Assembly: GCA_026706385.1 (NCBI GenBank) | Contig: JAPOYV010000108.1 | Location: 1-64,000, forward strand | Direction: 5' to 3' | Source of the DNA: Gammaproteobacteria bacterium | GTDB lineage: Bacteria > Pseudomonadota > Gammaproteobacteria > Pseudomonadales > Azotimanducaceae | DNA length: 64,000 nucleotides | Shown here: positions 1 to 64,000 of the stretch, piece by piece | Layout of the letters: each line of letters begins with the position of its first letter | Position numbering within the stretch: the stretch's first letter is position 1 | Program-made: the position numbers and the translations under genes | The notes under the pieces: generated by a model | Seen by the model: only the letters and a program-made list of their open reading frames with translations | Told to the model about the DNA's origin: nothing | Database searches by the model: none

Positions 1-68
1 GCTGGGACAACCGCTGGACGCTGGCCTACCACCCGTCCACCTGGTACTTCGACGAGGATGAGCCCTGA
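1..68 (+). CDS. 3' end of an ABC transporter substrate-binding protein (partial)
   Basis: Only the last 21 full codons are inside the window, ending at TGA 66-68. Bases 1-55 are identical to 3019-3073, the 3' end of the complete binding-protein gene downstream, and encode the same tail (DNRWTLAYHPSTWYFDE). After that the two genes differ (EP here; ASPEHSPER in the other). This is therefore the end of a paralogous extracytoplasmic solute-binding protein, and the transporter locus probably carries two tandem binding-protein genes separated by the broken toxin-antitoxin locus. Its upstream part lies outside the window. Confidence 0.8.
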   Translation, partial: WDNRWTLAYHPSTWYFDEDEP

Positions 69-78
69 CCCTTCGCGA

Positions 79-390
79 TCAGCCCGTCTTCGCTTGGGGA
101 AGCCAATTCTCCTGATCGAGTCTTGACACCCTCGCGAAGTGCCGTTCGTTGTTGGTGACGAGCGTAGAGCCGGAACTTAAGGCATGCGCGGCGATCATTG
201 CGTCGTTGTTTCCGATCCGTGCTCCGTCCGCGAGCAGTTCGGCTTGGATGCGTGCGAACTCGTCCGCTTCGGGCATGCCCCAGGCGAGGACACCACTCAG
301 CCGGTCGCATAAGGCTTGGACAGCCGCGCCATGCCTGCGTGCGCTGCTTGAACGCAACGCACCAAGTCTCAGCTCCGCGTATGTGATGGC
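79..390 (-). pseudogene. VapC-type PIN toxin, C-terminal fragment
   Basis: The frame carries the second half of a PIN-domain ribonuclease: an ITYAELRLGA stretch (the usual first conserved Glu segment), then GNNDAMIAAHA and LVTNNERHF with the distal acidic and TNN motifs, then the usual end ENW. The N-terminal strand with the first catalytic Asp (LDTN-type) is absent. In frame, the sequence runs upstream into the tail of a second vapC and overlaps its last 22 bases. It looks like the product of a deletion that joined two adjacent vapC genes. The first possible start is a TTG at 355-357, but no functional toxin is expected. Confidence 0.75.
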
Positions 391-760
391 GTGATGGAAC
401 GGAAGTGGTTGTCGAAGGTCAGCAACGTCGCGCCGGCACGAATGGTCGTGGCGGCGATCCAGAGATCGTTGGTCGGCACAGGTTGTCGCTGCGCCCGGAG
501 ATCCACGAAAACGTCGCCGTAGATCCTGGCGACGTCCGCGTCGATCGCCAGGACCTCCACCAAGGGGTGCGCCAAGAATTCGGCCAATCGCTCGGCATTT
601 CTATGTGCCTGGCTCCCGATCCCGAAGCCGGCCCAGAGTTCGCCGAGGACGACGCTCGGCACACCGACCCATTCCGCTTGATCCATCCAGGCGACTGCGT
701 CAGGTTGGCCACGCCGGAAGTTGCTGTATATGCGGACGTATCCAGGCAAATCCGCGTCAC
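369..760 (-). pseudogene. VapC-type PIN toxin, frameshifted and 3'-fused
   Basis: A GTG start at 758-760 overlaps the stop of the upstream antitoxin (GTGA), the usual vapBC arrangement. It opens with MTRICLDTSAY, carrying the catalytic Asp. The reading then continues only in another frame as SNFRRGQPDAVAW, with later PIN motifs VLGELWAG, PTNDLWIAATTI and LLTFDNHF. Two extra bases (or one missing) near 726-727 break the frame. The C-terminus after DNHFRSI is replaced by a short unrelated tail and runs into the neighbouring vapC fragment. It is either a true pseudogene or a sequencing error at the frameshift; the damaged 3' end argues for a real pseudogene. Confidence 0.75.
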
Positions 761-936
761 TTCCAGAGTTCGTCGTCGATCTCGTTGAATGACGCCGTAG
801 CGGCCTCGAACTGGCGATACTCCGCCTCGGTCCAGTCGCCCGAGAGGCCTCTCAGACCGTTGCTTCGTGGCTTACCCGAGATTCCGAGCGCCTCTGCTAC
901 CAACGCGTCGCGCCATGCAAGCTCGCAGGTCCACAC
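757..936 (-). CDS. VapB-like antitoxin, possibly internally shortened
   Basis: The C-terminus DWTEAEYRQFEAATASF followed by NEIDDELWK is typical of antitoxins that sit in front of PIN toxins. The stop overlaps the toxin start as GTGA, showing the original operon. The N-terminal half contains DALVAEALGISGK, which resembles the start of ribbon-helix-helix VapB proteins, but the usual middle segment is missing. An internal deletion is therefore suspected. The start is uncertain: GTG at 934-936 gives 59 residues, and the frame remains open further upstream. With its toxin broken, it may be a relic. Confidence 0.5.
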   Translation of the reverse strand: MWTCELAWRDALVAEALGISGKPRSNGLRGLSGDWTEAEYRQFEAATASFNEIDDELWK

Positions 937-1112
937 TGGCTGAGAAGGGATGCCGCGCCAGTCGCGACCCACACGTGTGCTTGCCAGCAACGCCGCTTGA
1001 CGCCCCCTGTGGCAACCGCCACTATCGGACGCAAGAGGGGTCACAACCACCTAAGGGAAGCAAGCTGTATGCTGGGTTGGCAGGGCGTTCCGTCGCTGCA
1101 CGAGCCGACGAG

Positions 1113-3104
1113 ATGACCGGGCGCCCGCCCGCCTGGCACTTAGCGATCTGGCTCGCTAGCGCGGCGTTAGCGTATGCCGCGCTAGGCAACGGCCCCGATG
1201 ACGAAACGTCGCCCGATGACGACGCGCCCTGGCCCCAGGAGTGGTTCGAGCCGCCCGCGAAGGCGAGCGAGGTCGGCCTCACCCGCTTCGCGCAGAGCCC
1301 CTACCTCGACGGTCGCGACCTGCCGCCGGTCGAGGAACGCCTGCCGGACGATCCGATCGTCATCCAGCCGTACCGAGACATCGGCAAGTACGGCGGAACG
1401 GCGCGCATCACCCTCTGGGATACCTGGCAGTTCTTCAACTGGGAGCACGCCCTCACCCTCTCCGCGAACATGCGCGACGTGCTGCCGAACCTCGCCGAGT
1501 CCTGGGAGCTGAGCGAGGACGGGCGCATCACCACCATCCACCTGCGCCCCGGCATCAAGTGGTCCGACGGCCACCCGCTCACCGCCGACGACTTCATGTT
1601 CCGCCTCGTGCACGTCTGGCAGGACCCCGACATCTCGCCGGTGGTCTACCGCCTGGTCCAGGGCTGCGAGTTCGTGAAGATCGACGACTACACGTTCCAG
1701 TACGTCTTCCCCCAGCCGAACCCGATGTTCGCGAACTTCTTCGCACAGTACGGCTCGCACTTCGTCGACCCCATGCACTTCTTCAAGAACTACCACGGCG
1801 CCTTCCGCGATGCCGAGGAGCTGGAGGAGCTGATCCAGGAGGAAGGCTTCGTCACCTGGATGGCGATGTACGGGGCACTGCACGGCTGGGGCAACGAGGA
1901 CGCGGTGAAGGTGCCGACGCTGCGCGCCTACAAGGTGATCGAGCGCACGCCCACGAAGATGCGCCTGGAGCGCAACCCGTACTACCACAAGGTCGACCCG
2001 GCCGGGAACCAGCTTCCCTACATCGACAAGATCGACGCGATCATCCTCCTCGAGAACTCCAAGATGATCGCCTTCCAGGCCGCCACCGGCCAGCTCGACT
2101 TCGCCGCCTTCGCGCTCAAGACCGAGGACATTCCGCTGCTCAAGCTCGGCGAGGTCAAGGGCGTGAACAAGGTCCACGTCTGGACGCGGCTGCACATCAG
2201 CGACGTGTCCATCCAGCCGAACTACAACTACGACGACCCGAAGTACCGGGAACTGCTCTGGGGCACCGGCGAGCGGCGCTTCGTCCGGGCGCTGTCGCAT
2301 GCCATCGACCGGCCGCAGATGAACGACGTGATCTACTACGGTCGCGGCGTCCCGAGCCAGGTCACCGCCCACCCGACGAGCCGCTGGTACGAGGAGCGCT
2401 TCGCCAAGGCGCATACCCGCTACGACCCGGACTACTCGCGCCAACTCCTCGATGAACTGGGCTTGAAGGACGTCAACGGGGACGGCCTGCGCGAGTACCC
2501 CGACGGCACCCCGCTCACGATCACCTTCGAGTACCTGGACTTCGAGACGCCGAAGACGATGACCATGGAACTGGTGCGCGACTACTGGCGCGAGGTGGGC
2601 ATCGACATGCGCCTGAAGTCGGTGGAGCGGCGCCTCCAGTCCGAGCGCGCCCAGGCCAACAAGATGCAGATGACGCTGTGGCACGCCGACAAGGTCACCG
2701 ACATCCTGTTCCCGCTGGTGCCGGACTGGTTCTACCCGCACCGGTCGGGCTGGGACATCGCCATGTGGAACCACTGGGCGCGCTACTACCAGACCGACGG
2801 TCGCCTGGGCGAGGAGCCGCCGCCGCTGGTCAAGAACCTGCAGTTCTGGGGCGATGAACTTCGGGAGGCAACTACCGAGGAATACCGGACGAAGGCTGCG
2901 AAGACGCTGCTCGAGGCCGCCGCCGAGAACCTCTGGACCATCGGCACGGTCGGCCAGGCGCCGCACCCGGTGGTCGTGTCCACCCGCTTGAAGAACGTGA
3001 CCTCGACCGGAATCTGGGGCTGGGACAACCGCTGGACGCTGGCCTACCACCCGTCCACCTGGTACTTCGACGAAGCCAGTCCGGAACATAGCCCCGAGCG
3101 ATGA
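1113..3104 (+). CDS. ABC transporter extracytoplasmic substrate-binding protein (peptide/nickel type)
   Basis: 663 residues of the SBP_bac_5 family, which delivers oligopeptides or similar solutes to Dpp/Opp importers in the periplasm. The ATG at 1113 was chosen because it is followed at once by a hydrophobic signal segment (IWLASAALAYAA); the open frame extends further upstream without family similarity. Family hallmarks include NLAESWELSEDGRI and LRPGIKWSDGHPLTADDF, plus the later region of solute-pocket repeats. It is about 100 residues longer than DppA, as in the large binding proteins of environmental bacteria. Its stop overlaps the first permease start (ATGA). The substrate cannot be told from sequence. 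Confidence 0.9.
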   Translation: MTGRPPAWHLAIWLASAALAYAALGNGPDDETSPDDDAPWPQEWFEPPAKASEVGLTRFAQSPYLDGRDLPPVEERLPDDPIVIQPYRDIGKYGGTARITLWDTWQFFNWEHALTLSANMRDVLPNLAESWELSEDGRITTIHLRPGIKWSDGHPLTADDFMFRLVHVWQDPDISPVVYRLVQGCEFVKIDDYTFQYVFPQPNPMFANFFAQYGSHFVDPMHFFKNYHGAFRDAEELEELIQEEGFVTWMAMYGALHGWGNEDAVKVPTLRAYKVIERTPTKMRLERNPYYHKVDPAGNQLPYIDKIDAIILLENSKMIAFQAATGQLDFAAFALKTEDIPLLKLGEVKGVNKVHVWTRLHISDVSIQPNYNYDDPKYRELLWGTGERRFVRALSHAIDRPQMNDVIYYGRGVPSQVTAHPTSRWYEERFAKAHTRYDPDYSRQLLDELGLKDVNGDGLREYPDGTPLTITFEYLDFETPKTMTMELVRDYWREVGIDMRLKSVERRLQSERAQANKMQMTLWHADKVTDILFPLVPDWFYPHRSGWDIAMWNHWARYYQTDGRLGEEPPPLVKNLQFWGDELREATTEEYRTKAAKTLLEAAAENLWTIGTVGQAPHPVVVSTRLKNVTSTGIWGWDNRWTLAYHPSTWYFDEASPEHSPER

Positions 3105-4084
3105 GATCCTACCTCGCCTCCCGGCTGCTCGGGATGATCCCGACGCTTGCCATCATCTCGGTGATCGTCTTCACGGTTATCCAGTTGCCCGAGGGCGACA
3201 TTGTCTCGTCCATGCTCGACCGCCTGCAGGCCCAGGGCGTCGACGTCACGCAGGAGTACGTCGAGAACCTGCGCAGCCAGTACAACCTCGACAAGCCCAT
3301 GGTGCTGCAGTACTTCTACTGGGCCGGCAACTTCCTGACCGGCGACATGGGCTACTCGATACTCTTCAACCGGCCGGTCAACGAACTGGTCTGGGAGCGG
3401 CTCGGCTATACGCTCTCGATCACGATCTCCGCGTTGCTGTTCACGTGGATCGTCGCGCTCCCCATCGGCATCTATTCCGCAGTCCGCCAATACACCATCG
3501 GCGACTACCTGATGACGACTTTGGCCCTCGTCGGGCTCGCCACGCCGCCGTTCCTGCTCGCCCTGATCTTCATGCACATCGGGTTCACCTGGTTCGGCAT
3601 CAGCACCGGCGGTCTTTTCTCGCCGGAATTCGAGGACGCGCCGTGGAGCATCGCCAAGTTCGGCGACATGCTCGTGCATATCTGGCTGCCCATGGTCATC
3701 GTCGGCGCGAGCGGCGCCGCTTTCACCATGCGCATCCTGCGCGCCAACCTGCTCGACGAACTGAACAAGCCCTACGTCGTGACGGCCCGCGCCAAGGGCG
3801 TCAGCCCCGCCAAGCTCGTGATCAAGTACCCGGTGCGCATCGCCATCAACCCGTTCATCAGCAACATCGGCCTGATGCTGCCGGCGCTGATTTCCGGCGA
3901 AGCCCTAGTCGGCATGGTGATGGGGCTGCCGACGATCGGCCCGCTCCTGCTGCAGTCGCTCCTCAACCAGGACATGTTCCTCGCCGGCAGCCTGCTGATG
4001 TGGCTGGCGGCCCTAGTCGTCATCGGCATCCTGATCTCCGACCTCATGCTCGCCTGGGTCGACCCGAGAATCCGCTTTGAGTGA
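3101..4084 (+). CDS. ABC transporter permease, DppB/OppB type
   Basis: 327 residues of the BPD_transp_1 family, an inner-membrane subunit of a peptide/nickel-type importer. An N-terminal helix (LGMIPTLAIISVIVFTVIQL) is followed by a periplasmic loop and five further hydrophobic segments. The cytoplasmic EAA loop that docks on the ATPases reads YVVTARAKGVSPAKLVIKY near residues 226-244. Its start ATG overlaps the stop of the binding-protein gene, and its stop overlaps the next permease by 8 bases, so all five transporter genes are probably translated as one operon. The pairing with a DppC-type subunit and two different ATPases is canonical. Confidence 0.93.
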   Translation: MRSYLASRLLGMIPTLAIISVIVFTVIQLPEGDIVSSMLDRLQAQGVDVTQEYVENLRSQYNLDKPMVLQYFYWAGNFLTGDMGYSILFNRPVNELVWERLGYTLSITISALLFTWIVALPIGIYSAVRQYTIGDYLMTTLALVGLATPPFLLALIFMHIGFTWFGISTGGLFSPEFEDAPWSIAKFGDMLVHIWLPMVIVGASGAAFTMRILRANLLDELNKPYVVTARAKGVSPAKLVIKYPVRIAINPFISNIGLMLPALISGEALVGMVMGLPTIGPLLLQSLLNQDMFLAGSLLMWLAALVVIGILISDLMLAWVDPRIRFE

Positions 4085-5261
4085 AGCCGCGCCGATAGAC
4101 CGCGGTGCCGGCGCCGTACCGGGGGCTCCGACCTTCGTCGAGCCGGGGACGCCCGTCGTCCGCGAAGAGGAACTGACGATCTCGCCGCGGCAGTTGATGT
4201 GGATCCGCTTTCGCCGCCACCGACTCGCCTACGCCAGCGGAATCTTCCTGATCGTGCTCTACGTGCTGGTGATTTTCGCCGAGTTCGTCTCGCCCTACGG
4301 CACCACGACGCGAAACCAAGCCGCCATCAACGCACCACCCATGGCGGTGCACTTCTTCGACGCCGAGGGGAACTTCCACCTGCGCCCGTTCGTGTACGCC
4401 TACCACATGGAGGTCAACCCCGACACGTGGATGCGCGAGTACGACGAGGACACGAGCCGGATCATCCCGATCCGCTTCTTCGCGCGCGGCGAGCGCTACA
4501 AGATGTGGAACCTTTTCTACACCGACGTCCACCTCTTCACGACCGACGAGGGCGGCTACATCCACCTCTTCGGCACCGACCCGCTCGGCCGGGACATGTT
4601 CTCGCGCGTGCTCTACGGCGGGCGGATTTCGCTGTCCATCGGCTTCGTCGGCGTCGTGATGACCATCGTCTTCGGCATCACTCTCGGCGGCCTCGCCGGC
4701 TACCTGGGCGGCATCACCGACCGCGGCGTCAACAAGGTGATCGAGGTCCTGCAGTGCCTGCCCACGCTGCCGCTGTGGATGGCGCTGTCCGCGGCCCTGC
4801 CCGTGCATTGGTCGCCGCTCCTGGTGTATTTCGGCGTCACCATCATCCTGTCGCTCTTCGGCTGGACCGCGCTCGCCCGCCAGGTCCGCGGTCGCTTCCT
4901 CGCCCTGCGCGAAGAGGATTTCGTGATGGCGGCGCGGTTGATGGGCGCCGACACCCCGCGCGTCATCCGCAAGCACATGCTGCCGAGTTTCATGAGCCAC
5001 ATCATCGCCACGGCGACGCTCGCCGTGCCGGCGATGATCCTCGGCGAAACGGCCCTGTCATTCCTCGGCATCGGGTTGAGGCCCCCGGTCGTCAGTTGGG
5101 GCGTGCTCCTGTTCCAAGCGCAGAACCCGCTGGTGATCGAGATGACGCCGTGGCAGATGCTCCCCGGCCTCTTCGTCGTGCTTGCCGTCATGGCCTTCAA
5201 CCTGCTCGGCGACGGCCTGCGCGATGCCGCCGACCCGTATAGCACCGGGGGCATGAAGTGA
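4077..5261 (+). CDS. ABC transporter permease, DppC/OppC type
   Basis: 394 residues, the second membrane subunit of the importer. The start is taken as TTG at 4077, overlapping the previous gene by 8 bases, because no better in-frame start precedes the first membrane helix (LAYASGIFLIVLYVLVIF). A long periplasmic insert of about 110 residues separates helix 1 from the conserved HLFGTDPLGRDMFSRVLYGG motif, so this subunit is roughly 90 residues longer than E. coli DppC. The EAA loop reads FVMAARLMGADTPRVIRKHM. Its stop overlaps the first ATPase start as GTGA. Confidence 0.92.
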   Translation: MSEAAPIDRGAGAVPGAPTFVEPGTPVVREEELTISPRQLMWIRFRRHRLAYASGIFLIVLYVLVIFAEFVSPYGTTTRNQAAINAPPMAVHFFDAEGNFHLRPFVYAYHMEVNPDTWMREYDEDTSRIIPIRFFARGERYKMWNLFYTDVHLFTTDEGGYIHLFGTDPLGRDMFSRVLYGGRISLSIGFVGVVMTIVFGITLGGLAGYLGGITDRGVNKVIEVLQCLPTLPLWMALSAALPVHWSPLLVYFGVTIILSLFGWTALARQVRGRFLALREEDFVMAARLMGADTPRVIRKHMLPSFMSHIIATATLAVPAMILGETALSFLGIGLRPPVVSWGVLLFQAQNPLVIEMTPWQMLPGLFVVLAVMAFNLLGDGLRDAADPYSTGGMK

Positions 5262-6226
5262 CCGACGACGCGCAGTCGGACGACAACGTCCTCGAGATCC
5301 GCGATCTCGCCGTCGACTTCAAGACCGACACCGGCCTGACCCACGCCCTGGTCAACGTCGGCTTCGACGTGCCCCGCGGCAAGGTGACGGCGATCGTCGG
5401 CGAGTCCGGCTCCGGCAAGTCCGTGACCGCCAACTGCATCATGCGCCTGGTCCAGCCGCCGGGCCGGATCGTGGCCGGCACGATCAACTTCATGCCCACC
5501 GACATGGCACCGTTCGAGATCGTCTCGCTGCGCAAGAAGGATCCCCGACTGCAGGAACTGCGCGGCGGGCATATCAGCATGGTCTTCCAAGAACCGATGA
5601 CTGCCCTGTCGCCGGTCTACACGGTGGGCAACCAGGTCGCCGAGGCGATCCTCTGCCACCGCAAGGTCACCCGGAAGGAAGCCATGCGCGAAGCGGCCGA
5701 GATGCTTGAACGCGTCGGCATCGGCGAGATGGAGCGGCGCATCCAGATGTACCCGTTCGAGTTCTCGGGCGGCATGCGCCAACGCGTTGTGATAGCCATG
5801 GCGCTCGTCTGCCATCCCGAAATCCTGATCTGCGACGAACCGACCACGGCGCTCGACGTCACCATCCAGGCGGAGATCCTGACCCTCATCAAGGATCTCC
5901 AGCGCGACCTCAAGAACTCGGTCCTGTTCATCACCCACGATCTCGGGGTCGTGGCCCAGATCGCCGACCAGGTGGTGGTGATGTACCAAGGCCGCGTCCT
6001 CGAGATCGGCACGGTGCGCCAAGTGTTGAAGGAACCCGTGCATCCGTACACCCGTGGTCTGCTCGCCGCGATCCCCGGACTCGCGCCGAAGGGCGAGCCG
6101 CTGGCCACCATCGCAAGTGTCGTGGGCGATACGGACATCACGACACCCTACCCCATGACCACGCTCGGCGACGGGCGGCAGGTTAGCCTGCCACCCGACA
6201 AAGTCGCATTGGCGGCGGCCGAATGA
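5258..6226 (+). CDS. ABC transporter ATP-binding protein, DppD/OppD type
   Basis: 322 residues with a complete nucleotide-binding domain: Walker A GESGSGKS, Q-loop MVFQEPMTALSP, signature FSGGMRQR, Walker B ILICDEPTTALD and switch His in FITHDLG. The region after VHPYTRGLLAAIPGL is the C-terminal oligopeptide/dipeptide transporter extension. It hydrolyses ATP on the cytoplasmic face to drive uptake through the two permeases. The GTG start at 5258 overlaps the previous stop, and its own stop overlaps the next ATPase start (ATGA). Confidence 0.95.
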   Translation: MTDDAQSDDNVLEIRDLAVDFKTDTGLTHALVNVGFDVPRGKVTAIVGESGSGKSVTANCIMRLVQPPGRIVAGTINFMPTDMAPFEIVSLRKKDPRLQELRGGHISMVFQEPMTALSPVYTVGNQVAEAILCHRKVTRKEAMREAAEMLERVGIGEMERRIQMYPFEFSGGMRQRVVIAMALVCHPEILICDEPTTALDVTIQAEILTLIKDLQRDLKNSVLFITHDLGVVAQIADQVVVMYQGRVLEIGTVRQVLKEPVHPYTRGLLAAIPGLAPKGEPLATIASVVGDTDITTPYPMTTLGDGRQVSLPPDKVALAAAE

Positions 6227-7053
6227 GCACGACCGCGAACGGCGATGCCATCCTCAAGGTGACGGGCCTGTCGAAGTCCTTCGACGGCGTGCCGGCGGTG
6301 GAGGACGTGTCGTTCGACGTGCGCCGCTCGGAAACGCTCGGCATTGTCGGCGAATCCGGCTCCGGCAAGACCACGCTCGTACGCTGCATCCTGCGCGCCA
6401 TCGACCACGAGGAAGGCATCGTCGAGTACAACAGCCGCGACGGCTGGGTCGAGTTGCAGGACATGCGCCCCAAGGAGCTGATCCCGCTGCGCCGCGAGAT
6501 GCAGATGATCTTTCAGGATCCGTTCGCATCCCTGAATCCACGCATGACGGTGCGCGAGATCCTCGAGGAACCGCTCATCATCCACCAAGTCGGCGACCGG
6601 ACCCAACGCCTGGACGCGGTCGTGGACATGCTCAACCACGTGCAACTCGACCGCGACGCCTTGACCCGCTATCCACACGCGTTCTCCGGTGGTCAACGCC
6701 AGCGCATCGGCATCGCCCGGGCGCTCATCCTGCATCCCGACCTCGTGGTCTGCGACGAGTCGGTCTCCGCGCTCGACGTCTCGGTGCAGGCGCAGATCAT
6801 CAACCTGCTCGAGGATCTGCAGCAGGAACTCGGATTGACGTATCTCTTCGTCGCCCACGACTTGAGCGTCGTCCAGCACATCTGCGACCGCGTGCTGGTC
6901 ATGCACCAGGGCCGGGTCGTGGAAAGCGGCGAGGTGGACGAAATCTTCGCCAATCCGCAGGAGAACTACACGAAGCTTCTCCTGTCGGCGATCCCGTCGC
7001 CGGACCCGGACATTCGTCTCAAGCCCTTGGACCGCCGAGAGCTTGGCCTGTAG
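6223..7053 (+). CDS. ABC transporter ATP-binding protein, DppF/OppF type
   Basis: 276 residues, the second ATPase of the importer. Walker A GESGSGKTT, Q-loop MIFQDPFASLNPRMTV, signature FSGGQRQRIGIARAL and switch His in VAHDLSV are intact. Walker B reads VVCDESVSALD, with Ser where nearly all family members have Pro after the catalytic Glu; this is unusual but keeps the catalytic DE pair. It lacks the long C-terminal extension of many OppF proteins and stops at TAG 7051-7053, directly before the TTG of the next gene. Confidence 0.94.
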   Translation: MSTTANGDAILKVTGLSKSFDGVPAVEDVSFDVRRSETLGIVGESGSGKTTLVRCILRAIDHEEGIVEYNSRDGWVELQDMRPKELIPLRREMQMIFQDPFASLNPRMTVREILEEPLIIHQVGDRTQRLDAVVDMLNHVQLDRDALTRYPHAFSGGQRQRIGIARALILHPDLVVCDESVSALDVSVQAQIINLLEDLQQELGLTYLFVAHDLSVVQHICDRVLVMHQGRVVESGEVDEIFANPQENYTKLLLSAIPSPDPDIRLKPLDRRELGL

Positions 7054-7797
7054 TTGGAACTGCTGCCCACCAAGGCGGTCCGCCATCTCGCCGCCCCGAC
7101 GGTTCTAACGGGCGTTTTCACGTTTCTCGTCTCGGACCCGACCTACCGCTTTCCGCTCATCGCCTTCGTCCTGCCCATGTTCCTGCGCGGGGCTGCCAAG
7201 GCACTCGAAGTCGGCAAGGACACCACGGACGACTCGCGCGTCGGCCGCTTCTTCGTCATGGTCGGATTCGCAGGATTCGTCGTCGGGTGGCTGTTGGTGT
7301 TCGCGATTCTCGCCTTCTCGGCGGCTGTCGGCTTGTTCTCGGTCTCGGGATCGGCCGACGTCCTCAAGGTCGCCATGGCTCTCGCCGCCGTGGGATTCGT
7401 TGTCGCCGCATGGTTCTGGTGGCCGTGGTACGTGCGCGACGAACTCGCCAGTTGGCCGCGGCACGATGTGCGCGTGTGGACGTCGTCCAGCAACCGCTGG
7501 GACCGGTTGTACCTGTCGTGGCGGATGCAGCAATTCGCAGAGTCCGCGGACTTGCGGGCGCACGGGTTCATGGCGACCGTCGGCGTGGTGGCATGCGTAT
7601 TCGCGCTAGCCGCCGTCGGAGCCTATTCCGGCGTGCTTGCACGGACAGCGGAGGTGGTGCTCGTTCTGGCGTTGCCGGTCGCACATGCGTTCGTGGTCCA
7701 GAAAGCCAACGCGCTGTGCGAACGGTGGACCGCCGGGCGCGCTGCTATCCCAGGCGCTGCAGACCGGGGCAGGCGTCGAACCCCCGGTCAAGGCTGA
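7054..7797 (+). CDS. Integral membrane protein of unknown function
   Basis: 247 residues beginning with a TTG directly after the stop of the preceding ATPase gene, so it is probably cotranscribed and translationally coupled. It is very hydrophobic, with candidate helices around FFVMVGFAGFVVGWLLVFAI, VAMALAAVGFVVAAWFWW and two near the C-terminus (VGVVACVFALAAVGAY, VVLVLALPVAHAFVV). No known family was recognised. The last 18 codons overlap the opposite-strand PIN-toxin fragment and have low-complexity Arg/Gly content, so the original C-terminus may have been altered when that fragment arrived. A role with the importer is only a guess from position. Confidence 0.6.
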   Translation: MELLPTKAVRHLAAPTVLTGVFTFLVSDPTYRFPLIAFVLPMFLRGAAKALEVGKDTTDDSRVGRFFVMVGFAGFVVGWLLVFAILAFSAAVGLFSVSGSADVLKVAMALAAVGFVVAAWFWWPWYVRDELASWPRHDVRVWTSSSNRWDRLYLSWRMQQFAESADLRAHGFMATVGVVACVFALAAVGAYSGVLARTAEVVLVLALPVAHAFVVQKANALCERWTAGRAAIPGAADRGRRRTPGQG

Positions 7798-8044
7798 GGA
7801 TCCGTTCGACGCCCGCGTGTCGCATCAGCGCGGCATGGAGGGCGTCCCGGGCGGAGATGCCCGCGACCGAGGCCATCAACTCGCGAGCGACCCGGACGTC
7901 GGCGACCTGGATCGGGAGCACCTGGTCCGTGATCGCGTCAAGACTGGAAATCGCCGGGGCGATCGCATCAAGACGATTGATGGACACGTCCGGATGCTGC
8001 CGACGAGAACCATCCGTGACTCGCGCCCTGATGACCGATAGCAT
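7745..8044 (-). pseudogene. PIN-domain toxin, C-terminal fragment
   Basis: The frame encodes the second half of a VapC-like PIN protein: VLPIQVADVRVARELMA, then ISARDALHAALMRHAGVERI, and the end SLDRGFDACPGLQRL, matching the family in order and spacing. The N-terminal half with the first catalytic Asp and Glu is missing; upstream sequence in frame has no PIN similarity. An ATG at 8042-8044 would give 99 residues, but the nuclease would lack its active site. It lies wedged between two plus-strand membrane-protein genes and overlaps the 3' end of the first. It is probably the relic of a former toxin-antitoxin insertion. Confidence 0.7.
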
Positions 8045-8071
8045 TTGGCTCAAAAGGGGTGGCCTATTTTT

Positions 8072-8851
8072 ATGCGCGACGTGAAGGCATTTTCGGTAGT
8101 CGACATCGTCAAGACTACGCTCGCCGTCTACTTCAACAATCTGCCCGCATTCCTCCCGCTGTCCCTGATTGTGCTCGCGCCGACGTTCCTGATCGTGCTG
8201 CTCCCCGAATCGAGCAGTTTCAACGATCCCCCGGTCCTTCCGGATCCGGACGCTGATCCGGTTGCCGCATACGAGGCGATGTTCCCCTACTACATTGTCA
8301 TTGTTCGCGAGGGTCTGGTCGGCATGCTGTGCGGGTTCTTGCTGCATGCTGCCCTCGCATATGGCGTCGTGCGTCATCTGCGGGGCGCACACGCAGGCTT
8401 CGTGGCATCGCTCGTCCAGTTCGCTGGCTACGCGGTTGCCGTGCTGGCAGTTGCGGTGATCGTTACGATGGCCACCAGCATCGGTTTCCTTATGCTGATC
8501 GTGCCAGGGGTGTGGCTGACCATGGTCCTTTGGGTCGCGTTGCCGGCGTTGGTCGTTGAACGCAGCGGCCTGCGCGCCATTGCCCGAAGCGCCGAACTGA
8601 CCAGAGGGTTCAGGTTCCCGATCTTCGGCCTGGCCCTGATCCTGGTGGCGGCTCAAGTCGTGGTGGGAGGCGCGGCAGACTGGATTGTGACCGCTGTTCT
8701 CAGCGATGCCTTTCTGAGCTGGTGCGCCATGCAGTTCGTGGTCGTCGTGATGAGCGGAATCTACGCGACTGCGGTCGCCGTCACCTACCATGATCTCCGG
8801 ATCCTGAAGGAGGGGGCGGATACCCGGTCTGTCGCCACGGTACTCGAATGA
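8072..8851 (+). CDS. Membrane protein resembling the GPDPase membrane domain / YciC family
   Basis: 259 residues with about six hydrophobic segments. The pattern WVALPALVVERSGLRAIARS followed by AELTRGFRFPIFGLAL, a conserved 'ExxGxxxAxxRSxxLTxG' turn between helices, is typical of the glycerophosphodiesterase membrane domain (PF10110) and related YciC/DUF975 proteins. Their molecular role is poorly known. The ATG at 8072 is preferred over an upstream TTG at 8045 because an AGGGG Shine-Dalgarno-like stretch lies just before it. Its stop overlaps the start of the next gene (ATGA). Confidence 0.65.
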   Translation: MRDVKAFSVVDIVKTTLAVYFNNLPAFLPLSLIVLAPTFLIVLLPESSSFNDPPVLPDPDADPVAAYEAMFPYYIVIVREGLVGMLCGFLLHAALAYGVVRHLRGAHAGFVASLVQFAGYAVAVLAVAVIVTMATSIGFLMLIVPGVWLTMVLWVALPALVVERSGLRAIARSAELTRGFRFPIFGLALILVAAQVVVGGAADWIVTAVLSDAFLSWCAMQFVVVVMSGIYATAVAVTYHDLRILKEGADTRSVATVLE

Positions 8852-9750
8852 TCCGCCTGCGGGGCGGGGCGTCGCTGCCTATTCGGTGCCCGTCGCTTGC
8901 AGCGATGTTGGCGGTCGCCGCCACCGGGTCTGCCACGGAGGTCGTCGAAAATGTGCCGGGGGAGTCCGCCGACCAAGGCGACGACGCCCGTATCGAGACC
9001 AGCTTGGACCCGGGCGTCTACTACCTGCTGCTCGGCCGGCACGAACGCCACAAGTACCGAGCGCCCGCATCGGACGACGCCGAGGGGCCATGTCCGTGCG
9101 AGGACACCGACGACGAGGGCGAGGACACGGCCGAGAAAGGGGCACCGCTGACCGCCCGGTACTCGGTCACGTTCACCGCCCTGTGGACTGCGGCCGACCA
9201 CGGCCCGGTGCCAAGCGGAGCCCACTTCACGACACTCGCGGGAGCAGCCGTCAATGCCGACGCGGGCCTCTGGACCCCGGGGGAACTTGCGAGCCCAGGC
9301 CTCGAGCGCCTGGCCGAACTCGGCCAGACGTCTACGTTCCTGACAGAAGTCGCCGCCGCCACGGAGGTCGGCGATGCCGGCGAGGGCGTGACGAGCCCGG
9401 GCACCGGGGCCGTCGGCACCAGCGTCTTCGAGGTGGCGGTCGGCCGCGACCTGTCGAGCTTCACGTTCGCCAGCATGATCGCCCCGAGCCCGGACTGGTT
9501 CGTCGGCTTAAGCGAGTTCTCCCTCCTCGACGACGAAGGGCGTTGGGTGGAGGACACCGGCGACGTGGGACTCTCGGCGTGGGACGCCGGCACGGAGACC
9601 GGCAACCGTTTCAGCCTCGACGGTCGCGCCACCGACCCGCCGCAACCCATCCGCCTCCTGACGATAGCGGTCGACAACGGCGTCGAGTTCGACGACGGCA
9701 CCGTGAACGGGAACTACCTCGCTACCATCCGCTTTCGCCGCATTCCGTGA
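8848..9750 (+). CDS. Exported spondin-domain protein
   Basis: 300 residues. Residues 1-30 form a probable signal peptide (ending LAAMLAVAATGSA). A very acidic linker (DDAEGPCPCEDTDDEGEDTA) is followed from about residue 102 by a spondin_N domain: RYSVTFTALWT, HFTTLAGAAVNADAGLW, GLERLAELG, MIAPSPDWFVGL and WDAGTETG occur in family order. Bacterial spondin_N proteins are extracytoplasmic and possibly involved in surface or matrix binding, but their function is unproven. The gene overlaps the preceding membrane-protein gene by ATGA, so the two are probably coexpressed. The acidic insert before the domain is unusual. Confidence 0.75.
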   Translation: MIRLRGGASLPIRCPSLAAMLAVAATGSATEVVENVPGESADQGDDARIETSLDPGVYYLLLGRHERHKYRAPASDDAEGPCPCEDTDDEGEDTAEKGAPLTARYSVTFTALWTAADHGPVPSGAHFTTLAGAAVNADAGLWTPGELASPGLERLAELGQTSTFLTEVAAATEVGDAGEGVTSPGTGAVGTSVFEVAVGRDLSSFTFASMIAPSPDWFVGLSEFSLLDDEGRWVEDTGDVGLSAWDAGTETGNRFSLDGRATDPPQPIRLLTIAVDNGVEFDDGTVNGNYLATIRFRRIP

Positions 9751-9868
9751 CCTTCGAACTCAGTAGCCCAGATCCAGTCATTCCCATTGCCTATGCTCAT
9801 TCACCGCGCGGATTGAACGCCAACGGCACCGCATCTACGATCACGGCATCGTCTTGACGGGTGGACAG

Positions 9869-10369
9869 ATGCTTTCGCCAAGAGCAGCGCAGAACTTCGA
9901 GCCCGCCGCGGCACGCTTGCACTTGCCCGCCGCCTACGGTGCCCCGAAAGACACCGCCCTGATGTCCTGGACCGCCGCAAACGGACGGTTGGAAGAGGCA
10001 TCGCACTATTGGCTATGCACGGTCGGTCCGGACGCGACACCGATGGCACGCCCGCTCGACGGCGTCTGGATCGCCAATGCCCTCTATTTCGGGGGCGATC
10101 CCGCCACGCGCTGGCGGCGGAACTTGACTGCCAACGCGAACGCCAGCATGCATCTGGACGACGCCAAGAGCCCCGTCATGCTTGAGGGCGAGGTCGTGGT
10201 GGACAGCGCATCCGACGAACTGGCGGTCGTCGTTGCCGAGAGGACACACGCGAAATACGGCTGGGGATCGGTCGATCAGTACCGTGCCGAGGTATGTGCG
10301 TTCATCCCACATCGGGCGATCGCTTGGACTGGGCTCTTCGAGAACGCGACCCGATTCACGTTTCCTTGA
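9869..10369 (+). CDS. Pyridoxamine 5'-phosphate oxidase-like flavin split-barrel protein
   Basis: 166 residues from ATG 9869; a TTG at 9854 would add five residues. The fold signature is visible: EEASHYWLCTVGPDATPMAR followed by PLDGVWIANALYFGG, then PATRWRRNLTANANASMHLD and the strand MLEGEVVVD, as in general-stress FMN-binding split barrels and F420-dependent relatives. The substrate is unknown, because this superfamily covers pyridoxamine-phosphate oxidases, flavin reductases and heme-related enzymes. Neighbours give no clear functional link; the downstream MATE gene is convergent. Confidence 0.75.
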   Translation: MLSPRAAQNFEPAAARLHLPAAYGAPKDTALMSWTAANGRLEEASHYWLCTVGPDATPMARPLDGVWIANALYFGGDPATRWRRNLTANANASMHLDDAKSPVMLEGEVVVDSASDELAVVVAERTHAKYGWGSVDQYRAEVCAFIPHRAIAWTGLFENATRFTFP

Positions 10370-10395
10370 ACCGGCAGCACCGACTCGAGCGGCCA

Positions 10396-11757
10396 CTACC
10401 GTGCGGGGGCCGCCACTGCCTTGCCGGGCGAGTGCTGGAGGAACAGTCCCAGCGCCAGGATTGCAGCCGCACCTTCGGCGACGGGTAGTGCCGCCACGAA
10501 CCCATAGTCCGCCAGCAGGTAGTAGCCAAGCACGAGGAATGTCGTCGGAAAGACCAGGCCGCGGCCCAAGGCGACCACACCCGACTGGAATGGCCGATGA
10601 ATCGCGGTCAAGTACCCCGAGAGCAGCATGTTCACACCGGCAAAAAGGAACAGCGGCCATACGTAGTTCACGAAGTCAGTCGCCATGGCCACCATCGCCG
10701 CGCTGTCCGGGCCGTCCACGAACAGCAGGATCATCGGCCTGCTCACCGTCAGCAACAGCCCGATGAAGGCCACGCTCACCAGCGCGATCGTGGCCGCCGC
10801 CGTGACGAGGAACGCGCCGATCCGCTGCGCGTTCCGCGCACCGTAGTTCTGCGAGACCATGACGCCGATTGTATCCGCGACCGCGAAGAACACCATGAAT
10901 CCGAGCAGCATCAGGTAGTTCACGACGGTGATCGCCGCCACGCCGGCGACGCCGACACGCTGGATCAGCATCCAGTTCAGGATGAGCGCGACGATGCCCC
11001 CGGACACCTCGTTGATGAACTCCGAGATGCCGTTGTATGCCGCCTGGAAGACCTCCTTCCAGTTGTCCTGACGAAAGCCGAAGCGCAGTCTCCTCCCGGG
11101 CTTGACGAAGTAGACCAGCATCACGACGAGCGGCAGCGCCTGCGACAGCCCGGTGGCGAACGCCGCGCCGGCAAGACCCCAGCCGAAAACGCCGATGAAC
11201 AGGTAATCGAGCGCGATGTTGACCACCGCGCCGACCGTCAGCGCGGTCGCCGCGAGATTCGGGAAGCCGTCCAAGCGGATGAAGAAATACAACGCGATCG
11301 CCGCCAGTTGCGCGACGAGGAACGGCATGATGATGCGGTAGTACTCGCGCATCAGCGGGAACAGGTCCTCCGTCGCGCCGAGCGCCGCGAAGAGTTGCTC
11401 CTCCAGCACCAACCCTATGACCACCACCCCGACGCCGTACAGCGTCGCAGCCACGAGCGTTTTGCTGAAAACAGCCGATGCAGCGGCCGGGTCGCGTTCC
11501 CCGAGGTACTTGCCGCCGCGGACCGAGCCGCCGATGGCCAGCATCAGGCCCACGCCGAAGAGCAGCGTCGTGATCGGGATGATGAGGTTGACCACCGCCA
11601 GCGCGGTGACCCCCACGTAGTTGCCGATGAAGACGCCGTCGACCAGCGACGCGGACGTCATGGCGATGAGACCGACCAGGGAGAGTCCGAGGTAACGGAA
11701 GAACGTCGGCGCGACCGGCCCGTCGAGGGCGTGGCTATCTGGCGTGGGCACGGACAT
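10396..11757 (-). CDS. MATE family multidrug/cation efflux transporter
   Basis: 453 residues with twelve predicted hydrophobic segments arranged in two similar halves. The opening SLVGLIAMTSASLVDGVFIG, with LAVVNLIIPITTLLFGVGLM, is typical of MatE proteins, as is the second-half motif NYLMLLGFMVFFAVADTIG followed by VMVSQNYGARNAQR. Such proteins export drugs, flavins or organic cations using a Na+ or H+ gradient. The ATG at 11757 is about 80 bases downstream of the deacylase stop on the same strand, with a GC-rich hairpin in between, so it may be a separate transcription unit. Confidence 0.93.
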   Translation of the reverse strand: MSVPTPDSHALDGPVAPTFFRYLGLSLVGLIAMTSASLVDGVFIGNYVGVTALAVVNLIIPITTLLFGVGLMLAIGGSVRGGKYLGERDPAAASAVFSKTLVAATLYGVGVVVIGLVLEEQLFAALGATEDLFPLMREYYRIIMPFLVAQLAAIALYFFIRLDGFPNLAATALTVGAVVNIALDYLFIGVFGWGLAGAAFATGLSQALPLVVMLVYFVKPGRRLRFGFRQDNWKEVFQAAYNGISEFINEVSGGIVALILNWMLIQRVGVAGVAAITVVNYLMLLGFMVFFAVADTIGVMVSQNYGARNAQRIGAFLVTAAATIALVSVAFIGLLLTVSRPMILLFVDGPDSAAMVAMATDFVNYVWPLFLFAGVNMLLSGYLTAIHRPFQSGVVALGRGLVFPTTFLVLGYYLLADYGFVAALPVAEGAAAILALGLFLQHSPGKAVAAPAR

Positions 11758-11780
11758 GCCTACGTTCGCCTACTCGGTGC

Positions 11781-11798
11781 GCGGGCCTTTGGGCCCGC
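11781..11798 (-). terminator. GC-rich hairpin between the deacylase and MATE genes
   Basis: A perfect 7-bp stem (GCGGGCC / GGCCCGC) with a 4-base loop lies in the 79-base gap between two minus-strand genes. There is no T-tract after it, so it is only a possible terminator or attenuator. Confidence 0.3.
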
Positions 11799-11836
11799 AG
11801 ACCGACCTTGAGAGCGTTACGGCTGCGCTGGCGGCG

Positions 11837-13486
11837 TCAGACGATCTTCCCGGGCCTCGCGTCCGTGTAGCCTTCCGCGCCGTAGACCACCTCGCCGTTG
11901 ACCAGCACTCTGTCGAAGCCCTCGGCTCTGCGAACGTAGCGCCTCGCTTCGCCGGGGAAGTCGTCGACGAACTCCTCCTTGGTGATGGCCACCCGGTCGG
12001 CGTCGAAGATCACGACGTCAGCGGCCCTGCCCACTTCCAGCGTGCCGCGGTCCCGGATGCCCCAGTCGCGGGCAACTTCACCGGTCATGCGATGAATCCC
12101 GCGCTCCAGGGTCATGGTTCCGGATTCGCGGACGAAGTGGGACAGGAGATAGGTGGTGTCGCCTGTGCCGCAGAACTGGGTGATGTGGGCACCGGCGTCC
12201 GATGCGCCGAAGTGGCAGAGCGGGCTGTCGATCAAACGCGCCACCGCTTCCTGGTCGGCATTCACCACGCCCTCGAGCTTGAACTCGGTGTCGAGATCGT
12301 CCTTGAGGGACAGGTCGAGCACGACCTCGCCGATCCGCTTGCCCTCGGCTTCGGCGATCTCGGCGATGGTGCGGCCCTGGTAGCGCTCGTTCTCCGCCGA
12401 CTTCACGTCGCCAACGCGCATGTTGGCGATGCCGAAGATGCTGCCCTGGCGCGGAACCATCTCCTCGACCAACGCGTCGCGGTTGGCCGGATCGCCGAAC
12501 TTCGCCGCGCGCTCGCTTGCGGGGAGATTCATGATCTCCTTCCAGGTCGGATAGCCGAAGAGGAGCATGCTGGTCTCCGACAGGCGCATGTTCATGTCGA
12601 ACGTCCGCGGCATCGTCTGGCCGTAGACCCGCGCGCCCCGCTCGTGCTGCTCCGTCAACGCCCGAACCTGGTCGTCGAGGGCGCGACCACCCGAGCCGAG
12701 AACGGGCTGCAGGCTGCACGGGATGTCAGCCGCCAGGCTTATGTCGCCAAGCTCACGAATATTGTCGAGCAACTGTTCCGGGTCGACGATGTACGGCACG
12801 ACCTGCCAAACGCCCCGGCCACTTGGACCCATTGCCTTGGCCAGCGCCAGTTTCTCGTCGATCTCCGCGAACCGGCTCGGCACCGGCCGACCCTCCTCGT
12901 CCATGTCAAGGTAGGAACTCGAGATGCCGAGCGCGCCGGCTGCCATCGCCTCGTAGACGATGGCGCACATGGCGTCGATCTCCTTGGCCGTCGCGGCACG
13001 TTCCTGACTCGCCTTGCCCATGACGTAGGCGCGGACGGCCGAATGACCGATCAGCGCACCGACGTTGACGCCGAGCTTGCCGCGGATGAAATCGAGGTAC
13101 TCGGGGAAAGTCTCCCAGCACCAAGGCACCGCGGCATCGAAGGTCGGTTTCTTGATGTCCTCGATCACCTGGAACATCGAGATGAGCTTCGCCGTCCCCT
13201 CCGGCTTGACCGGCGCCAGCGACAGCGAGCAGTTGCCGATCACCACCGTGGTCACGCCGTGCTCTAGAGACGGCGTCGCAAGGCCATCCCAGCACAGTTG
13301 CGGGTCGAAGTGGGTGTGGATGTCGATGAAGCCGGGGCTGACCACGCGGCCCGTGGCGTCGATGACACGATCCGGGTTCTCGATGCTGTCGCCGATCTTG
13401 CCGTCGCGAATGTAGAGATCGCGCCGGGCCGGAGCGGCGCCTGTGCCGTCTACGACCAAGCCGTTCTTGATTGCGGTGGTTGTCAC
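11837..13486 (-). CDS. N-acyl-D-amino-acid deacylase / D-aminoacylase-type amidohydrolase
   Basis: 549 residues of the amidohydrolase superfamily, D-aminoacylase group, which hydrolyses N-acyl-D-amino acids or related cyclic amides. Metal ligands appear in GFIDIHTHFDPQ; further markers are VVIGNCSLSLAPV, GALGISSSYLDMD, and ASDAGAHITQFCG, the metal-binding Asp segment. The N-terminal small beta domain (IKNGLVVDGTGAAPARRDLY) and its C-terminal complement (VGRAADVVIFD) bracket the barrel. No signal peptide is seen, so it should act in the cytoplasm. Possible substrates could be delivered by the peptide-type importer upstream, but this is inference from proximity. Confidence 0.85.
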   Translation of the reverse strand: MTTTAIKNGLVVDGTGAAPARRDLYIRDGKIGDSIENPDRVIDATGRVVSPGFIDIHTHFDPQLCWDGLATPSLEHGVTTVVIGNCSLSLAPVKPEGTAKLISMFQVIEDIKKPTFDAAVPWCWETFPEYLDFIRGKLGVNVGALIGHSAVRAYVMGKASQERAATAKEIDAMCAIVYEAMAAGALGISSSYLDMDEEGRPVPSRFAEIDEKLALAKAMGPSGRGVWQVVPYIVDPEQLLDNIRELGDISLAADIPCSLQPVLGSGGRALDDQVRALTEQHERGARVYGQTMPRTFDMNMRLSETSMLLFGYPTWKEIMNLPASERAAKFGDPANRDALVEEMVPRQGSIFGIANMRVGDVKSAENERYQGRTIAEIAEAEGKRIGEVVLDLSLKDDLDTEFKLEGVVNADQEAVARLIDSPLCHFGASDAGAHITQFCGTGDTTYLLSHFVRESGTMTLERGIHRMTGEVARDWGIRDRGTLEVGRAADVVIFDADRVAITKEEFVDDFPGEARRYVRRAEGFDRVLVNGEVVYGAEGYTDARPGKIV

Positions 13487-13572
13487 TTGAACTCTCCCCT
13501 CACGAAATGCGCGCCTGAGGAAAGCCTACCACCCCGACGGGACGGCGCGGAGCGAGTTCTCAGGCGATCTGG

Positions 13573-13997
13573 TCAGGAACCTGGTGGATCGATAGCGACC
13601 CTTGCGCCCATCCGCCGGAATCCCGTCAGCGCGTCGCTGATGACCTCGTAGTCGACCAGCATCCCGTCCCTGAGGCGGAAGATGCTCGCAACACGCACCT
13701 CAAGGGTCCCGCCGGTCGGCGGAACGGCGTACATGTCCGTCGAGTGCGTCGCGCGCCAGGTCCAGATGCCGACCACTTCGTCATCCAGGCGATCACCCGC
13801 TCGACGGTCAGCTCGACGTCCTTGTTGCGCTCCCGGAACCTCGTCACGTGGGCCACCAGCCCAGCCTTGCCGGGGATGGACTGGGTGTGATCCACCATGT
13901 CGTCGGCCGCCAACTCGTCGATCACCTCGAGCTTGCCTTGGGCGACCACTTCCGTCAGGTAGCGGCGCATCACTTCTTCGGATCTCTGTCGGGTCAT
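13573..13997 (-). pseudogene. SnoaL-like / ester cyclase NTF2-fold protein, frameshifted
   Basis: The first 70 residues read in one frame (SEEVMRRYLTEVVAQGKLEV, DMVDHTQSIPGKAGL, TVERVIA). The rest continues in another frame as DDEVVGIWTWRATHSTDMYA and FRLRDGMLVDYEVISDALTG. Joined, they give a normal SnoaL/ester-cyclase domain of about 140 residues, including the usual 'W..TH' and 'F R..dGki.e.w...D' strands. The frame change lies near 13786-13787 (two extra bases or one missing). It is either a recent pseudogene or a sequencing error. The GC pattern and motif preservation on both sides suggest a very recent event. Confidence 0.75.
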
Positions 13998-14015
13998 TCC
14001 GTTCTCCTCACCCCG

Positions 14016-15314
14016 CTAGCCGAAAAACCGGAAGTCCTCCGTATTCGGAAAGGGAAACAGTTCCGCGAACGCCGAGTTCTCGAGGCCGAGGTGCCGGCGC
14101 AGGGCCAGGTGCACGTGTTTCGGGTAGATGATCGTGCCGCCGGCGTCGTCTCGGCGCAGGGTCGTGGGGTTGATCTTGTGGGCGAAGTGCAACGCGTCGG
14201 TCTCGCCCACGGCGCGGTTGGTCCAGGACTGGTTCTTCTCCATGACGACGAAGCTTCCGATGGGCCAGTGGTCCTTGCCGTCTTCCGCGTTGTAGTGGTT
14301 GGTGCGGCCGAAGTCGGAACCGATCACGACCACGAGGCGATCCGCCACGCCGTGGGTCTCCGCGTACTCCCACAGGTAGTCGACGCTTTCCGTCAGTGCG
14401 CGGAGCAGCCAGTGCTGCTTGGCGTCGTTGCTTCGGTGGGTGTCGAAGCCGCTGAGAAAGAAGTCGGCGCTCACCGCGACGCCCGTGCGGAACGCCAGCA
14501 CGGTCAACTGCGACTGTCGCTTGAGCCCGTTCCAGAAGTTGTCGCCGTCGTAGGCGTACTGCACATCCCGCTCCAGTTCGTCTTCGCCCGGCAGGGAATC
14601 GGCGTAACGTTTCAGTCCTTCGGTGGCGGTGGCGGAGAGCGCCGACGCGTAGTGCCGGCGGTTGCGGGCTTGGCGCGGCAACAGGCCCGGCGCCTCGTTC
14701 AGACGGGCCGCCCGCCGAGCGCGGTATTCCTGCAGCACCGACCACTCGTCGGGCCGGAGAATCTCATCGTTGTCCAACTGATTGGTGTAGGCCAAGGCGT
14801 GGATCCGGTCCGCGTCCGAGAGGCGCGTGAAGCGAATCACCCCCTCGGTGGCAGCGAAACCGCCGAAGTTCAGGTAGGCCAGCGGCTTGTCGGGCGAATG
14901 CTGGACTGCCAGCAAGGCAGTCATGCTCGGGAAGCCTTCGGCGTTCCGGCCGCTCCAGTTGTGAAGGACGCCGGTGGCATGGGAGTTGGTCTGCGCATCG
15001 ACGCCGTTGATGACCAGCGTGCGGTCGTGGTACTTCCGGAAGAACGCAGCGTTACCGGCAACGGGCGCATAGCGAATGCCGCCGGCCTCCTCGACGTCGG
15101 CGCTCTCGGCCCAGTGATTGATGATGGGCTCCCCGGGCGTGTTCGTCTTGGGATCGCAGAAACTCGTGGGATCCCAGGCGCCATCCGCCTGGATGAAGAC
15201 GAAGAACCTCCCGGCGTAGTCGTCGGCGTACGCCAGCGGCAGACGGAATCCGGCCCACGCGCCGACCGCTCCTCCGGCCAGGCCCTTAAGCGCGTTGCGT
15301 CGGTTCATCTGCAT
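14016..15314 (-). CDS. DUF1501 family exported protein (Tat substrate)
   Basis: 432 residues. The N-terminus NRRNALKGLAGGAVGAWAG is a twin-arginine signal, so the protein should be folded in the cytoplasm and exported. The body is DUF1501, an alkaline-phosphatase/sulfatase-like fold of unknown substrate: FVFIQADGAWDPTSFCDP at the start, SGFDTHRSNDAKQHW in the centre, and VVVIGSDFGRTNHYN near residue 310. It lies just downstream of the large c-heme-motif gene on the same strand, as DUF1501 genes usually lie next to DUF1549/1553/1592-like cytochrome-type genes. The two probably work together at the cell surface or in the periplasm. Confidence 0.88.
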   Translation of the reverse strand: MQMNRRNALKGLAGGAVGAWAGFRLPLAYADDYAGRFFVFIQADGAWDPTSFCDPKTNTPGEPIINHWAESADVEEAGGIRYAPVAGNAAFFRKYHDRTLVINGVDAQTNSHATGVLHNWSGRNAEGFPSMTALLAVQHSPDKPLAYLNFGGFAATEGVIRFTRLSDADRIHALAYTNQLDNDEILRPDEWSVLQEYRARRAARLNEAPGLLPRQARNRRHYASALSATATEGLKRYADSLPGEDELERDVQYAYDGDNFWNGLKRQSQLTVLAFRTGVAVSADFFLSGFDTHRSNDAKQHWLLRALTESVDYLWEYAETHGVADRLVVVIGSDFGRTNHYNAEDGKDHWPIGSFVVMEKNQSWTNRAVGETDALHFAHKINPTTLRRDDAGGTIIYPKHVHLALRRHLGLENSAFAELFPFPNTEDFRFFG

Positions 15315-15336
15315 CGTCGTCGCCTTCGTGCCAAGT

Positions 15337-18300
15337 TCACAGGTGGAGGTAACGGTAGTCGGTCATCAGGAGAGCCATCACGACCGCCCACGATTGCGCC
15401 ACGTGGTAAGGGTCCGTTGTCTCGCCGATGATCTTGTGGGCTCGATCCCAATCCAACCAGCGCCAACCAGCGGCGTTCCCGCGCAAGGGCTGCTCCTCCA
15501 CGATCCCCTCGAAAAAGCCCTGGTCCACATGAAATAGGCACCTGCCGGTCGGCCAATCGCACAGCCTCGTGTCATCGGCGGCGCGCCTTCGCTCCCAGAC
15601 GTCGACGAACAGCCCGTAGGCTTCCTCGACATCGGGGGAATCGGTTGAGACGCGCACCCCCAGCAGATCCCAATGCAGGGCGGCCAACCGGGCCTTGATA
15701 CGCCTGGCGGAGCGCGCGCCGATGGTGTCACCATCGATGGAAACCGACAGTCTCGGCAACTCGTCGCCGAGACGCTCGCCCCAGAGGACGAGGTCCATGC
15801 GGTATTCGCCGTCCGCCGCGATCTCAAGCGGGAAGCGCAGGATGGCCCCCTCGCAGCCGTGGAACTGATAGGCGTCTTCCGAGAAATGGCCGCAGTCTCC
15901 GGAGTGGCTTTCGGTGTAGTCCGCGAGTTCCTCCAGTTCCACGGTGGCGACTAGATCCCCTGCCGCATCGCGGAGGTCCAGGCGGTCCACCCATAGATGG
16001 CGGCCTTGGCGGCGCTCCTCGTCCCAGCGGCCGTTCAGGAATGCCAGGGTCACCGTCTTCGTTCCGCGCCGCATGGATCCGAAGGCGGCGAGCGTCTCCG
16101 GCACACCACTCACGCCGCGCACACCGGCGACGCGGTCGATCTCGACCGCTGGCGAGCGCCGCACGTCCACGCCGCGCAGCAGCTTGCGATCGCTGTTCGC
16201 AAGCAGGTAGAGCTCCTTCAGTACGACCATGCGGCTGAGTTCCACGGCGTGGCGCTGCGCGACGGACGCCATCAGCGGCGTCATGTCTCGGGCGCGTTCG
16301 GTGACGCCACCGGAGTCAATGCCGCCGTAGAGCAGGCGGTACTCCCTTCCGAGGTACCCTTGGCGGAATACGAACTGCTTTTCCGGGTCGGGACGAATTC
16401 GCCCCCATTCCACGCCGGTGACGGCGGCGGTCTTGCGGCTAAGCTCCTCCGGCGTGAGCAGACGCTCCACGCCCGCGTCGCGCAGCGCCTCGCGGCGAAT
16501 CGGGTCGTCGTCCACCGCGGCGCCGACGCGGAACCACCGGGACAGCACCAAGTCCGTCAGCAGGTTCTTCAGCAGGTAGGGCCTCCCGCCATTGATGCCG
16601 TCGCGGAGACGTCCGGCAAGCCGCGAGACCTCGCTGGCCTGCGCGTTGGCGGCCAGGAGACGGCCGTCGAAGCCGGTGTCGCTCGGGTCTTCCGGCGCTG
16701 TCGCGACCTCGGCCCCCATCACTGCTGGCCACCAGAACTTCACCGTGGACTCGGCGAAACGCGGATCTGCGGTGACTTCGTCCGCCAGCCAGCGCAGGCT
16801 CAGGTCGGCATCCGGAACGACTTGGCCGTCGAAACCCGGCAAGCGCATGTCGCGGTACCAGGTATCGCCTTCAACGTAGAGCGAATCCGAACCGTCCGGC
16901 GGGGTCTTGTAGAACTCGTCGAGGGAGTCAAGGCCACCGTAGTTCTGGCGGTAGTAGCCCTCGTTGCCGTAGTTCTGGAAGGCGCCCGCCATCGGGTCGA
17001 GAACCGCATGGCAGACCGTGCAGGCACCGTTGTGCATGGTGGGATTGTCGGTGTCGGCGAGAGCGACGGGGTCCGTCGTCCGGGGCGCCGATTTCTCCAC
17101 GTCGAGCCCGAGGAAGTGGTAGTAGGTCCAGCGTGCCCGCGCGCGGTTGCGGTTCGTCGCGGTACTCGGGTAGCGGTGCAGGAAGGCGTTGGTGTTGAGG
17201 ATGCCGGCGTGGGGGATGTCCATCCTCAGGTTGCCGTTGGCGATGACGCGCAGACCGAACTCCTGGCTGAACCGCAAGACCTTGGAACTGTCCTTGCCGT
17301 AGTACGCGTAGATCTCGCTCGGGCGGAACTCCAACGGATCGTCCTTGTTCTCGAACTCCGTTTTGGCCCCGTAAATCTCGGCCGCAAAGGGATTGGCCAT
17401 GATGTAGTCCGCGTTGAGGATCTCCGTGTAGGGCAGATCCTGCTCCACGACATGGGCGATCAGTTCCAACGGTGCCCGCGCAACGCCGTACTGCACCGCA
17501 CGGAACCATCGACTGCCATAGAAGGCGTTGCCATAGCGTCTGCGGCCGTCGTACATGATCTGGGCGAGCCGCACGAAATACTCGGCGTTCGGGTCGAGGA
17601 CGTGGTAGATGTGCTTGTCGGTCAGCAGCCGATCGTTGGCCGCCCGCACCAGGAACTCGTGAAACGCTCGTCCCTGCATCAGGTCGCGGATCGCGCGGCG
17701 GATGCCCACCGTGCCGTTGGCGAGCGCGTCAAGCTCTTGCTGGGTCGGGTTCCGGCCGGCGAAGATGATCGCCGCGCGTCGAAACGTGGCCTCGAGAGAC
17801 GCCATCCGCACGGTGTCGAACAGCGTCTCCGGCGTCACTGTCGCGGCAGCGAGCTCCTCGCCGAGTAGGCCGAGCCATGTGCTCATGTGCTCGAACTCGG
17901 CCGAGCCCGCCGCAAGCTGGACACCGCCCCCGTGCGACACCCCCTGGACCTTGTTCAGGAGCAGCTCCGCGCCGTCGTCGACGAGGCTGAGGAAGTCGGC
18001 AACAACCCCCTGGTTTCGCTCACGATGGGCGGCGCTTGAGCCTGCCGAGAAGACGATGCGCGTAGTCCCCGACACGCCGCCTTCGACGTGGCAGTTCACG
18101 CACTGGTCCTGGACGATGGGGGAAATGTGCTCGTCGAAATAGCTGGTTGCCGACTCCCCCGTCGCGGACGAGAACGCGATGCGAGGAATCACCCGCGCGG
18201 GCGTTTTGGGTATTTTCCGCCCATGCCAGACGTGGGGCGGCCGAGGCACGGGGTGCATCGTCGACGCGTCAGGACTACGCAGGTGCGCCGGGTGGAATGC

Positions 18301-18459
18301 TGCCTTCGCGGCTTGGGCGGCACGCAAAGACTCGGCTGCCTGCTCGACGGCAGCTCGTTCCCCGCGCTGCGCTACATCCTGGGCGTACGCGGCGGGGTAG
18401 GTTCCGAAGGCCGTGGCCAGTGCTGCGACAACACAGCGGCGCCACCACCGGGAACGCAT
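15337..18459 (-). CDS. Large exported protein with two c-type heme motifs, DUF1592/1588-like
   Basis: 1040 residues from the ATG at 18459, followed by a signal peptide (VVAALATAFGTYPAAYA). The open frame continues upstream, but that part overlaps other genes and has no signal. Two CxxCH motifs are visible: QDQCVNCHVEGG near residue 100, a planctomycete-type cytochrome segment, and GACTVCHAVLDPMAGAFQNYG in the middle, typical of DUF1588/1592 proteins. The region between them resembles the helical DUF1595/1592 scaffold, and the C-terminal third is beta-rich with no recognised domain. It precedes the DUF1501 gene by 22 bases. It is presumably periplasmic and redox-linked; the substrate is unknown. 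Confidence 0.75.
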   Translation of the reverse strand: MRSRWWRRCVVAALATAFGTYPAAYAQDVAQRGERAAVEQAAESLRAAQAAKAAFHPAHLRSPDASTMHPVPRPPHVWHGRKIPKTPARVIPRIAFSSATGESATSYFDEHISPIVQDQCVNCHVEGGVSGTTRIVFSAGSSAAHRERNQGVVADFLSLVDDGAELLLNKVQGVSHGGGVQLAAGSAEFEHMSTWLGLLGEELAAATVTPETLFDTVRMASLEATFRRAAIIFAGRNPTQQELDALANGTVGIRRAIRDLMQGRAFHEFLVRAANDRLLTDKHIYHVLDPNAEYFVRLAQIMYDGRRRYGNAFYGSRWFRAVQYGVARAPLELIAHVVEQDLPYTEILNADYIMANPFAAEIYGAKTEFENKDDPLEFRPSEIYAYYGKDSSKVLRFSQEFGLRVIANGNLRMDIPHAGILNTNAFLHRYPSTATNRNRARARWTYYHFLGLDVEKSAPRTTDPVALADTDNPTMHNGACTVCHAVLDPMAGAFQNYGNEGYYRQNYGGLDSLDEFYKTPPDGSDSLYVEGDTWYRDMRLPGFDGQVVPDADLSLRWLADEVTADPRFAESTVKFWWPAVMGAEVATAPEDPSDTGFDGRLLAANAQASEVSRLAGRLRDGINGGRPYLLKNLLTDLVLSRWFRVGAAVDDDPIRREALRDAGVERLLTPEELSRKTAAVTGVEWGRIRPDPEKQFVFRQGYLGREYRLLYGGIDSGGVTERARDMTPLMASVAQRHAVELSRMVVLKELYLLANSDRKLLRGVDVRRSPAVEIDRVAGVRGVSGVPETLAAFGSMRRGTKTVTLAFLNGRWDEERRQGRHLWVDRLDLRDAAGDLVATVELEELADYTESHSGDCGHFSEDAYQFHGCEGAILRFPLEIAADGEYRMDLVLWGERLGDELPRLSVSIDGDTIGARSARRIKARLAALHWDLLGVRVSTDSPDVEEAYGLFVDVWERRRAADDTRLCDWPTGRCLFHVDQGFFEGIVEEQPLRGNAAGWRWLDWDRAHKIIGETTDPYHVAQSWAVVMALLMTDYRYLHL

Positions 18460-18595
18460 GACCGCCCTCCTGACCCCAACGGCGTACGAGCATACGCCCC
18501 GTGGCCGCAGGTGCAAGGGTCGCAGGTCGCGTGCAACGCCAGGCGCCGCTTGCCGGTTTCGGGTAGCCCGTAGAATGTGCGAGCATCCCGCGGCG

Positions 18596-18670
18596 ATGGA
18601 AACCACCGAAACCACGCAGCAAGCGGAGGTCGCCCTTGATGTGCGACCGTCCGGCGGAGGGGCCCCATGA
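18596..18670 (+). pseudogene. Uma2-like N-terminal remnant acting as possible leader peptide
   Basis: A 24-codon frame starts METTETTQQAEVALDVRPSG and ends with a TGA that overlaps the ATG of the adenine deaminase gene (ATGA). The peptide matches the N-terminus of the Uma2 relic at 20540 (MESAATTQQAADALLLAVRP) in most positions. It is therefore probably the leftover start of a second Uma2 gene whose remainder was lost. Because of the overlap it could now couple translation into the deaminase gene; this is inference. Confidence 0.5.
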
Positions 18671-19635
18671 ATCCCGAGGAACGCCGCGCCATCATTGCCG
18701 ATGCGTCGAAGACGGAACTGCACATCCACGTCGAGGGATCGCTGGAGCCGGAGCTGGCCCTCGACCTCGCGCGCCGGAACGAGGTGGCGTTGCCGTACCG
18801 CAACGTACGCGAGGCCCGGACGGCCTATGCGTTCACGGATTTGCAGGACTTCCTGGACATCTACTACGCGGGCATGGGCGTTCTCTACACGCCGCGAGAC
18901 TTCTACGAGGTGGCGAGTGCTTACTTGCGTCGGGCGCACGCCGACCAAGTGTGGCATGTGGAGATGTTCTTCGATCCGCAGGCGCACACGTCGCGCACCA
19001 CGTTCGACTCGGTCATGCGCGGCCTCACGGTGGCGGCGGAGGAGGCGCGGGGCTGGGGCATGACGGTGTCGCTGATACTCTGCTTCCTGCGCCATCTCTC
19101 GGAGCGGGAGGCATTCGAGATGCTCGAGCAGGCAGACCGGTATCGCGACGAGTTGCTCGGGGTCGGCCTGGATTCGACCGAGGTCGGCAACCCACCGGAG
19201 AAGTTCCGCAACGTGTTCGCGGCCGCCCGCGACATGGGCCTGTGCCTCACCGCCCATGCCGGTGAGGAGGGCCCGCCGGAGTACATCTGGCAAGCGCTGG
19301 ACGTTCTCGGCGTCGACCGCATCGACCACGGCAACCGGGCACTCGAGGATCCCGCCCTGGTGGCGCGGCTTGCGCGCGACCGGATACCGCTCACCGTCTG
19401 CCCACTGTCCAACGTCAAGCTCGGCGTTGTCGACGACCTCGTCAACCACCCGCTGCGGCGCATGCTGGATGCCGGGCTCATGGCCACGGTGAACTCGGAC
19501 GATCCGGCCTATTTCGGTGGCTACATCAACGACAACTTCGTGCAGGTGGCTGACGCGCTCGATCTTTCCGAAGATGAACTTCAGCAGCTCTTCAACAATT
19601 CCTTTCTTGCTTCGTTGGGGATACCGATGCCATGA
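18667..19635 (+). CDS. Adenine deaminase (adenosine deaminase superfamily)
   Basis: 322 residues. Zinc ligands and catalytic residues are in TELHIHVEGSLEPE (HxH), LTAHAGEEGPPEYIWQALD (His and catalytic Glu), RIDHGNRALEDP (His) and NSDDPAYFGGY (Asp). The HAGEEGPPEYIW and NSDDPAYFGGY forms are those of the Aah1-type adenine deaminases rather than classical adenosine deaminases, so conversion of adenine to hypoxanthine in purine salvage is more likely. The ATG overlaps the stop of a short Uma2-like leader. The preceding large gene is divergent, so the promoter lies within 18460-18596. Confidence 0.88.
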   Translation: MNPEERRAIIADASKTELHIHVEGSLEPELALDLARRNEVALPYRNVREARTAYAFTDLQDFLDIYYAGMGVLYTPRDFYEVASAYLRRAHADQVWHVEMFFDPQAHTSRTTFDSVMRGLTVAAEEARGWGMTVSLILCFLRHLSEREAFEMLEQADRYRDELLGVGLDSTEVGNPPEKFRNVFAAARDMGLCLTAHAGEEGPPEYIWQALDVLGVDRIDHGNRALEDPALVARLARDRIPLTVCPLSNVKLGVVDDLVNHPLRRMLDAGLMATVNSDDPAYFGGYINDNFVQVADALDLSEDELQQLFNNSFLASLGIPMP

Positions 19636-19656
19636 GGCACACGACCCAAGGCCGTC

Positions 19657-20424
19657 ATGCCCGATCCTGAGACCGAGGCCCTCGCCGCGTACTGGCGCTT
19701 CTTCGAAGGCGGCAACACCGCCGACTCGCTCCTTTTCACGGAGACCTTGCACTTCCCGCACGTTAGGGTGTCGGGCCGCGGCGGGGCGCACGTCGTTCCG
19801 GATGCCGAAACGCATGCACGCAACAACTCCTTTGCGAGCCTGTTCGCCATGGGCTGGGATCACACCGTCGGTGCGGATCCGGAAATCCTGCACGTTGCGT
19901 CCGACAAGGTGCACATCCAGGGCGGCTGGACGCGCTATACCAAGGACAACAAGCCGATCATCTCGAATTCGGTGGTCTACATCGCCACTCTGCTCGACGG
20001 CCGCTGGGGCATCCAGGCCCGGTTTGGCATCGATGAGAGCCTGGATGGCCCCACGACCAACCCCACGGCGGCCGAGGCAGGCGATGCGGCGCACGAAGGC
20101 AATGCGAGGACGGCGCAAGGCCTCGTGTGCTCGGCCCTGGAATCGGGGGGCGAGCCTCCTGGCACCAAAGGGCTTTTCCACTATCCCTATCTGGCGATCC
20201 ATCCCGGGCGCATCGAGTCGATCGCTGATCAATCGGCCCTTCAACAGTACTGGCAGCAATCAAAGCCCCGCGTCACCGAGGCGAGGTCAGTTCAGGTCGG
20301 CGCCACGGGTGTCAGCGTCGCGTTCCGAACAGAGTCCCCTGGGGAACACCTGGCGGGCGTCTTCTTTGTGCGACTCGAGGGCGACGCGTGGGGGATCAAG
20401 AGCGGTTCTTCCGTGGCGGCCTAA
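19657..20424 (+). CDS. NTF2-like protein, probably with two SnoaL-type domains
   Basis: 255 residues. The N-terminal half resembles an NTF2/SnoaL-like domain: AAYWRFFEGGNTADSLLFTE, FPHVRVSGRGGAHVVPD, VHIQGGWTRYTKDN and DGRWGIQARFGI. The second half, after a linker (NPTAAEAGDAAHEGN), has a similar but weaker pattern ending VFFVRLEGDAWGIKSGSS. Proteins of this fold can be small hydrolases, isomerases or binding proteins; no catalytic assignment is possible. The gene begins 21 bases after the deaminase stop and may be in its operon. Confidence 0.6.
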   Translation: MPDPETEALAAYWRFFEGGNTADSLLFTETLHFPHVRVSGRGGAHVVPDAETHARNNSFASLFAMGWDHTVGADPEILHVASDKVHIQGGWTRYTKDNKPIISNSVVYIATLLDGRWGIQARFGIDESLDGPTTNPTAAEAGDAAHEGNARTAQGLVCSALESGGEPPGTKGLFHYPYLAIHPGRIESIADQSALQQYWQQSKPRVTEARSVQVGATGVSVAFRTESPGEHLAGVFFVRLEGDAWGIKSGSSVAA

Positions 20425-20539
20425 GGCTCGAATCGGGACACGCGTAGGCAGAGCCCGTGGGTTACTGTGAACGCCCACTCTCACCATCGCTCGGCCGATG
20501 ATTTGGGCTAAGTTGACCAATTTGCGAACATGCCCTCGG

Positions 20540-20863
20540 ATGGAGTCCGCAGCCACAACGCAGCAAGCCGCCGACGCCCTTCTTTTGGCGGTCAGGCCTC
20601 GCCAAGGATGCTGGAGCGAGAACGACTACCTTTGGCTCACGGACCACTGCACTCGACTGGTGGAGCTTGCCGATGGCCGCATCGCGGAGTATTGGATCGT
20701 GGATCCAGAACGCGCCACGATCACCGTTCTTTCGCTTCGCGGACACGAATACTCGGAGCACGGACTTTTCGCATCCGGCGAGGTAGCCACATCGCCTTTG
20801 CTCGAGGGATTCGGGGTGGACGTGGCGGCGGCATTTGACGACCCGTCTGCGCGCCGCGGCTAA
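20540..20863 (+). pseudogene. Uma2 family endonuclease with internal deletion
   Basis: The 107-codon frame joins the N-terminus of a Uma2 (DUF820, PD-(D/E)xK fold) protein, WSENDYLWLTDHCTRLVELADGRI, directly to its C-terminus, AEYWIVDPERATITVLSLRG followed by GEVATSPLLEGFGVDVAAAFD. Roughly 80 residues in between are absent. The missing part holds the catalytic Asp and Glu/Lys strand. The reading frame survived the deletion, but the product cannot be an active nuclease. Uma2 genes are abundant and often mobile in cyanobacteria and many symbionts. Confidence 0.75.
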
Positions 20864-20917
20864 CCGGGCTCTGCGCGTTGCTCCACCCACGGAAAACCAC
20901 TATCAGACGCGGCCAAT

Positions 20918-20968
20918 CCAACGCTGCGGCCCGCGATCGAACGCGAAGTCAAGCCGCACGCAGCCTAG
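20918..20968 (+). pseudogene. Second higA C-terminal remnant
   Basis: Sixteen codons and a TAG read PTLRPAIEREVKPHAA, matching the last 16 residues of the intact HigA at 21582-21935 (PTLRPLIEREVQPHAA) except for two changes. The similarity continues past the stop (ACCCCGCTACAG against ACCCGTTACAG). The copy shows that a second higBA locus once stood here and was almost wholly deleted. Confidence 0.8.
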
Positions 20969-20987
20969 ACCCCGCTACAGGCTCGAG

Positions 20988-21233
20988 TCAGGGCTGCGCG
21001 GCCACGAACTGGGTGAAGCGCTGTTCGAGGTATTCCCGGCGCGGCTGGAGCGGCACTTCGGCCGGAACCCGCAAGCTACGGGATGCGAGCGCTTTAAGGC
21101 TTTCCAGCAATGGGCCATCCCTGCCCTCGAAGACGCTCTCGGCGACGTGGATGCGCAAGTCCGGGTCCACGCCGATCAGGTGCGTATCGAAGGCGGTGTG
21201 ATGCAAGGTGGACATGCAGATCCGGTTCGCCAC
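20988..21233 (-). pseudogene. HNH-type restriction endonuclease, C-terminal fragment
   Basis: The 81-codon frame ends like HNH nucleases with an N-terminal DNA-binding part: ICMSTLHHTAFDTHLIGVDP (the last His-rich piece of the HNH fold), then LRIHVAESVFEGRDGPLLES and PRREYLEQRFTQFVAAQP. Everything before the final HNH helix is missing. It lies opposite in strand to the higA relic and just upstream of the intact higBA operator. With the methyltransferase tail at 22146, it may be what is left of a restriction-modification system. Confidence 0.65.
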
Positions 21234-21243
21234 GGTAGAGCGG

Positions 21244-21273
21244 TTGACGTAGCGTAACGGACGCCGTTACGCT
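21244..21273 (+). promoter_or_regulatory. higBA promoter with palindromic operator
   Basis: A perfect inverted repeat, GCGTAACGG (21252-21260) and CCGTTACGC (21264-21272) with a 3-base centre, lies 11 bases before the higB start. A TTGACG box at 21244-21249 and TACGCT at 21268-21273 (18-base spacing) fit -35 and -10 elements, so the palindrome covers the promoter. HigA-type antitoxins bind such sites and repress their own operon, which makes autoregulation the likely role. Confidence 0.7.
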
Positions 21274-21282
21274 TCCGTCATC

Positions 21283-21567
21283 GTGATAAAGAGCTTCGCG
21301 GACAAGCGCACCGCGGCCGTCTTCGTCGGTAACCGCGTATCAAGCCTGCCCGCGGCCATCCAACCAAGGGCGCGACAGAAGCTGTTGATGATCGATGCCG
21401 CCGCGCGGCTTGGCGACCTCAGGGCGCCGCCGTCGAACCGGTTGGAACTGCTTCGCGGTCAGCGCAAGGCGCAACACAGCATCCGCATCAACGACCAGTG
21501 GCGGGTGTGCTTCGAGTGGCGGCAAGGCGACGCGCTGGATGTGGAGATCACGGACTACCACAGGTGA
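21283..21567 (+). CDS. higB: HigB-type toxin, RelE superfamily
   Basis: 94 residues from a GTG start. It matches the HigB/killer-protein group of RelE-like mRNA interferases: IKSFADKRTAAVFVG at the start, AARQKLLMID-like helix (RARQKLLMIDAAARLGDL), then RLELLRGQRKAQHSIRINDQ and the final strand WRVCFEW...VEITDYH. The toxin precedes its antitoxin, the reverse order typical of higBA. HigB cleaves ribosome-bound mRNA when not neutralised. A palindromic operator sits immediately upstream. All expected parts are present, so this locus looks intact. Confidence 0.92.
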   Translation: MIKSFADKRTAAVFVGNRVSSLPAAIQPRARQKLLMIDAAARLGDLRAPPSNRLELLRGQRKAQHSIRINDQWRVCFEWRQGDALDVEITDYHR

Positions 21568-21581
21568 ATAGGATCGGGGAT

Positions 21582-21935
21582 ATGGCAATCAGACGCGACG
21601 ACGTTGACCAAGGCAAGATCGACTTTTCCGATGTGGCCACGGGTTCACGACTGGCACCAACCCACCCAGGCGAGATACTCCGTAGCGAGTTTCTCGAGCC
21701 AATGGACATTTCCGTTTACAAGCTCGCCAAGGCACTGAAGGTCTCGCGACCACGCTTGAACGACCTCGTTCTTGGCAGGCGGTCCGTCACGACCGACACC
21801 GCGCTTCGTCTCGGCCGCTATTTCGGCACGTCACCGGAATTCTGGCTTGCGCTTCAAACCCGCTATGAACTCGACGCTGCCGGACCAACGCTGCGGCCCT
21901 TGATCGAACGCGAAGTCCAACCGCACGCGGCCTAA
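21582..21935 (+). CDS. higA: HigA-type antitoxin, XRE helix-turn-helix
   Basis: 117 residues starting at ATG 21582, 14 bases after the higB stop. The core is a HigA addiction-module domain: PTHPGEILRSEFLEPMDISV, then the helix-turn-helix YKLAKALKVSRPRLNDLVLG followed by VTTDTALRLGRYFGTSPEFW. It binds HigB and the operator at 21252-21272. The last codons are duplicated as a relic 1 kb upstream, so this is the surviving copy of two. Confidence 0.93.
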   Translation: MAIRRDDVDQGKIDFSDVATGSRLAPTHPGEILRSEFLEPMDISVYKLAKALKVSRPRLNDLVLGRRSVTTDTALRLGRYFGTSPEFWLALQTRYELDAAGPTLRPLIEREVQPHAA

Positions 21936-21949
21936 ACCCGTTACAGCCG

Positions 21950-21981
21950 CGAGCGGCAAGTCCGCCGATCGCGGCCGCTCG
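21950..21981 (+). terminator. Hairpin after higA
   Basis: CGAGCGGC (21950-21957) pairs with GCCGCTCG (21974-21981), 14 bases after the higA stop, followed by GTGTCTTT. This gives a possible weak intrinsic terminator, since the T-rich tail is short. Confidence 0.35.
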
Positions 21982-22145
21982 TGTGTCTTTGGCTCCGCCG
22001 CCCGCAGTAAACTGCCGACGATCTAGACTCGCCTGCTGTGACGTGCAGGACCGCCGTTCTGCGTGGCGGCCCGGGCACTTCAAGGACGACGACGCAACTT
22101 GAGGTCCAACCAAACGCCGGTGTGATCTGAAAGCCGCGTGCCGTC

Positions 22146-22328
22146 GTGGCCTCGCGCTATCAGTGGCGGAGTCTCACGGTTCGGGAGGCCGCGCGGCTGC
22201 AGACTTTTCCAGATGACTATCTGTTCCTCGGGAACCGCACGCAGCAGTACGTGCAGGTAGGGAACAGAGTCCCGCCCTTTCTCGCCCAGCAGATCGCCAA
22301 GCTAGTTCGGCAAGCGCTAGTTGCATAG
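22146..22328 (+). pseudogene. DNA cytosine-5 methyltransferase, C-terminal fragment
   Basis: The 60-codon frame carries only the end of a C5-methyltransferase: [20 protein letters not shown] (motif IX region end), and [20 protein letters not shown] (motif X). Motifs I-VIII, including the catalytic PC dipeptide and the SAM-binding FxGxG, are absent upstream. It cannot be active. It sits in the same graveyard as the HNH nuclease tail and Uma2 relic, consistent with decay of a restriction-modification locus. Bases 21982-22145 before it hold nothing recognisable. Confidence 0.8.
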
Positions 22329-22431
22329 ATCGCATTTCTCGCCCTACGTTGGGGTCGAGACGCGTTGTGGAGCCTCAACGCCGCACTCGGCCACGGACGG
22401 CTCGCTTGCGTCCGCATAGCGCGGCTGAATC

Positions 22432-24450
22432 TCATTCCGGCACTGCGAAGGCCACGTACTCCGAGCCCGAGGGCGGCCCCAACCGCCCGCCACCCGAGGC
22501 GAGGACCACGAACTGCCGACCGGACGCCCTATAGACAGTCGGGGTGGCGTGGCCGGCGGCCCACAAGTCAGCATCCCACAGGATCGAGCCACTACCGGCG
22601 TCAAAAACGCGCATCTTCATATCCGGCGTTGATCCGAGCACAACGAGACCGGACGCCGTCACCACCGGCCCGCCGACGTTCTCGGCGCCAAGGCCGAGGT
22701 TCGGGTGCGACAGGTACTCGCCGAGCGGAACCTGCCAGTCGACGGCGCCGGTCGCTAGGTCGAAGGCAGTCAGTGTTCCCCACGGCGGCGAGTTCCCAGG
22801 CAAGCCGTCCTGGTCGCGCAGAGTCCTCGGCTCGGCGAAGACATGGCTCGCCTCCGTCGTGCGGTCGTCGACCGTGAAATCATCGCCGGCGGTCAACACG
22901 TAACGCACGATCGCAATGCGTTCTAGTTCGCTCAGGTGTTCGAATCCCGGCATTGAGCCGCGGCCGCGGTCGATGGCGGTGCGGATGTCCTTCCTGCTGA
23001 GCCGGTCGCCGACGCCGATGAGGCTCGGCCCGCCGGCGCCGTAGCGTTCGGCCCGGTCCTCGAAGAGGCCCTTGCGGTCCGCGCCGTGGCAGCGGGCGCA
23101 GTGGGCGAAATAGGCGTTGCGGTCGCTGAAACCGGCGGGAATCTCGAGGAGGCGCAGGACGCTTGCCGTTTCCTGGGTGTTGACGATCAGCCGCCCGGAC
23201 GCGGGATCGAACGCTGCGCCGCCCCACCCTACGCCGGCGTCGGTGCCTGGGAACATCAGGGAGCCGGACAACGAGGGCGGCGTCCAAGGCGTCTGGTCGA
23301 GAGATGCGGCGAGTTCCCCGACGGCCTCGGCAGCCTCTGGTCGCCGACTGCTCGCGGCGATTGATTGGCGTGTGAACGTCCACGCGGATACCGACTGGCC
23401 GCCCTGCTCGGTGGTCGGAGACAACCGTTCGCCGGTCTCGCGATCGAGCACGTATAGGTGGCCGCGACGTGTTGCCAGTGCTACGCCATCCACCACGACG
23501 CCGTCGCGTTCGAATGTCACCAACGTAGGCGGCGACGCCAAGCGGCCCGGCCAGGACTCGCGCGCGTAGATTGGGCGGAACCAGCGCGACTCCCCGGTCC
23601 GGAGATCGAGCGCCAAGAGGCCGCTGGCGTTCAGGTCTCCGTCCGGTGGTTTCGGACCGAACGCCATTGCCATAGCCGCCTCCGTCGGGACGAACAGCAG
23701 GGCCTTGTCGACGTCCAAGGCCATGCCTGCGGTAGGGGCGCCACCTGAGACGGGCTCGGTCGGCGTTCGCCAAGCGGCCGCCCCGTCCGCGACGCCAACC
23801 GCCATGACCACGCCGTGGGAGCCGCCGTCCGAAACGGCCAGCACGATTTGGTCGCCAAACACGACGCCGGGTCCCTGAACAGTCGCCGGCTCAACGTCCA
23901 AGATCGTCGACAAGTCGAGGGCACCGCCTTCGCCGAACCCCGAAAGCGGCTCGCCACCGCTCGGATCCAAGCCGATCAAGTACGACCCCGCGACGTAGAA
24001 CAGCCGGCTAGCACCGCCCGAGTCAGCATCGCCCGGCCACCACAGCAGGCCGCGCTGGCTGTGCCCGATGCCGACATCGCCGACTTCGTGACGCCAGAGC
24101 TCCTCGCCGGTCGCGGCGTTCAGTGCAAATGCATCGAGTGTGGGCGACAAGCCGTAGAGGACGCCGTCGATCACCAGCGGGCTCGTGTCCATGACGGAAA
24201 TGCCGGGGGCGAGGTCGCCCGAGTCGTAACGCCAAGCGACTTCGAGGGTCCCCACGTTGGACGGGGTGATGTCGGTTAGGGGGCTGTAGTGGGTGCGGGC
24301 CTCGTCGCCGAGATAGGTGGGCCAGTCGACGTCCGGCGGCGCCGGGGCGCAGCCAACGAGAGTGATGCCCACAGAGAGCACCGCCAGGGCGCTCAGCCGG
24401 GAGCTCGCTGGGCGGTAGAGGATCTGGTTAGGCTGGATTCTCGGCCGCAC
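22432..24450 (-). CDS. PQQ beta-propeller lipoprotein with embedded cytochrome c domain
   Basis: 672 residues from the GTG at 24448-24450, chosen because a lipoprotein signal follows (LSALAVLSVGITLVGC). The protein begins like quinoprotein dehydrogenases (DWPTYLGDEARTHYSPLTDI, WRYDSGD, ALNAATGEELWRHEVGD). An inserted cytochrome c domain near residues 455-540 contains the heme motif HCARCHGADRKGLF and an axial Met in GSMPGF. The propeller then resumes (TPDMKMRVFDAGSGSILWDA). Electrons could pass from a quinone cofactor to the heme in one polypeptide. It is the last gene of the minus-strand train and follows two PQQ dehydrogenase genes. Confidence 0.82.
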   Translation of the reverse strand: MRPRIQPNQILYRPASSRLSALAVLSVGITLVGCAPAPPDVDWPTYLGDEARTHYSPLTDITPSNVGTLEVAWRYDSGDLAPGISVMDTSPLVIDGVLYGLSPTLDAFALNAATGEELWRHEVGDVGIGHSQRGLLWWPGDADSGGASRLFYVAGSYLIGLDPSGGEPLSGFGEGGALDLSTILDVEPATVQGPGVVFGDQIVLAVSDGGSHGVVMAVGVADGAAAWRTPTEPVSGGAPTAGMALDVDKALLFVPTEAAMAMAFGPKPPDGDLNASGLLALDLRTGESRWFRPIYARESWPGRLASPPTLVTFERDGVVVDGVALATRRGHLYVLDRETGERLSPTTEQGGQSVSAWTFTRQSIAASSRRPEAAEAVGELAASLDQTPWTPPSLSGSLMFPGTDAGVGWGGAAFDPASGRLIVNTQETASVLRLLEIPAGFSDRNAYFAHCARCHGADRKGLFEDRAERYGAGGPSLIGVGDRLSRKDIRTAIDRGRGSMPGFEHLSELERIAIVRYVLTAGDDFTVDDRTTEASHVFAEPRTLRDQDGLPGNSPPWGTLTAFDLATGAVDWQVPLGEYLSHPNLGLGAENVGGPVVTASGLVVLGSTPDMKMRVFDAGSGSILWDADLWAAGHATPTVYRASGRQFVVLASGGGRLGPPSGSEYVAFAVPE

Positions 24451-24473
24451 GGGGTTTCGCAGGCTACCCGGGT

Positions 24474-24491
24474 GCGGACGAGGACGTCCGC
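24474..24491. repeat. Short palindromic repeat, copy 1
   Basis: A 7-bp stem GCGGACG / CGTCCGC around a 4-base loop (AGGA) lies in the 50-base gap between two quinoprotein genes. The flanks (GGTGC..., ...GCGC) and stem match the copy at 26513-26530. It looks like a REP-type palindrome. Confidence 0.55.
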
Positions 24492-24500
24492 GCACCACTC

Positions 24501-26552
24501 CTAATAACTGCCGTCGGGTAGTGCGAGCGCTGCCAGTTCGGCCTTCTCGGCCCCTCCGCCGCCCGCGACCGCAATGTACTGGCGACCCTCGTGCCAATAC
24601 GTGATCGGCGCGCCGTGGAAGCTGCGGTCAACGTAGACCTCGGCGAGGACTGCGCCTGTCATCTTGTCGAGTGCGCGGAGGTGGCCGCCTTGGGCATCCG
24701 GGCGTACGGAGATGCCGCTTTCGTCGACTCCAAGGTCGCCCTCTTCCATGCTCGGCAGGAAGTCGATGAGGATCGTCCTCGTGACGAGGATGCCGCCTTC
24801 GGCGACGGCGCCGCCCGAGTGGCGGCTGCCCATGTCGGGAAGATTGAGATGGCGGATCGCCGGGTGGTTCTTGGGGCCCGGGCCTTGGGCGACTTGGAAG
24901 ACGTGCTCGCCGGTGTTCATGTCGATCGCCGTCAGGCGCCGGTATGGCGGTTTCAGAAGCGGCAGACCGCGCGGGCCGGCGACCGGCTGGTGCTTGACCT
25001 CGTAGCGGAACTCCGACGTGCCGGGTTCGAGTTGGCTGCGGGTGACGTTGTCGGCGGTGGCCACAACCGAGAGGCCGACCGGCAAGGTGAACGACGGGAC
25101 GTACAGGACTCCGGTTTCAGGGTCGGCGGATGCGCCGGGGAAGCTGGCGCCGCCGCCCGCGCCGGGTACGACCAGCGTGCCGAGCTTGCCGTCTTCGCCT
25201 TCAACGATGAGCGGCTCGAAGATCGGGCCGAGTTTCAACGTGGACGCGATCTTCAGCGCCTCCTCACGCAGGACCGGTGTGAAGTCGATCAGGTCGTCCT
25301 CGGTGACGCCTTGGCGGTCGAACGGCGGCGGCTTGGTCGGGAACGGCTGGGTTGGCGAGAGGCGCTCCCCGGGCACGGTGCTGGGCGGCACCGGGCGCTC
25401 CTCGATCGGCCAGACCGGCTCGCCCGTGGCGCGGTCGAAGACGTAGGTGAAGGCGGTTTTCGACACCTGCGCCAATGCCTTGATGGGCTTGCCGTCCACC
25501 ACGATGTCCATGACGTTCGGGGCGGAGCCGATGTCGTAGTCCCAGATGCCGTGGTGGACGGTCTGGAAGTGCCAGACGCGCTCGCCGGTCTCGGCGTCGA
25601 GGCAGACGATGCTCTCGGCGTAGACGTTGTCGCCGAGGCGCTCGCCGCCGTAGTAGTCGTTAGTGGGTGTGGACAGCGGGATGTAGACGTAGCCGAGTTC
25701 CTCGTCGGCGGCGAGCATGGCCCAGGCGTTGGTGTTGCCCTGCTCGCGCCAGGACTCGTTCTCCCAGGTCTCGGTGAACGGCTCGCCCTCCTGCGGGATG
25801 GTGTGGAAGCGCCACTTGAACTCGCCGGTGCGCACGTCGTAGGCGCGGATGTGGCCGGGCGGGTTCCTGTTCTCGGAGACGAAGTCGAAGATCTTCGAGC
25901 CGACGATGACCGTGTCGCGGACAACGATCGGCGGTGCGCTGTGGGAGATGTGATCCCAGTTCCGGTCGTCGACGCCGAGGTCGCCGGCAAGGTCGACCAT
26001 GCCGTTTTCGCCAAAGGCAGGATCCGGCTTGCCGGTGGCCGCGTCGATGGACACGAGCTGCTTGCCGGAGGTTACGACCAGGACGCGCTCCGCCTGGCCG
26101 TCGGTCCAGTACTCGATGCCGCGGGTGCGGCGCGGCAGCATGGTCGGCAATCCGCGGGCCCAGCTACGCGGATCGTGGAGCCAGAGCTGCTCGCCGGTGG
26201 CCGGATCCAGGGCGGCGACCTGGCCGTGCGAGGTCACGGCGTAGACCTTGCCGCCGACCATGAGGGGTGTCGCGGTGAAGTTGCCGGTGTCGTAGGCGCC
26301 CTGCAGTCGACGGTCCGCGGACTCCCAGCGCCAAGCCACTTCCAGTTGGCTGAAGTTCTCGGCGGTTATCTGGTCGAGGGGGGAATACTTGGTCGACGCG
26401 AGGTCCTTGCCGTGGTGGGGCCATTCGCCGGCCGCGCCCGGATCAGGCGGGGCGCAGCTCGCTAGAAGCAGGGCGGCGATGGCCAAGGGTAGACGGGCAC
26501 CACGACGGAGATGCGGACGGGGACGTCCGCGCGCCATGCGACCCGTGGTCAT
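24501..26552 (-). CDS. PQQ-dependent dehydrogenase lipoprotein (glucose dehydrogenase type), paralogue 2
   Basis: 683 residues from ATG 26552, which overlaps the stop of the preceding paralogue (ATGA). A lipoprotein signal reads LAIAALLLASC. The eight-bladed propeller resembles the soluble half of membrane glucose dehydrogenases: STKYSPLDQITAENFSQLEV, FHTIPQEGEPFTETWENES, PLSTPTNDYYGGERLGDN, WHFQTVHHGIWDYDIGSAPN and VPGAGGGASFPGAS are all present. It should oxidise a sugar, alcohol or similar substrate in the periplasm. It has no membrane anchor helices of its own. A short palindrome (26513-26530) lies inside its first codons and supplies the RGRPRP part of the signal peptide. Confidence 0.9.
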   Translation of the reverse strand: MTTGRMARGRPRPHLRRGARLPLAIAALLLASCAPPDPGAAGEWPHHGKDLASTKYSPLDQITAENFSQLEVAWRWESADRRLQGAYDTGNFTATPLMVGGKVYAVTSHGQVAALDPATGEQLWLHDPRSWARGLPTMLPRRTRGIEYWTDGQAERVLVVTSGKQLVSIDAATGKPDPAFGENGMVDLAGDLGVDDRNWDHISHSAPPIVVRDTVIVGSKIFDFVSENRNPPGHIRAYDVRTGEFKWRFHTIPQEGEPFTETWENESWREQGNTNAWAMLAADEELGYVYIPLSTPTNDYYGGERLGDNVYAESIVCLDAETGERVWHFQTVHHGIWDYDIGSAPNVMDIVVDGKPIKALAQVSKTAFTYVFDRATGEPVWPIEERPVPPSTVPGERLSPTQPFPTKPPPFDRQGVTEDDLIDFTPVLREEALKIASTLKLGPIFEPLIVEGEDGKLGTLVVPGAGGGASFPGASADPETGVLYVPSFTLPVGLSVVATADNVTRSQLEPGTSEFRYEVKHQPVAGPRGLPLLKPPYRRLTAIDMNTGEHVFQVAQGPGPKNHPAIRHLNLPDMGSRHSGGAVAEGGILVTRTILIDFLPSMEEGDLGVDESGISVRPDAQGGHLRALDKMTGAVLAEVYVDRSFHGAPITYWHEGRQYIAVAGGGGAEKAELAALALPDGSY
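26513..26530. repeat. Short palindromic repeat, copy 2, inside a signal-peptide region
   Basis: The same GCGGACG / CGTCCGC stem with a GGGA loop as at 24474-24491. Here it is within the coding sequence, forming the Arg-rich n-region of the signal peptide. Confidence 0.55.
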
Positions 26553-28570
26553 CGCGGTAACGCCAACGCGACGAGTTCGGCGGGCTCCCGTCCACCGCCC
26601 CCGGCCACTGCGACGTATTGCCGGCCGTCGTGCCAGTAGGTCATCGGTGCGCCGTGGAAGTGGCGGTCCACCCACACTTCGGCCAGCACTGCGCCCGTGG
26701 CCTTATCCAGGGCTCGCAGGTGCCCGCCCGTTTCGGGTTCCTCCGCGGGCTGCTCCTCTCCGTCCTGTGCCGTGGGATCGAAAGGCCGGGCGATCTTGGC
26801 CGGCAAGAAGTCGATCAGGATGGTTTTGGTGACGAGAATGCCGCCTTGCGCGACCGCGCCCGAACCCGAGTGGCTGCTGCCGAGGTCGGGGAGATCGAGG
26901 TGCCGGATGGCGGGGTGATCCTTGGGACCAGGCCCCTGGGCGACCTGGAAGACGTGCTCGCCGGTGTTCATGTCGATCGCGGTCAGTCGCCGGTACGGCG
27001 GTTTCAGGAGCGGCAATCCCTGTGGACCGCCCACGGGCTGGTACTTCAGTTCGTAGCGGTACTCGGACGTGCCCGGTTCCGGCTGGCTCTGCGTGACGTT
27101 GTCCGCCGTGCTGACCACGGAAATGCCGGTCGGCCCCGTGAACGAGTCGACGTAGAGGATGCCGGTGTCCGGGTCGATCGACGCGCCGGGGAAGCTGGCG
27201 CCGCCACCCGCGCCCGGCACGACGAGCGTGCCGAGCTTGCCGTCCTCGCCTTCCACGATGAGCGGCTCGAAGATCGGGCCGAGCTTCAGCCTGGACGCGA
27301 TCTTCAGTGCTTCCTCGCGCAGTTCCGGCGTGAAGTCGATGAGGTCGTCCTCGGTCGCGCCCTGGCGGTCGAAGGCCGCCGGCTTCGTCGGGAACGGCTG
27401 CGTGGGCGACAAGACCTCGCCGGGTACCCGGCTCGGTGGCACGGGGCGTTCCTCGATCGGCCAGACGGGCTCGCCCGTGGCGCGGTCGAAGACGTAGGCG
27501 AACGCGGTCTTCGAGACTTGCGCCAGCGCCTTGATCGGCCTGCCGTCGACGACGATGTCCATGACGTTCGGCGCCGAGCCGATGTCGTAGTCCCAGATGC
27601 CGTGGTGGACGGTCTGGAAGTGCCAGACACGTTCGCCGGTCTCGACGTCCAGGCAGACGATGCTCTCCGCGAACAGGTTATCGCCGATGCGCTCGCCGCC
27701 GTAGTAGTCGTTGGTGGGCGTGGACAGGGGGATGTAGACGTAGCCGAGTTCCTCGTCGGCGGCGAGCATCGTCCAGGCGTTCGTATTGCCCTGCCAGCGC
27801 CAGGACTCGTCTCCCCAGGTTTCTGTGAACGGCTCTCCCTCCTGCGGGATCGTGTGGAAGCGCCACTTCAACTCGCCGGTGCGCACGTCGTAGGCGCGAA
27901 TGTGGCCTGGCGGGTTGTTTTTGTGCGAGACGTAGTCGTGGATCTTGGAACCGACGACCACGGTGTCGCGGACGACGATCGGCGGCGCACTGTGCGCGAG
28001 GTTGGCCGTCACCCAATCGCGGTCACCGAGGTCACCGATCAAGTCCACCACGCCGTTGTTGCCGAACGCCGGGTCGGGCCTGCCCGTGGCGGCGTCGATG
28101 GACACGAGCTGCTTGCCGAGGGTTGCAATCAGGATCCGCTCGGCCTCGCCGTCGGTCCAGTACTCGATGCCGCGGGTGCGGCGTGGCAACTGGGTCGGCA
28201 ACTCACGCGCCCAGCTACGCGGGTCGTAGAGCCAGAGCTGCTCGCCGGTCGCCGGGTCCAAGGCGGCCACCTGGCCATGGGACGTGGCCGCGTACACCTT
28301 GCCCCCCACCATCAGCGGTGTGGCCGTGTAACTGCCCGTGTCGTAGGCGCCCTGGAGGCGAGCGTCGGCGGACTCCCAGCGCCACGCGACTTCCAGTTGC
28401 GCGAAGTTCTCGGCGTTGATCTGGTCGAGCGCCGAGTACTTGGACGACGCGAGATCCGCGCCGTGGTGCGGCCACTCGCCGGCTGGGCCGGGATCGGTTG
28501 GCGCGCATCCCGGCACGAGGCCAAGGACGGCCAAGGCGGCTGGCAAGAGTATGAAGCGTGCTGTTCTCAT
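26549..28570 (-). CDS. PQQ-dependent dehydrogenase lipoprotein (glucose dehydrogenase type), paralogue 1
   Basis: 673 residues with signal LLPAALAVLGLVPGC and the same domain plan as the gene that follows it; most of the two proteins aligns residue for residue (for example WPHHGADLASSKYSALDQ, YVYIPLSTPTNDYYGGERIG, DIGSAPNVMDIVVDG, LPLLKPPYRRLTAIDMNTGE). It is therefore an in-tandem paralogue. The main differences are in loops near the C-terminus: an insert QDGEEQPAEEPETG replaces LGVDESGISVRPDAQ. Different loops around the same active site would suit related but distinct substrates. It starts 21 bases downstream of the amidohydrolase stop. Confidence 0.9.
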   Translation of the reverse strand: MRTARFILLPAALAVLGLVPGCAPTDPGPAGEWPHHGADLASSKYSALDQINAENFAQLEVAWRWESADARLQGAYDTGSYTATPLMVGGKVYAATSHGQVAALDPATGEQLWLYDPRSWARELPTQLPRRTRGIEYWTDGEAERILIATLGKQLVSIDAATGRPDPAFGNNGVVDLIGDLGDRDWVTANLAHSAPPIVVRDTVVVGSKIHDYVSHKNNPPGHIRAYDVRTGELKWRFHTIPQEGEPFTETWGDESWRWQGNTNAWTMLAADEELGYVYIPLSTPTNDYYGGERIGDNLFAESIVCLDVETGERVWHFQTVHHGIWDYDIGSAPNVMDIVVDGRPIKALAQVSKTAFAYVFDRATGEPVWPIEERPVPPSRVPGEVLSPTQPFPTKPAAFDRQGATEDDLIDFTPELREEALKIASRLKLGPIFEPLIVEGEDGKLGTLVVPGAGGGASFPGASIDPDTGILYVDSFTGPTGISVVSTADNVTQSQPEPGTSEYRYELKYQPVGGPQGLPLLKPPYRRLTAIDMNTGEHVFQVAQGPGPKDHPAIRHLDLPDLGSSHSGSGAVAQGGILVTKTILIDFLPAKIARPFDPTAQDGEEQPAEEPETGGHLRALDKATGAVLAEVWVDRHFHGAPMTYWHDGRQYVAVAGGGGREPAELVALALPR

Positions 28571-28591
28571 GGCGTTTTTCTCGTCAATCGT

Positions 28592-29911
28592 CTACAGCCA
28601 GACCCCGCCCTGCATGACGCGCGCAATGCGGCGCGTATTGGCGATGTCGACTGTCGGGTCTGCATCTAGGAGCATTAGATCGGCAATCTTCCCGGGGCGA
28701 ATCGTCCCGAACTCGGCGTCGTCCCCCTCGAGCACGTAGGCGCCATTGCCGGTACCCGCGGTCAGTGCCTGCAGCGGTGTGAGGCCGGCTTCGACCAGGA
28801 GCTTCATCTCGTGGTGCGCGCCCCAGCCGAAGGCGACGTTGCCGGCGCCCGAGTCGGAACCGACGGCGATGGTGACGCCGCCGTCCTGCATCTGTTTGAC
28901 GAAGCGCTGCATGTGCGCGTAGACCTTGCGGAGTTGCGGGCCCTGCGGATTGGCGAGCATCTCGTCTCGCCGGTCGGGGGTCTTGAACCAGGCGATCCGG
29001 GCTTCCCCGAAAGATTTGACGAGTCCGGGGTCCTCGAGCTCGTCGGGATTCTCGGCGAGGTACCAGGAGTCCTGCGCCTTGGAGAGTGCCGGGGCGAAGG
29101 TCAATCCTTGTGCCTTCGCCCACCGCGTGAACGCGTCGTCGACCGGCTCGCGGCGAACGGTGTGTACAAAGTGGCGGACGCCGGCGGCGTTGAGCTGGCG
29201 GACGTCCTCCTCGTCGAAAATGTGCGCGACCGCCGGTAGTCCGTGGGCTGCGGCTTCTTCGACGACGGCCGTGCGGATCTCCGCGGTGATCTTGGGCAAC
29301 GGACCCAAGGCGAGCGAACCGTCGAGCGTGCCGTCGACCCACATCTTGACCAGGTGGACGCCCTGGCGGCTGAGCTTCTGCACCATTTCCCGGGCTTCGG
29401 CCGTGGACGTCGGCTTGTTGATGAACGGGACGCCGGCCAGCATGCCGTTCGGATGGGAGAAGCCGGTGCCCGCGGTATAGAGCCGCGGCGCCGGCAGTTC
29501 CCCTGCATTGGCGGCATGCATGAGGGCGACGTTGGCCTCGTCGTCGGCCCCGAGGCTGCGCGCCGTGGTGACGCCGAACTCGAGCTGCATGGCGAATTGC
29601 TGCCGCAGCCCCTTCTCGCCGCCGCCGTAGTGGATGTGCAGATCGACGAGGCCCGGCATCAGGACTTGACCGGATGCGTCCAGGACTCGGGCTCCCGACA
29701 CATCGACCTCGCCGGTGACGCCGACCGCCTCGATCCGGTCGCCGCGGATCACCACCGTGACGTTCTCGGCGGGCTCGGCGCCCGTGCCGTCGATCAGCTT
29801 CGCACCGACGATGGCGGTCACCGCCTCCTCGGCGGCGCCCCATCCGGTCGTGGCAATCAGCGTGAGAGCGGCGGCCAGGAAGAGTCGTCGATCGATCTCC
29901 GGCGCCACCAC
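28592..29911 (-). CDS. Exported amidohydrolase (imidazolonepropionase-like)
   Basis: 439 residues. The N-terminus IDRRLFLAAALTLIATTGWG has paired Arg before a hydrophobic stretch, so Tat or Sec export is likely. The metal-dependent hydrolase core shows AIVGAKLIDGTGAEP, MPGLVDLHIHYGGG (HxH), HLVKMWVDG with the metal-bridging Lys region, VAHIFDEEDV, and AVGSDSGAGN (Asp). Periplasmic relatives hydrolyse amides, ureas or lactone-like rings. It sits between the DUF6152 gene (4 bases) and the PQQ dehydrogenases (21 bases), so it should act in the same pathway. The substrate is unknown. Confidence 0.85.
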   Translation of the reverse strand: MVAPEIDRRLFLAAALTLIATTGWGAAEEAVTAIVGAKLIDGTGAEPAENVTVVIRGDRIEAVGVTGEVDVSGARVLDASGQVLMPGLVDLHIHYGGGEKGLRQQFAMQLEFGVTTARSLGADDEANVALMHAANAGELPAPRLYTAGTGFSHPNGMLAGVPFINKPTSTAEAREMVQKLSRQGVHLVKMWVDGTLDGSLALGPLPKITAEIRTAVVEEAAAHGLPAVAHIFDEEDVRQLNAAGVRHFVHTVRREPVDDAFTRWAKAQGLTFAPALSKAQDSWYLAENPDELEDPGLVKSFGEARIAWFKTPDRRDEMLANPQGPQLRKVYAHMQRFVKQMQDGGVTIAVGSDSGAGNVAFGWGAHHEMKLLVEAGLTPLQALTAGTGNGAYVLEGDDAEFGTIRPGKIADLMLLDADPTVDIANTRRIARVMQGGVWL

Positions 29912-29915
29912 GGGC

Positions 29916-30338
29916 CTAGCGCTCCGTCGGGTCCGCGCCGTCCCGCGGCGCGCCGGTGCCGCTCGAGCCCATGAACAGGGTCTCGCCGTTGGTGAACGTC
30001 ATGCGCCGCCCGTTGGCGCGCATCGCGCGGTCCTTGCCCTGGTAGCCGTCGATCACCACCACCGTGCCGATCGGCACCGTGTTGCGCGTGATGCCCCGGC
30101 GGTACAGCGTGTTCGGCGTCCCCGCCTCCACCATCCACACCGTCTTGCTGCCGTCGGCGTTGGTGTGCTCGATGTGGAACCACGAGTGCGGGTTCACCCA
30201 CTCGATGCGCACGATCGGACCCTTCAACTGCACCGGCAGGTTCGGGTCGAACTCCGCGCCGAAGGCGTGGTGCGCCGTCGCCGGCGGCGCGGCCAGCGCC
30301 ACGGCGGCAAGCAGGATTGCGGCAGTGCAGAGTCTCAT
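29916..30338 (-). CDS. DUF6152 family periplasmic protein, copy 1
   Basis: 140 residues with a signal peptide (LCTAAILLAAVALAAPPATA). The mature protein begins HHAFGAEFDPNLPVQLKG and contains IVRIEWVNPHSWFHIEHT, the usual DUF6152 core, followed by GTPNTLYRRGITRNTVPIGT. The family is small, exported and of unknown function; the His pair at the mature N-terminus could bind a metal (inference). It is the third gene of the module and its protein sequence is identical to that of copy 2 at 32401. It ends 4 bases before the amidohydrolase start. Confidence 0.88.
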   Translation of the reverse strand: MRLCTAAILLAAVALAAPPATAHHAFGAEFDPNLPVQLKGPIVRIEWVNPHSWFHIEHTNADGSKTVWMVEAGTPNTLYRRGITRNTVPIGTVVVIDGYQGKDRAMRANGRRMTFTNGETLFMGSSGTGAPRDGADPTER

Positions 30339-30353
30339 TGCTGACCTCCCCTT

Positions 30354-31202
30354 CTAGCGCGGCAGCGGGTTGCGCCGCAGTTCGCCGTACACCAGCTCCT
30401 CCACGAACTCCACGCACTTGAAGTCCAGCAGCATGGCGTTCTCCTCCATCCGCCGGTACAGCGGCATGCGCATCGTCCACGGCTCCGTGAACGTCTCCGG
30501 ATCGTCGATCGTCGCCTCGTAGAGAAGGTGGTCCGGGCCGGTCGGCGTGAACCGCTCGACCACCGTCATCGCCGCGCTGTGGTGGTTGCCCGCGCGGTCG
30601 AACCAGGTCTGGTCGTTCAGCGCCGTCACCTCGATCACCAAGGTGTCGCCCTCCCAGCGCGCAACCGACTGGCCCATCCAGAAGTCCCCCGGCGCCGGGC
30701 CCGGGTCCTCCATCAGGATGTTGCGGTTGATGCCCGCGTACTGGTAGACGAACTCAAGGTGGTTCTCGCCCTGGAAGATCTGGAACGGCTGGCCCATGTA
30801 GTTGGCGCGCGGGATGCCCGGCAGGTAGCACTTCACCTCCGGGTCGAGCTCGCTCCAGCGCAGCCGGTTCTCGTCGCGCTTCGCGAGCGCCTCCGGCTTG
30901 TAGGGCAGCCGGCCGCCGTCGACGACGCCCAGGCCCGGCGGCACCGAGGCCAGCGTGCCCATGCGCAGCGTGGCGATGGACGGCACCGGCCCCATGGGAC
31001 CGTCGCGCAGCTCCACCGACGAGCGCGCCATGTGCCGCTCGATGTCCCAGTTCGCCTCGTTCAGCGCCTGCCAGACGCCGTTCAGGTCCGGGTTGACGCC
31101 GCCCGGGCCGCGCGCGGCCTTCCAGGCTTCGTCGGCCGGCGGTGGTGCCTCGCAGGCGGCGACGAGAAGGGCCAAGACCGCAAGCGGGATCGCTTTCCTC
31201 AC
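30354..31202 (-). CDS. Exported lipoprotein of the 'PDxxGxW' family, copy 1
   Basis: 282 residues from the GTG at 31202, which overlaps the preceding stop (GTGA). The signal peptide ends at a lipobox, VLALLVAAC. The protein starts with NPDLNGVWQALNEANWD, has a CYLPGIPRANYMGQPFQIFQ block and ends with GDTLVIEVTALNDQTWFDR, VVERFTPTGPDHLLYEATID and DPETFTEPWT. These blocks are common in uncharacterised secreted proteins of Acidobacteria and allies. The 362-aa protein encoded just upstream shares the VERFxP...LLYxxTxxDP pattern, so the two are distant paralogues. Function unknown; probably outer-membrane or periplasmic. Confidence 0.78.
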   Translation of the reverse strand: MRKAIPLAVLALLVAACEAPPPADEAWKAARGPGGVNPDLNGVWQALNEANWDIERHMARSSVELRDGPMGPVPSIATLRMGTLASVPPGLGVVDGGRLPYKPEALAKRDENRLRWSELDPEVKCYLPGIPRANYMGQPFQIFQGENHLEFVYQYAGINRNILMEDPGPAPGDFWMGQSVARWEGDTLVIEVTALNDQTWFDRAGNHHSAAMTVVERFTPTGPDHLLYEATIDDPETFTEPWTMRMPLYRRMEENAMLLDFKCVEFVEELVYGELRRNPLPR

Positions 31203-32287
31203 TCGGCTTCCCCGGCCTGCGGCTCGCCGCGTTCCTCGATCCACTTGGCCTCCAGGAAGCGCGCACCGCTCAGGGTGTTGGCCATCGAGTAGTTGCCTTC
31301 GTGGCACGCGTACTCGTAGAGGCGCTTGTCGCTCTTGGTCCACGGGAACTCGCCGGTGTAGGGCGCCTCGTAGTCCGGGTCGTGGACGGTGAAGTTGTAG
31401 AGCAGGCTCTCACCGTCGATGGGGCTGAAGCGCTCGACGATGCGCAGCCCCGGGCGCGGTTCGTGCGGGCCCATGTAGTCCTTGAAGTTGGTGGTCTCGA
31501 CGACGAGCGTGTCGCCGTCCCAGTGGCCGACGGAGTCGCCGCCGTAGGAGATCATGTCCTCCGGCAGATGCTCCGAGTCCATGCGGACGACCCGCGGCCA
31601 GTGCATCCATTCCACCATGATCAGCACCTCGTCGTCGGTCTGCACGATGGTCTTCATGTTGTTGTAGGCGGAGGGCGTCGCTGGGATGGTGAGGGACATG
31701 TAAAGGCAGCGGTCGCCGATGGACAGGCCTTCCGGGTTGTCGTACGGATCCGTGCCCTCGGCGAGCCACCAAGCCTCGCCAGGGTATTTCGGCTGGTAGT
31801 ACGGTCTCAATGTCGCGCGACGCGCCTTGCCTGCCTCGGAAACCGGCGGCCGGCGCCCGTTGGGGGGATCGATGATGATCGACGTGCGATACTCGCCGTC
31901 GACCTGGTAGTAGTCGCAGTAGATGCCGCCGCAGTCGAACCAGTGCCAGTCGTAGCTGCCCGGCGTGTAGGACCCCGAATTGTCGACGCCGCGGTCCCGA
32001 GCCTCCCCTTCAAGCGCCTTCAGGCTCTCCCGGTCCGGGTCCAACGGTTCGACCGCCTCGTCGACGCGGGAGTGCGCGACGCGCTTCATCTCCTCGATCT
32101 CTTCGACGGTGTACGTCAACCGCTCGCCCAGCCTCGGGTCGCGCTCCATGCGCGTCAGGCTGGTGATGTCGTAGGTGCCGGAGAAGTCCGGCTTGCCGTC
32201 GTCGGTGCGTGGAACCTCGGCCGCTAGTGGCAACGCCGCATAGACGATGCCGGCCCCGAGAAGTGCCGTAACAATTCGAACCTGCAT
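31199..32287 (-). CDS. Exported 'DGKPDFSGTYD' family protein, copy 1
   Basis: 362 residues from ATG 32287, with signal MQVRIVTALLGAGIVYAALP. The mature start VPRTDDGKPDFSGTYDITSL is the hallmark of a large secreted family without known function. Other blocks: ERLTYTVEEIEEMKRVAHSR, WFDCGGIYCDYYQVDGEYRT, GDTLVVETTNFKDYMGPH, RIVERFSPIDGESLLYNFTV and KRLYEYACHEGNYSM. Cys pairs suggest disulfides. The C-terminal 70 residues are identical to copy 2, whereas the rest differs at many positions. A GGGGAGG ribosome-binding site precedes the ATG. Confidence 0.78.
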   Translation of the reverse strand: MQVRIVTALLGAGIVYAALPLAAEVPRTDDGKPDFSGTYDITSLTRMERDPRLGERLTYTVEEIEEMKRVAHSRVDEAVEPLDPDRESLKALEGEARDRGVDNSGSYTPGSYDWHWFDCGGIYCDYYQVDGEYRTSIIIDPPNGRRPPVSEAGKARRATLRPYYQPKYPGEAWWLAEGTDPYDNPEGLSIGDRCLYMSLTIPATPSAYNNMKTIVQTDDEVLIMVEWMHWPRVVRMDSEHLPEDMISYGGDSVGHWDGDTLVVETTNFKDYMGPHEPRPGLRIVERFSPIDGESLLYNFTVHDPDYEAPYTGEFPWTKSDKRLYEYACHEGNYSMANTLSGARFLEAKWIEERGEPQAGEAE

Positions 32288-32307
32288 GACCAGCCCTCCC
32301 CTGACGG

Positions 32308-32354
32308 CTGCGCTTCGCGCAGCTTGCCAAACGGTCGCTACCGTGTGGGTAGCG
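32308..32354. other. Two hairpins in the leader between modules
   Basis: The 113-base gap 32288-32400 holds CTGCGC-TTC-GCGCAG (32308-32322) and CGCTACC-GTGTG-GGTAGCG (32336-32354). They lie between the stop of the upstream module and the ATG of the 362-aa gene of the downstream module. They could terminate, attenuate or stabilise the transcript. No clear promoter boxes were found here. Confidence 0.45.
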
Positions 32355-32400
32355 GTCTCCATCGTACACCGGCGCGGCGCGCCGTTGCCAGAAAGCCCGG

Positions 32401-32823
32401 CTAGCGCTCCGTCGGATCCGCGCCGTCCCGCGGCGCGCCAGTGCCGCTCGAGCCCATGAACAGGGTCTCGCCGTTGGTGAACGTCATGCGCCGCCCGTTG
32501 GCGCGCATCGCGCGGTCCTTGCCCTGGTAGCCGTCGATCACCACCACCGTGCCGATCGGCACCGTGTTGCGCGTGATGCCCCGGCGGTACAGCGTGTTCG
32601 GCGTCCCCGCCTCCACCATCCACACCGTCTTGCTGCCGTCGGCGTTGGTGTGCTCGATGTGGAACCACGAGTGCGGGTTCACCCACTCGATGCGCACGAT
32701 CGGACCCTTCAACTGCACCGGCAGGTTCGGGTCGAACTCCGCGCCGAAGGCGTGGTGCGCCGTCGCCGGCGGCGCGGCCAGCGCCACGGCGGCAAGCAGG
32801 ATTGCGGCAGTGCAGAGTCTCAT
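32401..32823 (-). CDS. DUF6152 family periplasmic protein, copy 2
   Basis: The 140-residue product is identical to that of 29916-30338; only two silent base differences separate the genes. It closes the first module of the train. A leader with two hairpins follows before the second module starts. Confidence 0.88.
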   Translation of the reverse strand: MRLCTAAILLAAVALAAPPATAHHAFGAEFDPNLPVQLKGPIVRIEWVNPHSWFHIEHTNADGSKTVWMVEAGTPNTLYRRGITRNTVPIGTVVVIDGYQGKDRAMRANGRRMTFTNGETLFMGSSGTGAPRDGADPTER

Positions 32824-32838
32824 TGCTGACCTCCCCTT

Positions 32839-33687
32839 CTAGCGCGGCAGCGGGTTGCGCCGCAGTTCGCCGTACACCAGCTCCTCCACGAACTCCACGC
32901 ACTTGAAGTCCAGCAGCATGGCGTTCTCCTCCATCCGCCGGTACAGCGGCATGCGCATCGTCCACGGCTCCGTGAACGTCTCCGGATCGTCGATCGTCGC
33001 CTCGTAGAGAAGGTGGTCCGGGCCGGTCGGCGTGAACCGCTCGACCACCGTCATCGCCGCGCTGTGGTGGTTGCCCGCGCGGTCGAACCAGGTCTGGTCG
33101 TTCAGCGCCGTCACCTCGATCACCAAGGTGTCGCCCTCCCAGCGCGCAACCGACTGGCCCATCCAGAAGTCCCCCGGCGCCGGGCCCGGGTCCTCCATCA
33201 GGATGTTGCGGTTGATGCCCGCGTACTGGTAGACGAACTCAAGGTGGTTCTCGCCCTGGAAGATCTGGAACGGCTGGCCCATGTAGTTGGCGCGCGGGAT
33301 GCCCGGCAGGTAGCACTTCACCTCCGGGTCGAGCTCGCTCCAGCGCAGCCGGTTCTCGTCGCGCTTCGCGAGCGCCTCCGGCTTGTAGGGCAGCCGGCCG
33401 CCGTCGACGACGCCCAGGCCCGGCGGCACCGAGGCCAGCGTGCCCATGCGCAGCGTGGCGATGGACGGCACCGGCCCCATGGGACCGTCGCGCAGCTCCA
33501 CCGACGAGCGCGCCATGTGCCGCTCGATGTCCCAGTTCGCCTCGTTCAGCGCCTGCCAGACGCCGTTCAGGTCCGGGTTGACGCCGCCCGGGCCGCGCGC
33601 GGCCTTCCAGGCTTCGTCGGCCGGCGGTGGTGCCTCGCAGGCGGCGACGAGAAGGGCCAAGACCGCAAGCGGGATCGCTTTCCTCAC
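32839..33687 (-). CDS. Exported lipoprotein of the 'PDxxGxW' family, copy 2
   Basis: Identical in protein and, as far as can be read by eye, in DNA to 30354-31202. The GTG start overlaps the stop of the 362-aa gene (GTGA), and DUF6152 follows after 15 bases. Retention of two identical copies suggests either very recent duplication or ongoing gene conversion. Confidence 0.78.
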   Translation of the reverse strand: MRKAIPLAVLALLVAACEAPPPADEAWKAARGPGGVNPDLNGVWQALNEANWDIERHMARSSVELRDGPMGPVPSIATLRMGTLASVPPGLGVVDGGRLPYKPEALAKRDENRLRWSELDPEVKCYLPGIPRANYMGQPFQIFQGENHLEFVYQYAGINRNILMEDPGPAPGDFWMGQSVARWEGDTLVIEVTALNDQTWFDRAGNHHSAAMTVVERFTPTGPDHLLYEATIDDPETFTEPWTMRMPLYRRMEENAMLLDFKCVEFVEELVYGELRRNPLPR

Positions 33688-34772
33688 TCGGCTTCCCCGG
33701 CCTGCGGCTCGCCGCGTTCCTCGATCCACTTGGCCTCCAGGAAGCGCGCACCGCTCAGGGTGTTGGCCATCGAGTAGTTGCCTTCGTGGCACGCGTACTC
33801 GTAGAGGCGCTTGTCGCTCTTGGTCCACGGGAACTCGCCGGTGTAGGGCGCCTCGTAGTCCGGGTCGTGGACGGTGAAGTTGTAGAGCAGGCTGTTCCCG
33901 TCGATGGGGCTGAAGCGCTCGACAATGCGCAAGCCAGGGCGCGGGTCGTGCGGCCCCATGAAGTCCTTGAAGTTGGTTGTCTCGACGATAAGCGTGTCGC
34001 CCTCCCAGTGGCCGATCGAGTCGCCGCCGTAGGCGATCATGTCCTCCGGCAGGTGCTTCGAGTTAAGCCGGATCGCACGTGCCCAGTGCATCCACTCCAC
34101 CATGATGAGCACGTGGTCGTCGGTCTGCACGATGGTCTTCATGTTGTTGTAGGCGGACGGCGTTGCCGGCACGGTCAGCGACATGTAGATGCAGCGGTCG
34201 CCGATGGACATGTTCTCGGGGTTGTCGTACGGGTCGCCGCCTTCGGCGAGCCACCACGCCTCGCCCGGATACTTCGACTTGTAGTAGGGGTGCAACGTGG
34301 CCCGGCGCGCCCTGCCGGCATCCGAGAGGCCCGGCCTGCGTCCGTTCGGCGGATCGACGATGATCGACGTGCGGTACTCGCCGTCGATCTGGTAGTAATC
34401 GCAGTATTGGCCACCGCAGTCGAACCAGAACCAGTCGTGGCTGCCCGGCGTGTAGGTCCCCGAACTGTCGACGCCCCGGTCCCGAGCCTGGCCTTCGAGG
34501 GGCTTCAAGCCCTCGCGGTCCGGATCCGACGGCGCGGCCGCTTCGTCCACGCGCGAGTGCGCGACGCGCTTCATCTCCTCGATCTCCTCGACGGTGTACG
34601 TCAGCCGCTCGCCGAGGTTGGGATCCCGATCCATCCGCGTGAGACTGCTGATGTCGTAGGTGCCGGAGAAGTCCGGCTTGCCGTCGTCCGTGCGCGGAAT
34701 CTCGGCCGCCAAAGGCAATGCGGCGCAGGCGGTGCCGACGACGCCGAGCATGAACCAAGTTCGAAGCTGCAT
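33684..34772 (-). CDS. Exported 'DGKPDFSGTYD' family protein, copy 2
   Basis: 362 residues, the same length as copy 1, with signal MQLRTWFMLGVVGTACAALP. Conserved blocks include IPRTDDGKPDFSGTYDISSL, CDYYQIDGEYRTSIIVDPPN and GEAWWLAEGGDPYDNPENMS. The first 290 residues differ from copy 1 at scattered positions (for example MERDPRLGER against MDRDPNLGER), whereas the last 70 are identical. It is the first gene of the whole 12-kb minus-strand train; a GGGGAGGG ribosome-binding site lies before the ATG. The promoter must lie in 34773-34879, where a weak TTGTAG/TAGGCT pair with 18-base spacing is the best candidate. Confidence 0.78.
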   Translation of the reverse strand: MQLRTWFMLGVVGTACAALPLAAEIPRTDDGKPDFSGTYDISSLTRMDRDPNLGERLTYTVEEIEEMKRVAHSRVDEAAAPSDPDREGLKPLEGQARDRGVDSSGTYTPGSHDWFWFDCGGQYCDYYQIDGEYRTSIIVDPPNGRRPGLSDAGRARRATLHPYYKSKYPGEAWWLAEGGDPYDNPENMSIGDRCIYMSLTVPATPSAYNNMKTIVQTDDHVLIMVEWMHWARAIRLNSKHLPEDMIAYGGDSIGHWEGDTLIVETTNFKDFMGPHDPRPGLRIVERFSPIDGNSLLYNFTVHDPDYEAPYTGEFPWTKSDKRLYEYACHEGNYSMANTLSGARFLEAKWIEERGEPQAGEAE

Positions 34773-34879
34773 GACAGCCCTCCCCAGACTTGTCAGACAG
34801 TTGCGAGTCAGCCTACACCCGCAGCGACAGGGACTACAAGGAAGCCCCGGGCGGACGGCCAGTGGAGCGCGGGAGGCGA

Positions 34880-35491
34880 CTACAACCACATCGCCGCCTT
34901 GGCGGCGTCAGCAAGCCCGACGTTGTGACGCTCGTAACCGGCGATCTCGAAGTCGTCCCTGAAGGACTCCCAGATGAACTCCTCGTACCGATCGTCGAAG
35001 AAGTCGGTGAAACCGCCAGGCGGCCTGATCCCCCGCTCGAGCACGTGCGGGAACGAAGCGATCGTAGCCGGGTCCACGAATGGCAACTCGAGAAGGCATT
35101 CCGGCAACCTCTCGAAATAGAGCAGAAGCGAGACACCAGCCCCGTCAATGAACTCTCGATAGGTAGCGTGCTGCGCGTCCGTGCGTCGACCACCTTCGAT
35201 GAGACCGTCGATGTCCCTCGCTGTTGGCGGTTCAATGTCTACGCGCAGATCGACCTGTCGCGGACGATCATCCCAAGGCTTGAAGAAAAAGCCGCTCACC
35301 GCCCGGTCGTAGGGATTGCGCACAGTCGTGAAGACCAGGAACGACCGAGCGTCTTCGGGAATCCCCTGGTAGTCGTGATGGCCGCCGTACCACACGCCGC
35401 CGTAGTACCGCATCAGCCACTCGTTCATCGACTTCGAGGCCGTGCGCGGGATGCCGATATAGACGAACCTGTGGCTCGGCGAGATGATCAC
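34880..35491 (-). CDS. Sulfotransferase-like P-loop protein
   Basis: 203 residues. The 5'-phosphosulfate-binding loop reads FVYIGIPRTASKSMNEWL near the N-terminus, and the 3'-phosphate motif reads TVRNPYDRAVSGFF. This matches the short carbohydrate-type sulfotransferase_2 family that uses PAPS. The acceptor is unknown. The GTG start overlaps the stop of the deoxyribosyltransferase gene (GTGA), so it is the third gene of the selenoprotein operon. PAPS could come from the cysD-cysNC genes 14 kb away. Confidence 0.8.
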   Translation of the reverse strand: MIISPSHRFVYIGIPRTASKSMNEWLMRYYGGVWYGGHHDYQGIPEDARSFLVFTTVRNPYDRAVSGFFFKPWDDRPRQVDLRVDIEPPTARDIDGLIEGGRRTDAQHATYREFIDGAGVSLLLYFERLPECLLELPFVDPATIASFPHVLERGIRPPGGFTDFFDDRYEEFIWESFRDDFEIAGYERHNVGLADAAKAAMWL

Positions 35492-36132
35492 CGCTTCCTC
35501 GCGACATGCTCGGCCACGCGCATGAGCGCCTGCTCGAAAGACGCCTGCAGCATCACGCCCGAGTCGTCCAAGGCACCGATCATCATCAGGTTGTCGGCCA
35601 TCCCGAAGTCCTCGATCAAGAGGCCGTCGATGTCCACGGCCGAGTTGTCGGGACTCTGACCGACCTGCCGGCGCACCCTGTCGGGATACAGGCCTGCAGG
35701 CTCAGCTTCGCCGTAGAACGGCTCGGCGTCGTAGTAGGCGAACACAGGCTTGCCCAAGCCCCGCATGTACCCCATCTCGAACGCCGTGCCGCCGTCCATG
35801 CCGGGGCCTCGGAAGCGCACCATGTTGGCGACCACCGCATGGGCCCTGTCCATCATGGCGATGTTCGCGCGATAGATCCTGATCCCTGTCTCGCGATCGG
35901 GTTGGAAGTCCGGAATCTCGTTGTCGAGGGGGTACAGGCCCACCAGCTTGAACGGCCAGTTCTGACTGGCATTCAGCCGCTCGATCAAGCGCTTCTTGTC
36001 CTCGCCGGCTTCCCCAGCGTTGGGCAGGAAGACCTCGGGGCCGGCGAGGTAGACGAAGTAGGCCGGTCGGTCGTCCGCGTGCGCAAAAGCAGCGCACAGC
36101 AGGACGCATGCCGCCAACAGGCGGTAGTGCAC
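35488..36132 (-). CDS. Exported nucleoside 2-deoxyribosyltransferase family protein
   Basis: 214 residues from a GTG at 36132. Family features: YFVYLAGPEVFLPNAGE at the start of the Rossmann-like fold, RANIAMMDRAHAVVANM, and GPGMDGGTAFEMGYMRGLGKPV, carrying the catalytic Glu segment. These enzymes exchange or hydrolyse deoxynucleoside bases in the cytoplasm. Oddly, this one begins with a clear signal peptide, YRLLAACVLLCAAFAHA, directly before the fold, so it may act in the periplasm. It lies 11 bases after the selenoprotein stop and overlaps the sulfotransferase start. Confidence 0.82.
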   Translation of the reverse strand: MHYRLLAACVLLCAAFAHADDRPAYFVYLAGPEVFLPNAGEAGEDKKRLIERLNASQNWPFKLVGLYPLDNEIPDFQPDRETGIRIYRANIAMMDRAHAVVANMVRFRGPGMDGGTAFEMGYMRGLGKPVFAYYDAEPFYGEAEPAGLYPDRVRRQVGQSPDNSAVDIDGLLIEDFGMADNLMMIGALDDSGVMLQASFEQALMRVAEHVARKR

Positions 36133-36143
36133 GAAGCCGCTCC

Positions 36144-37289
36144 TCAACTGTCGCTTGGCATCAGGAACCGCCAGAGCGGCTCCTTCGCCCCGGACTCGCG
36201 CATCGCATCGCGCGCTTGCCTGATGACCTCGCCCGTCTTCGTCTCGTCGCGGAACCAGCGGTAGCCGGCCCAAGCGGCTGGCGTGTGGTCGGCGATCTCC
36301 ATCGCGGCCATCTCGTAGTAGCCGCGGATGTCCTGGGAGACCCGCGCCGGAATACCGGGAATGCCGGCCTGCTTCCACGGGTGGCCCTCGGCGACCCGGA
36401 TGAACGACTCGATGGCGGCGGGAATGGAATCGGCGTCGAGCAGGCGCACGGCCCCGGCGCGGTTGCCGTACTTGGCGATCGCGCGGTCGTAGGCGGGACG
36501 CAAGCCCTTCGCCTCGTCGATCGCGGGATGCGCGTCCGGATCCATGCGCGGGGGCAGCGGACACGCGAGGGGTTGCGTCTCGCCGTCCTCGATCACGACC
36601 TCGTAGTCCTCGACTGCAGGCTCGGTGCGTTCGAGCATGGCGAAGGCGCGCTCGAGGACGCGACGCTGGAACGCCGCGTCGCCCGGCACACCGAGCGGCC
36701 GGCCCAGTGGGAAGTCGCAGAAGAGGCCGCGCGGCGGCGCGGTTCCGTAGATCTGGCCGCGGATCGAGCCGATGGCGACCGTCGCCATGCCGGCCGCTTC
36801 GAAGATGTGCGCGAGCGTACAGACCGTACGCGTGCAGAGTGGTCAGACAGGGGTGAGCAGGACGACATCCACGCCTTGCTCGGCGAGATACTTGGCGCCA
36901 GCCGGGCCGCCGTCCATGCGGATCGCCGCGAGATCGAACTGGTTGCCGGCGAAGGCGAGATGCACGTCCGAGACGCTGCCGATCATGCCGTCGTCCGCCA
37001 TTTCCTCGAGGCGGTCGATGGGGAAGACGACGTTCAAATCGCCGCTGACGCCGCTGGCGTCGAAGTTCGGGCTCCAGTGGCCGACGACGATATCCCGGCG
37101 GTGGCGCTCGAGCACGCGGTAGCCCGTGTCCACAACGGCGAAGTCATCATCGTCCGCATGGTGCAACGATGCCGACGACACGAGCGCCACCTTGGCCTCG
37201 GCCAGCGGTTTCGGCGTGGTGAACGCCGGTGCTTCGAAGGTCGGGCACGGGATGCGCGACGACGCCTCCTTGATGGACTGATCGGTCAT
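36144..37289 (-). CDS. Glycine/sarcosine/betaine reductase B-type selenoprotein (in-frame UGA = selenocysteine)
   Basis: One 381-residue gene read through an in-frame TGA at 36843-36845, giving VVLLTPV-U-PLCTRTVCTL at residues 142-158 with Sec149 and Cys152 in a UxxC redox pair. Before it stand GHWSPNFDASG and LNVVFPIDRLEEMADDGMIG; after it HIFEAAGMATVAIGS continues the family core. This is the GrdB-like family (PF07355) in which the TPVUPLC motif is normal. A SECIS-like hairpin lies at the right distance after the UGA. Conventional gene callers will split it into two ORFs (36843-37289 and 36144-36788). Aerobic relatives are of unknown function; reductive cleavage of a C-N or similar bond is inferred. 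It heads a three-gene operon. Confidence 0.9.
36815..36831 (-). promoter_or_regulatory. Bacterial SECIS-like hairpin
   Basis: On the coding strand GCGTAC and GTACGC form a perfect 6-bp stem around a GGTCT loop. The loop begins 17 bases after the UGA. The E. coli fdhF element also presents GGUCU in its apical loop, 18 bases after its UGA, bound by SelB. Its place inside the coding sequence is as expected for bacteria. Confidence 0.85.
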
Positions 37290-37391
37290 GGCGGAGCCTT
37301 GGCTGGTCTTGCCGGAGAATGCTAGCGCAACCGGCAGCGAATGCGGCGGCGCAGGCGTGTTAGCGTCTGAGCACCGGGAAGGGGGTTCTCA

Positions 37392-38867
37392 ATGCCGTTG
37401 CAGGGAAGACTCGGCTTCAACATGAAGCTGTCGTTCGGGGTCGGCCAGGCGGCCGAGGGGCTCTTCGGCGCCGCCTACGGCACGTTCCTGATCTTCTACT
37501 ACAACCAAGTGCTCGGCATGCCGGGCTCGCTGGCCGGGCTCGCGGTGGGGATCGCCCTCGTGGTGGACGCCTTCACGGATCCCATGGCGGGCTCCCTCTC
37601 GGATCACTGGAAGTCGCGCTACGGCCGCCGCCACCCGTTCATGTACGCATCGATCCTGCCACTCGCCGCGTCCTTCTACTTCCTGTTCAACCCGCTGGTG
37701 ACCAGCCAGCTTGGACTCTTCATCTGGCTCGTCGTCTTCTCGAACGCAACGCGCACGTCGATGTCGCTCTACCACGTACCCCACATCGCGCTCGGCGCCG
37801 AAATGAGCGAGGACTACGACGAGCGCTCCAAGCTCGTGGGCTACCGCATGTTCTTTGCCAACGTCGGCGTGTTGTTCGCGTTCGCGGTTGGCTTCCTGTA
37901 CTTCTTCACGCCGACGGCCGAGTTCGAGAACGGTCAGCTCAACGCCGCGGCATACCCGTGGTTCGCGGCGCTGCTCGCGGTCCTGATGGCCGTCACCATC
38001 TTCTGGAGCGGCTGGGGAACACGGGCCGCGATCCCGTTCCTTCCGGTCCCGCCCGACACGCCGCGGCTCGGCCTTGGCCGGATCCTCTGGCGGGTCATCC
38101 TCGACATCGTCGCCGCGATGCGCAGCCGCTCGTTCCGCTGGCTGTTCATGGGTGTCCTGATCGTTTTCGTGATGGTGGGAGTCAACGGCGGCCTCGACCT
38201 CTACATCTTCACGTACTTCTGGGAACTCGACCGCGCGGCGATTCTGATCGTGATCTGCGCCTATCCCATCGGCGTGATGGTGGGGTCGTTCTTCTGCCCG
38301 GCCTTCTTCAGCCGATTCGGCAAGAAAGCCGGCCTCATCTTCGGTGGGCTGTCCTGGCCCTTCTGGCAAACGCTGCCCATCGTTGCGCGGCTCATGGACT
38401 GGTTCCCCGAGAACGGCGATCCGATGCTGATCACGCTCCTGATCGCCATCAAGGTCATCCAGGGAGCCTGCACGGTGCAGGCCAACGTCGCGTTCGGCTC
38501 GATGGTGGCGGACATCATCGACGAGCACGAGTACGAGACGGGCAAGCGCCAGGAAGGCATCTTCTTCGCGGCCAGTTCGTTCTCGGCCAAGGCCACGTCG
38601 GGCATCGGCAACGTCATCGCCGGCTTCGCACTCGACATCATCTCCTGGCCCCGGGGAGCGCACATCAAGACTGCGGCGGACGTGCCGCCCGAGACGCTGG
38701 TGAACCTGGGCCTCGTGTACGGGCCGATCGTCGCGGCGTTCGGGTTCGTGTCGATCTGGTGTTATACGCACTACCGGCTCACCCGGGAACAGCACGCCGA
38801 GATTCTCGAGGAGCTTGGGCGGCGGCGCGAGGGCGCGGGTCCGACCGTGCAAGCGGCCGGGACGTGA
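37392..38867 (+). CDS. GPH/MFS-type cation symporter
   Basis: 491 residues with twelve membrane segments. GVGQAAEGLFGAAYGTFLIF and TDPMAGSLSDHWKSRYGRRH (the loop 2-3 motif with the conserved Asp), and later VQANVAFGSMVADIIDEHEY, are typical of the glycoside-pentoside-hexuronide symporters such as MelB. The substrate may be a sugar or organic acid. It has a strong GGGAAGGGGG ribosome-binding site and is divergent from the selenoprotein operon, with about 100 bases between them for both promoters. Confidence 0.9.
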   Translation: MPLQGRLGFNMKLSFGVGQAAEGLFGAAYGTFLIFYYNQVLGMPGSLAGLAVGIALVVDAFTDPMAGSLSDHWKSRYGRRHPFMYASILPLAASFYFLFNPLVTSQLGLFIWLVVFSNATRTSMSLYHVPHIALGAEMSEDYDERSKLVGYRMFFANVGVLFAFAVGFLYFFTPTAEFENGQLNAAAYPWFAALLAVLMAVTIFWSGWGTRAAIPFLPVPPDTPRLGLGRILWRVILDIVAAMRSRSFRWLFMGVLIVFVMVGVNGGLDLYIFTYFWELDRAAILIVICAYPIGVMVGSFFCPAFFSRFGKKAGLIFGGLSWPFWQTLPIVARLMDWFPENGDPMLITLLIAIKVIQGACTVQANVAFGSMVADIIDEHEYETGKRQEGIFFAASSFSAKATSGIGNVIAGFALDIISWPRGAHIKTAADVPPETLVNLGLVYGPIVAAFGFVSIWCYTHYRLTREQHAEILEELGRRREGAGPTVQAAGT

Positions 38868-38912
38868 TCTGTTGACGCGGATTTTGCGGCTTCCACCCGA
38901 CCCAATGACAGT

Positions 38913-38932
38913 ATGTAGTCATGTAACTACAT
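38913..38932 (+). promoter_or_regulatory. Palindromic operator of the antitoxin-toxin pair
   Basis: ATGTAGT (38913-38919) and ACTACAT (38926-38932) form a perfect inverted repeat with a 6-base centre, 19 bases before the antitoxin ATG. Phd/YefM and VapB antitoxins bind such sites to repress their operon. Confidence 0.6.
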
Positions 38933-38951
38933 CGTGTGCGCGGGTAATGCC

Positions 38952-39209
38952 ATGACCATCACCACCGTAACAGGCCGCGATTTCAACCAAGACATCGGAG
39001 GGGCGAAGAGGGCCGCTGCGAAGTCGGGACCCGTGTTTGTCACGAACCGAGGCAAGACCACGCAAGTGCTGCTGAGCATCGAGGATTACCAACGCATCTC
39101 GGCGCGAGGCCGCAGTCTGGTGGAGGCCTTGGCCATGCCCGGCCTAGCGGACATCGACTTCGAGCCGCCAAAGATGAAGATCGAGATTCGTCCGGCTGAT
39201 CTGTCCTGA
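38952..39209 (+). CDS. Phd/YefM-type antitoxin
   Basis: 85 residues from ATG 38952. The sequence TVTGRDFNQDIGGAKRAAAK followed by GPVFVTNRGKTTQVLLSIED is the Phd/YefM fold with its DNA-binding N-terminus. The C-terminal tail (FEPPKMKIEIRPADLS) would wrap the PIN toxin. It overlaps the toxin start by one base (TGATG). A palindromic operator lies upstream. Pairing of a Phd-type antitoxin with a PIN toxin is common. Confidence 0.9.
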   Translation: MTITTVTGRDFNQDIGGAKRAAAKSGPVFVTNRGKTTQVLLSIEDYQRISARGRSLVEALAMPGLADIDFEPPKMKIEIRPADLS

Positions 39210-39631
39210 TGTTCCTTCTCGATACGAACGTCATCTCCGAGTTGCGCAAGGTTGGAGACGGCAGGGCCGAGGAAGGCGTCGCGGCTTGGGTGGAAGACGC
39301 AGACGCCGCCAGCTTCTACGTCTCCGTATTGACCCTGATGGAACTGGAAATCGGCATTCTGCGGCTCGAAAGGCGCGACGTTCAGCAGGGACAGATGTTG
39401 CGGACGTGGATGGACACGCTTGTACTTCCCGAGTTCCGGGAGCGCACTCTACCTGTCGACCCCGCCGTGGCCTTGATGTGCGCGCGGTTGCATGTGCCCG
39501 ACCCGCGGGCTGAACGCGGTGCGCTGATTGCGGCAACGGCCATCGTCCACAGCATGAGCGTCGTCACGGGGAACGTCGCGGACTTCGAGAAAACGGGGGT
39601 CGAGGTCATCGATCCGTGGACTCGGCACTGA
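39209..39631 (+). CDS. vapC: VapC-type PIN-domain toxin
   Basis: 140 residues, complete. The acidic residues of the PIN ribonuclease active site are present: LLDTNVISELRK (first Asp), LTLMELEIGILRL (Glu), and RAERGALIAATAIVHSMSVV with VTGNVADFE (distal part; the usual D of 'D..IAATA' is replaced by G-A here, ERGALIAATA, so the third acidic residue may be shifted). It should cleave RNA when not bound by the antitoxin. Confidence 0.88.
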   Translation: MFLLDTNVISELRKVGDGRAEEGVAAWVEDADAASFYVSVLTLMELEIGILRLERRDVQQGQMLRTWMDTLVLPEFRERTLPVDPAVALMCARLHVPDPRAERGALIAATAIVHSMSVVTGNVADFEKTGVEVIDPWTRH

Positions 39632-39640
39632 CGTTTTAAG

Positions 39641-40417
39641 TTAGACCAGGCTCCCCCGCACCCCCCGAATGCGCTCTCGCACCGCACGCTTGTCGAAGAA
39701 GCGCGTCGAGTCGTATAGCCACGGGTAGCGTCCGTCGCGGTCTGCGCCGGCTGCCAAGAGCCTCGCGTTGATCGCAGCGACACCGGGGTATCCGGGCCAT
39801 TGAACACCGTTCTGGCAATACGAGATGTCGATGAAATAGCGTGGGCAGCCTTCGCCTCCGCGCTTGGCGCGACGTGCGTGGAACAACGCCGAGTGCACGA
39901 TGACCGCCGAGCCGGTCGTGAGTCGATCCATCGTGACAGACCCGGGCAGATCCTCGGTGCCGAAGATCGCCAGGGCATCGTTCGCGACGACACGACGTTG
40001 AGATCCGGGAACCACGAGCAGGTCGCCGATCCGCCCATTCAACCCATCCGGGTAATAGAAGACGTGCACCATCACGTGGGAGCGATTGGTCTGCGGCACC
40101 TGCTCGTAGTCCTGGTGCCAGGCGACGCCGCGCAAGCCCGCATCGTGGCGGGCGGCGTGAATGTGGTGCATCGCGAATGCGCGGCCCGCCATCAACTGGC
40201 CGACTAGGGCAATCATGCGTGGGTGGGAGGTGAGCAACGCGAGCGCCGGATAGTCGACCACGGCCGGCCGCTCGCCAGCTTCACGGCGAGCAGTCAGAGC
40301 ATCGACTTCGTCCTCAAGTGGTCGGCACTCGTGCGCGGTCAGGAAGCCTTCGAGGACTAGGAAGCCCCTGGTCTCGAAGTGCGCCTTCTGTACCGCGGTC
40401 AATCGCGAATCCGACAT
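39641..40417 (-). CDS. Phytanoyl-CoA dioxygenase family protein (Fe(II)/2-oxoglutarate)
   Basis: 258 residues from ATG 40417. Iron ligands are H101 and D103 in GVAWHQDYEQ and a distal His in VIVHSALFHARRAKRGG (H175 or H180), followed by an Arg in CPRYFIDISY that would bind 2-oxoglutarate. The opening FETRGFLVLEGFLTAHECRP is typical of PhyH. These enzymes hydroxylate acyl chains, ectoine or natural products; no substrate can be named. It starts 14 bases after the quinone oxidoreductase stop on the same strand, and the two are probably cotranscribed. Confidence 0.88.
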   Translation of the reverse strand: MSDSRLTAVQKAHFETRGFLVLEGFLTAHECRPLEDEVDALTARREAGERPAVVDYPALALLTSHPRMIALVGQLMAGRAFAMHHIHAARHDAGLRGVAWHQDYEQVPQTNRSHVMVHVFYYPDGLNGRIGDLLVVPGSQRRVVANDALAIFGTEDLPGSVTMDRLTTGSAVIVHSALFHARRAKRGGEGCPRYFIDISYCQNGVQWPGYPGVAAINARLLAAGADRDGRYPWLYDSTRFFDKRAVRERIRGVRGSLV

Positions 40418-40431
40418 CGCCCCAGCCGTGG

Positions 40432-41454
40432 TCAGGAAGCGACCTCGTAGCCGTTCATGGTCACCACGCACTTCCCCACCACGTCGCGGTTCTCGAGCAT
40501 CTGCATGGCCTCGACCGCACGCTCCAGTGGGAAGCCGGCGCACACGTAGGGGTCGATAGCACCGCTCTGGGCCAGGTCCCAAAGCGCCGCCTGGTTCTGG
40601 CGCCCGAGTTCCGGGTCGCGCCGGCCGATCTCGCCCGCGCGGACGCCGATCACCGAGATGCTCTTGATGAGGATCAGGTTCACCGGCGCGCTCGGCCAGC
40701 GCCCGCTGGTGAAGCCGATCGTCAAGATCCGGCCGCGCCAGTTGATGCAGCGCATCGACTCGTCGAAAACGTCCCCACCCACCGGGTCGTAGACCACGTC
40801 GGCACCGCCGGCCCCGGTGATCGCCTTCACCTTGTCGCGGAAGCCGCCGAGGGAGCCGTCGGCCAAGGTGTAGTTGATGACCGCGTCAGCGCCGCGCGAC
40901 TTGACGACGGCCAGCTTGTCGTCCCGACCGCCCGTGCCGATCACGTGGGCACCGAAGTGTTTGCCGAGGTCGACGGCTGCCATGCCCACGCCCCCCGTGG
41001 CCCCATGCACGAGCAACCACTCCCCGGCCTTGAGGTCGCCGCGGACCTTGAGGGCGACATAGGCAGTCATGTACGCCGTGCTGTAGGACGCGGCTTTCTC
41101 GTAGTTCATCTTGCCGGGAATCGGCTTCACCGACGCGGCCGGTACGTTCACCGCTTCGGTGAAGCCACCGGCGCGCGATCCGAAGCATACCGCGTCACCC
41201 TCCTTCAGACCGGTGACGCCTGCACCCAAGGCCACCACATCCCCAGCCGCCTCGCCCCCGGGCGAGAACGGCAGCGGTGGCTTGTGCTGGTACTTGCCCT
41301 GGATCATCAGGATGTCCGGGAAGTTCACGGCACACGCCTTGAGGCGCACCTGGACCTCCCCGGGGGCGGGGTCGGGAAGAACCAGTTCGTCGAGCGTGAC
41401 GGTGGTGATGTCGTCGCTGATGGTGTGGCAGCGAACGGCGCGGATTCGGGTCAA
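40432..41454 (-). CDS. NADPH:quinone oxidoreductase family protein (zinc-independent MDR)
   Basis: 340 residues if started at TTG 41454; a TTG at 41487 is the alternative, and no ATG fits. The domains are the GroES-like N-terminus (GEVQVRLKACAVNFPDILMI, FSPGGEAAGDVVALG) and a Rossmann fold with LLVHGATGGVGMAAVDLGKH. The zinc-binding residues of alcohol dehydrogenases are missing. It should reduce quinones or enoyl/enone substrates with NADPH in the cytoplasm. Confidence 0.85.
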   Translation of the reverse strand: MTRIRAVRCHTISDDITTVTLDELVLPDPAPGEVQVRLKACAVNFPDILMIQGKYQHKPPLPFSPGGEAAGDVVALGAGVTGLKEGDAVCFGSRAGGFTEAVNVPAASVKPIPGKMNYEKAASYSTAYMTAYVALKVRGDLKAGEWLLVHGATGGVGMAAVDLGKHFGAHVIGTGGRDDKLAVVKSRGADAVINYTLADGSLGGFRDKVKAITGAGGADVVYDPVGGDVFDESMRCINWRGRILTIGFTSGRWPSAPVNLILIKSISVIGVRAGEIGRRDPELGRQNQAALWDLAQSGAIDPYVCAGFPLERAVEAMQMLENRDVVGKCVVTMNGYEVAS

Positions 41455-41634
41455 GGGAGTAACCGCTCTTCTCGTGCGAAGCCGCAATGCTATCCCTGTC
41501 TATCGGCTCAAGCACACGCGTGAAACAGCGTTTGAACGCGTGACGGCGTCGATCTCCCTGCAACGTCCCTCGGCTGAGGCCGTTTGGGCCCGTCGTCAAA
41601 CAACCCCCAGCCCCCTATGTGCTAACGTTGGCCC

Positions 41635-41874
41635 ATGAGGATACACATCGCTCTTCCGGACGCGCTTGTCGCGGAACTCGACAGGCGTGCCGGCAGGCGT
41701 CGCCGAAGTGCCTTCATCTGCAAGCTGATCGAGCGAGGACTGGACGACGAGCAACGCTGGGACGAGATCGAAGCGGCGCTGGGTACGATTGACGGCGAGG
41801 GACATGCCTGGGACGACGATCCGGCCGCGTGGGTCCGCGAGCAACGCCGGAGCGACGAGAGTCGGTCCGGCTGA
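41635..41874 (+). CDS. Ribbon-helix-helix antitoxin (VapB-like)
   Basis: 79 residues. RIHIALPDALVAELDRRAGR and SAFICKLIERGLDDE form the ribbon-helix-helix DNA-binding part; the acidic tail (WDEIEAALGTIDGEGHAWDD) ends in a Trp-rich patch that binds PIN toxins. A near-palindrome GCTAACGTTGGC at 41621-41632 just before the ATG may be its operator. The toxin gene follows after 3 bases. Confidence 0.85.
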   Translation: MRIHIALPDALVAELDRRAGRRRRSAFICKLIERGLDDEQRWDEIEAALGTIDGEGHAWDDDPAAWVREQRRSDESRSG

Positions 41875-41877
41875 CCG

Positions 41878-42270
41878 ATGCCGCGATTGCTCCTCGACTC
41901 GACGGTGCTCATCGACGCGCTGCGCGGCCGCCCCGCCGCAGCGCGCGTGGTTCGACTGCGTCGGCGTGGCATCGAGCCTTGGGTTTGCGCGATCTCCGTA
42001 GAGGAGATCTGGCGGGGCTTGCAGTCGAACGAGGAGGGCAGCGCGCGTCGGCTCTTCAATGCGCTTCGTGTGGCCCCCCTCGGCGCTGCCGAGGGGAGGC
42101 GAGCCGGCACCTGGCGGCGTTCATTCGCGACACGCGGCGTCACGCTGCATCAGGCTGACTGCCTGATCGCGGCTGCGGCAGCAGGAATCGGTGCCAACCT
42201 TGCCACCGCGAACATCGACGACTTCCCGATGCACGGACTCGTCGTCGAGCACTGGCCCGTAGGCGTCTAG
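41878..42270 (+). CDS. vapC: VapC-type PIN-domain toxin
   Basis: 130 residues and complete: RLLLDSTVLIDALRGR (catalytic Asp), CAISVEEIWRGLQ (Glu), LHQADCLIAAAAAGIGANLA (Asp) and ATANIDDFPM (distal Asp). It is the second intact PIN toxin in 3 kb and should be a ribonuclease held inactive by the preceding antitoxin. Confidence 0.9.
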   Translation: MPRLLLDSTVLIDALRGRPAAARVVRLRRRGIEPWVCAISVEEIWRGLQSNEEGSARRLFNALRVAPLGAAEGRRAGTWRRSFATRGVTLHQADCLIAAAAAGIGANLATANIDDFPMHGLVVEHWPVGV

Positions 42271-42321
42271 GCGGCCAGCAGCGCGGCCGGAGCGGTCGGC
42301 CAAACGTGTGCCCGGCTCGTC

Positions 42322-43104
42322 TCAGCCGAGTCGCGCCACCGCTCGTTTGGTCAACACGCCCACCAAGTGCGCCCGGTACTCCGCCGACGCGTGTATGTCC
42401 GCGTTGAAGTCGCTGCTGTCGACGGCGACGCCGTCCACGGCACCCGGCGAGAAATCGGCGGCCAGCGCCTCTTCCAGCGCCGTCGCGCGGAAGGCGTACG
42501 GTCCAGCGCCGGTTACGCCGACGCAAACCGCGTCGCCGCAGCGTGCCACCATCACGCCGACCACCGCGTAGCGCGAAGCCGGGTTGGGGAACTTCTCGTA
42601 GGCGGCCGCGTCGGGGATGCGGAAGTCCACCGAGGTGACGATCTCGCCCTCCCGCAGCGCGGTTTCGAAGAGCCCCGTGAAGAAGTCGCCACCCGCGATG
42701 GGACCGATCGACGTCCGCACCGTGCTGTCGAGCGCCACGATGGCCGCCGGGTAGTCCGCTGCGGGGTCGCTGTTGGCGATGGATCCGCCGAGCGTTCCCC
42801 GGTTGCGGACATGGGCGTCGCCGATGCCGCCCGCCAGTTCCGCCAACGCCGGGATGGCGTCGCTGGCGGCGACTTCCGCGTGTCGCGTCATCGCACCGAT
42901 GGACACGATGTCGCCGTCGATGCTGATGCCGGACATACCGGGCAGGCCGGACAAGTCGATCACGTCCGACGGCGCGGCGAGGCGTTGCTTGAGCGTCGGA
43001 ATCAGGGTCATGCCGCCCGACAGGTAAGCGCCTTCCTCCGCCTCGACCATCCGGCTGGTCGCCTCGGTGAGTGTCGATGGCTTGTGGTAGTTGAACTGGT
43101 ACAT
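42322..43104 (-). CDS. coxM: Molybdenum hydroxylase FAD-binding medium subunit (CoxM-like)
   Basis: 260 residues with FAD-binding PCMH motifs AYLSGGMTLIPTLKQ and RNRGTLGGSIANSDPAADYP and the C-terminal CO-dehydrogenase flavoprotein domain. It carries electrons from the 2Fe-2S clusters of CoxS to an acceptor. A GGGAGGC ribosome-binding site precedes the ATG, and the gene follows coxL by 14 bases. Confidence 0.92.
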   Translation of the reverse strand: MYQFNYHKPSTLTEATSRMVEAEEGAYLSGGMTLIPTLKQRLAAPSDVIDLSGLPGMSGISIDGDIVSIGAMTRHAEVAASDAIPALAELAGGIGDAHVRNRGTLGGSIANSDPAADYPAAIVALDSTVRTSIGPIAGGDFFTGLFETALREGEIVTSVDFRIPDAAAYEKFPNPASRYAVVGVMVARCGDAVCVGVTGAGPYAFRATALEEALAADFSPGAVDGVAVDSSDFNADIHASAEYRAHLVGVLTKRAVARLG

Positions 43105-43118
43105 GCTCGTGCCTCCCT

Positions 43119-45476
43119 TTAGCCGTTGCCGCCGTTGCGCAATGCGCGCCACACCGTCTCCGATGTCGCCGGCATCGGCACGTCCTTGACACCCAGCGCA
43201 TCCGTCACCGCGTTCATCACGGCAGCCGTCGAGCCGATCGCCCCCGCTTCGCCGCAGCCTTTCACGCCGAGCGGATTGTGGGTGCAGGGCGTCACCGTGG
43301 TGTCCACCGTGAAGCTCGGCAGGTCGTCCGCCCTCGGCATGGTGTAGTCCATGTAGGATCCGGACAGCAGTTGGCCGGTGTCGTCGTAGACGCCATGCTC
43401 GAGGAGCGCCTGGCCGATGCCCTGGGCGAGGCCGCCGTGGACCTGGCCCTCGACGATCATCGGATTGATCACGTGGCCGAAGTCGTCCACCGCCACGAAC
43501 TTCTCGATGGTCACGACGCCCGTATCGGGGTCGACTTCGACCTCGCAGATGTGCGCGCCCGCCGGATAGGTGAAGTTCGGTGGATCGTAGAACGCCTTCT
43601 CGGAAAGCCCGGGTTCGAGGTCCTCGAGGGGGTAGTTCGCGGGCACGTAGGCCGAGAAGGCCACCTCGCCGAAGGTGAGCGACTGGTTGGAGTCGGCGAC
43701 GTTGAAGCTGCCGTCCTCGAACTCGACCTGGTCTTCGTTCGCCTCCAACATGTGGGCGGCGATCTTCTTGCCCTTGGCGATGATCTTGTCCGTCGCCTTG
43801 ATGATGGCCGAGCCGCCGACCGCCAGCGAGCGCGAACCGTAGGTGCCGAGCGCATAGTCGGAACGGCCGGTGTCGCCGTGCAGCACCGTGACGTTCTCGA
43901 ACGGCACGCCGAGCTTGTCGGAAATGATCTGCGCGAAGGTCGTCTCGTGGCTCTGACCGTGGCTGTGCGAGCCGGTCACCACCGTCACGGAGCCGGTGAC
44001 ATCCACGCGCACCTCGCCGACCTCGAAGAGGCCGACGCCTGCGCCCAGGGAAATCGCCACTTGCGACGGTGCTAAGCCGCAGGCCTCGATGTAGCACGAG
44101 AAGCCGATGCCGCGCTTCTTGCCTGCCTGCTCGGACGCTTCCCGTCGCGCCTGGAATCCCGCGTAGTCGGCATGGTCCAGCGCGCGATTGAGGCTCGCCT
44201 CGTAGTCGCCCGTATCGTAGGTCAGCGCGACCGGCGTTTCGTACGGGAAATCGGCCGGCTGGATGAAGTTGCGCCGTCGCAACTCAGCCGGGTCGATGCC
44301 CATTTCACGCGCGGCGGTTTCCACCAGCCGTTCCACGATGTAGGTGGCTTCCGGCCTGCCGGCTCCGCGGTAGGCGTCGACGGGAGCGGTGTTGGTGAAC
44401 AGGGACTGCACTTCGACATAGATCGCCGGCGTCTTGTACTGGCCAGCCATCAACGTGCCGTAGAGGTAGGTCGGGACGCTGGACGCAAATGTCGAGAGAT
44501 AGGCCCCCATGTTGGCCTTGTTCTGGACCCGAAGACCCAGGAACCGCCCGTCCTGGGCGACCGCCAGTTCCGCGTGGGTCACGTGGTCGCGACCATGGGC
44601 GTCGGCGAGGAAGGATTCGGATCGTTCCGCGCGCCACTTCACCGGGCGGCGCAGTTGGCCTGCCGCCCAGATGACCGCCGTCTCTTCCGCGTAGACGAAG
44701 ATCTTGGAACCGAAGCCGCCGCCGACGTCCGGAGAGATCACGCGCAGTCGTGCTTCCGGGGCGATGTTGACGAACGCCGCAAGCACGAGGCGCTCGAGGT
44801 GCGGGTTCTGCGAGGTGGTGTGCAGCGTGTACGTGCCGGATGCCTCGTCGTATTCGCCGAGCGCCGCCCGGGGCTCTATCGCGTTCGGAATCAGGCGGTT
44901 GTTGACGATGTCGATGGACGCGACGTGGTGGGCCTGCGCGAACGCGGCGTCCGTCGCCGCCTTGTCGCCCAGTTCCCAGTCGTAGCACTGGTTGTTCGGA
45001 ACGGACTCGTGGATCTGGTCCGCCCCGGCGGCCGTTGCGAGGTCGACGACCGCTTCGAGTTCCTCGAAATCCGGATCGAGAGCCTCGGCCCCGTTCTTGG
45101 CCGCATCCAGGGTTTCGCCGATCACTACCGCGTAGGGCTCGCCGACGTAGTTGACGCTCGATACAGCGAGCGGTGGATGCGGCGGCTGGACCATGTCCGA
45201 GCCGTCCTTCGACTTCACCATCCAGCCGCAGGGCAGATCGCCGACTTCGCTGGCTTGGAGATCAGCGCCCGTGAACACCGCGACCACCCCGTCGGTGGCC
45301 AGCGCGGCGCTGGTGTCGAGCCCGTTGAGTCGTGCGCGGGCATACGGCGAGCGCGCGAACACCGCGTAGGTTTGCCCGTGCTGGCCGACGTCGTCCGTGT
45401 AGCGGCCCGCGCCGGTGATGAAACGCGCGTCTTCCTTGCGCTTGACCGATGCGCCGATGCCGGTTTCTGTAGCCAT
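43119..45476 (-). CDS. coxL: Molybdenum hydroxylase large catalytic subunit, CoxL form II type
   Basis: 785 residues with the aldehyde oxidase/xanthine dehydrogenase a/b hammerhead and molybdopterin-binding domains. The active-site loop reads [20 protein letters not shown], the form II signature (AYRGAGR), not the VAYRCSFR of true form I carbon monoxide dehydrogenases. CO oxidation is therefore doubtful and another substrate (aromatic, aldehyde or purine-like) is more likely. Further blocks: [19 protein letters not shown] and [16 protein letters not shown]. It lies between coxS and coxM. Confidence 0.93.
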
Positions 45477-45494
45477 CGTCAGTTCCTCCCCTCT

Positions 45495-45956
<462 letters not shown>

Positions 45957-46007
45957 TCCCTTTCGCCCTCCCTACAGCGTTCAGGGTTTGTCCGATTACA
46001 ACGCTAC

Positions 46008-46451
46008 CTAGGCAGCGAAGTCCACCGCGAATCGCTCGAAGAAGCTCGCCGTCATCTTCCGCGCCGCGCTATCCACGAGCCGCGAGCCGATCTGGGCCAG
46101 CTTGCCGCCGATTCCTCCGGCGATCTGGTAGGTGAGCAGCGTCTCGTCGGCGGCGACTTCGGCGAGTTCGACCGCGGCGGTGCCCTTGGCGAATCCCGCC
46201 ACGCCACCTTTCACCTGGACTTCGAGTCGATAGCGCTCGGGCGGATCGACGTCGCGGAGCTTAATCGCCGCCGTGAACGTGGCCTTGACCGGCCCCACCC
46301 GCGCAGCGACGACCGCTTCGAACCGGTCGTCGCCGACCGGTGTCATGCTGCGGCAGCCGTCGATGCAGCGCTCGAGAACCGCGGGGTCGTTCAGGGCTTC
46401 CCAGACGCGTTCCCGCGAACCCGCGATGCGGTACTCGCCTGACTGTTCCAC
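46008..46451 (-). CDS. coxG: CoxG-like SRPBCC protein
   Basis: 147 residues of the carbon monoxide dehydrogenase subunit G family: QSGEYRIAGSRERVWEALND, VGPVKATFTAAIKLRDVDPP and LLTYQIAGGIGGKLAQIGSR. In Oligotropha such proteins help membrane anchoring or maturation of the hydroxylase. It is encoded 51 bases before coxS. Confidence 0.88.
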   Translation of the reverse strand: MEQSGEYRIAGSRERVWEALNDPAVLERCIDGCRSMTPVGDDRFEAVVAARVGPVKATFTAAIKLRDVDPPERYRLEVQVKGGVAGFAKGTAAVELAEVAADETLLTYQIAGGIGGKLAQIGSRLVDSAARKMTASFFERFAVDFAA

Positions 46452-46521
46452 GCGTATTCCTCGCCCGCGACCTCGGCACTACTCTCGCACAAGAATGCGC
46501 TCAAGCCAAAGCCCGACGGGG

Positions 46522-47538
46522 TTATACGCCCAAGCGCTCGTGCATGATGGGGCTCGTCGTCGTGTACTGCAGATGCACCTTCTCGTCGGGGTTGAGCCTG
46601 GCCTTGATGGCGAACGCGGCGAGCGCCGCTTCGTGGAAGCCCGAAAGGATGAGCTTCTTCTTGCCGGGATAGGTGGCGATATCGCCGATCGCATAGATGC
46701 CCGGGACGTTCGTCTCGAAGCGCTCCGTGTCCGTGGGGATCTGGCTCTTGGAGAGTTCGAGGCCCCACTCGGCGATGGGCCCGAGTTTCGGGGACAGGCC
46801 GAAGAACACCAGCGCGTGGTCGATGTCCACCTTGGTCACCGACTCGTCCGTATGCCGGATGCACAGGCGCTCGAGCGTGCCGTTCGATGCCTCGAAGTCG
46901 ACACAGTTGCCGACCATGAACCGCACATGACCGGCCGCCTCCAGTTCGCGCATGCGCGCGACGGTGGCGGGCGCCGCGCGGAACCGGTCGCTGCGGTGCA
47001 CCAGGGTCATCGACTTCGCGTGCGGCGCCAACTCGACGGTCCAGTCGAATGCCGAGTCACCCCCGCCCAGGACCAATAGGTCCTTGCCGCGATGAGCCGA
47101 CGGATCGCGAACGCGATAGAACACCTGCTCGTCCAGGAACTGCTCGACCCCGGCTACGCGCAACGGCATGGGCTGGAAGGAGCCGACGCCGCCCGCGATG
47201 ACGACGGCGCCGGCGTCGAACTCTTCACCGCGGCTGGTGGCCACGCGGAAGCGCTCGTCCACGGGGGTGACCTCGGTCACCTGCGAGTCCAGGTGGAAGC
47301 CCGCGTCGAACGGTCTGATCTGTTCGAGCAACTGATCCACCAGTTCCTGCGCATCGCAGACCGGGATCGCCGGAATGTCGTAGATGGGCTTGTCCGGATA
47401 CAACTCCGCGCACTGCCCGCCGGGTGCCGGCAAGGCGTCGACGATGTGCGCCTTGATCCCGAGCAGACCGAGTTCGAAGACCTGGAACAGGCCGCACGGT
47501 CCCGCGCCGACGATCACGACGTCTGTCTTGATGGCCAA
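46522..47538 (-). CDS. Thioredoxin-reductase-like ferredoxin-NADP reductase
   Basis: 338 residues. FAD-binding motif VVIVGAGPCGLFQVFELGLL and NADPH-binding LLVLGGGDSAFDWTVELAPH are present, whereas the CxxC redox pair of thioredoxin reductase is missing. That is the pattern of the YumC-type ferredoxin/flavodoxin NADP reductases. Its position 70 bases ahead of coxG suggests it may exchange electrons with the cox hydroxylase, but it could equally serve general metabolism. Confidence 0.88.
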   Translation of the reverse strand: MAIKTDVVIVGAGPCGLFQVFELGLLGIKAHIVDALPAPGGQCAELYPDKPIYDIPAIPVCDAQELVDQLLEQIRPFDAGFHLDSQVTEVTPVDERFRVATSRGEEFDAGAVVIAGGVGSFQPMPLRVAGVEQFLDEQVFYRVRDPSAHRGKDLLVLGGGDSAFDWTVELAPHAKSMTLVHRSDRFRAAPATVARMRELEAAGHVRFMVGNCVDFEASNGTLERLCIRHTDESVTKVDIDHALVFFGLSPKLGPIAEWGLELSKSQIPTDTERFETNVPGIYAIGDIATYPGKKKLILSGFHEAALAAFAIKARLNPDEKVHLQYTTTSPIMHERLGV

Positions 47539-47589
47539 GGGGTGTCCTCCTTAAGGCGAAAGGTTGGGCCGCGCTTGAGATGCGACCGC

Positions 47590-49524
47590 TTAGTTTATGA
47601 AGTCCTTCCCGCGGAGCAGCTCGATGATGCGCTCCGCGCAGGCGTCGACTCCGAGGCGCTCGGTCTCGAGCGTTAGATCCGGCGCGACGGGCTCATCGAA
47701 GTCCTCGGTGACGCCGGGCACGTGAGGCGCCTCGCCGCGCTCGGCGGCAGCATAGAGGCCGTCCTCGTCACGGTCCTTCAGGACCGCCAACGGGGCCGTT
47801 AAGTAGACCTCCAGGAATCGGTCCTCGCCAATGGCGCGACGTGCCCGTTCCCGCACCGCCTCCTCGGGCGCGACGAAAGACGTGAGGCAGATCAAGCCCG
47901 CGTCGTTAATCAGCCGTGCGGTTTCGGCGGCGCGGCGGATGTTCTCCGAACGCTCCTCGGGGCTGAACCCCAGGTCGCGGCTCATGCCAAGGCGGAAGCT
48001 CTGGCCATCGAGAACCGTGGCGAGTCCACCCGCGTCGAACAGCTTGCGCTCCACGGCGTGGGCGATGACCGTCTTGCCGACCTTGGCCAGGCCCGTCAGC
48101 AGCACCGTCACCGGATGCTGGCCGAGGCGGGCCGCCCGCTCGTCGGCCGCCACGCGGCTGACGGCGGCGTGCAATTCGCCGTGCGGCGTGCGATCCCAAG
48201 CCGCCTGCGCGATCGAACCGCCGGGATCGAAGGCCATGCCCGCACCGACCGTCACGTTGGAGATTCGGTCGATGAAGATCAGGCTGCCCAGGTCGCGGTT
48301 CGCGCCGTACGCGTCGAACGCGATGGATTCGGTCAAGGCGACTTCCACCCGGCCGATCTCGTTGAGCTCGAGTTGCGTCGCGGCTTCGTGCTGCAACGTG
48401 TTGACGTCCACCCGGTAGCGCAACGTCGCCGCGTGCCCGACGACCTGGCGCGTACCGTGCTTGACGATGTACTGCCGCCCCGGGACCAGGGCATCGTCCG
48501 CCATCCAGACCACCATCGCGTCGAGGCGGTCGGCGATATAGGGCAGGCCGCCCGGTGCGGCGAGCACGTCGCCGCGGCTGACGTCGACGTCGTCGGTGAG
48601 CGTCAGCGTCACCGCCATGGGTGCGAACGCTTCGTCGAGATCGCCGTCCATCGTGACGATGCGGTCGACGGTCGACCGGCGACCCGAGGGCACGACCACC
48701 ACCTCGTCGCCGGACCGGACCACGCCACCCGCGACGCTGCCGCTGTAGCCGCGAAACGACGGGTCCGGGCGGTTGACCACTTGAACGGGCAAACGGAAGT
48801 GCTCGATGTCCTTGTCGGCGGCGACCTGCACGTTCTCCAGGAGGTGCATCAGCGTCGCACCCTGGTACCAGGGCATGTTCGGCGACTGCTCGACGACGTT
48901 GTCGCCGTGCAGCGCGGAGATCGGAATGAAGTGCATCTCGTCGATGCCTAGCTTCGACGTGAACGCGAAGTAGTCGGCGCGGATGGCGTCGAAAACGCCT
49001 TCGTCGTAGTCCACGGTGTCCATCTTGTTCACCGCCGCCACGAGGTGCCGGATCCCGAGCAGGCGCGCGATGTACGTGTGGCGGCGGGTCTGCGGGAGGA
49101 CGCCTCGCCGGGCGTCGATGAGAATGACGGCCAAGTCGCACGTGGATGCGCCGGTTGCCATGTTTCGCGTGTACTGCTCGTGGCCCGGCGTGTCGGCGAT
49201 GATGAATTTGCGCTTGGTGGTCGAGAAATAGCGGTACGCGACGTCGATGGTGATGCCTTGCTCGCGCTCCGCCTGCAATCCGTCGGTCAGGAGGGCGTAG
49301 TCCACACCACCGCGTTGCGTGCCCGTGGTCTTGCTGTCGCGCACGATGGCGTCCAACTGGTCCTCGTAGATCATCTTCGAGTCGTGGAGCAGGCGGCCGA
49401 TCAGCGTGCTCTTGCCGTCGTCGACGCTGCCGCAGGTGAGGAACTTCAAGATCTCCTTGCGCTCGTGCTGGGCGAGGTAGGCATGGATATCGCTCGCGAT
49501 CAATTCCTGCGCTGACGTCGCCAT
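47590..49524 (-). CDS. cysNC: Bifunctional sulfate adenylyltransferase large subunit / APS kinase
   Basis: 644 residues. The N-terminal CysN GTPase has [13 protein letters not shown] (G1), [12 protein letters not shown] (G3) and NKMD (G4), followed by EF-Tu-like barrels. The C-terminal CysC domain (from about residue 460) has the P-loop GLAKVGKT, departing from the usual GLSGAGKST but keeping GxxxxGKT, and [15 protein letters not shown]. With CysD it makes APS and then PAPS from sulfate. The ATG overlaps the cysD stop by one base. PAPS may feed the sulfotransferase at 34.9 kb. Confidence 0.95.
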
Positions 49525-50432
49525 CAGAAGTAGCCCTCGCGCTTCTTCTGCTCCATGGAACCGGAGGTGTCGTAGTCGATCACCCGGCCTTGGCGCTCGG
49601 AGTGCGTGGCGATCAGCATCTCCTGGATGATCTCCGGCAGCGTGGCAGCTTCGGACTCGATGGCACCCGACAGCGGATAGCAGCCAAGGGTGCGGAAGCG
49701 TACGGAACGCATGGTCGGTTCTTCGCCCGGCTCCAACTCCATGCGGTCGTCGTCCACCATGATGAGAGTACCGTCGCGCTCCACGACGGGGCGCTCGGCC
49801 GCCAGGTACAGCGGCACGATCTCGATGTTCTCGAGGTAGACGTACTGCCAGACGTCAAGCTCCGTCCAGTTGGACAGCGGGAATACGCGCACCTCCTCGC
49901 CGGGGTTGATACGGCCGTTGTACAGGTTCCAGAGTTCCGGGCGCTGGCTCTTCGGATCCCAGCGGTGGTTGCGGTCGCGCACGGAGTACACCCGTTCCTT
50001 GGCGCGAGACTTCTCCTCGTCGCGCCGCGCGCCACCGAAGCACGCATCGAACCCGTACTTGTCGAGCGCATCCTTCAAGGCCTGCGTCTTCATGATGTCG
50101 GTGTACTTGCGGCTGCCATACGTGAACGGCGTGACGTTGGCGGCACGGCCCTCTTCGTTGGTGTAGACGATCAGGTCGAGATCGAGCTCGCGGGCGATGC
50201 GGTCGCGAAAGGCGATCATGTCCCGGAACTTCCAGGTCGTGTCCACGTGGAGGAGCGGGAACGGCAGCCGCCCCGGGTAGAACGCCTTGCGCGCCAAGTG
50301 CAGCAGCACGGACGAGTCCTTGCCGATGGAGTAGAGAAGCACCGGTCGTTCGAACTCGGCGGCCACTTCGCGGATGATGTGGATGCTTTCCGCTTCGAGT
50401 TGCTTGAGGTGCGTGAGCGTGTAGCCCGGCAT
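49524..50432 (-). CDS. cysD: Sulfate adenylyltransferase subunit 2
   Basis: 302 residues, the usual length. The PP-loop ATP pyrophosphatase motif is [14 protein letters not shown]; further family blocks are [16 protein letters not shown] and [20 protein letters not shown], and the end [20 protein letters not shown] followed by EKKREGYF-like EQKKREGYF. The start at 50432 was chosen because the protein then opens like known CysD ([20 protein letters not shown]). A promoter lies about 40 bases upstream. Confidence 0.96.
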
Positions 50433-50468
50433 GCGCGGACACCTAAGGACAACAACGAAAAGGCGCGC

Positions 50469-50498
50469 TTTATACGGCGTTACCCGCCGCGCGTCCAA
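50469..50498 (-). promoter_or_regulatory. Promoter of cysD-cysNC
   Basis: On the minus strand TTGGAC (50493-50498) and TATAAA (50469-50474) are spaced by 18 bases, a good sigma-70 match, 36 bases before the cysD ATG. Confidence 0.65.
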
Positions 50499-50559
50499 GT
50501 CGCTGTGGTTATATGGTTAACTGCCGCCGAACTCAAGCGGCGCGGTCGTGGCCCCGCGG

Positions 50560-51996
50560 CTACGGCGAACCGAGGTGTTCTCGCAGCAACTCGTTCACCT
50601 TGCGCGGGTTCGCCTTCCCCGACGTGGCCTTCATGACCTGCCCGACAAAGAACCCGAGCAGCTTCGCCTGACCGCCGCGATACTGCGCCGCCTGCGCCGG
50701 GTTCGCGGCGACGATGTCCGTGACGACCTTGGTCAACGCGTCGTCGTCGCTGACCTGCTTCAAGCCGTGCGCTGCGATCAGATCGTCCACGTCGCCTTCG
50801 CCGGACGACCACAGCATCTCGAAGAGCGACTTGGCGATCTTCCCGGAAACCGTCTCGTCCAATGTGCGCTCGATCAGCTTCGCCAACTGCCCGGCGGGGA
50901 CGGGGATCATCGATGGCGGATGCCCGTCGCGGTTGAGCGCGGCCGCGACGTCGCCCATGAGCCAGTTGGCCGCAGCCTTCGGTTGACCGCCGGCATCGAC
51001 CGCCGCCTCGAAGTAGGCCGCACGGTCGGGGTCTGCCACCAGCCAGCGGGCGTCGTGGTCGTCGAGGCCAAGGGTGCGCTGGTAGCGTTCCCGCTTCGCG
51101 TCGGCCAGCTCAGGCAAGCCTGCACGCACTTCGGCAAGCAGTTCCCGGGTCACCACGACGGGCAACAGATCCGGATCAGGGAAATACCGGTAGTCGTCGG
51201 ACAGTTCCTTGCCGCGCATGGGTCGCGTCTCGTCCCGCTCGGCGTCGTACAGCAGCGTCTCCCGTTCGACCGTGCCGCCTGACTCCAGGACGTCGATCTG
51301 CCGGTCGATCTCGAACACCAGGGCTTTCTCGAGGAATCGGAACGAATTGAGGTTCTTGATCTCGGTGCGCTCGCCGAGCGGCGCGCCCGGCCGGCGCACC
51401 GATGCGTTGGCATCGCAGCGCATCGAGCCCTGGCTCAAGTCGCCGTCGCAGATGCCGAGGTAGCGCACGAGCGCATGTAGGGCGCGGAAGTATGCAGCCG
51501 CCTCGCCCGGGCTCGTCAACTGCGGCTCGCTGACGACCTCCAGCAGCGGCGTACCGGCCCGGTTGAGGTCGATTCCGGTCAGACCCGCGTAGTCCTCGTG
51601 CAGCGACTTGCCGGCGTCCTCTTCCAAGTGGGCACGCGTGAGATCGATGCGTCGAGCGCCATCGTCGGTGTCGATCATCACGTGACCGCCGCGCACGATG
51701 GGCTCATCGAGCTGGCTGATCTGGTACCCCTTCGGCAGATCCGGGTAGAAGTAGTTCTTGCGGTCGAAACGGCAGCGCTCGGCGATCTTTCCCTGGACCG
51801 CCAGTCCGAACAGCACGGCTTGGCGCACGACCTCGGCGTTCAGCACCGGCAAAACCCCCGGCAGGGCGAGATCGATCGAGCACGCCTGCGTATTGGGCGG
51901 CTCGCCGAACGCGGTTCCGGCACCCGAGAAGATCTTCGAGGCGGTGTTGAGTTGAACGTGGACTTCCAGCCCGATAACACTCTCCCAGCGGGCCAT
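50560..51996 (-). CDS. gatB: Aspartyl/glutamyl-tRNA amidotransferase subunit B
   Basis: 478 residues. Opens [20 protein letters not shown]; carries [33 protein letters not shown] and the C-terminal GatB/YqeY tail [20 protein letters not shown]. It phosphorylates mischarged Glu-tRNAGln or Asp-tRNAAsn in the GatCAB complex. The ATG overlaps the gatA stop by one base. Upstream in-frame sequence belongs to gatA in another frame. Confidence 0.97.
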
Positions 51997-53447
51997 CACA
52001 ACGCCTCCGCCGCGGTTGGCGTTCTGAGGTGCCAATCGGTCTCCCGCTGGTACGCCTCGCCCAGCGCGAGCAGCCGGTCTTCGGCGAAGTACGGACCGAT
52101 GAGCTGCAAACCCACGGGCAAGCCGTCCGCGAATCCGCACGGGATCGACAACGCGGGAAGGCCAGCTAGGCTCGCCGGCACGGTGTAGACGTCCTGCTTG
52201 TACATCACCGTGGGGTCCGCCCCGCCGGTGAGCGCTCCCAACGCGGGAGCCGGCGTCGGCGTCGCCGGTGTGAGAAGCACGTCCACCTGCCCGAACGCAT
52301 CGAGGAAGTCCTGCCGGATCAATCGTCGAACCCGTTGCGCTTGGCCGTAGTACGCGTCGTAGTAGCCGACCGACAGGGTGTACGTGCCGGTGAGGATCCG
52401 TCGCTTCACCTCGACCCCGAAACCCTCGCTGCGCGAGCGCCGGTACAGGTCGTCGAGGTCGGCGGGCTCCGCCGCACGATGGCCATAGCGGACGCCGTCG
52501 TAGCGCGACAGGTTGGTCGACGCCTCGGCACTGGCAACCACGTAGTAGACCGGCACGGCGAACGCGGTGTGCGGGAGCGAGACGTCATGGCAGCGGTGGC
52601 CGAGCCGGCGCAGCGACACGACGGCTTCCTCGAGCGGACCCGCCACGTCGTCGCCGAGATCCGCCCAGTATTCGCGCGGGATGCCCACGTTCAAGGCGGG
52701 TTGCTGAGGCGCATGCGGCGTCGGCCCCGCGTCGGCGCTGGTCGAGTCGCGCGGGTCGTGGCCTTCCATGTGCTGGAGCAGCAGCCGAAGGTCGGCGGCA
52801 GTACGCGCCATCGGCCCGCCCTGGTCGAGACTGGAGGCGAACGCCACCATACCGAAACGGGACACGCGCCCATAGGTTGGCTTGAGGCCGCTGATGCCGC
52901 AGAACGCCGCCGGCTGGCGGATCGATCCGCCGGTGTCGGTGCCCGTGGCGGCGGGCACAAGGCCGGCCGCGAGCGCCGCCGCGGAACCGCCGGACGAGCC
53001 GCCCGGCACGCGACCGACATCCCAGGGATTGGCGACGGGACCGAAATGGCTCGTTTCGTTCGTGGACCCCATCGCGAATTCGTCCATGTTGGTCTTGCCG
53101 ACCATGACGGCGCCAGCCGCGCGCAGTCTGGCGACCACGGTCGCATCGTAGGGCGAGACGAAGTTCTCGAGCATCCTCGATGCGCAGGTCGTGCGCACCC
53201 CATCGGTGCAGAAGATGTCCTTGTGGGCGATCGGCACGCCGAGCAATCCGCGCATGCCGTCCCGGGCTATGGCGCCGTCAGCCCGCGCGGCGCTCGCAAG
53301 GGCCTCCTGCTCGCACACCGTGACGAAGGCGTTGAGGTGCCGAGCGGCGTCGATTCGCTTCATGCAGTCACCGACGACCTCAACGCTGCTCACCGCCTTG
53401 GCCGCAAGCGCGTCCCGGGTTTCGGTCAGCGTCCCCAAAGTCGTCAC
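51996..53447 (-). CDS. gatA: Aspartyl/glutamyl-tRNA amidotransferase subunit A
   Basis: 483 residues from a GTG at 53447. Amidase-signature catalytic triad is present: Lys in [13 protein letters not shown], Ser in [15 protein letters not shown], Ser in [13 protein letters not shown]. It releases ammonia from glutamine for GatB. The frame is open further upstream, but typical GatA proteins start at this point. It follows gatC by 19 bases. Confidence 0.96.
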
Positions 53448-53466
53448 GCCAAGCGACTCCCGCAGC

Positions 53467-53766
53467 CTATTCCACAACCCGGGGCACGAGGTAGAGCCCG
53501 TCCCGGGCAAGCGGCGCATTGCGCTGCAGACGATCGCGGTCTACCGACTCGGTGACAGCGTCGGTGCGGAGCGGCTGCGTGCCGTCCAGCGGATGGGCCA
53601 ATGGCAGCACCCCGTGCGTGTCGACGGACTGCATGGCATCGATCAATCCGACGATCTTGTCGAGGTCGCCTTTGAGCAGTGACCTCTCGTGTGGTTCCAA
53701 ACTGAGCGCGGAGAGGCGTAAGAGTTTCTCCACGACGTTTCCCGGAAGCGCCACCGGCGTCCCCAC
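53467..53766 (-). CDS. gatC: Aspartyl/glutamyl-tRNA amidotransferase subunit C
   Basis: 99 residues from a GTG at 53766. [20 protein letters not shown] and [20 protein letters not shown] followed by LRTDAVTE and the end [11 protein letters not shown] match GatC, which clamps GatA and GatB. It is the first gene of the gatCAB operon and is divergent from mreB, as in Pseudomonas. Confidence 0.93.
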
Positions 53767-53950
53767 TAAGCGACGTTTCTGATAGGCCGCGCAGTGTACG
53801 CCAACAGCCGTGGCCAGATGCAGCCGCGCAGCGGCGTTTTGGCGCACGTTTCACGACGCGCGCGGGGGGTAGCGAAGCGTTCTCGATCGTGCCGTCGGCA
53901 GGCGATGCGCCTAATCTGATCACGCGCTTACCACGCACTTCTGCCAGCGC

Positions 53951-54031
53951 GGGGCAGGCCCCTCGCGCTCCCCGGCTGAGGGCTCTCCGCATGCGAGGGG
54001 CAGGCCCCTCGCGCTCCCCGGCTGAGGGCTC
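53951..54031. repeat. Pair of 35-bp palindromic repeats, site A
   Basis: Two identical 35-base copies (53951-53985 and 53997-54031) lie in the 357-base gap between gatC and mreB. On the minus strand each reads GAGCCCTCAGCCGGGGAGCG then CGAGGGGCCTGCCCC; the core GAGGGGC/GCCCCTC is self-complementary. The same element is found at sites B (mreC end) and C (yhdP end). Apart from this repeat, 53767-54123 holds no gene; divergent promoters must be here but none is clear. Confidence 0.85.
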
Positions 54032-54123
54032 CTGCAGATTCCCTGCGGTTTGCCTGAATGCTCGGTCCATACGGGACGTGGTAGAGTGCCAAGTTGGAGT
54101 CGGGCACGACCGGGAAGTACGGT

Positions 54124-55164
54124 TTGAAGCTCTTAGGCGGACGTTTCTCGCGCGATCTGGCGATTGACCTCGGCACGGCGAATACGCTGGTCTACTCCCG
54201 TGATCAGGGCATCATCCTCGACGAACCTTCGGTCGTGGCCATCCGCAATGATGGCAACCGCCATCACCGCGTGATCGCCGTCGGTCTGGACGCCAAGCGG
54301 ATGCTCGGCCGCACACCCGCCAACATCCGGGCGATCCGCCCGCTCAAGGACGGCGTTATCGCCGATTTCGCCGTCACCGAGGAAATGCTCAAGCATTTCA
54401 TCTCGAAGGTGCACCAGGACTCCTGGATCCGGCCCAGCCCGAGGGTCCTCATCAGCGTGCCGTGCAAGTCGACGCCGGTGGAGCGCAAGGCGATACGGGA
54501 ATCGGCCAAGTCCGCCGGCGCACGCGACGTCCGCCTGATCGAAGAACCCATGGCGGCCGCGCTCGGCGCGGGCTTGCCGGTTCACGAGGCGATCGGCACC
54601 ATGGTCGTGGACATCGGCGGCGGCACCACCGAAATCGCCATCATCTCGTTGAGCGGTGTCGTGTACTCCGACACCGTCCGCGTCGGCGGCGACCGTTTCG
54701 ACGAGACCATCATCAACTATGTCCGCCGCACCAAGGGCAGCCTCATCGGCGAGGCCAACTCCGAGCAGATCAAGCAACAGATCGGCGTCGCCTACCAGCA
54801 GGCGGAGGACGACGTCCAGGAAATCACGGTTCGTGGCCACAATCTGTCGCTCGGCGTGCCACGGAGCTTCAAGCTCAACAGCAACGATCTCCTGGAAGCC
54901 TTGCGCGACCCGCTCGCGATGATCGTCCAAGCCGTCAAGAATGCGCTCGAGGCCACGCCGCCCGAACTGTCGGGGGACATCGCCGAGACCGGCGTCGTCT
55001 TGACCGGCGGCGGCGCGTTGCTGAAGGACTTGGACGTGCTCGTTGCCGAAGAGACCGGCTTGCCCGTGATCATCGCCGAGCAGCCCTTGACCTGCGTCGC
55101 CCGCGGCGGCGGACGGGCACTCGAGGACTTCGAGGGTTACGCCGACCTGCTCTGGGACGAATAG
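54124..55164 (+). CDS. mreB: Rod shape-determining actin homologue MreB
   Basis: 346 residues from TTG 54124, preceded by GGGAAG at good distance; this start gives [20 protein letters not shown], the normal MreB beginning and length. A TTG at 54094 would add ten unrelated residues. Actin-fold motifs: [10 protein letters not shown] (phosphate 1), [35 protein letters not shown] (phosphate 2) and [14 protein letters not shown] (adenosine). It directs lateral wall synthesis with MreC and MreD, encoded next. Confidence 0.95.
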
Positions 55165-55288
55165 GCCGCCTCTAGCAAACCAGCCATAGGGGCGCGTCGC
55201 TTCTGTCGCGCGATCACCCGTAGGCGTTGCGAAACATTGGCTTAAGTGCAAGGATTCCGCCGCCGCAAGACCAACAGGCAGCCCCATC

Positions 55289-56302
55289 GTGCTCGGCAGG
55301 TCGTCCTTGAGATCCCCACGCCGGCGACGGCAACCGACCGCTGATTCCCTGTTCGCCCGGCAGCGAAGTGGCATCTACGGACTGTCGCTGTTGATCGTGC
55401 TGTCCGGGTTGTTGATGGTCGTGGACCAGAACACGCCGTGGCTCGCACCGGTACGGTCGGTAATCGGCACGGTTCTGAATCCGTTCGAGTTCACCGCGCG
55501 TGCGCCCTACCTGGCGGCTGGCAAGGTCACCGACATGCTCGCCGACCGCGTCGCGCTGCTGAACCGGGTAACGGCCCTGGAGGAGGAGAACCAGGAACTC
55601 AAGGGCGCGCTGCTGCGGTTCGACGCCATCGCGCAGGAAAACGAGACGTTGCGCGAACTGTTCAACTCCCAAGCTCCGCTGGAGCACGAGACCCTGATCG
55701 CCGAGCTGATCGGCCTGTCGCAGGAGCCTAAGGAAGTGATCCTGGACAAGGGATGGCTTCACGGCGTCAATGTCGGCCAGCCCGTGATCGATGCGGCCGG
55801 CCTGTTCGGTCAGGTTGTCGAGACCACGGCGGTCACGAGCCGCGTGCTTCTGGTCACCGATCCGTCCCATGCGGTACCGGTGTATGTGCTACGCAACGGC
55901 GTGCGGGCCATCGCCGTCGGCGACGGTTTGGGCAATCTGACACTCAAATATGCGGCTGCGACACTCGACGTGCGTGTCGGCGATGAGTTGAACTGTTCCG
56001 GGCTCGGCGGGCGCTTCCCGTTCGGCTACCCGGTCGGCGTGGTCACCGAAATCAATCAGGATGCAGCCGAGCCTTTCCTCCGCACGACGGTTCAGCCCCG
56101 CGCGGCGCTCGATCGGTCCCGCCACTTGCTGGTGCTGACGAGCATCCCAACCGACGAAGCCCGCACCGAGGCGAACCGGAGGAGCCTGCCCCTCGGAGAG
56201 AGCCTTCAGCCGGGGAGCGCGAGGGGCCTGCCCCTCGCAAGGGAGAGCCTTCAGCCGGGGAGCGCGAGGGGCCTGCCCCTCGCAGAGGAGAGCCGGGGGT
56301 GA
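55289..56302 (+). CDS. mreC: Rod shape-determining protein MreC
   Basis: 337 residues from a GTG. A single helix (IYGLSLLIVLSGLLMVV) is followed by a coiled coil (VTALEEENQELKGALLRFDA) and the beta-barrel periplasmic domain (VILDKGWLHGVNVGQPVIDA, GRFPFGYPVGVVTEI). The last 30 residues, two copies of ESLQPGSARGLPLA plus EESRG, are encoded by the inserted palindromic repeats at 56200-56279 and have no counterpart in normal MreC. Its stop overlaps the mreD start. Confidence 0.94.
   Translation: MLGRSSLRSPRRRRQPTADSLFARQRSGIYGLSLLIVLSGLLMVVDQNTPWLAPVRSVIGTVLNPFEFTARAPYLAAGKVTDMLADRVALLNRVTALEEENQELKGALLRFDAIAQENETLRELFNSQAPLEHETLIAELIGLSQEPKEVILDKGWLHGVNVGQPVIDAAGLFGQVVETTAVTSRVLLVTDPSHAVPVYVLRNGVRAIAVGDGLGNLTLKYAAATLDVRVGDELNCSGLGGRFPFGYPVGVVTEINQDAAEPFLRTTVQPRAALDRSRHLLVLTSIPTDEARTEANRRSLPLGESLQPGSARGLPLARESLQPGSARGLPLAEESRG
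56200..56279. repeat. Pair of 35-bp palindromic repeats, site B, inside mreC
   Basis: Copies at 56200-56234 and 56245-56279 differ from site A at one base (GAGCCT for GAGCCC). They are in the reading frame that gives ESLQPGSARGLPLA twice. A shorter similar piece (GGAGCCTGCCCCTCG, 56181-56195) just upstream may be the end of a third copy. Confidence 0.85.
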
Positions 56303-56787
56303 TGACCAACCGGTACGCGTTGGTCGCAGCGACCGTCCTAGGTGCTCTGCTCCTGACCGCCGCCCGTCTGCCCGTCGACGCGCCGGAATGGCTGCGCTGG
56401 CTCCGGCCCGACTGGGCACTGGCCGTGTTGCTGTATTGGACCTTGATCGCCCCCGCGCGCCTGGCCACCGTTTGGGCTTGGCTGATGGGCATCCTCGTCG
56501 ATGTGCTTTACGGCGATCTGCTCGGCCTGCATGCCATGACCCTCGCACTGGCGGTCTTCGCCACCGCGCGATTCCAGCAGCGCCTGGTGCTTTTCAAGCT
56601 GCTACAGCAAGCCGGCTTCGTTGCCGGCGCCGCCCTGGCCACGGAGCTTGCCCGAGCCCTGTTCCGGGCCGCGGCGGTGGGCGCCGATGTTTCGCCATTC
56701 CTGCTGGTGCCGCCGCTGGCAACGGCCGCCGTGTTCGTGCTGCTCGTGGTCGCGGTGCCACGGCAGACGAAACGGTTCGTCGAGTGA
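56299..56787 (+). CDS. mreD: Rod shape-determining protein MreD
   Basis: 162 residues; GTG 56299 or ATG 56302 can serve as start (GTGATGA overlaps the mreC stop). Five hydrophobic segments and the motif WAWLMGILVDVLYGDLLGLH are typical. It is the membrane partner of MreC in the elongasome. Its stop overlaps maf (GTGA). Confidence 0.92.
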   Translation: MMTNRYALVAATVLGALLLTAARLPVDAPEWLRWLRPDWALAVLLYWTLIAPARLATVWAWLMGILVDVLYGDLLGLHAMTLALAVFATARFQQRLVLFKLLQQAGFVAGAALATELARALFRAAAVGADVSPFLLVPPLATAAVFVLLVVAVPRQTKRFVE

Positions 56788-57365
56788 CACCGCAACACAT
56801 CGTCCTCGCATCGTCGTCCCCACGCCGCGCCGCCCTGCTTCGCCAGGCGCGCATCCCGTTCCGCGTCCAAGCACCCGACGTCGACGAGACGGCCGAAGCG
56901 GGCGAGACAGAGCAAGACTACGTCACACGGCTTGCCCGGACGAAGGCGCGCGCGGTTCGCGAACTGTTGCCCGTGCTGGCTGCCGACACGGTGGTCACGA
57001 TCGATGGGCAACTGCTTGGCAAACCCCGCGACAAGCCGCATTTCACCGCCATGATGCACACGCTCTCGGGCCGAGAGCATCGCGTGCTCACGGCCGTCGC
57101 CCTGCGCTGGGGGGCGCGCGAGGCCGTCCGCACAGCCGGCGCGACGGTCACCCTGCGCCACATCGCGCCCGCCGAGATCGATGCCTACTGGGCCACCGGC
57201 GAACCACATGACAAGGCCGGCGGCTACGGCATCCAAGGGCTTGGCGGCACATTCGTGCGCGCGGTGCATGGCAGCTATCACGCGATCGTCGGCTTGCCAT
57301 TGGCTGAGACAGAGGAGTTGCTCGCCGCTTTCGGCATAGACACTTGGCGTTGGCGGGCGAGTTGA
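56784..57365 (+). CDS. maf: Maf-like nucleoside triphosphate pyrophosphatase
   Basis: 193 residues from a GTG that overlaps the mreD stop. VLASSSPRRAALLRQA is the Maf signature; PVLAADTVVTIDGQLLGKPR carries the catalytic Asp, and EPHDKAGGYGIQGLGGTFV the final motif. These enzymes hydrolyse non-canonical nucleotides such as dTTP/UTP analogues. The mreBCD-maf-rng order is typical of gammaproteobacteria. Confidence 0.94.
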   Translation: MTPQHIVLASSSPRRAALLRQARIPFRVQAPDVDETAEAGETEQDYVTRLARTKARAVRELLPVLAADTVVTIDGQLLGKPRDKPHFTAMMHTLSGREHRVLTAVALRWGAREAVRTAGATVTLRHIAPAEIDAYWATGEPHDKAGGYGIQGLGGTFVRAVHGSYHAIVGLPLAETEELLAAFGIDTWRWRAS

Positions 57366-57498
57366 GTCGTCAAACGGTGCGGCACCGACGGCGCATTCGA
57401 CCGGGCCACGGCAAGCCGGCGATGCGTGGGCAAAACGCCGCCGGCGGTGGGAGAATGGCGTAACGACCTCAAGCGGCTTCGCCACTGAAGGGAACCGG

Positions 57499-59076
57499 GT
57501 GTCCGAAGAACTCCTCGTTGACACCAACGCGTTTGAAACGCGCATCGCCCTCTTGCGCGATGGCGAGCCGGTCGAGATTCACCTGCAGCGCCCGGCGCGC
57601 GACCCGAAGGCTGAACCGGGAAGCCTGGTCGGCAACATCTACTTGGGTAGGATCGCGCGCGTCGCCCCCGCGATCCAAGCCGCATTCGTAGACATCGGGA
57701 CGCAAACTCTCGGCGCGCTGTTCAACGAGCCGCACGGAACTGATTTCGACACGGCGGCGATACCACGCGGGACGAGCGGCACTAGGTCTGTCCGGGAAGG
57801 CGATCACATCCTGGTCCAGGTCGCCAAGGAGCCCCTAAAAGGTCGCGGCGGAGGCCACGGCAAGGGGCCGAGACTGAGCGCCAATCCCTCACTCGTTGGC
57901 CGCTACGTCGTGGCCTTTCCATTGGCAGCGCGCGGTGGTCGCGAAGGGGTCGTCGACGAGGACGGGCCGGGGGAACGGGTTAACCTGTCGCGCCGGCTCG
58001 TTGCAGACGACGAACGCAGTCGTCTCGGCGCACTCGCAGCCGACGTCCTCCAAGACCTCGGGCTGCCTTGGGACTGCATCGTGCGGACGGCGGCCGCAGG
58101 CGCAACGCGCGCAGAGATCGCGGACGACCTCGCCTACCTATGCCGTCTCTGGCAGCGGATTCGACAGCGGCGGGAACGTGCCCGAGAGGCGCCGACGCTG
58201 CTGTTTCAGGAACTTCCCGCGACGCTGCGGACGGTCCGCGACCTGGCGGGGCCGGCGTTGAGCAGAATCCTCGTGAACGACGACGACGCCTGCGCGGCCG
58301 TGCGTCGTCACGTCGAGGCGCACTTCCCGGTCTACCGCGACAAGGTCGTGCACTATCGAAGCACGCAACCGCTTTTCGACGCCTTTGGCGTGGAAGCTGC
58401 CGTCGAAGCGATTCTCGACCCCCGCGCCGAACTCCCAAGCGGCGGCCAACTCGTGATCGAGCACACCGAGGCCATGACCACCATCGACGTCGACAGCGGT
58501 ACTGCCTTGGATTCCGCCAGCCGGGCCGACACGGCTCTCGTGACCAATCTCGAGGCCGCCCGGGCCATACCGCGCCAACTGCGCCTGCGCAACATCGGCG
58601 GCATCGTGGTGGTGGACTTCATCAGCATGGTCTCAGACGAGCATCGCGACATCGTGCATCGCACACTCCTCGAGGCCGCGAAGGGCGATCCAGCGCGGTT
58701 CACCGCGTCCGGATTCTCCGACCTTGGTCTCGTGGAGATCAGTCGGCGGCGGATCCGCGACAGTCTACTCAGCCAGTTGAGCGGCAATTGCCCGGACTGC
58801 GTCGGGAGGGGCTACGCCAAGTCGGCGCAGAGCACGTGTTTCGACATATTCCGCACGCTGTTGCGCCGCACGGCCGTCGACGGACCCGGACTCTCGAGCT
58901 ACGTCTTGCATGCTGCGGAAGCGGTCGTCGACCGCTTGCTCGACGAGGACGCGCACCACCTCGCCGCCCTCGTCAGCCGTACGAGGCGGCCCGTGGAACT
59001 CCAAGTGGAGCCGGCCTATCGAAACGATCAGTTCGACCTCATCGGCGTGCCAAGGCCCGGAACCGAAACGGCATGA
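57499..59076 (+). CDS. rng: Ribonuclease G
   Basis: 525 residues from a GTG. An S1 domain (SLVGNIYLGRIARVAPAIQA, AFVDIG) is followed by the RNase H-like and 5'-sensor parts. Catalytic Asp residues are in MTTIDVDSGTA and GIVVVDFISM; the second Asp of the usual DFIDM is Ser here. The zinc-link is NCPDCVGRG. It lacks the long C-terminal scaffold of RNase E, so RNase G is the better name. It processes 16S rRNA 5' ends and mRNAs. Its stop overlaps the yhdP ATG. Confidence 0.93.
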   Translation: MSEELLVDTNAFETRIALLRDGEPVEIHLQRPARDPKAEPGSLVGNIYLGRIARVAPAIQAAFVDIGTQTLGALFNEPHGTDFDTAAIPRGTSGTRSVREGDHILVQVAKEPLKGRGGGHGKGPRLSANPSLVGRYVVAFPLAARGGREGVVDEDGPGERVNLSRRLVADDERSRLGALAADVLQDLGLPWDCIVRTAAAGATRAEIADDLAYLCRLWQRIRQRRERAREAPTLLFQELPATLRTVRDLAGPALSRILVNDDDACAAVRRHVEAHFPVYRDKVVHYRSTQPLFDAFGVEAAVEAILDPRAELPSGGQLVIEHTEAMTTIDVDSGTALDSASRADTALVTNLEAARAIPRQLRLRNIGGIVVVDFISMVSDEHRDIVHRTLLEAAKGDPARFTASGFSDLGLVEISRRRIRDSLLSQLSGNCPDCVGRGYAKSAQSTCFDIFRTLLRRTAVDGPGLSSYVLHAAEAVVDRLLDEDAHHLAALVSRTRRPVELQVEPAYRNDQFDLIGVPRPGTETA

Positions 59077-62000
59077 ACGCATTGCTCCGCACGGCGTTTC
59101 TCATCGCCACCATTACCGCAATCTGCTTCGCCCTGGTGCAAGTGGTATGCCGGATCGTGTTCTGGCAGTTGCCGCACTTGGAGAGCGCGCTGAACGACTT
59201 CCTGGCCGATCAAGGCGTCGCCGTGCAAGGTATCGAAGGCCGCTGGAACGGAATCAACCCGGGCCTCTACGCGGATCGAATCGATTTCCCGGCCGGCCAG
59301 GCCAGCGGATTGGATTTCGAACTGGACCTCCTGGAAAGCCTGGGCCGCAACCGATTCGTCGCACGCCGCCTGACCATCGCCGACGGATATGTCGCGTTCG
59401 ACAAGACACCGATGGGTTGGCGGTTACGCGGTGCCTCAGGTGCGGGCGGTTTCGATCTGCGCGCCCTCTTGACGCACAGCGACGAGGTCTGGCTCCGAGG
59501 TCGCATCGGTCTCTTCGGCCCGTCCCTGGCCGGCACCATCCACGTCGAGTCCATGCTCATCAACCAAGGCGGTAACCATCGCTTCCACATCGGCCTGCAA
59601 ACGCCTGCGAGCTGTCCCGATTGCGGGCTCACCATCGACGGAGACATCACGGCGGACGGTCCGGGCGCCGCGCGCATAGCGGGCGAGTCGGTCGTCGTCG
59701 ACGGCGACCTCGTCGACTTGGCCGGCCTTGGTCCCCTGTATGCCGGCGCGAACGCGAAGCGTATCGGCGTCGACCTCGGCGTTGACTGGCGTCGCGAGGC
59801 GGACGGCGGAGAGCACCTGAGGCTCCATCTGGCGGCCAACGTCGACGGCCTTCCGGGCGCTTCGGCCGAGGTCGGCCTTGAGGCCGAAGCCTGGCGCGAC
59901 ACCGCCGTGCGGTACCGCGGCCGGATCGGATCCCTGTCGCTCAAGAGTGGAGACGCCGAGTTCCGGCTCGACGGCGGTGGCTTCGTCGTCCGGCCGGGTG
60001 CCCGCGAGGCCGAGCTTTGGCTGCCGACGCTCGCGCTCGCAAGCCTGGTCGGGCCGGTCGCGCAAGCCTTCGGCCCCGAACACGTGCTCGGTCGCCACAT
60101 CGGCCGGCTGACCCCGCGCGCCTGGATCAGCGCGGTCGGCGTGCACGTCGACGAAAACGGCGTAGCCTTTCAAGGTCATGCATCCGAAGCCTCAACAACC
60201 GGCTTCAAGGGCGTGCCGAAAGTCGCCAACGCCACCTTTTCGTTCGCGGGCGGCCAGTACGCCGCACGCGCAACCCTCGACAGTCGCGATGTCCTTTTGG
60301 CGTTTCCCGACTACCTCACGGCTTACGCGACCCACGACGCGGCAACAGGATCGCTGACACTCGTCTACGCCGGCGACCGTGTCGGCCTTCGCGGCACCGA
60401 CCTACTGGTTCGCAAGGACGCGATGCAGGCCACCGGCAACTTCGCACTCGCACGTCGAGTCGGTGCTTCGCACTCCCACGTCCTCGTAGATGGCCGGGTC
60501 AACCAGGTGGATGTCGCTACCGCGCGAGAATACGTGCCGATGACCTTGGCCCCCGAGCTGCGCAAATGGCTCCTCGACAGCGTACGGTCCGGCGAGTTGG
60601 CCGGAACCCGCATGGTCTACCAAGGCCGCACCACGACCACTGACGATCTCCCCTGGCGCCGCTTCGAAATGAGCTCGCGCTTTGCCAACGCCACCGTTGC
60701 GTACCATGCCGACTGGCCAACGGCCACTGACGCCGAAGGACAGCTCGCCGTCACGTCCCGTCGCACTCGTATGCGCGGTCAAGCCGAGGCTTTCGGGGTC
60801 CACCTGCCGAATCTCGACTTGAGCGTTCGCCACGGCGACGGCGACGGTAGCCGCGCGGTCAACGCCGCCGCCGTGGAGTTCAGTTGCGACACGACCGTGT
60901 CACGCCTCTTCGACTTCGCCCGCGCCACGCCCGTACGCGACGCGTTGCCTTTCCTGTCGGACACCTGGTCAGGCGACGGGCAAGTCAGCGTCAACGCCGC
61001 GTTGAACGTACCGCTTGGCGACCGGCGGCTGAACCCCGGGGACGTACGCGCCGACTTCCAGTTCCGAAACGCCGATCTGGACTTGGCCGACATCGGCCTC
61101 GCCTTCGCCGACATCAATGAACGGTTGCACTTCGAGTATCCCGCGAACCTGAGCAGCAACGGGCTCAAGGCGTCGCTGTTCGAAGCGCCGGTGACGATCG
61201 GGATCACGTCGGACACCGACAGCGTGCAGTTCAGCGTGGCGGGCAGCGCGACCCCCGAGGACGCCTATCGGCTGATGGACATCGACGACCCCGCGATCGC
61301 CGAAGGCCAGTTTCGGTACGACGCGCTGTTCACGGTGTTTCCCAACGTGGACCGCGCCATGGAACTGCAGGTCACCAGCGACCTCGAGGGATTGACGGTT
61401 CGCTTGCCGCCGCCGCTCGCGAAATCCGCGGACGACGCTCGGACCATGACCGCCGCAATGCAGTTTCTCGACTCCCATGTCGCCGTTTCCGCACGCTACG
61501 GCGAAGCCGACGGATGGCTGCACACTGCCGATGGCAGCATCCGCGCCGGTTCCATCGGCATCGGTGCAAGCGTGCCCATGATCGACGCGGCCGAAGGTCG
61601 GGTGGTCCTGGGCGGCGGCGTCCAGGAAATCGACTCTGCGACCATGACCGAGCTGCTCGCGCCCTCCGCCGGTGTCGATCGGCCGTTCGCCTGGGAACTG
61701 CGCCGCTTTTCGGTTGGTCGGATGACGCTCGACGAGTTCGCCATTACCGACGCCGTGCTCGACGGCTTCTCGGATGGCGGCGAGGTGAGTTTCGCCATCG
61801 ACGCCGCTGAACTGAAAGGGACCGTCGCCAAGTCCGGCGACGCCCCGTGGCGCGTGAAGTTGAACGAACTGCGCCTTCCGGCACCGGTCGGCGAGGGCGA
61901 CCCGCTGACCACGGCGGCGATGGACCGGCTACTACCCGCGGATGTCGAACTCGACCGCGTGATCATTGGCGACGAGGACTACGGCTCGTGGAAGCTCGGC

Positions 62001-62981
62001 CTACGTCCCGACGCGAACGGCGTAACACTCAGCGACGTCGTCGCCGACGTGCGCGGCTTGCACATCGAGTCCGGCGGGGACGTGTACTGGTCCCGCACCG
62101 GCGAGACGGACTTCGACGGCGAGGTCTCCGCCGGGAACCTGCACGATGTGCTGCCGCTTTGGGGTTTCGCACCGAGCGTCGAGTCTGAGGCCTTCCACGC
62201 CTCCGGTCATGTGCGCTGGCCGGGATCGCCGCTCAACTTCGACCTGGCCCACCTTTCGGGCGATGCCCAACTGCGCGTGACGAACGGCCGCTTTCTCGAC
62301 GTCGCCCAAGGCGCGACGCCGATCCTGAGCCTGATCAACTTCTCCACGGTCGCCAAGCGGATGAACCTCGACTTCTCGGATGTGTTTGGCGCAGGCGTCA
62401 GTTTCGAGGAGGTTATCGCCGAGCTGACGGTGGACGACGGCTTGGCCCGGTTTACGAAGGCCGCCGAAATCGTAGGCACAGGATCGAGCTTCCGACTCGC
62501 CGGGACCGTCGACCTCGACAGCGGCGCGCTCGACAACGAGATGGTGGTGACGCTGCCGGTTCACGCCAGCCTACCTTGGGCCGCGGGGTTCCTTGCACTA
62601 TCCAACCCAGCCGGTGCTGCGGCGGTGGTTGTGGGCCGACAGGTCTTCAAGGACCAGATCAGGCGCTTGACCAGCGGCAAGTACCGGATAACCGGCACGT
62701 ACGAGGAGCCGGAGGTGGCGTTCGAAGGCGTTTTCGCCGACCATGCCGACGTCGCAGCCGGAGTGGACGGGTCGGCGGACTCCCCAGCCAACAACGAGGA
62801 TCCGGCCCAGTCCGTCCCAGCGACACCGGCCGCCGCACCCCCGCCCACCGCGCAGGTGCCACGGGGCGACGGGGTAGAGCCATCAGCGGGGGAGCGCGAG
62901 GGGCCTGCCCCTCGCATGAAAGAGCCATCAGCGGGGGAGCGCGAGGGGCAAGCCCTCACCAAAACGGAGCCCGAACAGTGA
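59073..62981 (+). CDS. yhdP: YhdP-type AsmA-like protein (DUF3971), envelope lipid transport
   Basis: 1302 residues from ATG 59073, with an N-terminal membrane anchor (AFLIATITAICFALVQVV) and a long beta-rich periplasmic body with AsmA-like repeats. Blocks WQLPHLESALNDFLADQGVA, FSFAGGQYAARATLDS and, at the end, NFSTVAKRMNLDFSDVFGAG are typical. In E. coli YhdP forms a bridge for phospholipids between the inner and outer membranes. The last residues, two versions of EPSAGEREGPAPRMK, come from the palindromic repeats at 62877-62956. Confidence 0.9.
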   Translation: MNALLRTAFLIATITAICFALVQVVCRIVFWQLPHLESALNDFLADQGVAVQGIEGRWNGINPGLYADRIDFPAGQASGLDFELDLLESLGRNRFVARRLTIADGYVAFDKTPMGWRLRGASGAGGFDLRALLTHSDEVWLRGRIGLFGPSLAGTIHVESMLINQGGNHRFHIGLQTPASCPDCGLTIDGDITADGPGAARIAGESVVVDGDLVDLAGLGPLYAGANAKRIGVDLGVDWRREADGGEHLRLHLAANVDGLPGASAEVGLEAEAWRDTAVRYRGRIGSLSLKSGDAEFRLDGGGFVVRPGAREAELWLPTLALASLVGPVAQAFGPEHVLGRHIGRLTPRAWISAVGVHVDENGVAFQGHASEASTTGFKGVPKVANATFSFAGGQYAARATLDSRDVLLAFPDYLTAYATHDAATGSLTLVYAGDRVGLRGTDLLVRKDAMQATGNFALARRVGASHSHVLVDGRVNQVDVATAREYVPMTLAPELRKWLLDSVRSGELAGTRMVYQGRTTTTDDLPWRRFEMSSRFANATVAYHADWPTATDAEGQLAVTSRRTRMRGQAEAFGVHLPNLDLSVRHGDGDGSRAVNAAAVEFSCDTTVSRLFDFARATPVRDALPFLSDTWSGDGQVSVNAALNVPLGDRRLNPGDVRADFQFRNADLDLADIGLAFADINERLHFEYPANLSSNGLKASLFEAPVTIGITSDTDSVQFSVAGSATPEDAYRLMDIDDPAIAEGQFRYDALFTVFPNVDRAMELQVTSDLEGLTVRLPPPLAKSADDARTMTAAMQFLDSHVAVSARYGEADGWLHTADGSIRAGSIGIGASVPMIDAAEGRVVLGGGVQEIDSATMTELLAPSAGVDRPFAWELRRFSVGRMTLDEFAITDAVLDGFSDGGEVSFAIDAAELKGTVAKSGDAPWRVKLNELRLPAPVGEGDPLTTAAMDRLLPADVELDRVIIGDEDYGSWKLGLRPDANGVTLSDVVADVRGLHIESGGDVYWSRTGETDFDGEVSAGNLHDVLPLWGFAPSVESEAFHASGHVRWPGSPLNFDLAHLSGDAQLRVTNGRFLDVAQGATPILSLINFSTVAKRMNLDFSDVFGAGVSFEEVIAELTVDDGLARFTKAAEIVGTGSSFRLAGTVDLDSGALDNEMVVTLPVHASLPWAAGFLALSNPAGAAAVVVGRQVFKDQIRRLTSGKYRITGTYEEPEVAFEGVFADHADVAAGVDGSADSPANNEDPAQSVPATPAAAPPPTAQVPRGDGVEPSAGEREGPAPRMKEPSAGEREGQALTKTEPEQ
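62877..62956. repeat. Pair of 35-bp palindromic repeats, site C, inside yhdP
   Basis: Copies at 62877-62911 and 62922-62956 share the element seen at sites A and B with a few changes (GAGCCATCAGCGGGGGAGCG). Here the reading frame differs from that in mreC, producing EPSAGEREGPAPR. The second copy has diverged at its end (GGGGCAAGCCCT). Confidence 0.85.
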
Positions 62982-64000
62982 CCGATGCCATTGAAAACGC
63001 CACTCGTGCCCTGTGGGACGCCGGCGACATCGTGGAGCGCGACGTGACCGGGTTGCTCGGTCGCCTCAGCAGTCCCGGCATCGATACCGGCGAGTTGTTC
63101 TTTCAACTCGGGGAGTCCGAGTCCTGGTCCCTCGAAGACGGCATCGTCAAGAGCGGCTCGTACAGCGTTGACCGTGGCGTCGGCGTACGTGCCATCAGCG
63201 GCGAGAAGACCGGGTTCGCCTACGCCGAAGAGGTCGTCCTGCCAGCCCTTGCCAACGCCACGGATGCCGCTCGCGCGATCGCACGCAGCGGGCAAAGCGG
63301 TGCGGTGAAAGCACTCAGTCGGAACCGACCGACCGCGCGCTATGCCGATGCGAGCCCGATCGCCTCGGCGGACGACGAATCCAAGGTCGCCTTGCTGCGC
63401 GAGATCGACGCCTTCGCACGCTCGCTGGATCCAGCCGTCAAGGAGGTCACGGTGCGCGTCATGCTGAACCACGACATCAACCTCGTGGTCGCGACCGACG
63501 GCACGATGAGCGCCGATGTTCGGCCCCTCGCGCGGTTTGATGTCATGGTGATCGCCGAGCGCAAAGGCCGACGGGAACGTGGCTTCGGGGGCGGCGGCGG
63601 ACGTTTCGATACCGCTTGGCTGTTCGCTACGGACGCCGCGAAGCGGTATGCCCGGGAAGCAGTGCGGACCGCGCTCGTCAATCTCGACGGCATCGAAGCC
63701 CCGGCCGGGACAATGCCGGTGGTGCTGGGACCCGGTTGGCCCGGCGTGCTGCTGCACGAGGCCGTCGGACACGGCCTGGAGGGCGACTGCAATCGCAAGG
63801 GCACGTCCGCTTTCGCCGGTCGCATCGGCGAAAAGGTGGCCTCGGAACTGTGCACGGTCGTCGACGACGCGACGCTCCCCGACCGGCGCGGCTCCCTCAC
63901 CGTCGACGACGAAGGGACGCCGGGGCAGCGCACCACGCTCATAGAAGACGGCGTCCTGGTCGGCTATATGCAGGACAAGCACAACGCCCGGCTGATGGGC
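62978..64000 (+). CDS. tldD: Metalloprotease TldD (partial, continues past the window)
   Basis: The first 341 codons from GTG 62978, overlapping the yhdP stop. The zinc-binding helix reads LLHEAVGHGLEGD. SLEDGIVKSGSYSVDRGVGV and RRERGFGGGGGRFD are typical of TldD, which acts with TldE/PmbA to cleave peptides such as microcins and unfolded segments. The C-terminal third lies outside the window. Confidence 0.95.
   Translation, partial: MTDAIENATRALWDAGDIVERDVTGLLGRLSSPGIDTGELFFQLGESESWSLEDGIVKSGSYSVDRGVGVRAISGEKTGFAYAEEVVLPALANATDAARAIARSGQSGAVKALSRNRPTARYADASPIASADDESKVALLREIDAFARSLDPAVKEVTVRVMLNHDINLVVATDGTMSADVRPLARFDVMVIAERKGRRERGFGGGGGRFDTAWLFATDAAKRYAREAVRTALVNLDGIEAPAGTMPVVLGPGWPGVLLHEAVGHGLEGDCNRKGTSAFAGRIGEKVASELCTVVDDATLPDRRGSLTVDDEGTPGQRTTLIEDGVLVGYMQDKHNARLMG

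Follow-up and report, generated by a model that had tools for sequence, protein, structure and literature searches.

An in-frame UGA at codon 149 of a gene in the 64,000-nucleotide stretch of DNA analyzed here (the window) is very probably decoded as selenocysteine (Sec), so that the gene would encode one selenoprotein of the PrdB/GrdB superfamily. We favor Sec decoding on comparative sequence grounds because the in-frame UGA is conserved, a bSECIS-type hairpin is conserved as well, and the genome encodes the Sec machinery. The locus provides a clear example of a single gene that would be split into two by standard annotation.

The gene lies on the minus strand as a single frame of 381 codons plus a stop, with one internal TGA in the motif TPV-U-PLC (Table 1). 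A mechanical listing of open reading frames (ORFs) reports two products in this common frame, of 148 aa (36843..37289, minus strand) and 214 aa (36144..36788, minus strand). The part that follows the TGA has an ATG of its own at 36788, and an automatic caller could for this reason report it as a second gene. The initial annotation had located and sized both ORFs correctly, and the single protein it proposed across the TGA is borne out, on a strand (minus) that it left unstated. When the window was searched for frames interrupted by TGA, four candidates emerged, and only the one at 36845 has a UxxC motif. The source assembly is a draft of 5.1 Mb in 134 contigs and is 98% complete.

Table 1. Positions of the predicted selenoprotein gene, its elements and the adjoining gene in the window
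Feature	Position	Strand	Remarks
PrdB/GrdB-like selenoprotein gene (predicted)	36144..37289	-	381 aa with UGA149 read as Sec
In-frame UGA (putative selenocysteine 149), UPLC (UxxC) motif	36843..36845	-	Cys in distant homologues
Putative partner Cys152 of UxxC motif	36834-36836	-	
bSECIS-like hairpin	36815..36831	-	6-bp stem GCGUAC/GUACGC, 5-nt loop GGUCU at 36825-36821
C-terminal extension (about residues 224-381)	36147..36620	-	past PrdB homology, no Pfam match
Nucleoside 2-deoxyribosyltransferase gene (PF05014), next gene	35491..36138 (start provisional)	-	possibly co-transcribed

Family membership and functional context

The best NCBIfam match of the full-length protein is the PrdB model TIGR04483, which spans residues 10-222 and thereby crosses residue 149 (117.4 bits, E 6.6e-34), in agreement with the earlier claim that family similarity continues on both sides of the TGA. 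The four GrdB/GrdF/GrdH-type models scored 35-42 bits, where their cut-offs range from 65 to 800; for the GrdB model TIGR01917 the score was 35.1 bits and the cut-off 602.2. The Pfam family PF07355 (GRDB) was matched at 24.2-25.2 bits, just above its gathering cut-off of 22, with protein residues 27-146 aligned to profile positions 221-345 of 347. The gene had initially been called GrdB-like, and continuity with PF07355 was to be sought around the TGA. The superfamily assignment holds and the Pfam match is above cut-off, but this match ends at residue 146, where the model itself runs out, and Pfam alone gives no continuity past the TGA. Its profile scores put the protein closer to PrdB than to GrdB, and PrdB-like is the better label.

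Selenoproteins of this type have been described before. A marine metagenome study presents PrdB as a UxxC selenoprotein family with 42 Sec sequences (PMC1088965), and for pfam07355 a GOS paper lists 235 members with Sec and 110 with Cys (PMC2398784). As described there, the marine PrdB selenoproteins have the same UxxC site as the window protein. The GrdB/GrdF/GrdH proteins of PF07355 likewise have a UxxC site according to a review table, but only about the last third of their models aligns with our protein. By these accounts, the window gene is a further member of the PrdB-type UxxC selenoproteins already on record and is ordinary in kind.

That the protein serves as a genuine PrdB subunit of D-proline reductase alongside PrdA is unlikely, even though PrdB is its best profile match and D-proline reductase PrdB has the same UxxC site. 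The score falls well short of the curated equivalog cut-off of 300, and about 155 further C-terminal residues extend past the PrdB model. A search for PF09338 (PrdA/GrdE-type), made without a positive control, found 0 matches in the same genome and in 0 of 369 genomes of the class. When all frames of at least 100 codons were considered, no neighbor recurred in over 3 of the 10 groups into which the homologous loci fall, and some of the neighbor clusters are out-of-frame shadows. Among 20 homologous loci, 3 (L025, L027, and L028) have the PF05014 gene immediately downstream. From the sequence comparisons, D-proline reductase activity should not be assumed.

An AlphaFold model of moderate quality (pLDDT 66.8, pTM 0.55) places residue 149 between a predicted strand (142-146) and a predicted helix (153-165). 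A Foldseek search with this model gave no match with an E value of 0.001 or lower; the best reached 3.3e-3. Sequence matches in the PDB, the best at 0.25 and 0.0062 (chloroacrylic acid dehalogenase relatives and a designed assembly), were set aside as too weak for homology. The motif, the PrdB/GrdB family and the structure model suggest that Sec149 and Cys152 form a selenol/thiol redox pair. On the same grounds, we think it somewhat more probable than its converse that the protein acts as a stand-alone selenol-dependent reductase, probably without a PrdA-type partner. Our literature searches found no substrate for the PrdB-like selenoproteins considered here, although a functional study may still exist.

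Conservation of the UGA codon

Named genomes were scanned with the protein in its Cys form as query, by peptide patterns that omit the site itself, and yielded 20 loci that are 59-96% identical. Their records are titled Gammaproteobacteria or Pseudomonadales, Candidatus Binatia, and Acidimicrobiia-type Actinomycetota or Microthrix, bin titles that can be wrong. TGA stands at residue 149 in all 19 loci that cover the site, some of which are near-copies of each other, and it is never replaced by TAA or TAG; the 20th locus is a C-terminal fragment that falls outside the site. The genuine stop of the gene is visible in 16 of the 19 and is TGA, TAG or TAA. In a wider survey of the source genome and 57 relatives, 37 of the 58 genomes yielded 100 matches (totals counted by eye from listings). 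Each of the 98 that span the site has one TGA, with its exact place checked for those retrieved as loci; two of them also contain one TAG, and the two matches that have no TGA are C-terminal fragments. Homologues that end at this codon, which the initial annotation had named as evidence against its reading, thus number 0 among the 19 named loci and 0 among the 98 matches. A conserved in-frame UGA at a position where homologues have Cys is expected of a bacterial selenoprotein, and this is the pattern observed.

Selection was compared on the two sides of the TGA between the window gene, which is common to all comparisons, and 17 of the 20 named loci (L041-L043 left out). The pn/ps ratio is 0.14-0.36 upstream and 0.16-0.34 downstream in 16 of these 17 comparisons; synonymous sites are saturated in 7 of the 17. 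The exception, L025, has ratios of 0.05 upstream and 1.08 downstream; its gene is one codon shorter, and the downstream value therefore probably reflects an out-of-register comparison. By this measure, purifying selection is similar on both sides of the TGA.

These observations bear on the possibility that the TGA is a real stop codon, ending a 148-aa protein that is followed by a second gene or a remnant. Such an arrangement would match the two ORFs of the mechanical listing, the second with its own ATG, but it is very improbable given a TGA shared by 19 of 19 homologues from three phyla by title, selection that is alike on both sides, and Cys homologues that run through the site.

The bSECIS-like hairpin and the selenocysteine machinery

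The loop of the hairpin listed in Table 1 starts 17 nt past the UGA, and a 49-nt fold has an energy of -10.6 kcal/mol. PMC13188914 quotes a bSECIS model with a loop of 3-9 nt that has G in the first two positions, an upper stem of 4-16 bp, a distance of 16-37 nt from the UGA, and a minimum free energy of at most -7.5 kcal/mol. With its 5-nt loop, 6-bp stem, spacing and energy, the window hairpin fits this quoted description. Taken alone, its stability is ordinary for its composition (z 0.07; 101 of 200 shuffled versions equal or exceed it).

The stem was also compared across sites. We collected 38 sites by a pattern of TGA, Pro, Cys and one of five pre-Sec residues, which excludes members with other pre-Sec residues and makes the test one of the stem rather than of the TGA; 37 were used, and the minus strand of L048, an unrelated frame, was left out. 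The five core pairs are complete in 36 of the 37 sites, with a mean of 4.97 pairs compared with 3.29 for synonymous recoding (sd 0.17, highest of 500 = 3.73). Only 6 of the 37 form every pair of an extended 8-pair helix, yet this version too exceeds its null (6.51 versus 4.55), and the folding energy of 29 nt averages 2.0 sd below that of synonymous versions.

Covariation was assessed in 20 sequences comprising the window gene, 16 homologues, and 3 paralogues. Standard pairs fill 96.7% of the cells, compared with a shuffled mean of 90.1% and at most 62.5% in slid registers. Three of the six stem pairs show compensatory changes on both sides, and the outer pair fails in 4 of the 20 sequences. 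Codons 157 and 158 each keep one and the same wobble base in 18 of 18 sequences, even though their residues vary. By contrast, of 87 columns in which a degenerate residue is invariant, 0 keep a constant wobble base. In L039 and L040, codon 158 specifies Ala instead of Thr, and a matching change at the partner base in codon 154 keeps the pair; in L054 the pair between these two codons is G-U.

The genome encodes the set of selA, selB, selC (tRNA-Sec), and selD that a bacterial selenoprotein requires. The tRNA-Sec, on contig C84, scores 68.8 bits against a gathering score of 47 and has the anticodon UCA according to ARAGORN. Profile searches of the genome place selB (374.2 bits) next to it and find selA (536.9 bits), which adjoins selB as judged from the ORF list, and selD (250 bits) on contig C3. 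The initial annotation had predicted these genes, and their presence, together with the lack of any site-covering homologue that ends at the codon, supports its selenoprotein reading. At locus L020, selA, selB, and tRNA-Sec stand in a row on one strand (12050-15392, minus), with a 4-base overlap of selA and selB, and a PrdB-like Sec paralogue (5800-6957, plus) lies about 5 kb from this row.

In bacteria, SelA and SelD make Sec-tRNA(Sec), and SelB carries it with GTP to the UGA. By this established route, SelA and SelD of the present organism would make Sec-tRNA(Sec), and the hairpin would tether SelB-GTP with Sec-tRNA(Sec) at the UGA. Because of this tethering, Sec149 would be inserted in place of termination. 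Among the 58 genomes surveyed above, selB is present in 34 of the 37 that have the gene family and in 4 of the 21 that lack it (Fisher p 2.6e-8; totals again counted by eye). Most of this association comes from setting one bacterial family against others, and within that family the test lacks power. The three genomes with the gene family and no selB above cut-off (G006, G031, and G033) belong to that bacterial family and are drafts that are 91-92% complete.

Generic read-through of the UGA, or its decoding as a residue other than Sec, is highly improbable. We found no point in its support, and it is opposed by the tRNA-Sec with anticodon UCA alongside SelA, SelB, and SelD, by the covariation in the bSECIS-type hairpin, by the Cys of distant homologues, and by the use of TGA as the final stop of the window gene and five homologues. 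Least probable of all, to the point of being negligible, is a mistake in sequencing or assembly, or a nonsense mutation of recent origin. The window does come from a draft in 134 contigs, but the same TGA recurs in 19 of 19 separate records, near-copies included, and at the same motif in four other paralogues of the genome. On the basis of this conserved, identical TGA, a plain stop, an assembly error, and a pseudogene were rejected.

Cys counterparts, paralogues and a Sec-only clade

To the favored Sec reading, an even draw of 398 genomes across the phylum, searched with TIGR04483, adds a view of the Cys forms. It returned 24 matches in 18 genomes. Five of these come from the source genome and two from G193, and all seven have the TGA; among the other 17, 15 (14 genomes) have Cys at the site and two are short and without the motif. 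SelB is over cut-off in G193, which has the Sec form, and in 1 of the 14 Cys-only genomes, with 13 of 14 lacking it. That one genome, G343 (locus L077), has selB over cut-off yet encodes the Cys form of the PrdB-like protein.

The Cys proteins of other Pseudomonadota (L076-L088, L090, and L094) likewise have homology to the PrdB model. Where the window protein has Sec, they carry PNCPVCHQ, PNCPICHQ or PLCPVCHQ, and their stop-to-stop frames are 312-336 codons in 14 of 15 cases and 420 in the other.

The source genome holds five genes of the family, the window gene and paralogues on contigs C84, C77, C96, and C101, all with TGA at U-P-x-C. A tree was built from 73 segments (54 Sec, 15 Cys, and 4 unlabelled), of which 59 remained (47 Sec, 12 Cys) once unlabelled, short, and duplicate entries had been dropped. 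It needs two Sec/Cys changes and contains several long branches, and the tree program cautions that joins may be false. A clade of 30 rows, all 30 Sec, includes the window gene together with its C84 and C77 paralogues and holds records titled Pseudomonadota, Binatota, and Actinomycetota.

The C-terminal extension is predicted to be helical in the moderate-quality model. The alignment used for the motif and the extension comprised the window gene and 15 of the 20 named loci (L025, L031, and L041-L043 left out). The match extends to at least residue 360 in sequences of the window type, the C84 and C77 paralogues, and L056, but only to 306 in L058 and to 246 in L057; for the C96 and C101 paralogues it goes no further than residue 220. 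Less ordinary than the gene itself are the five Sec paralogues in one genome and the Sec-only extended clade in records of three phyla. We lean slightly toward regarding this clade as a separate family of stand-alone selenol reductases that act on a substrate other than D-proline and have multiplied in the bacterial family. A family of uncultured bacteria, Gammaproteobacteria by the nearest record titles, thus carries several predicted PrdB-like selenoproteins, and the Sec-only clade with its C-terminal part offers a concrete target for PrdB-like roles outside amino-acid fermentation.

Two other features of the window were observed. A direct repeat (29916-30215 and 32401-32700) is 99% identical over 300 nt at a spacing of 2485, and ORFs of 140 aa and 329 aa at this repeat are each listed twice with the same sequence; it is either a tandem duplication or an assembly effect. 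In the ORF list, the plus-strand stretches 38934-39631 and 41878-42270 resemble, by eye, an antitoxin/PIN-type toxin pair and a second PIN-like ORF.
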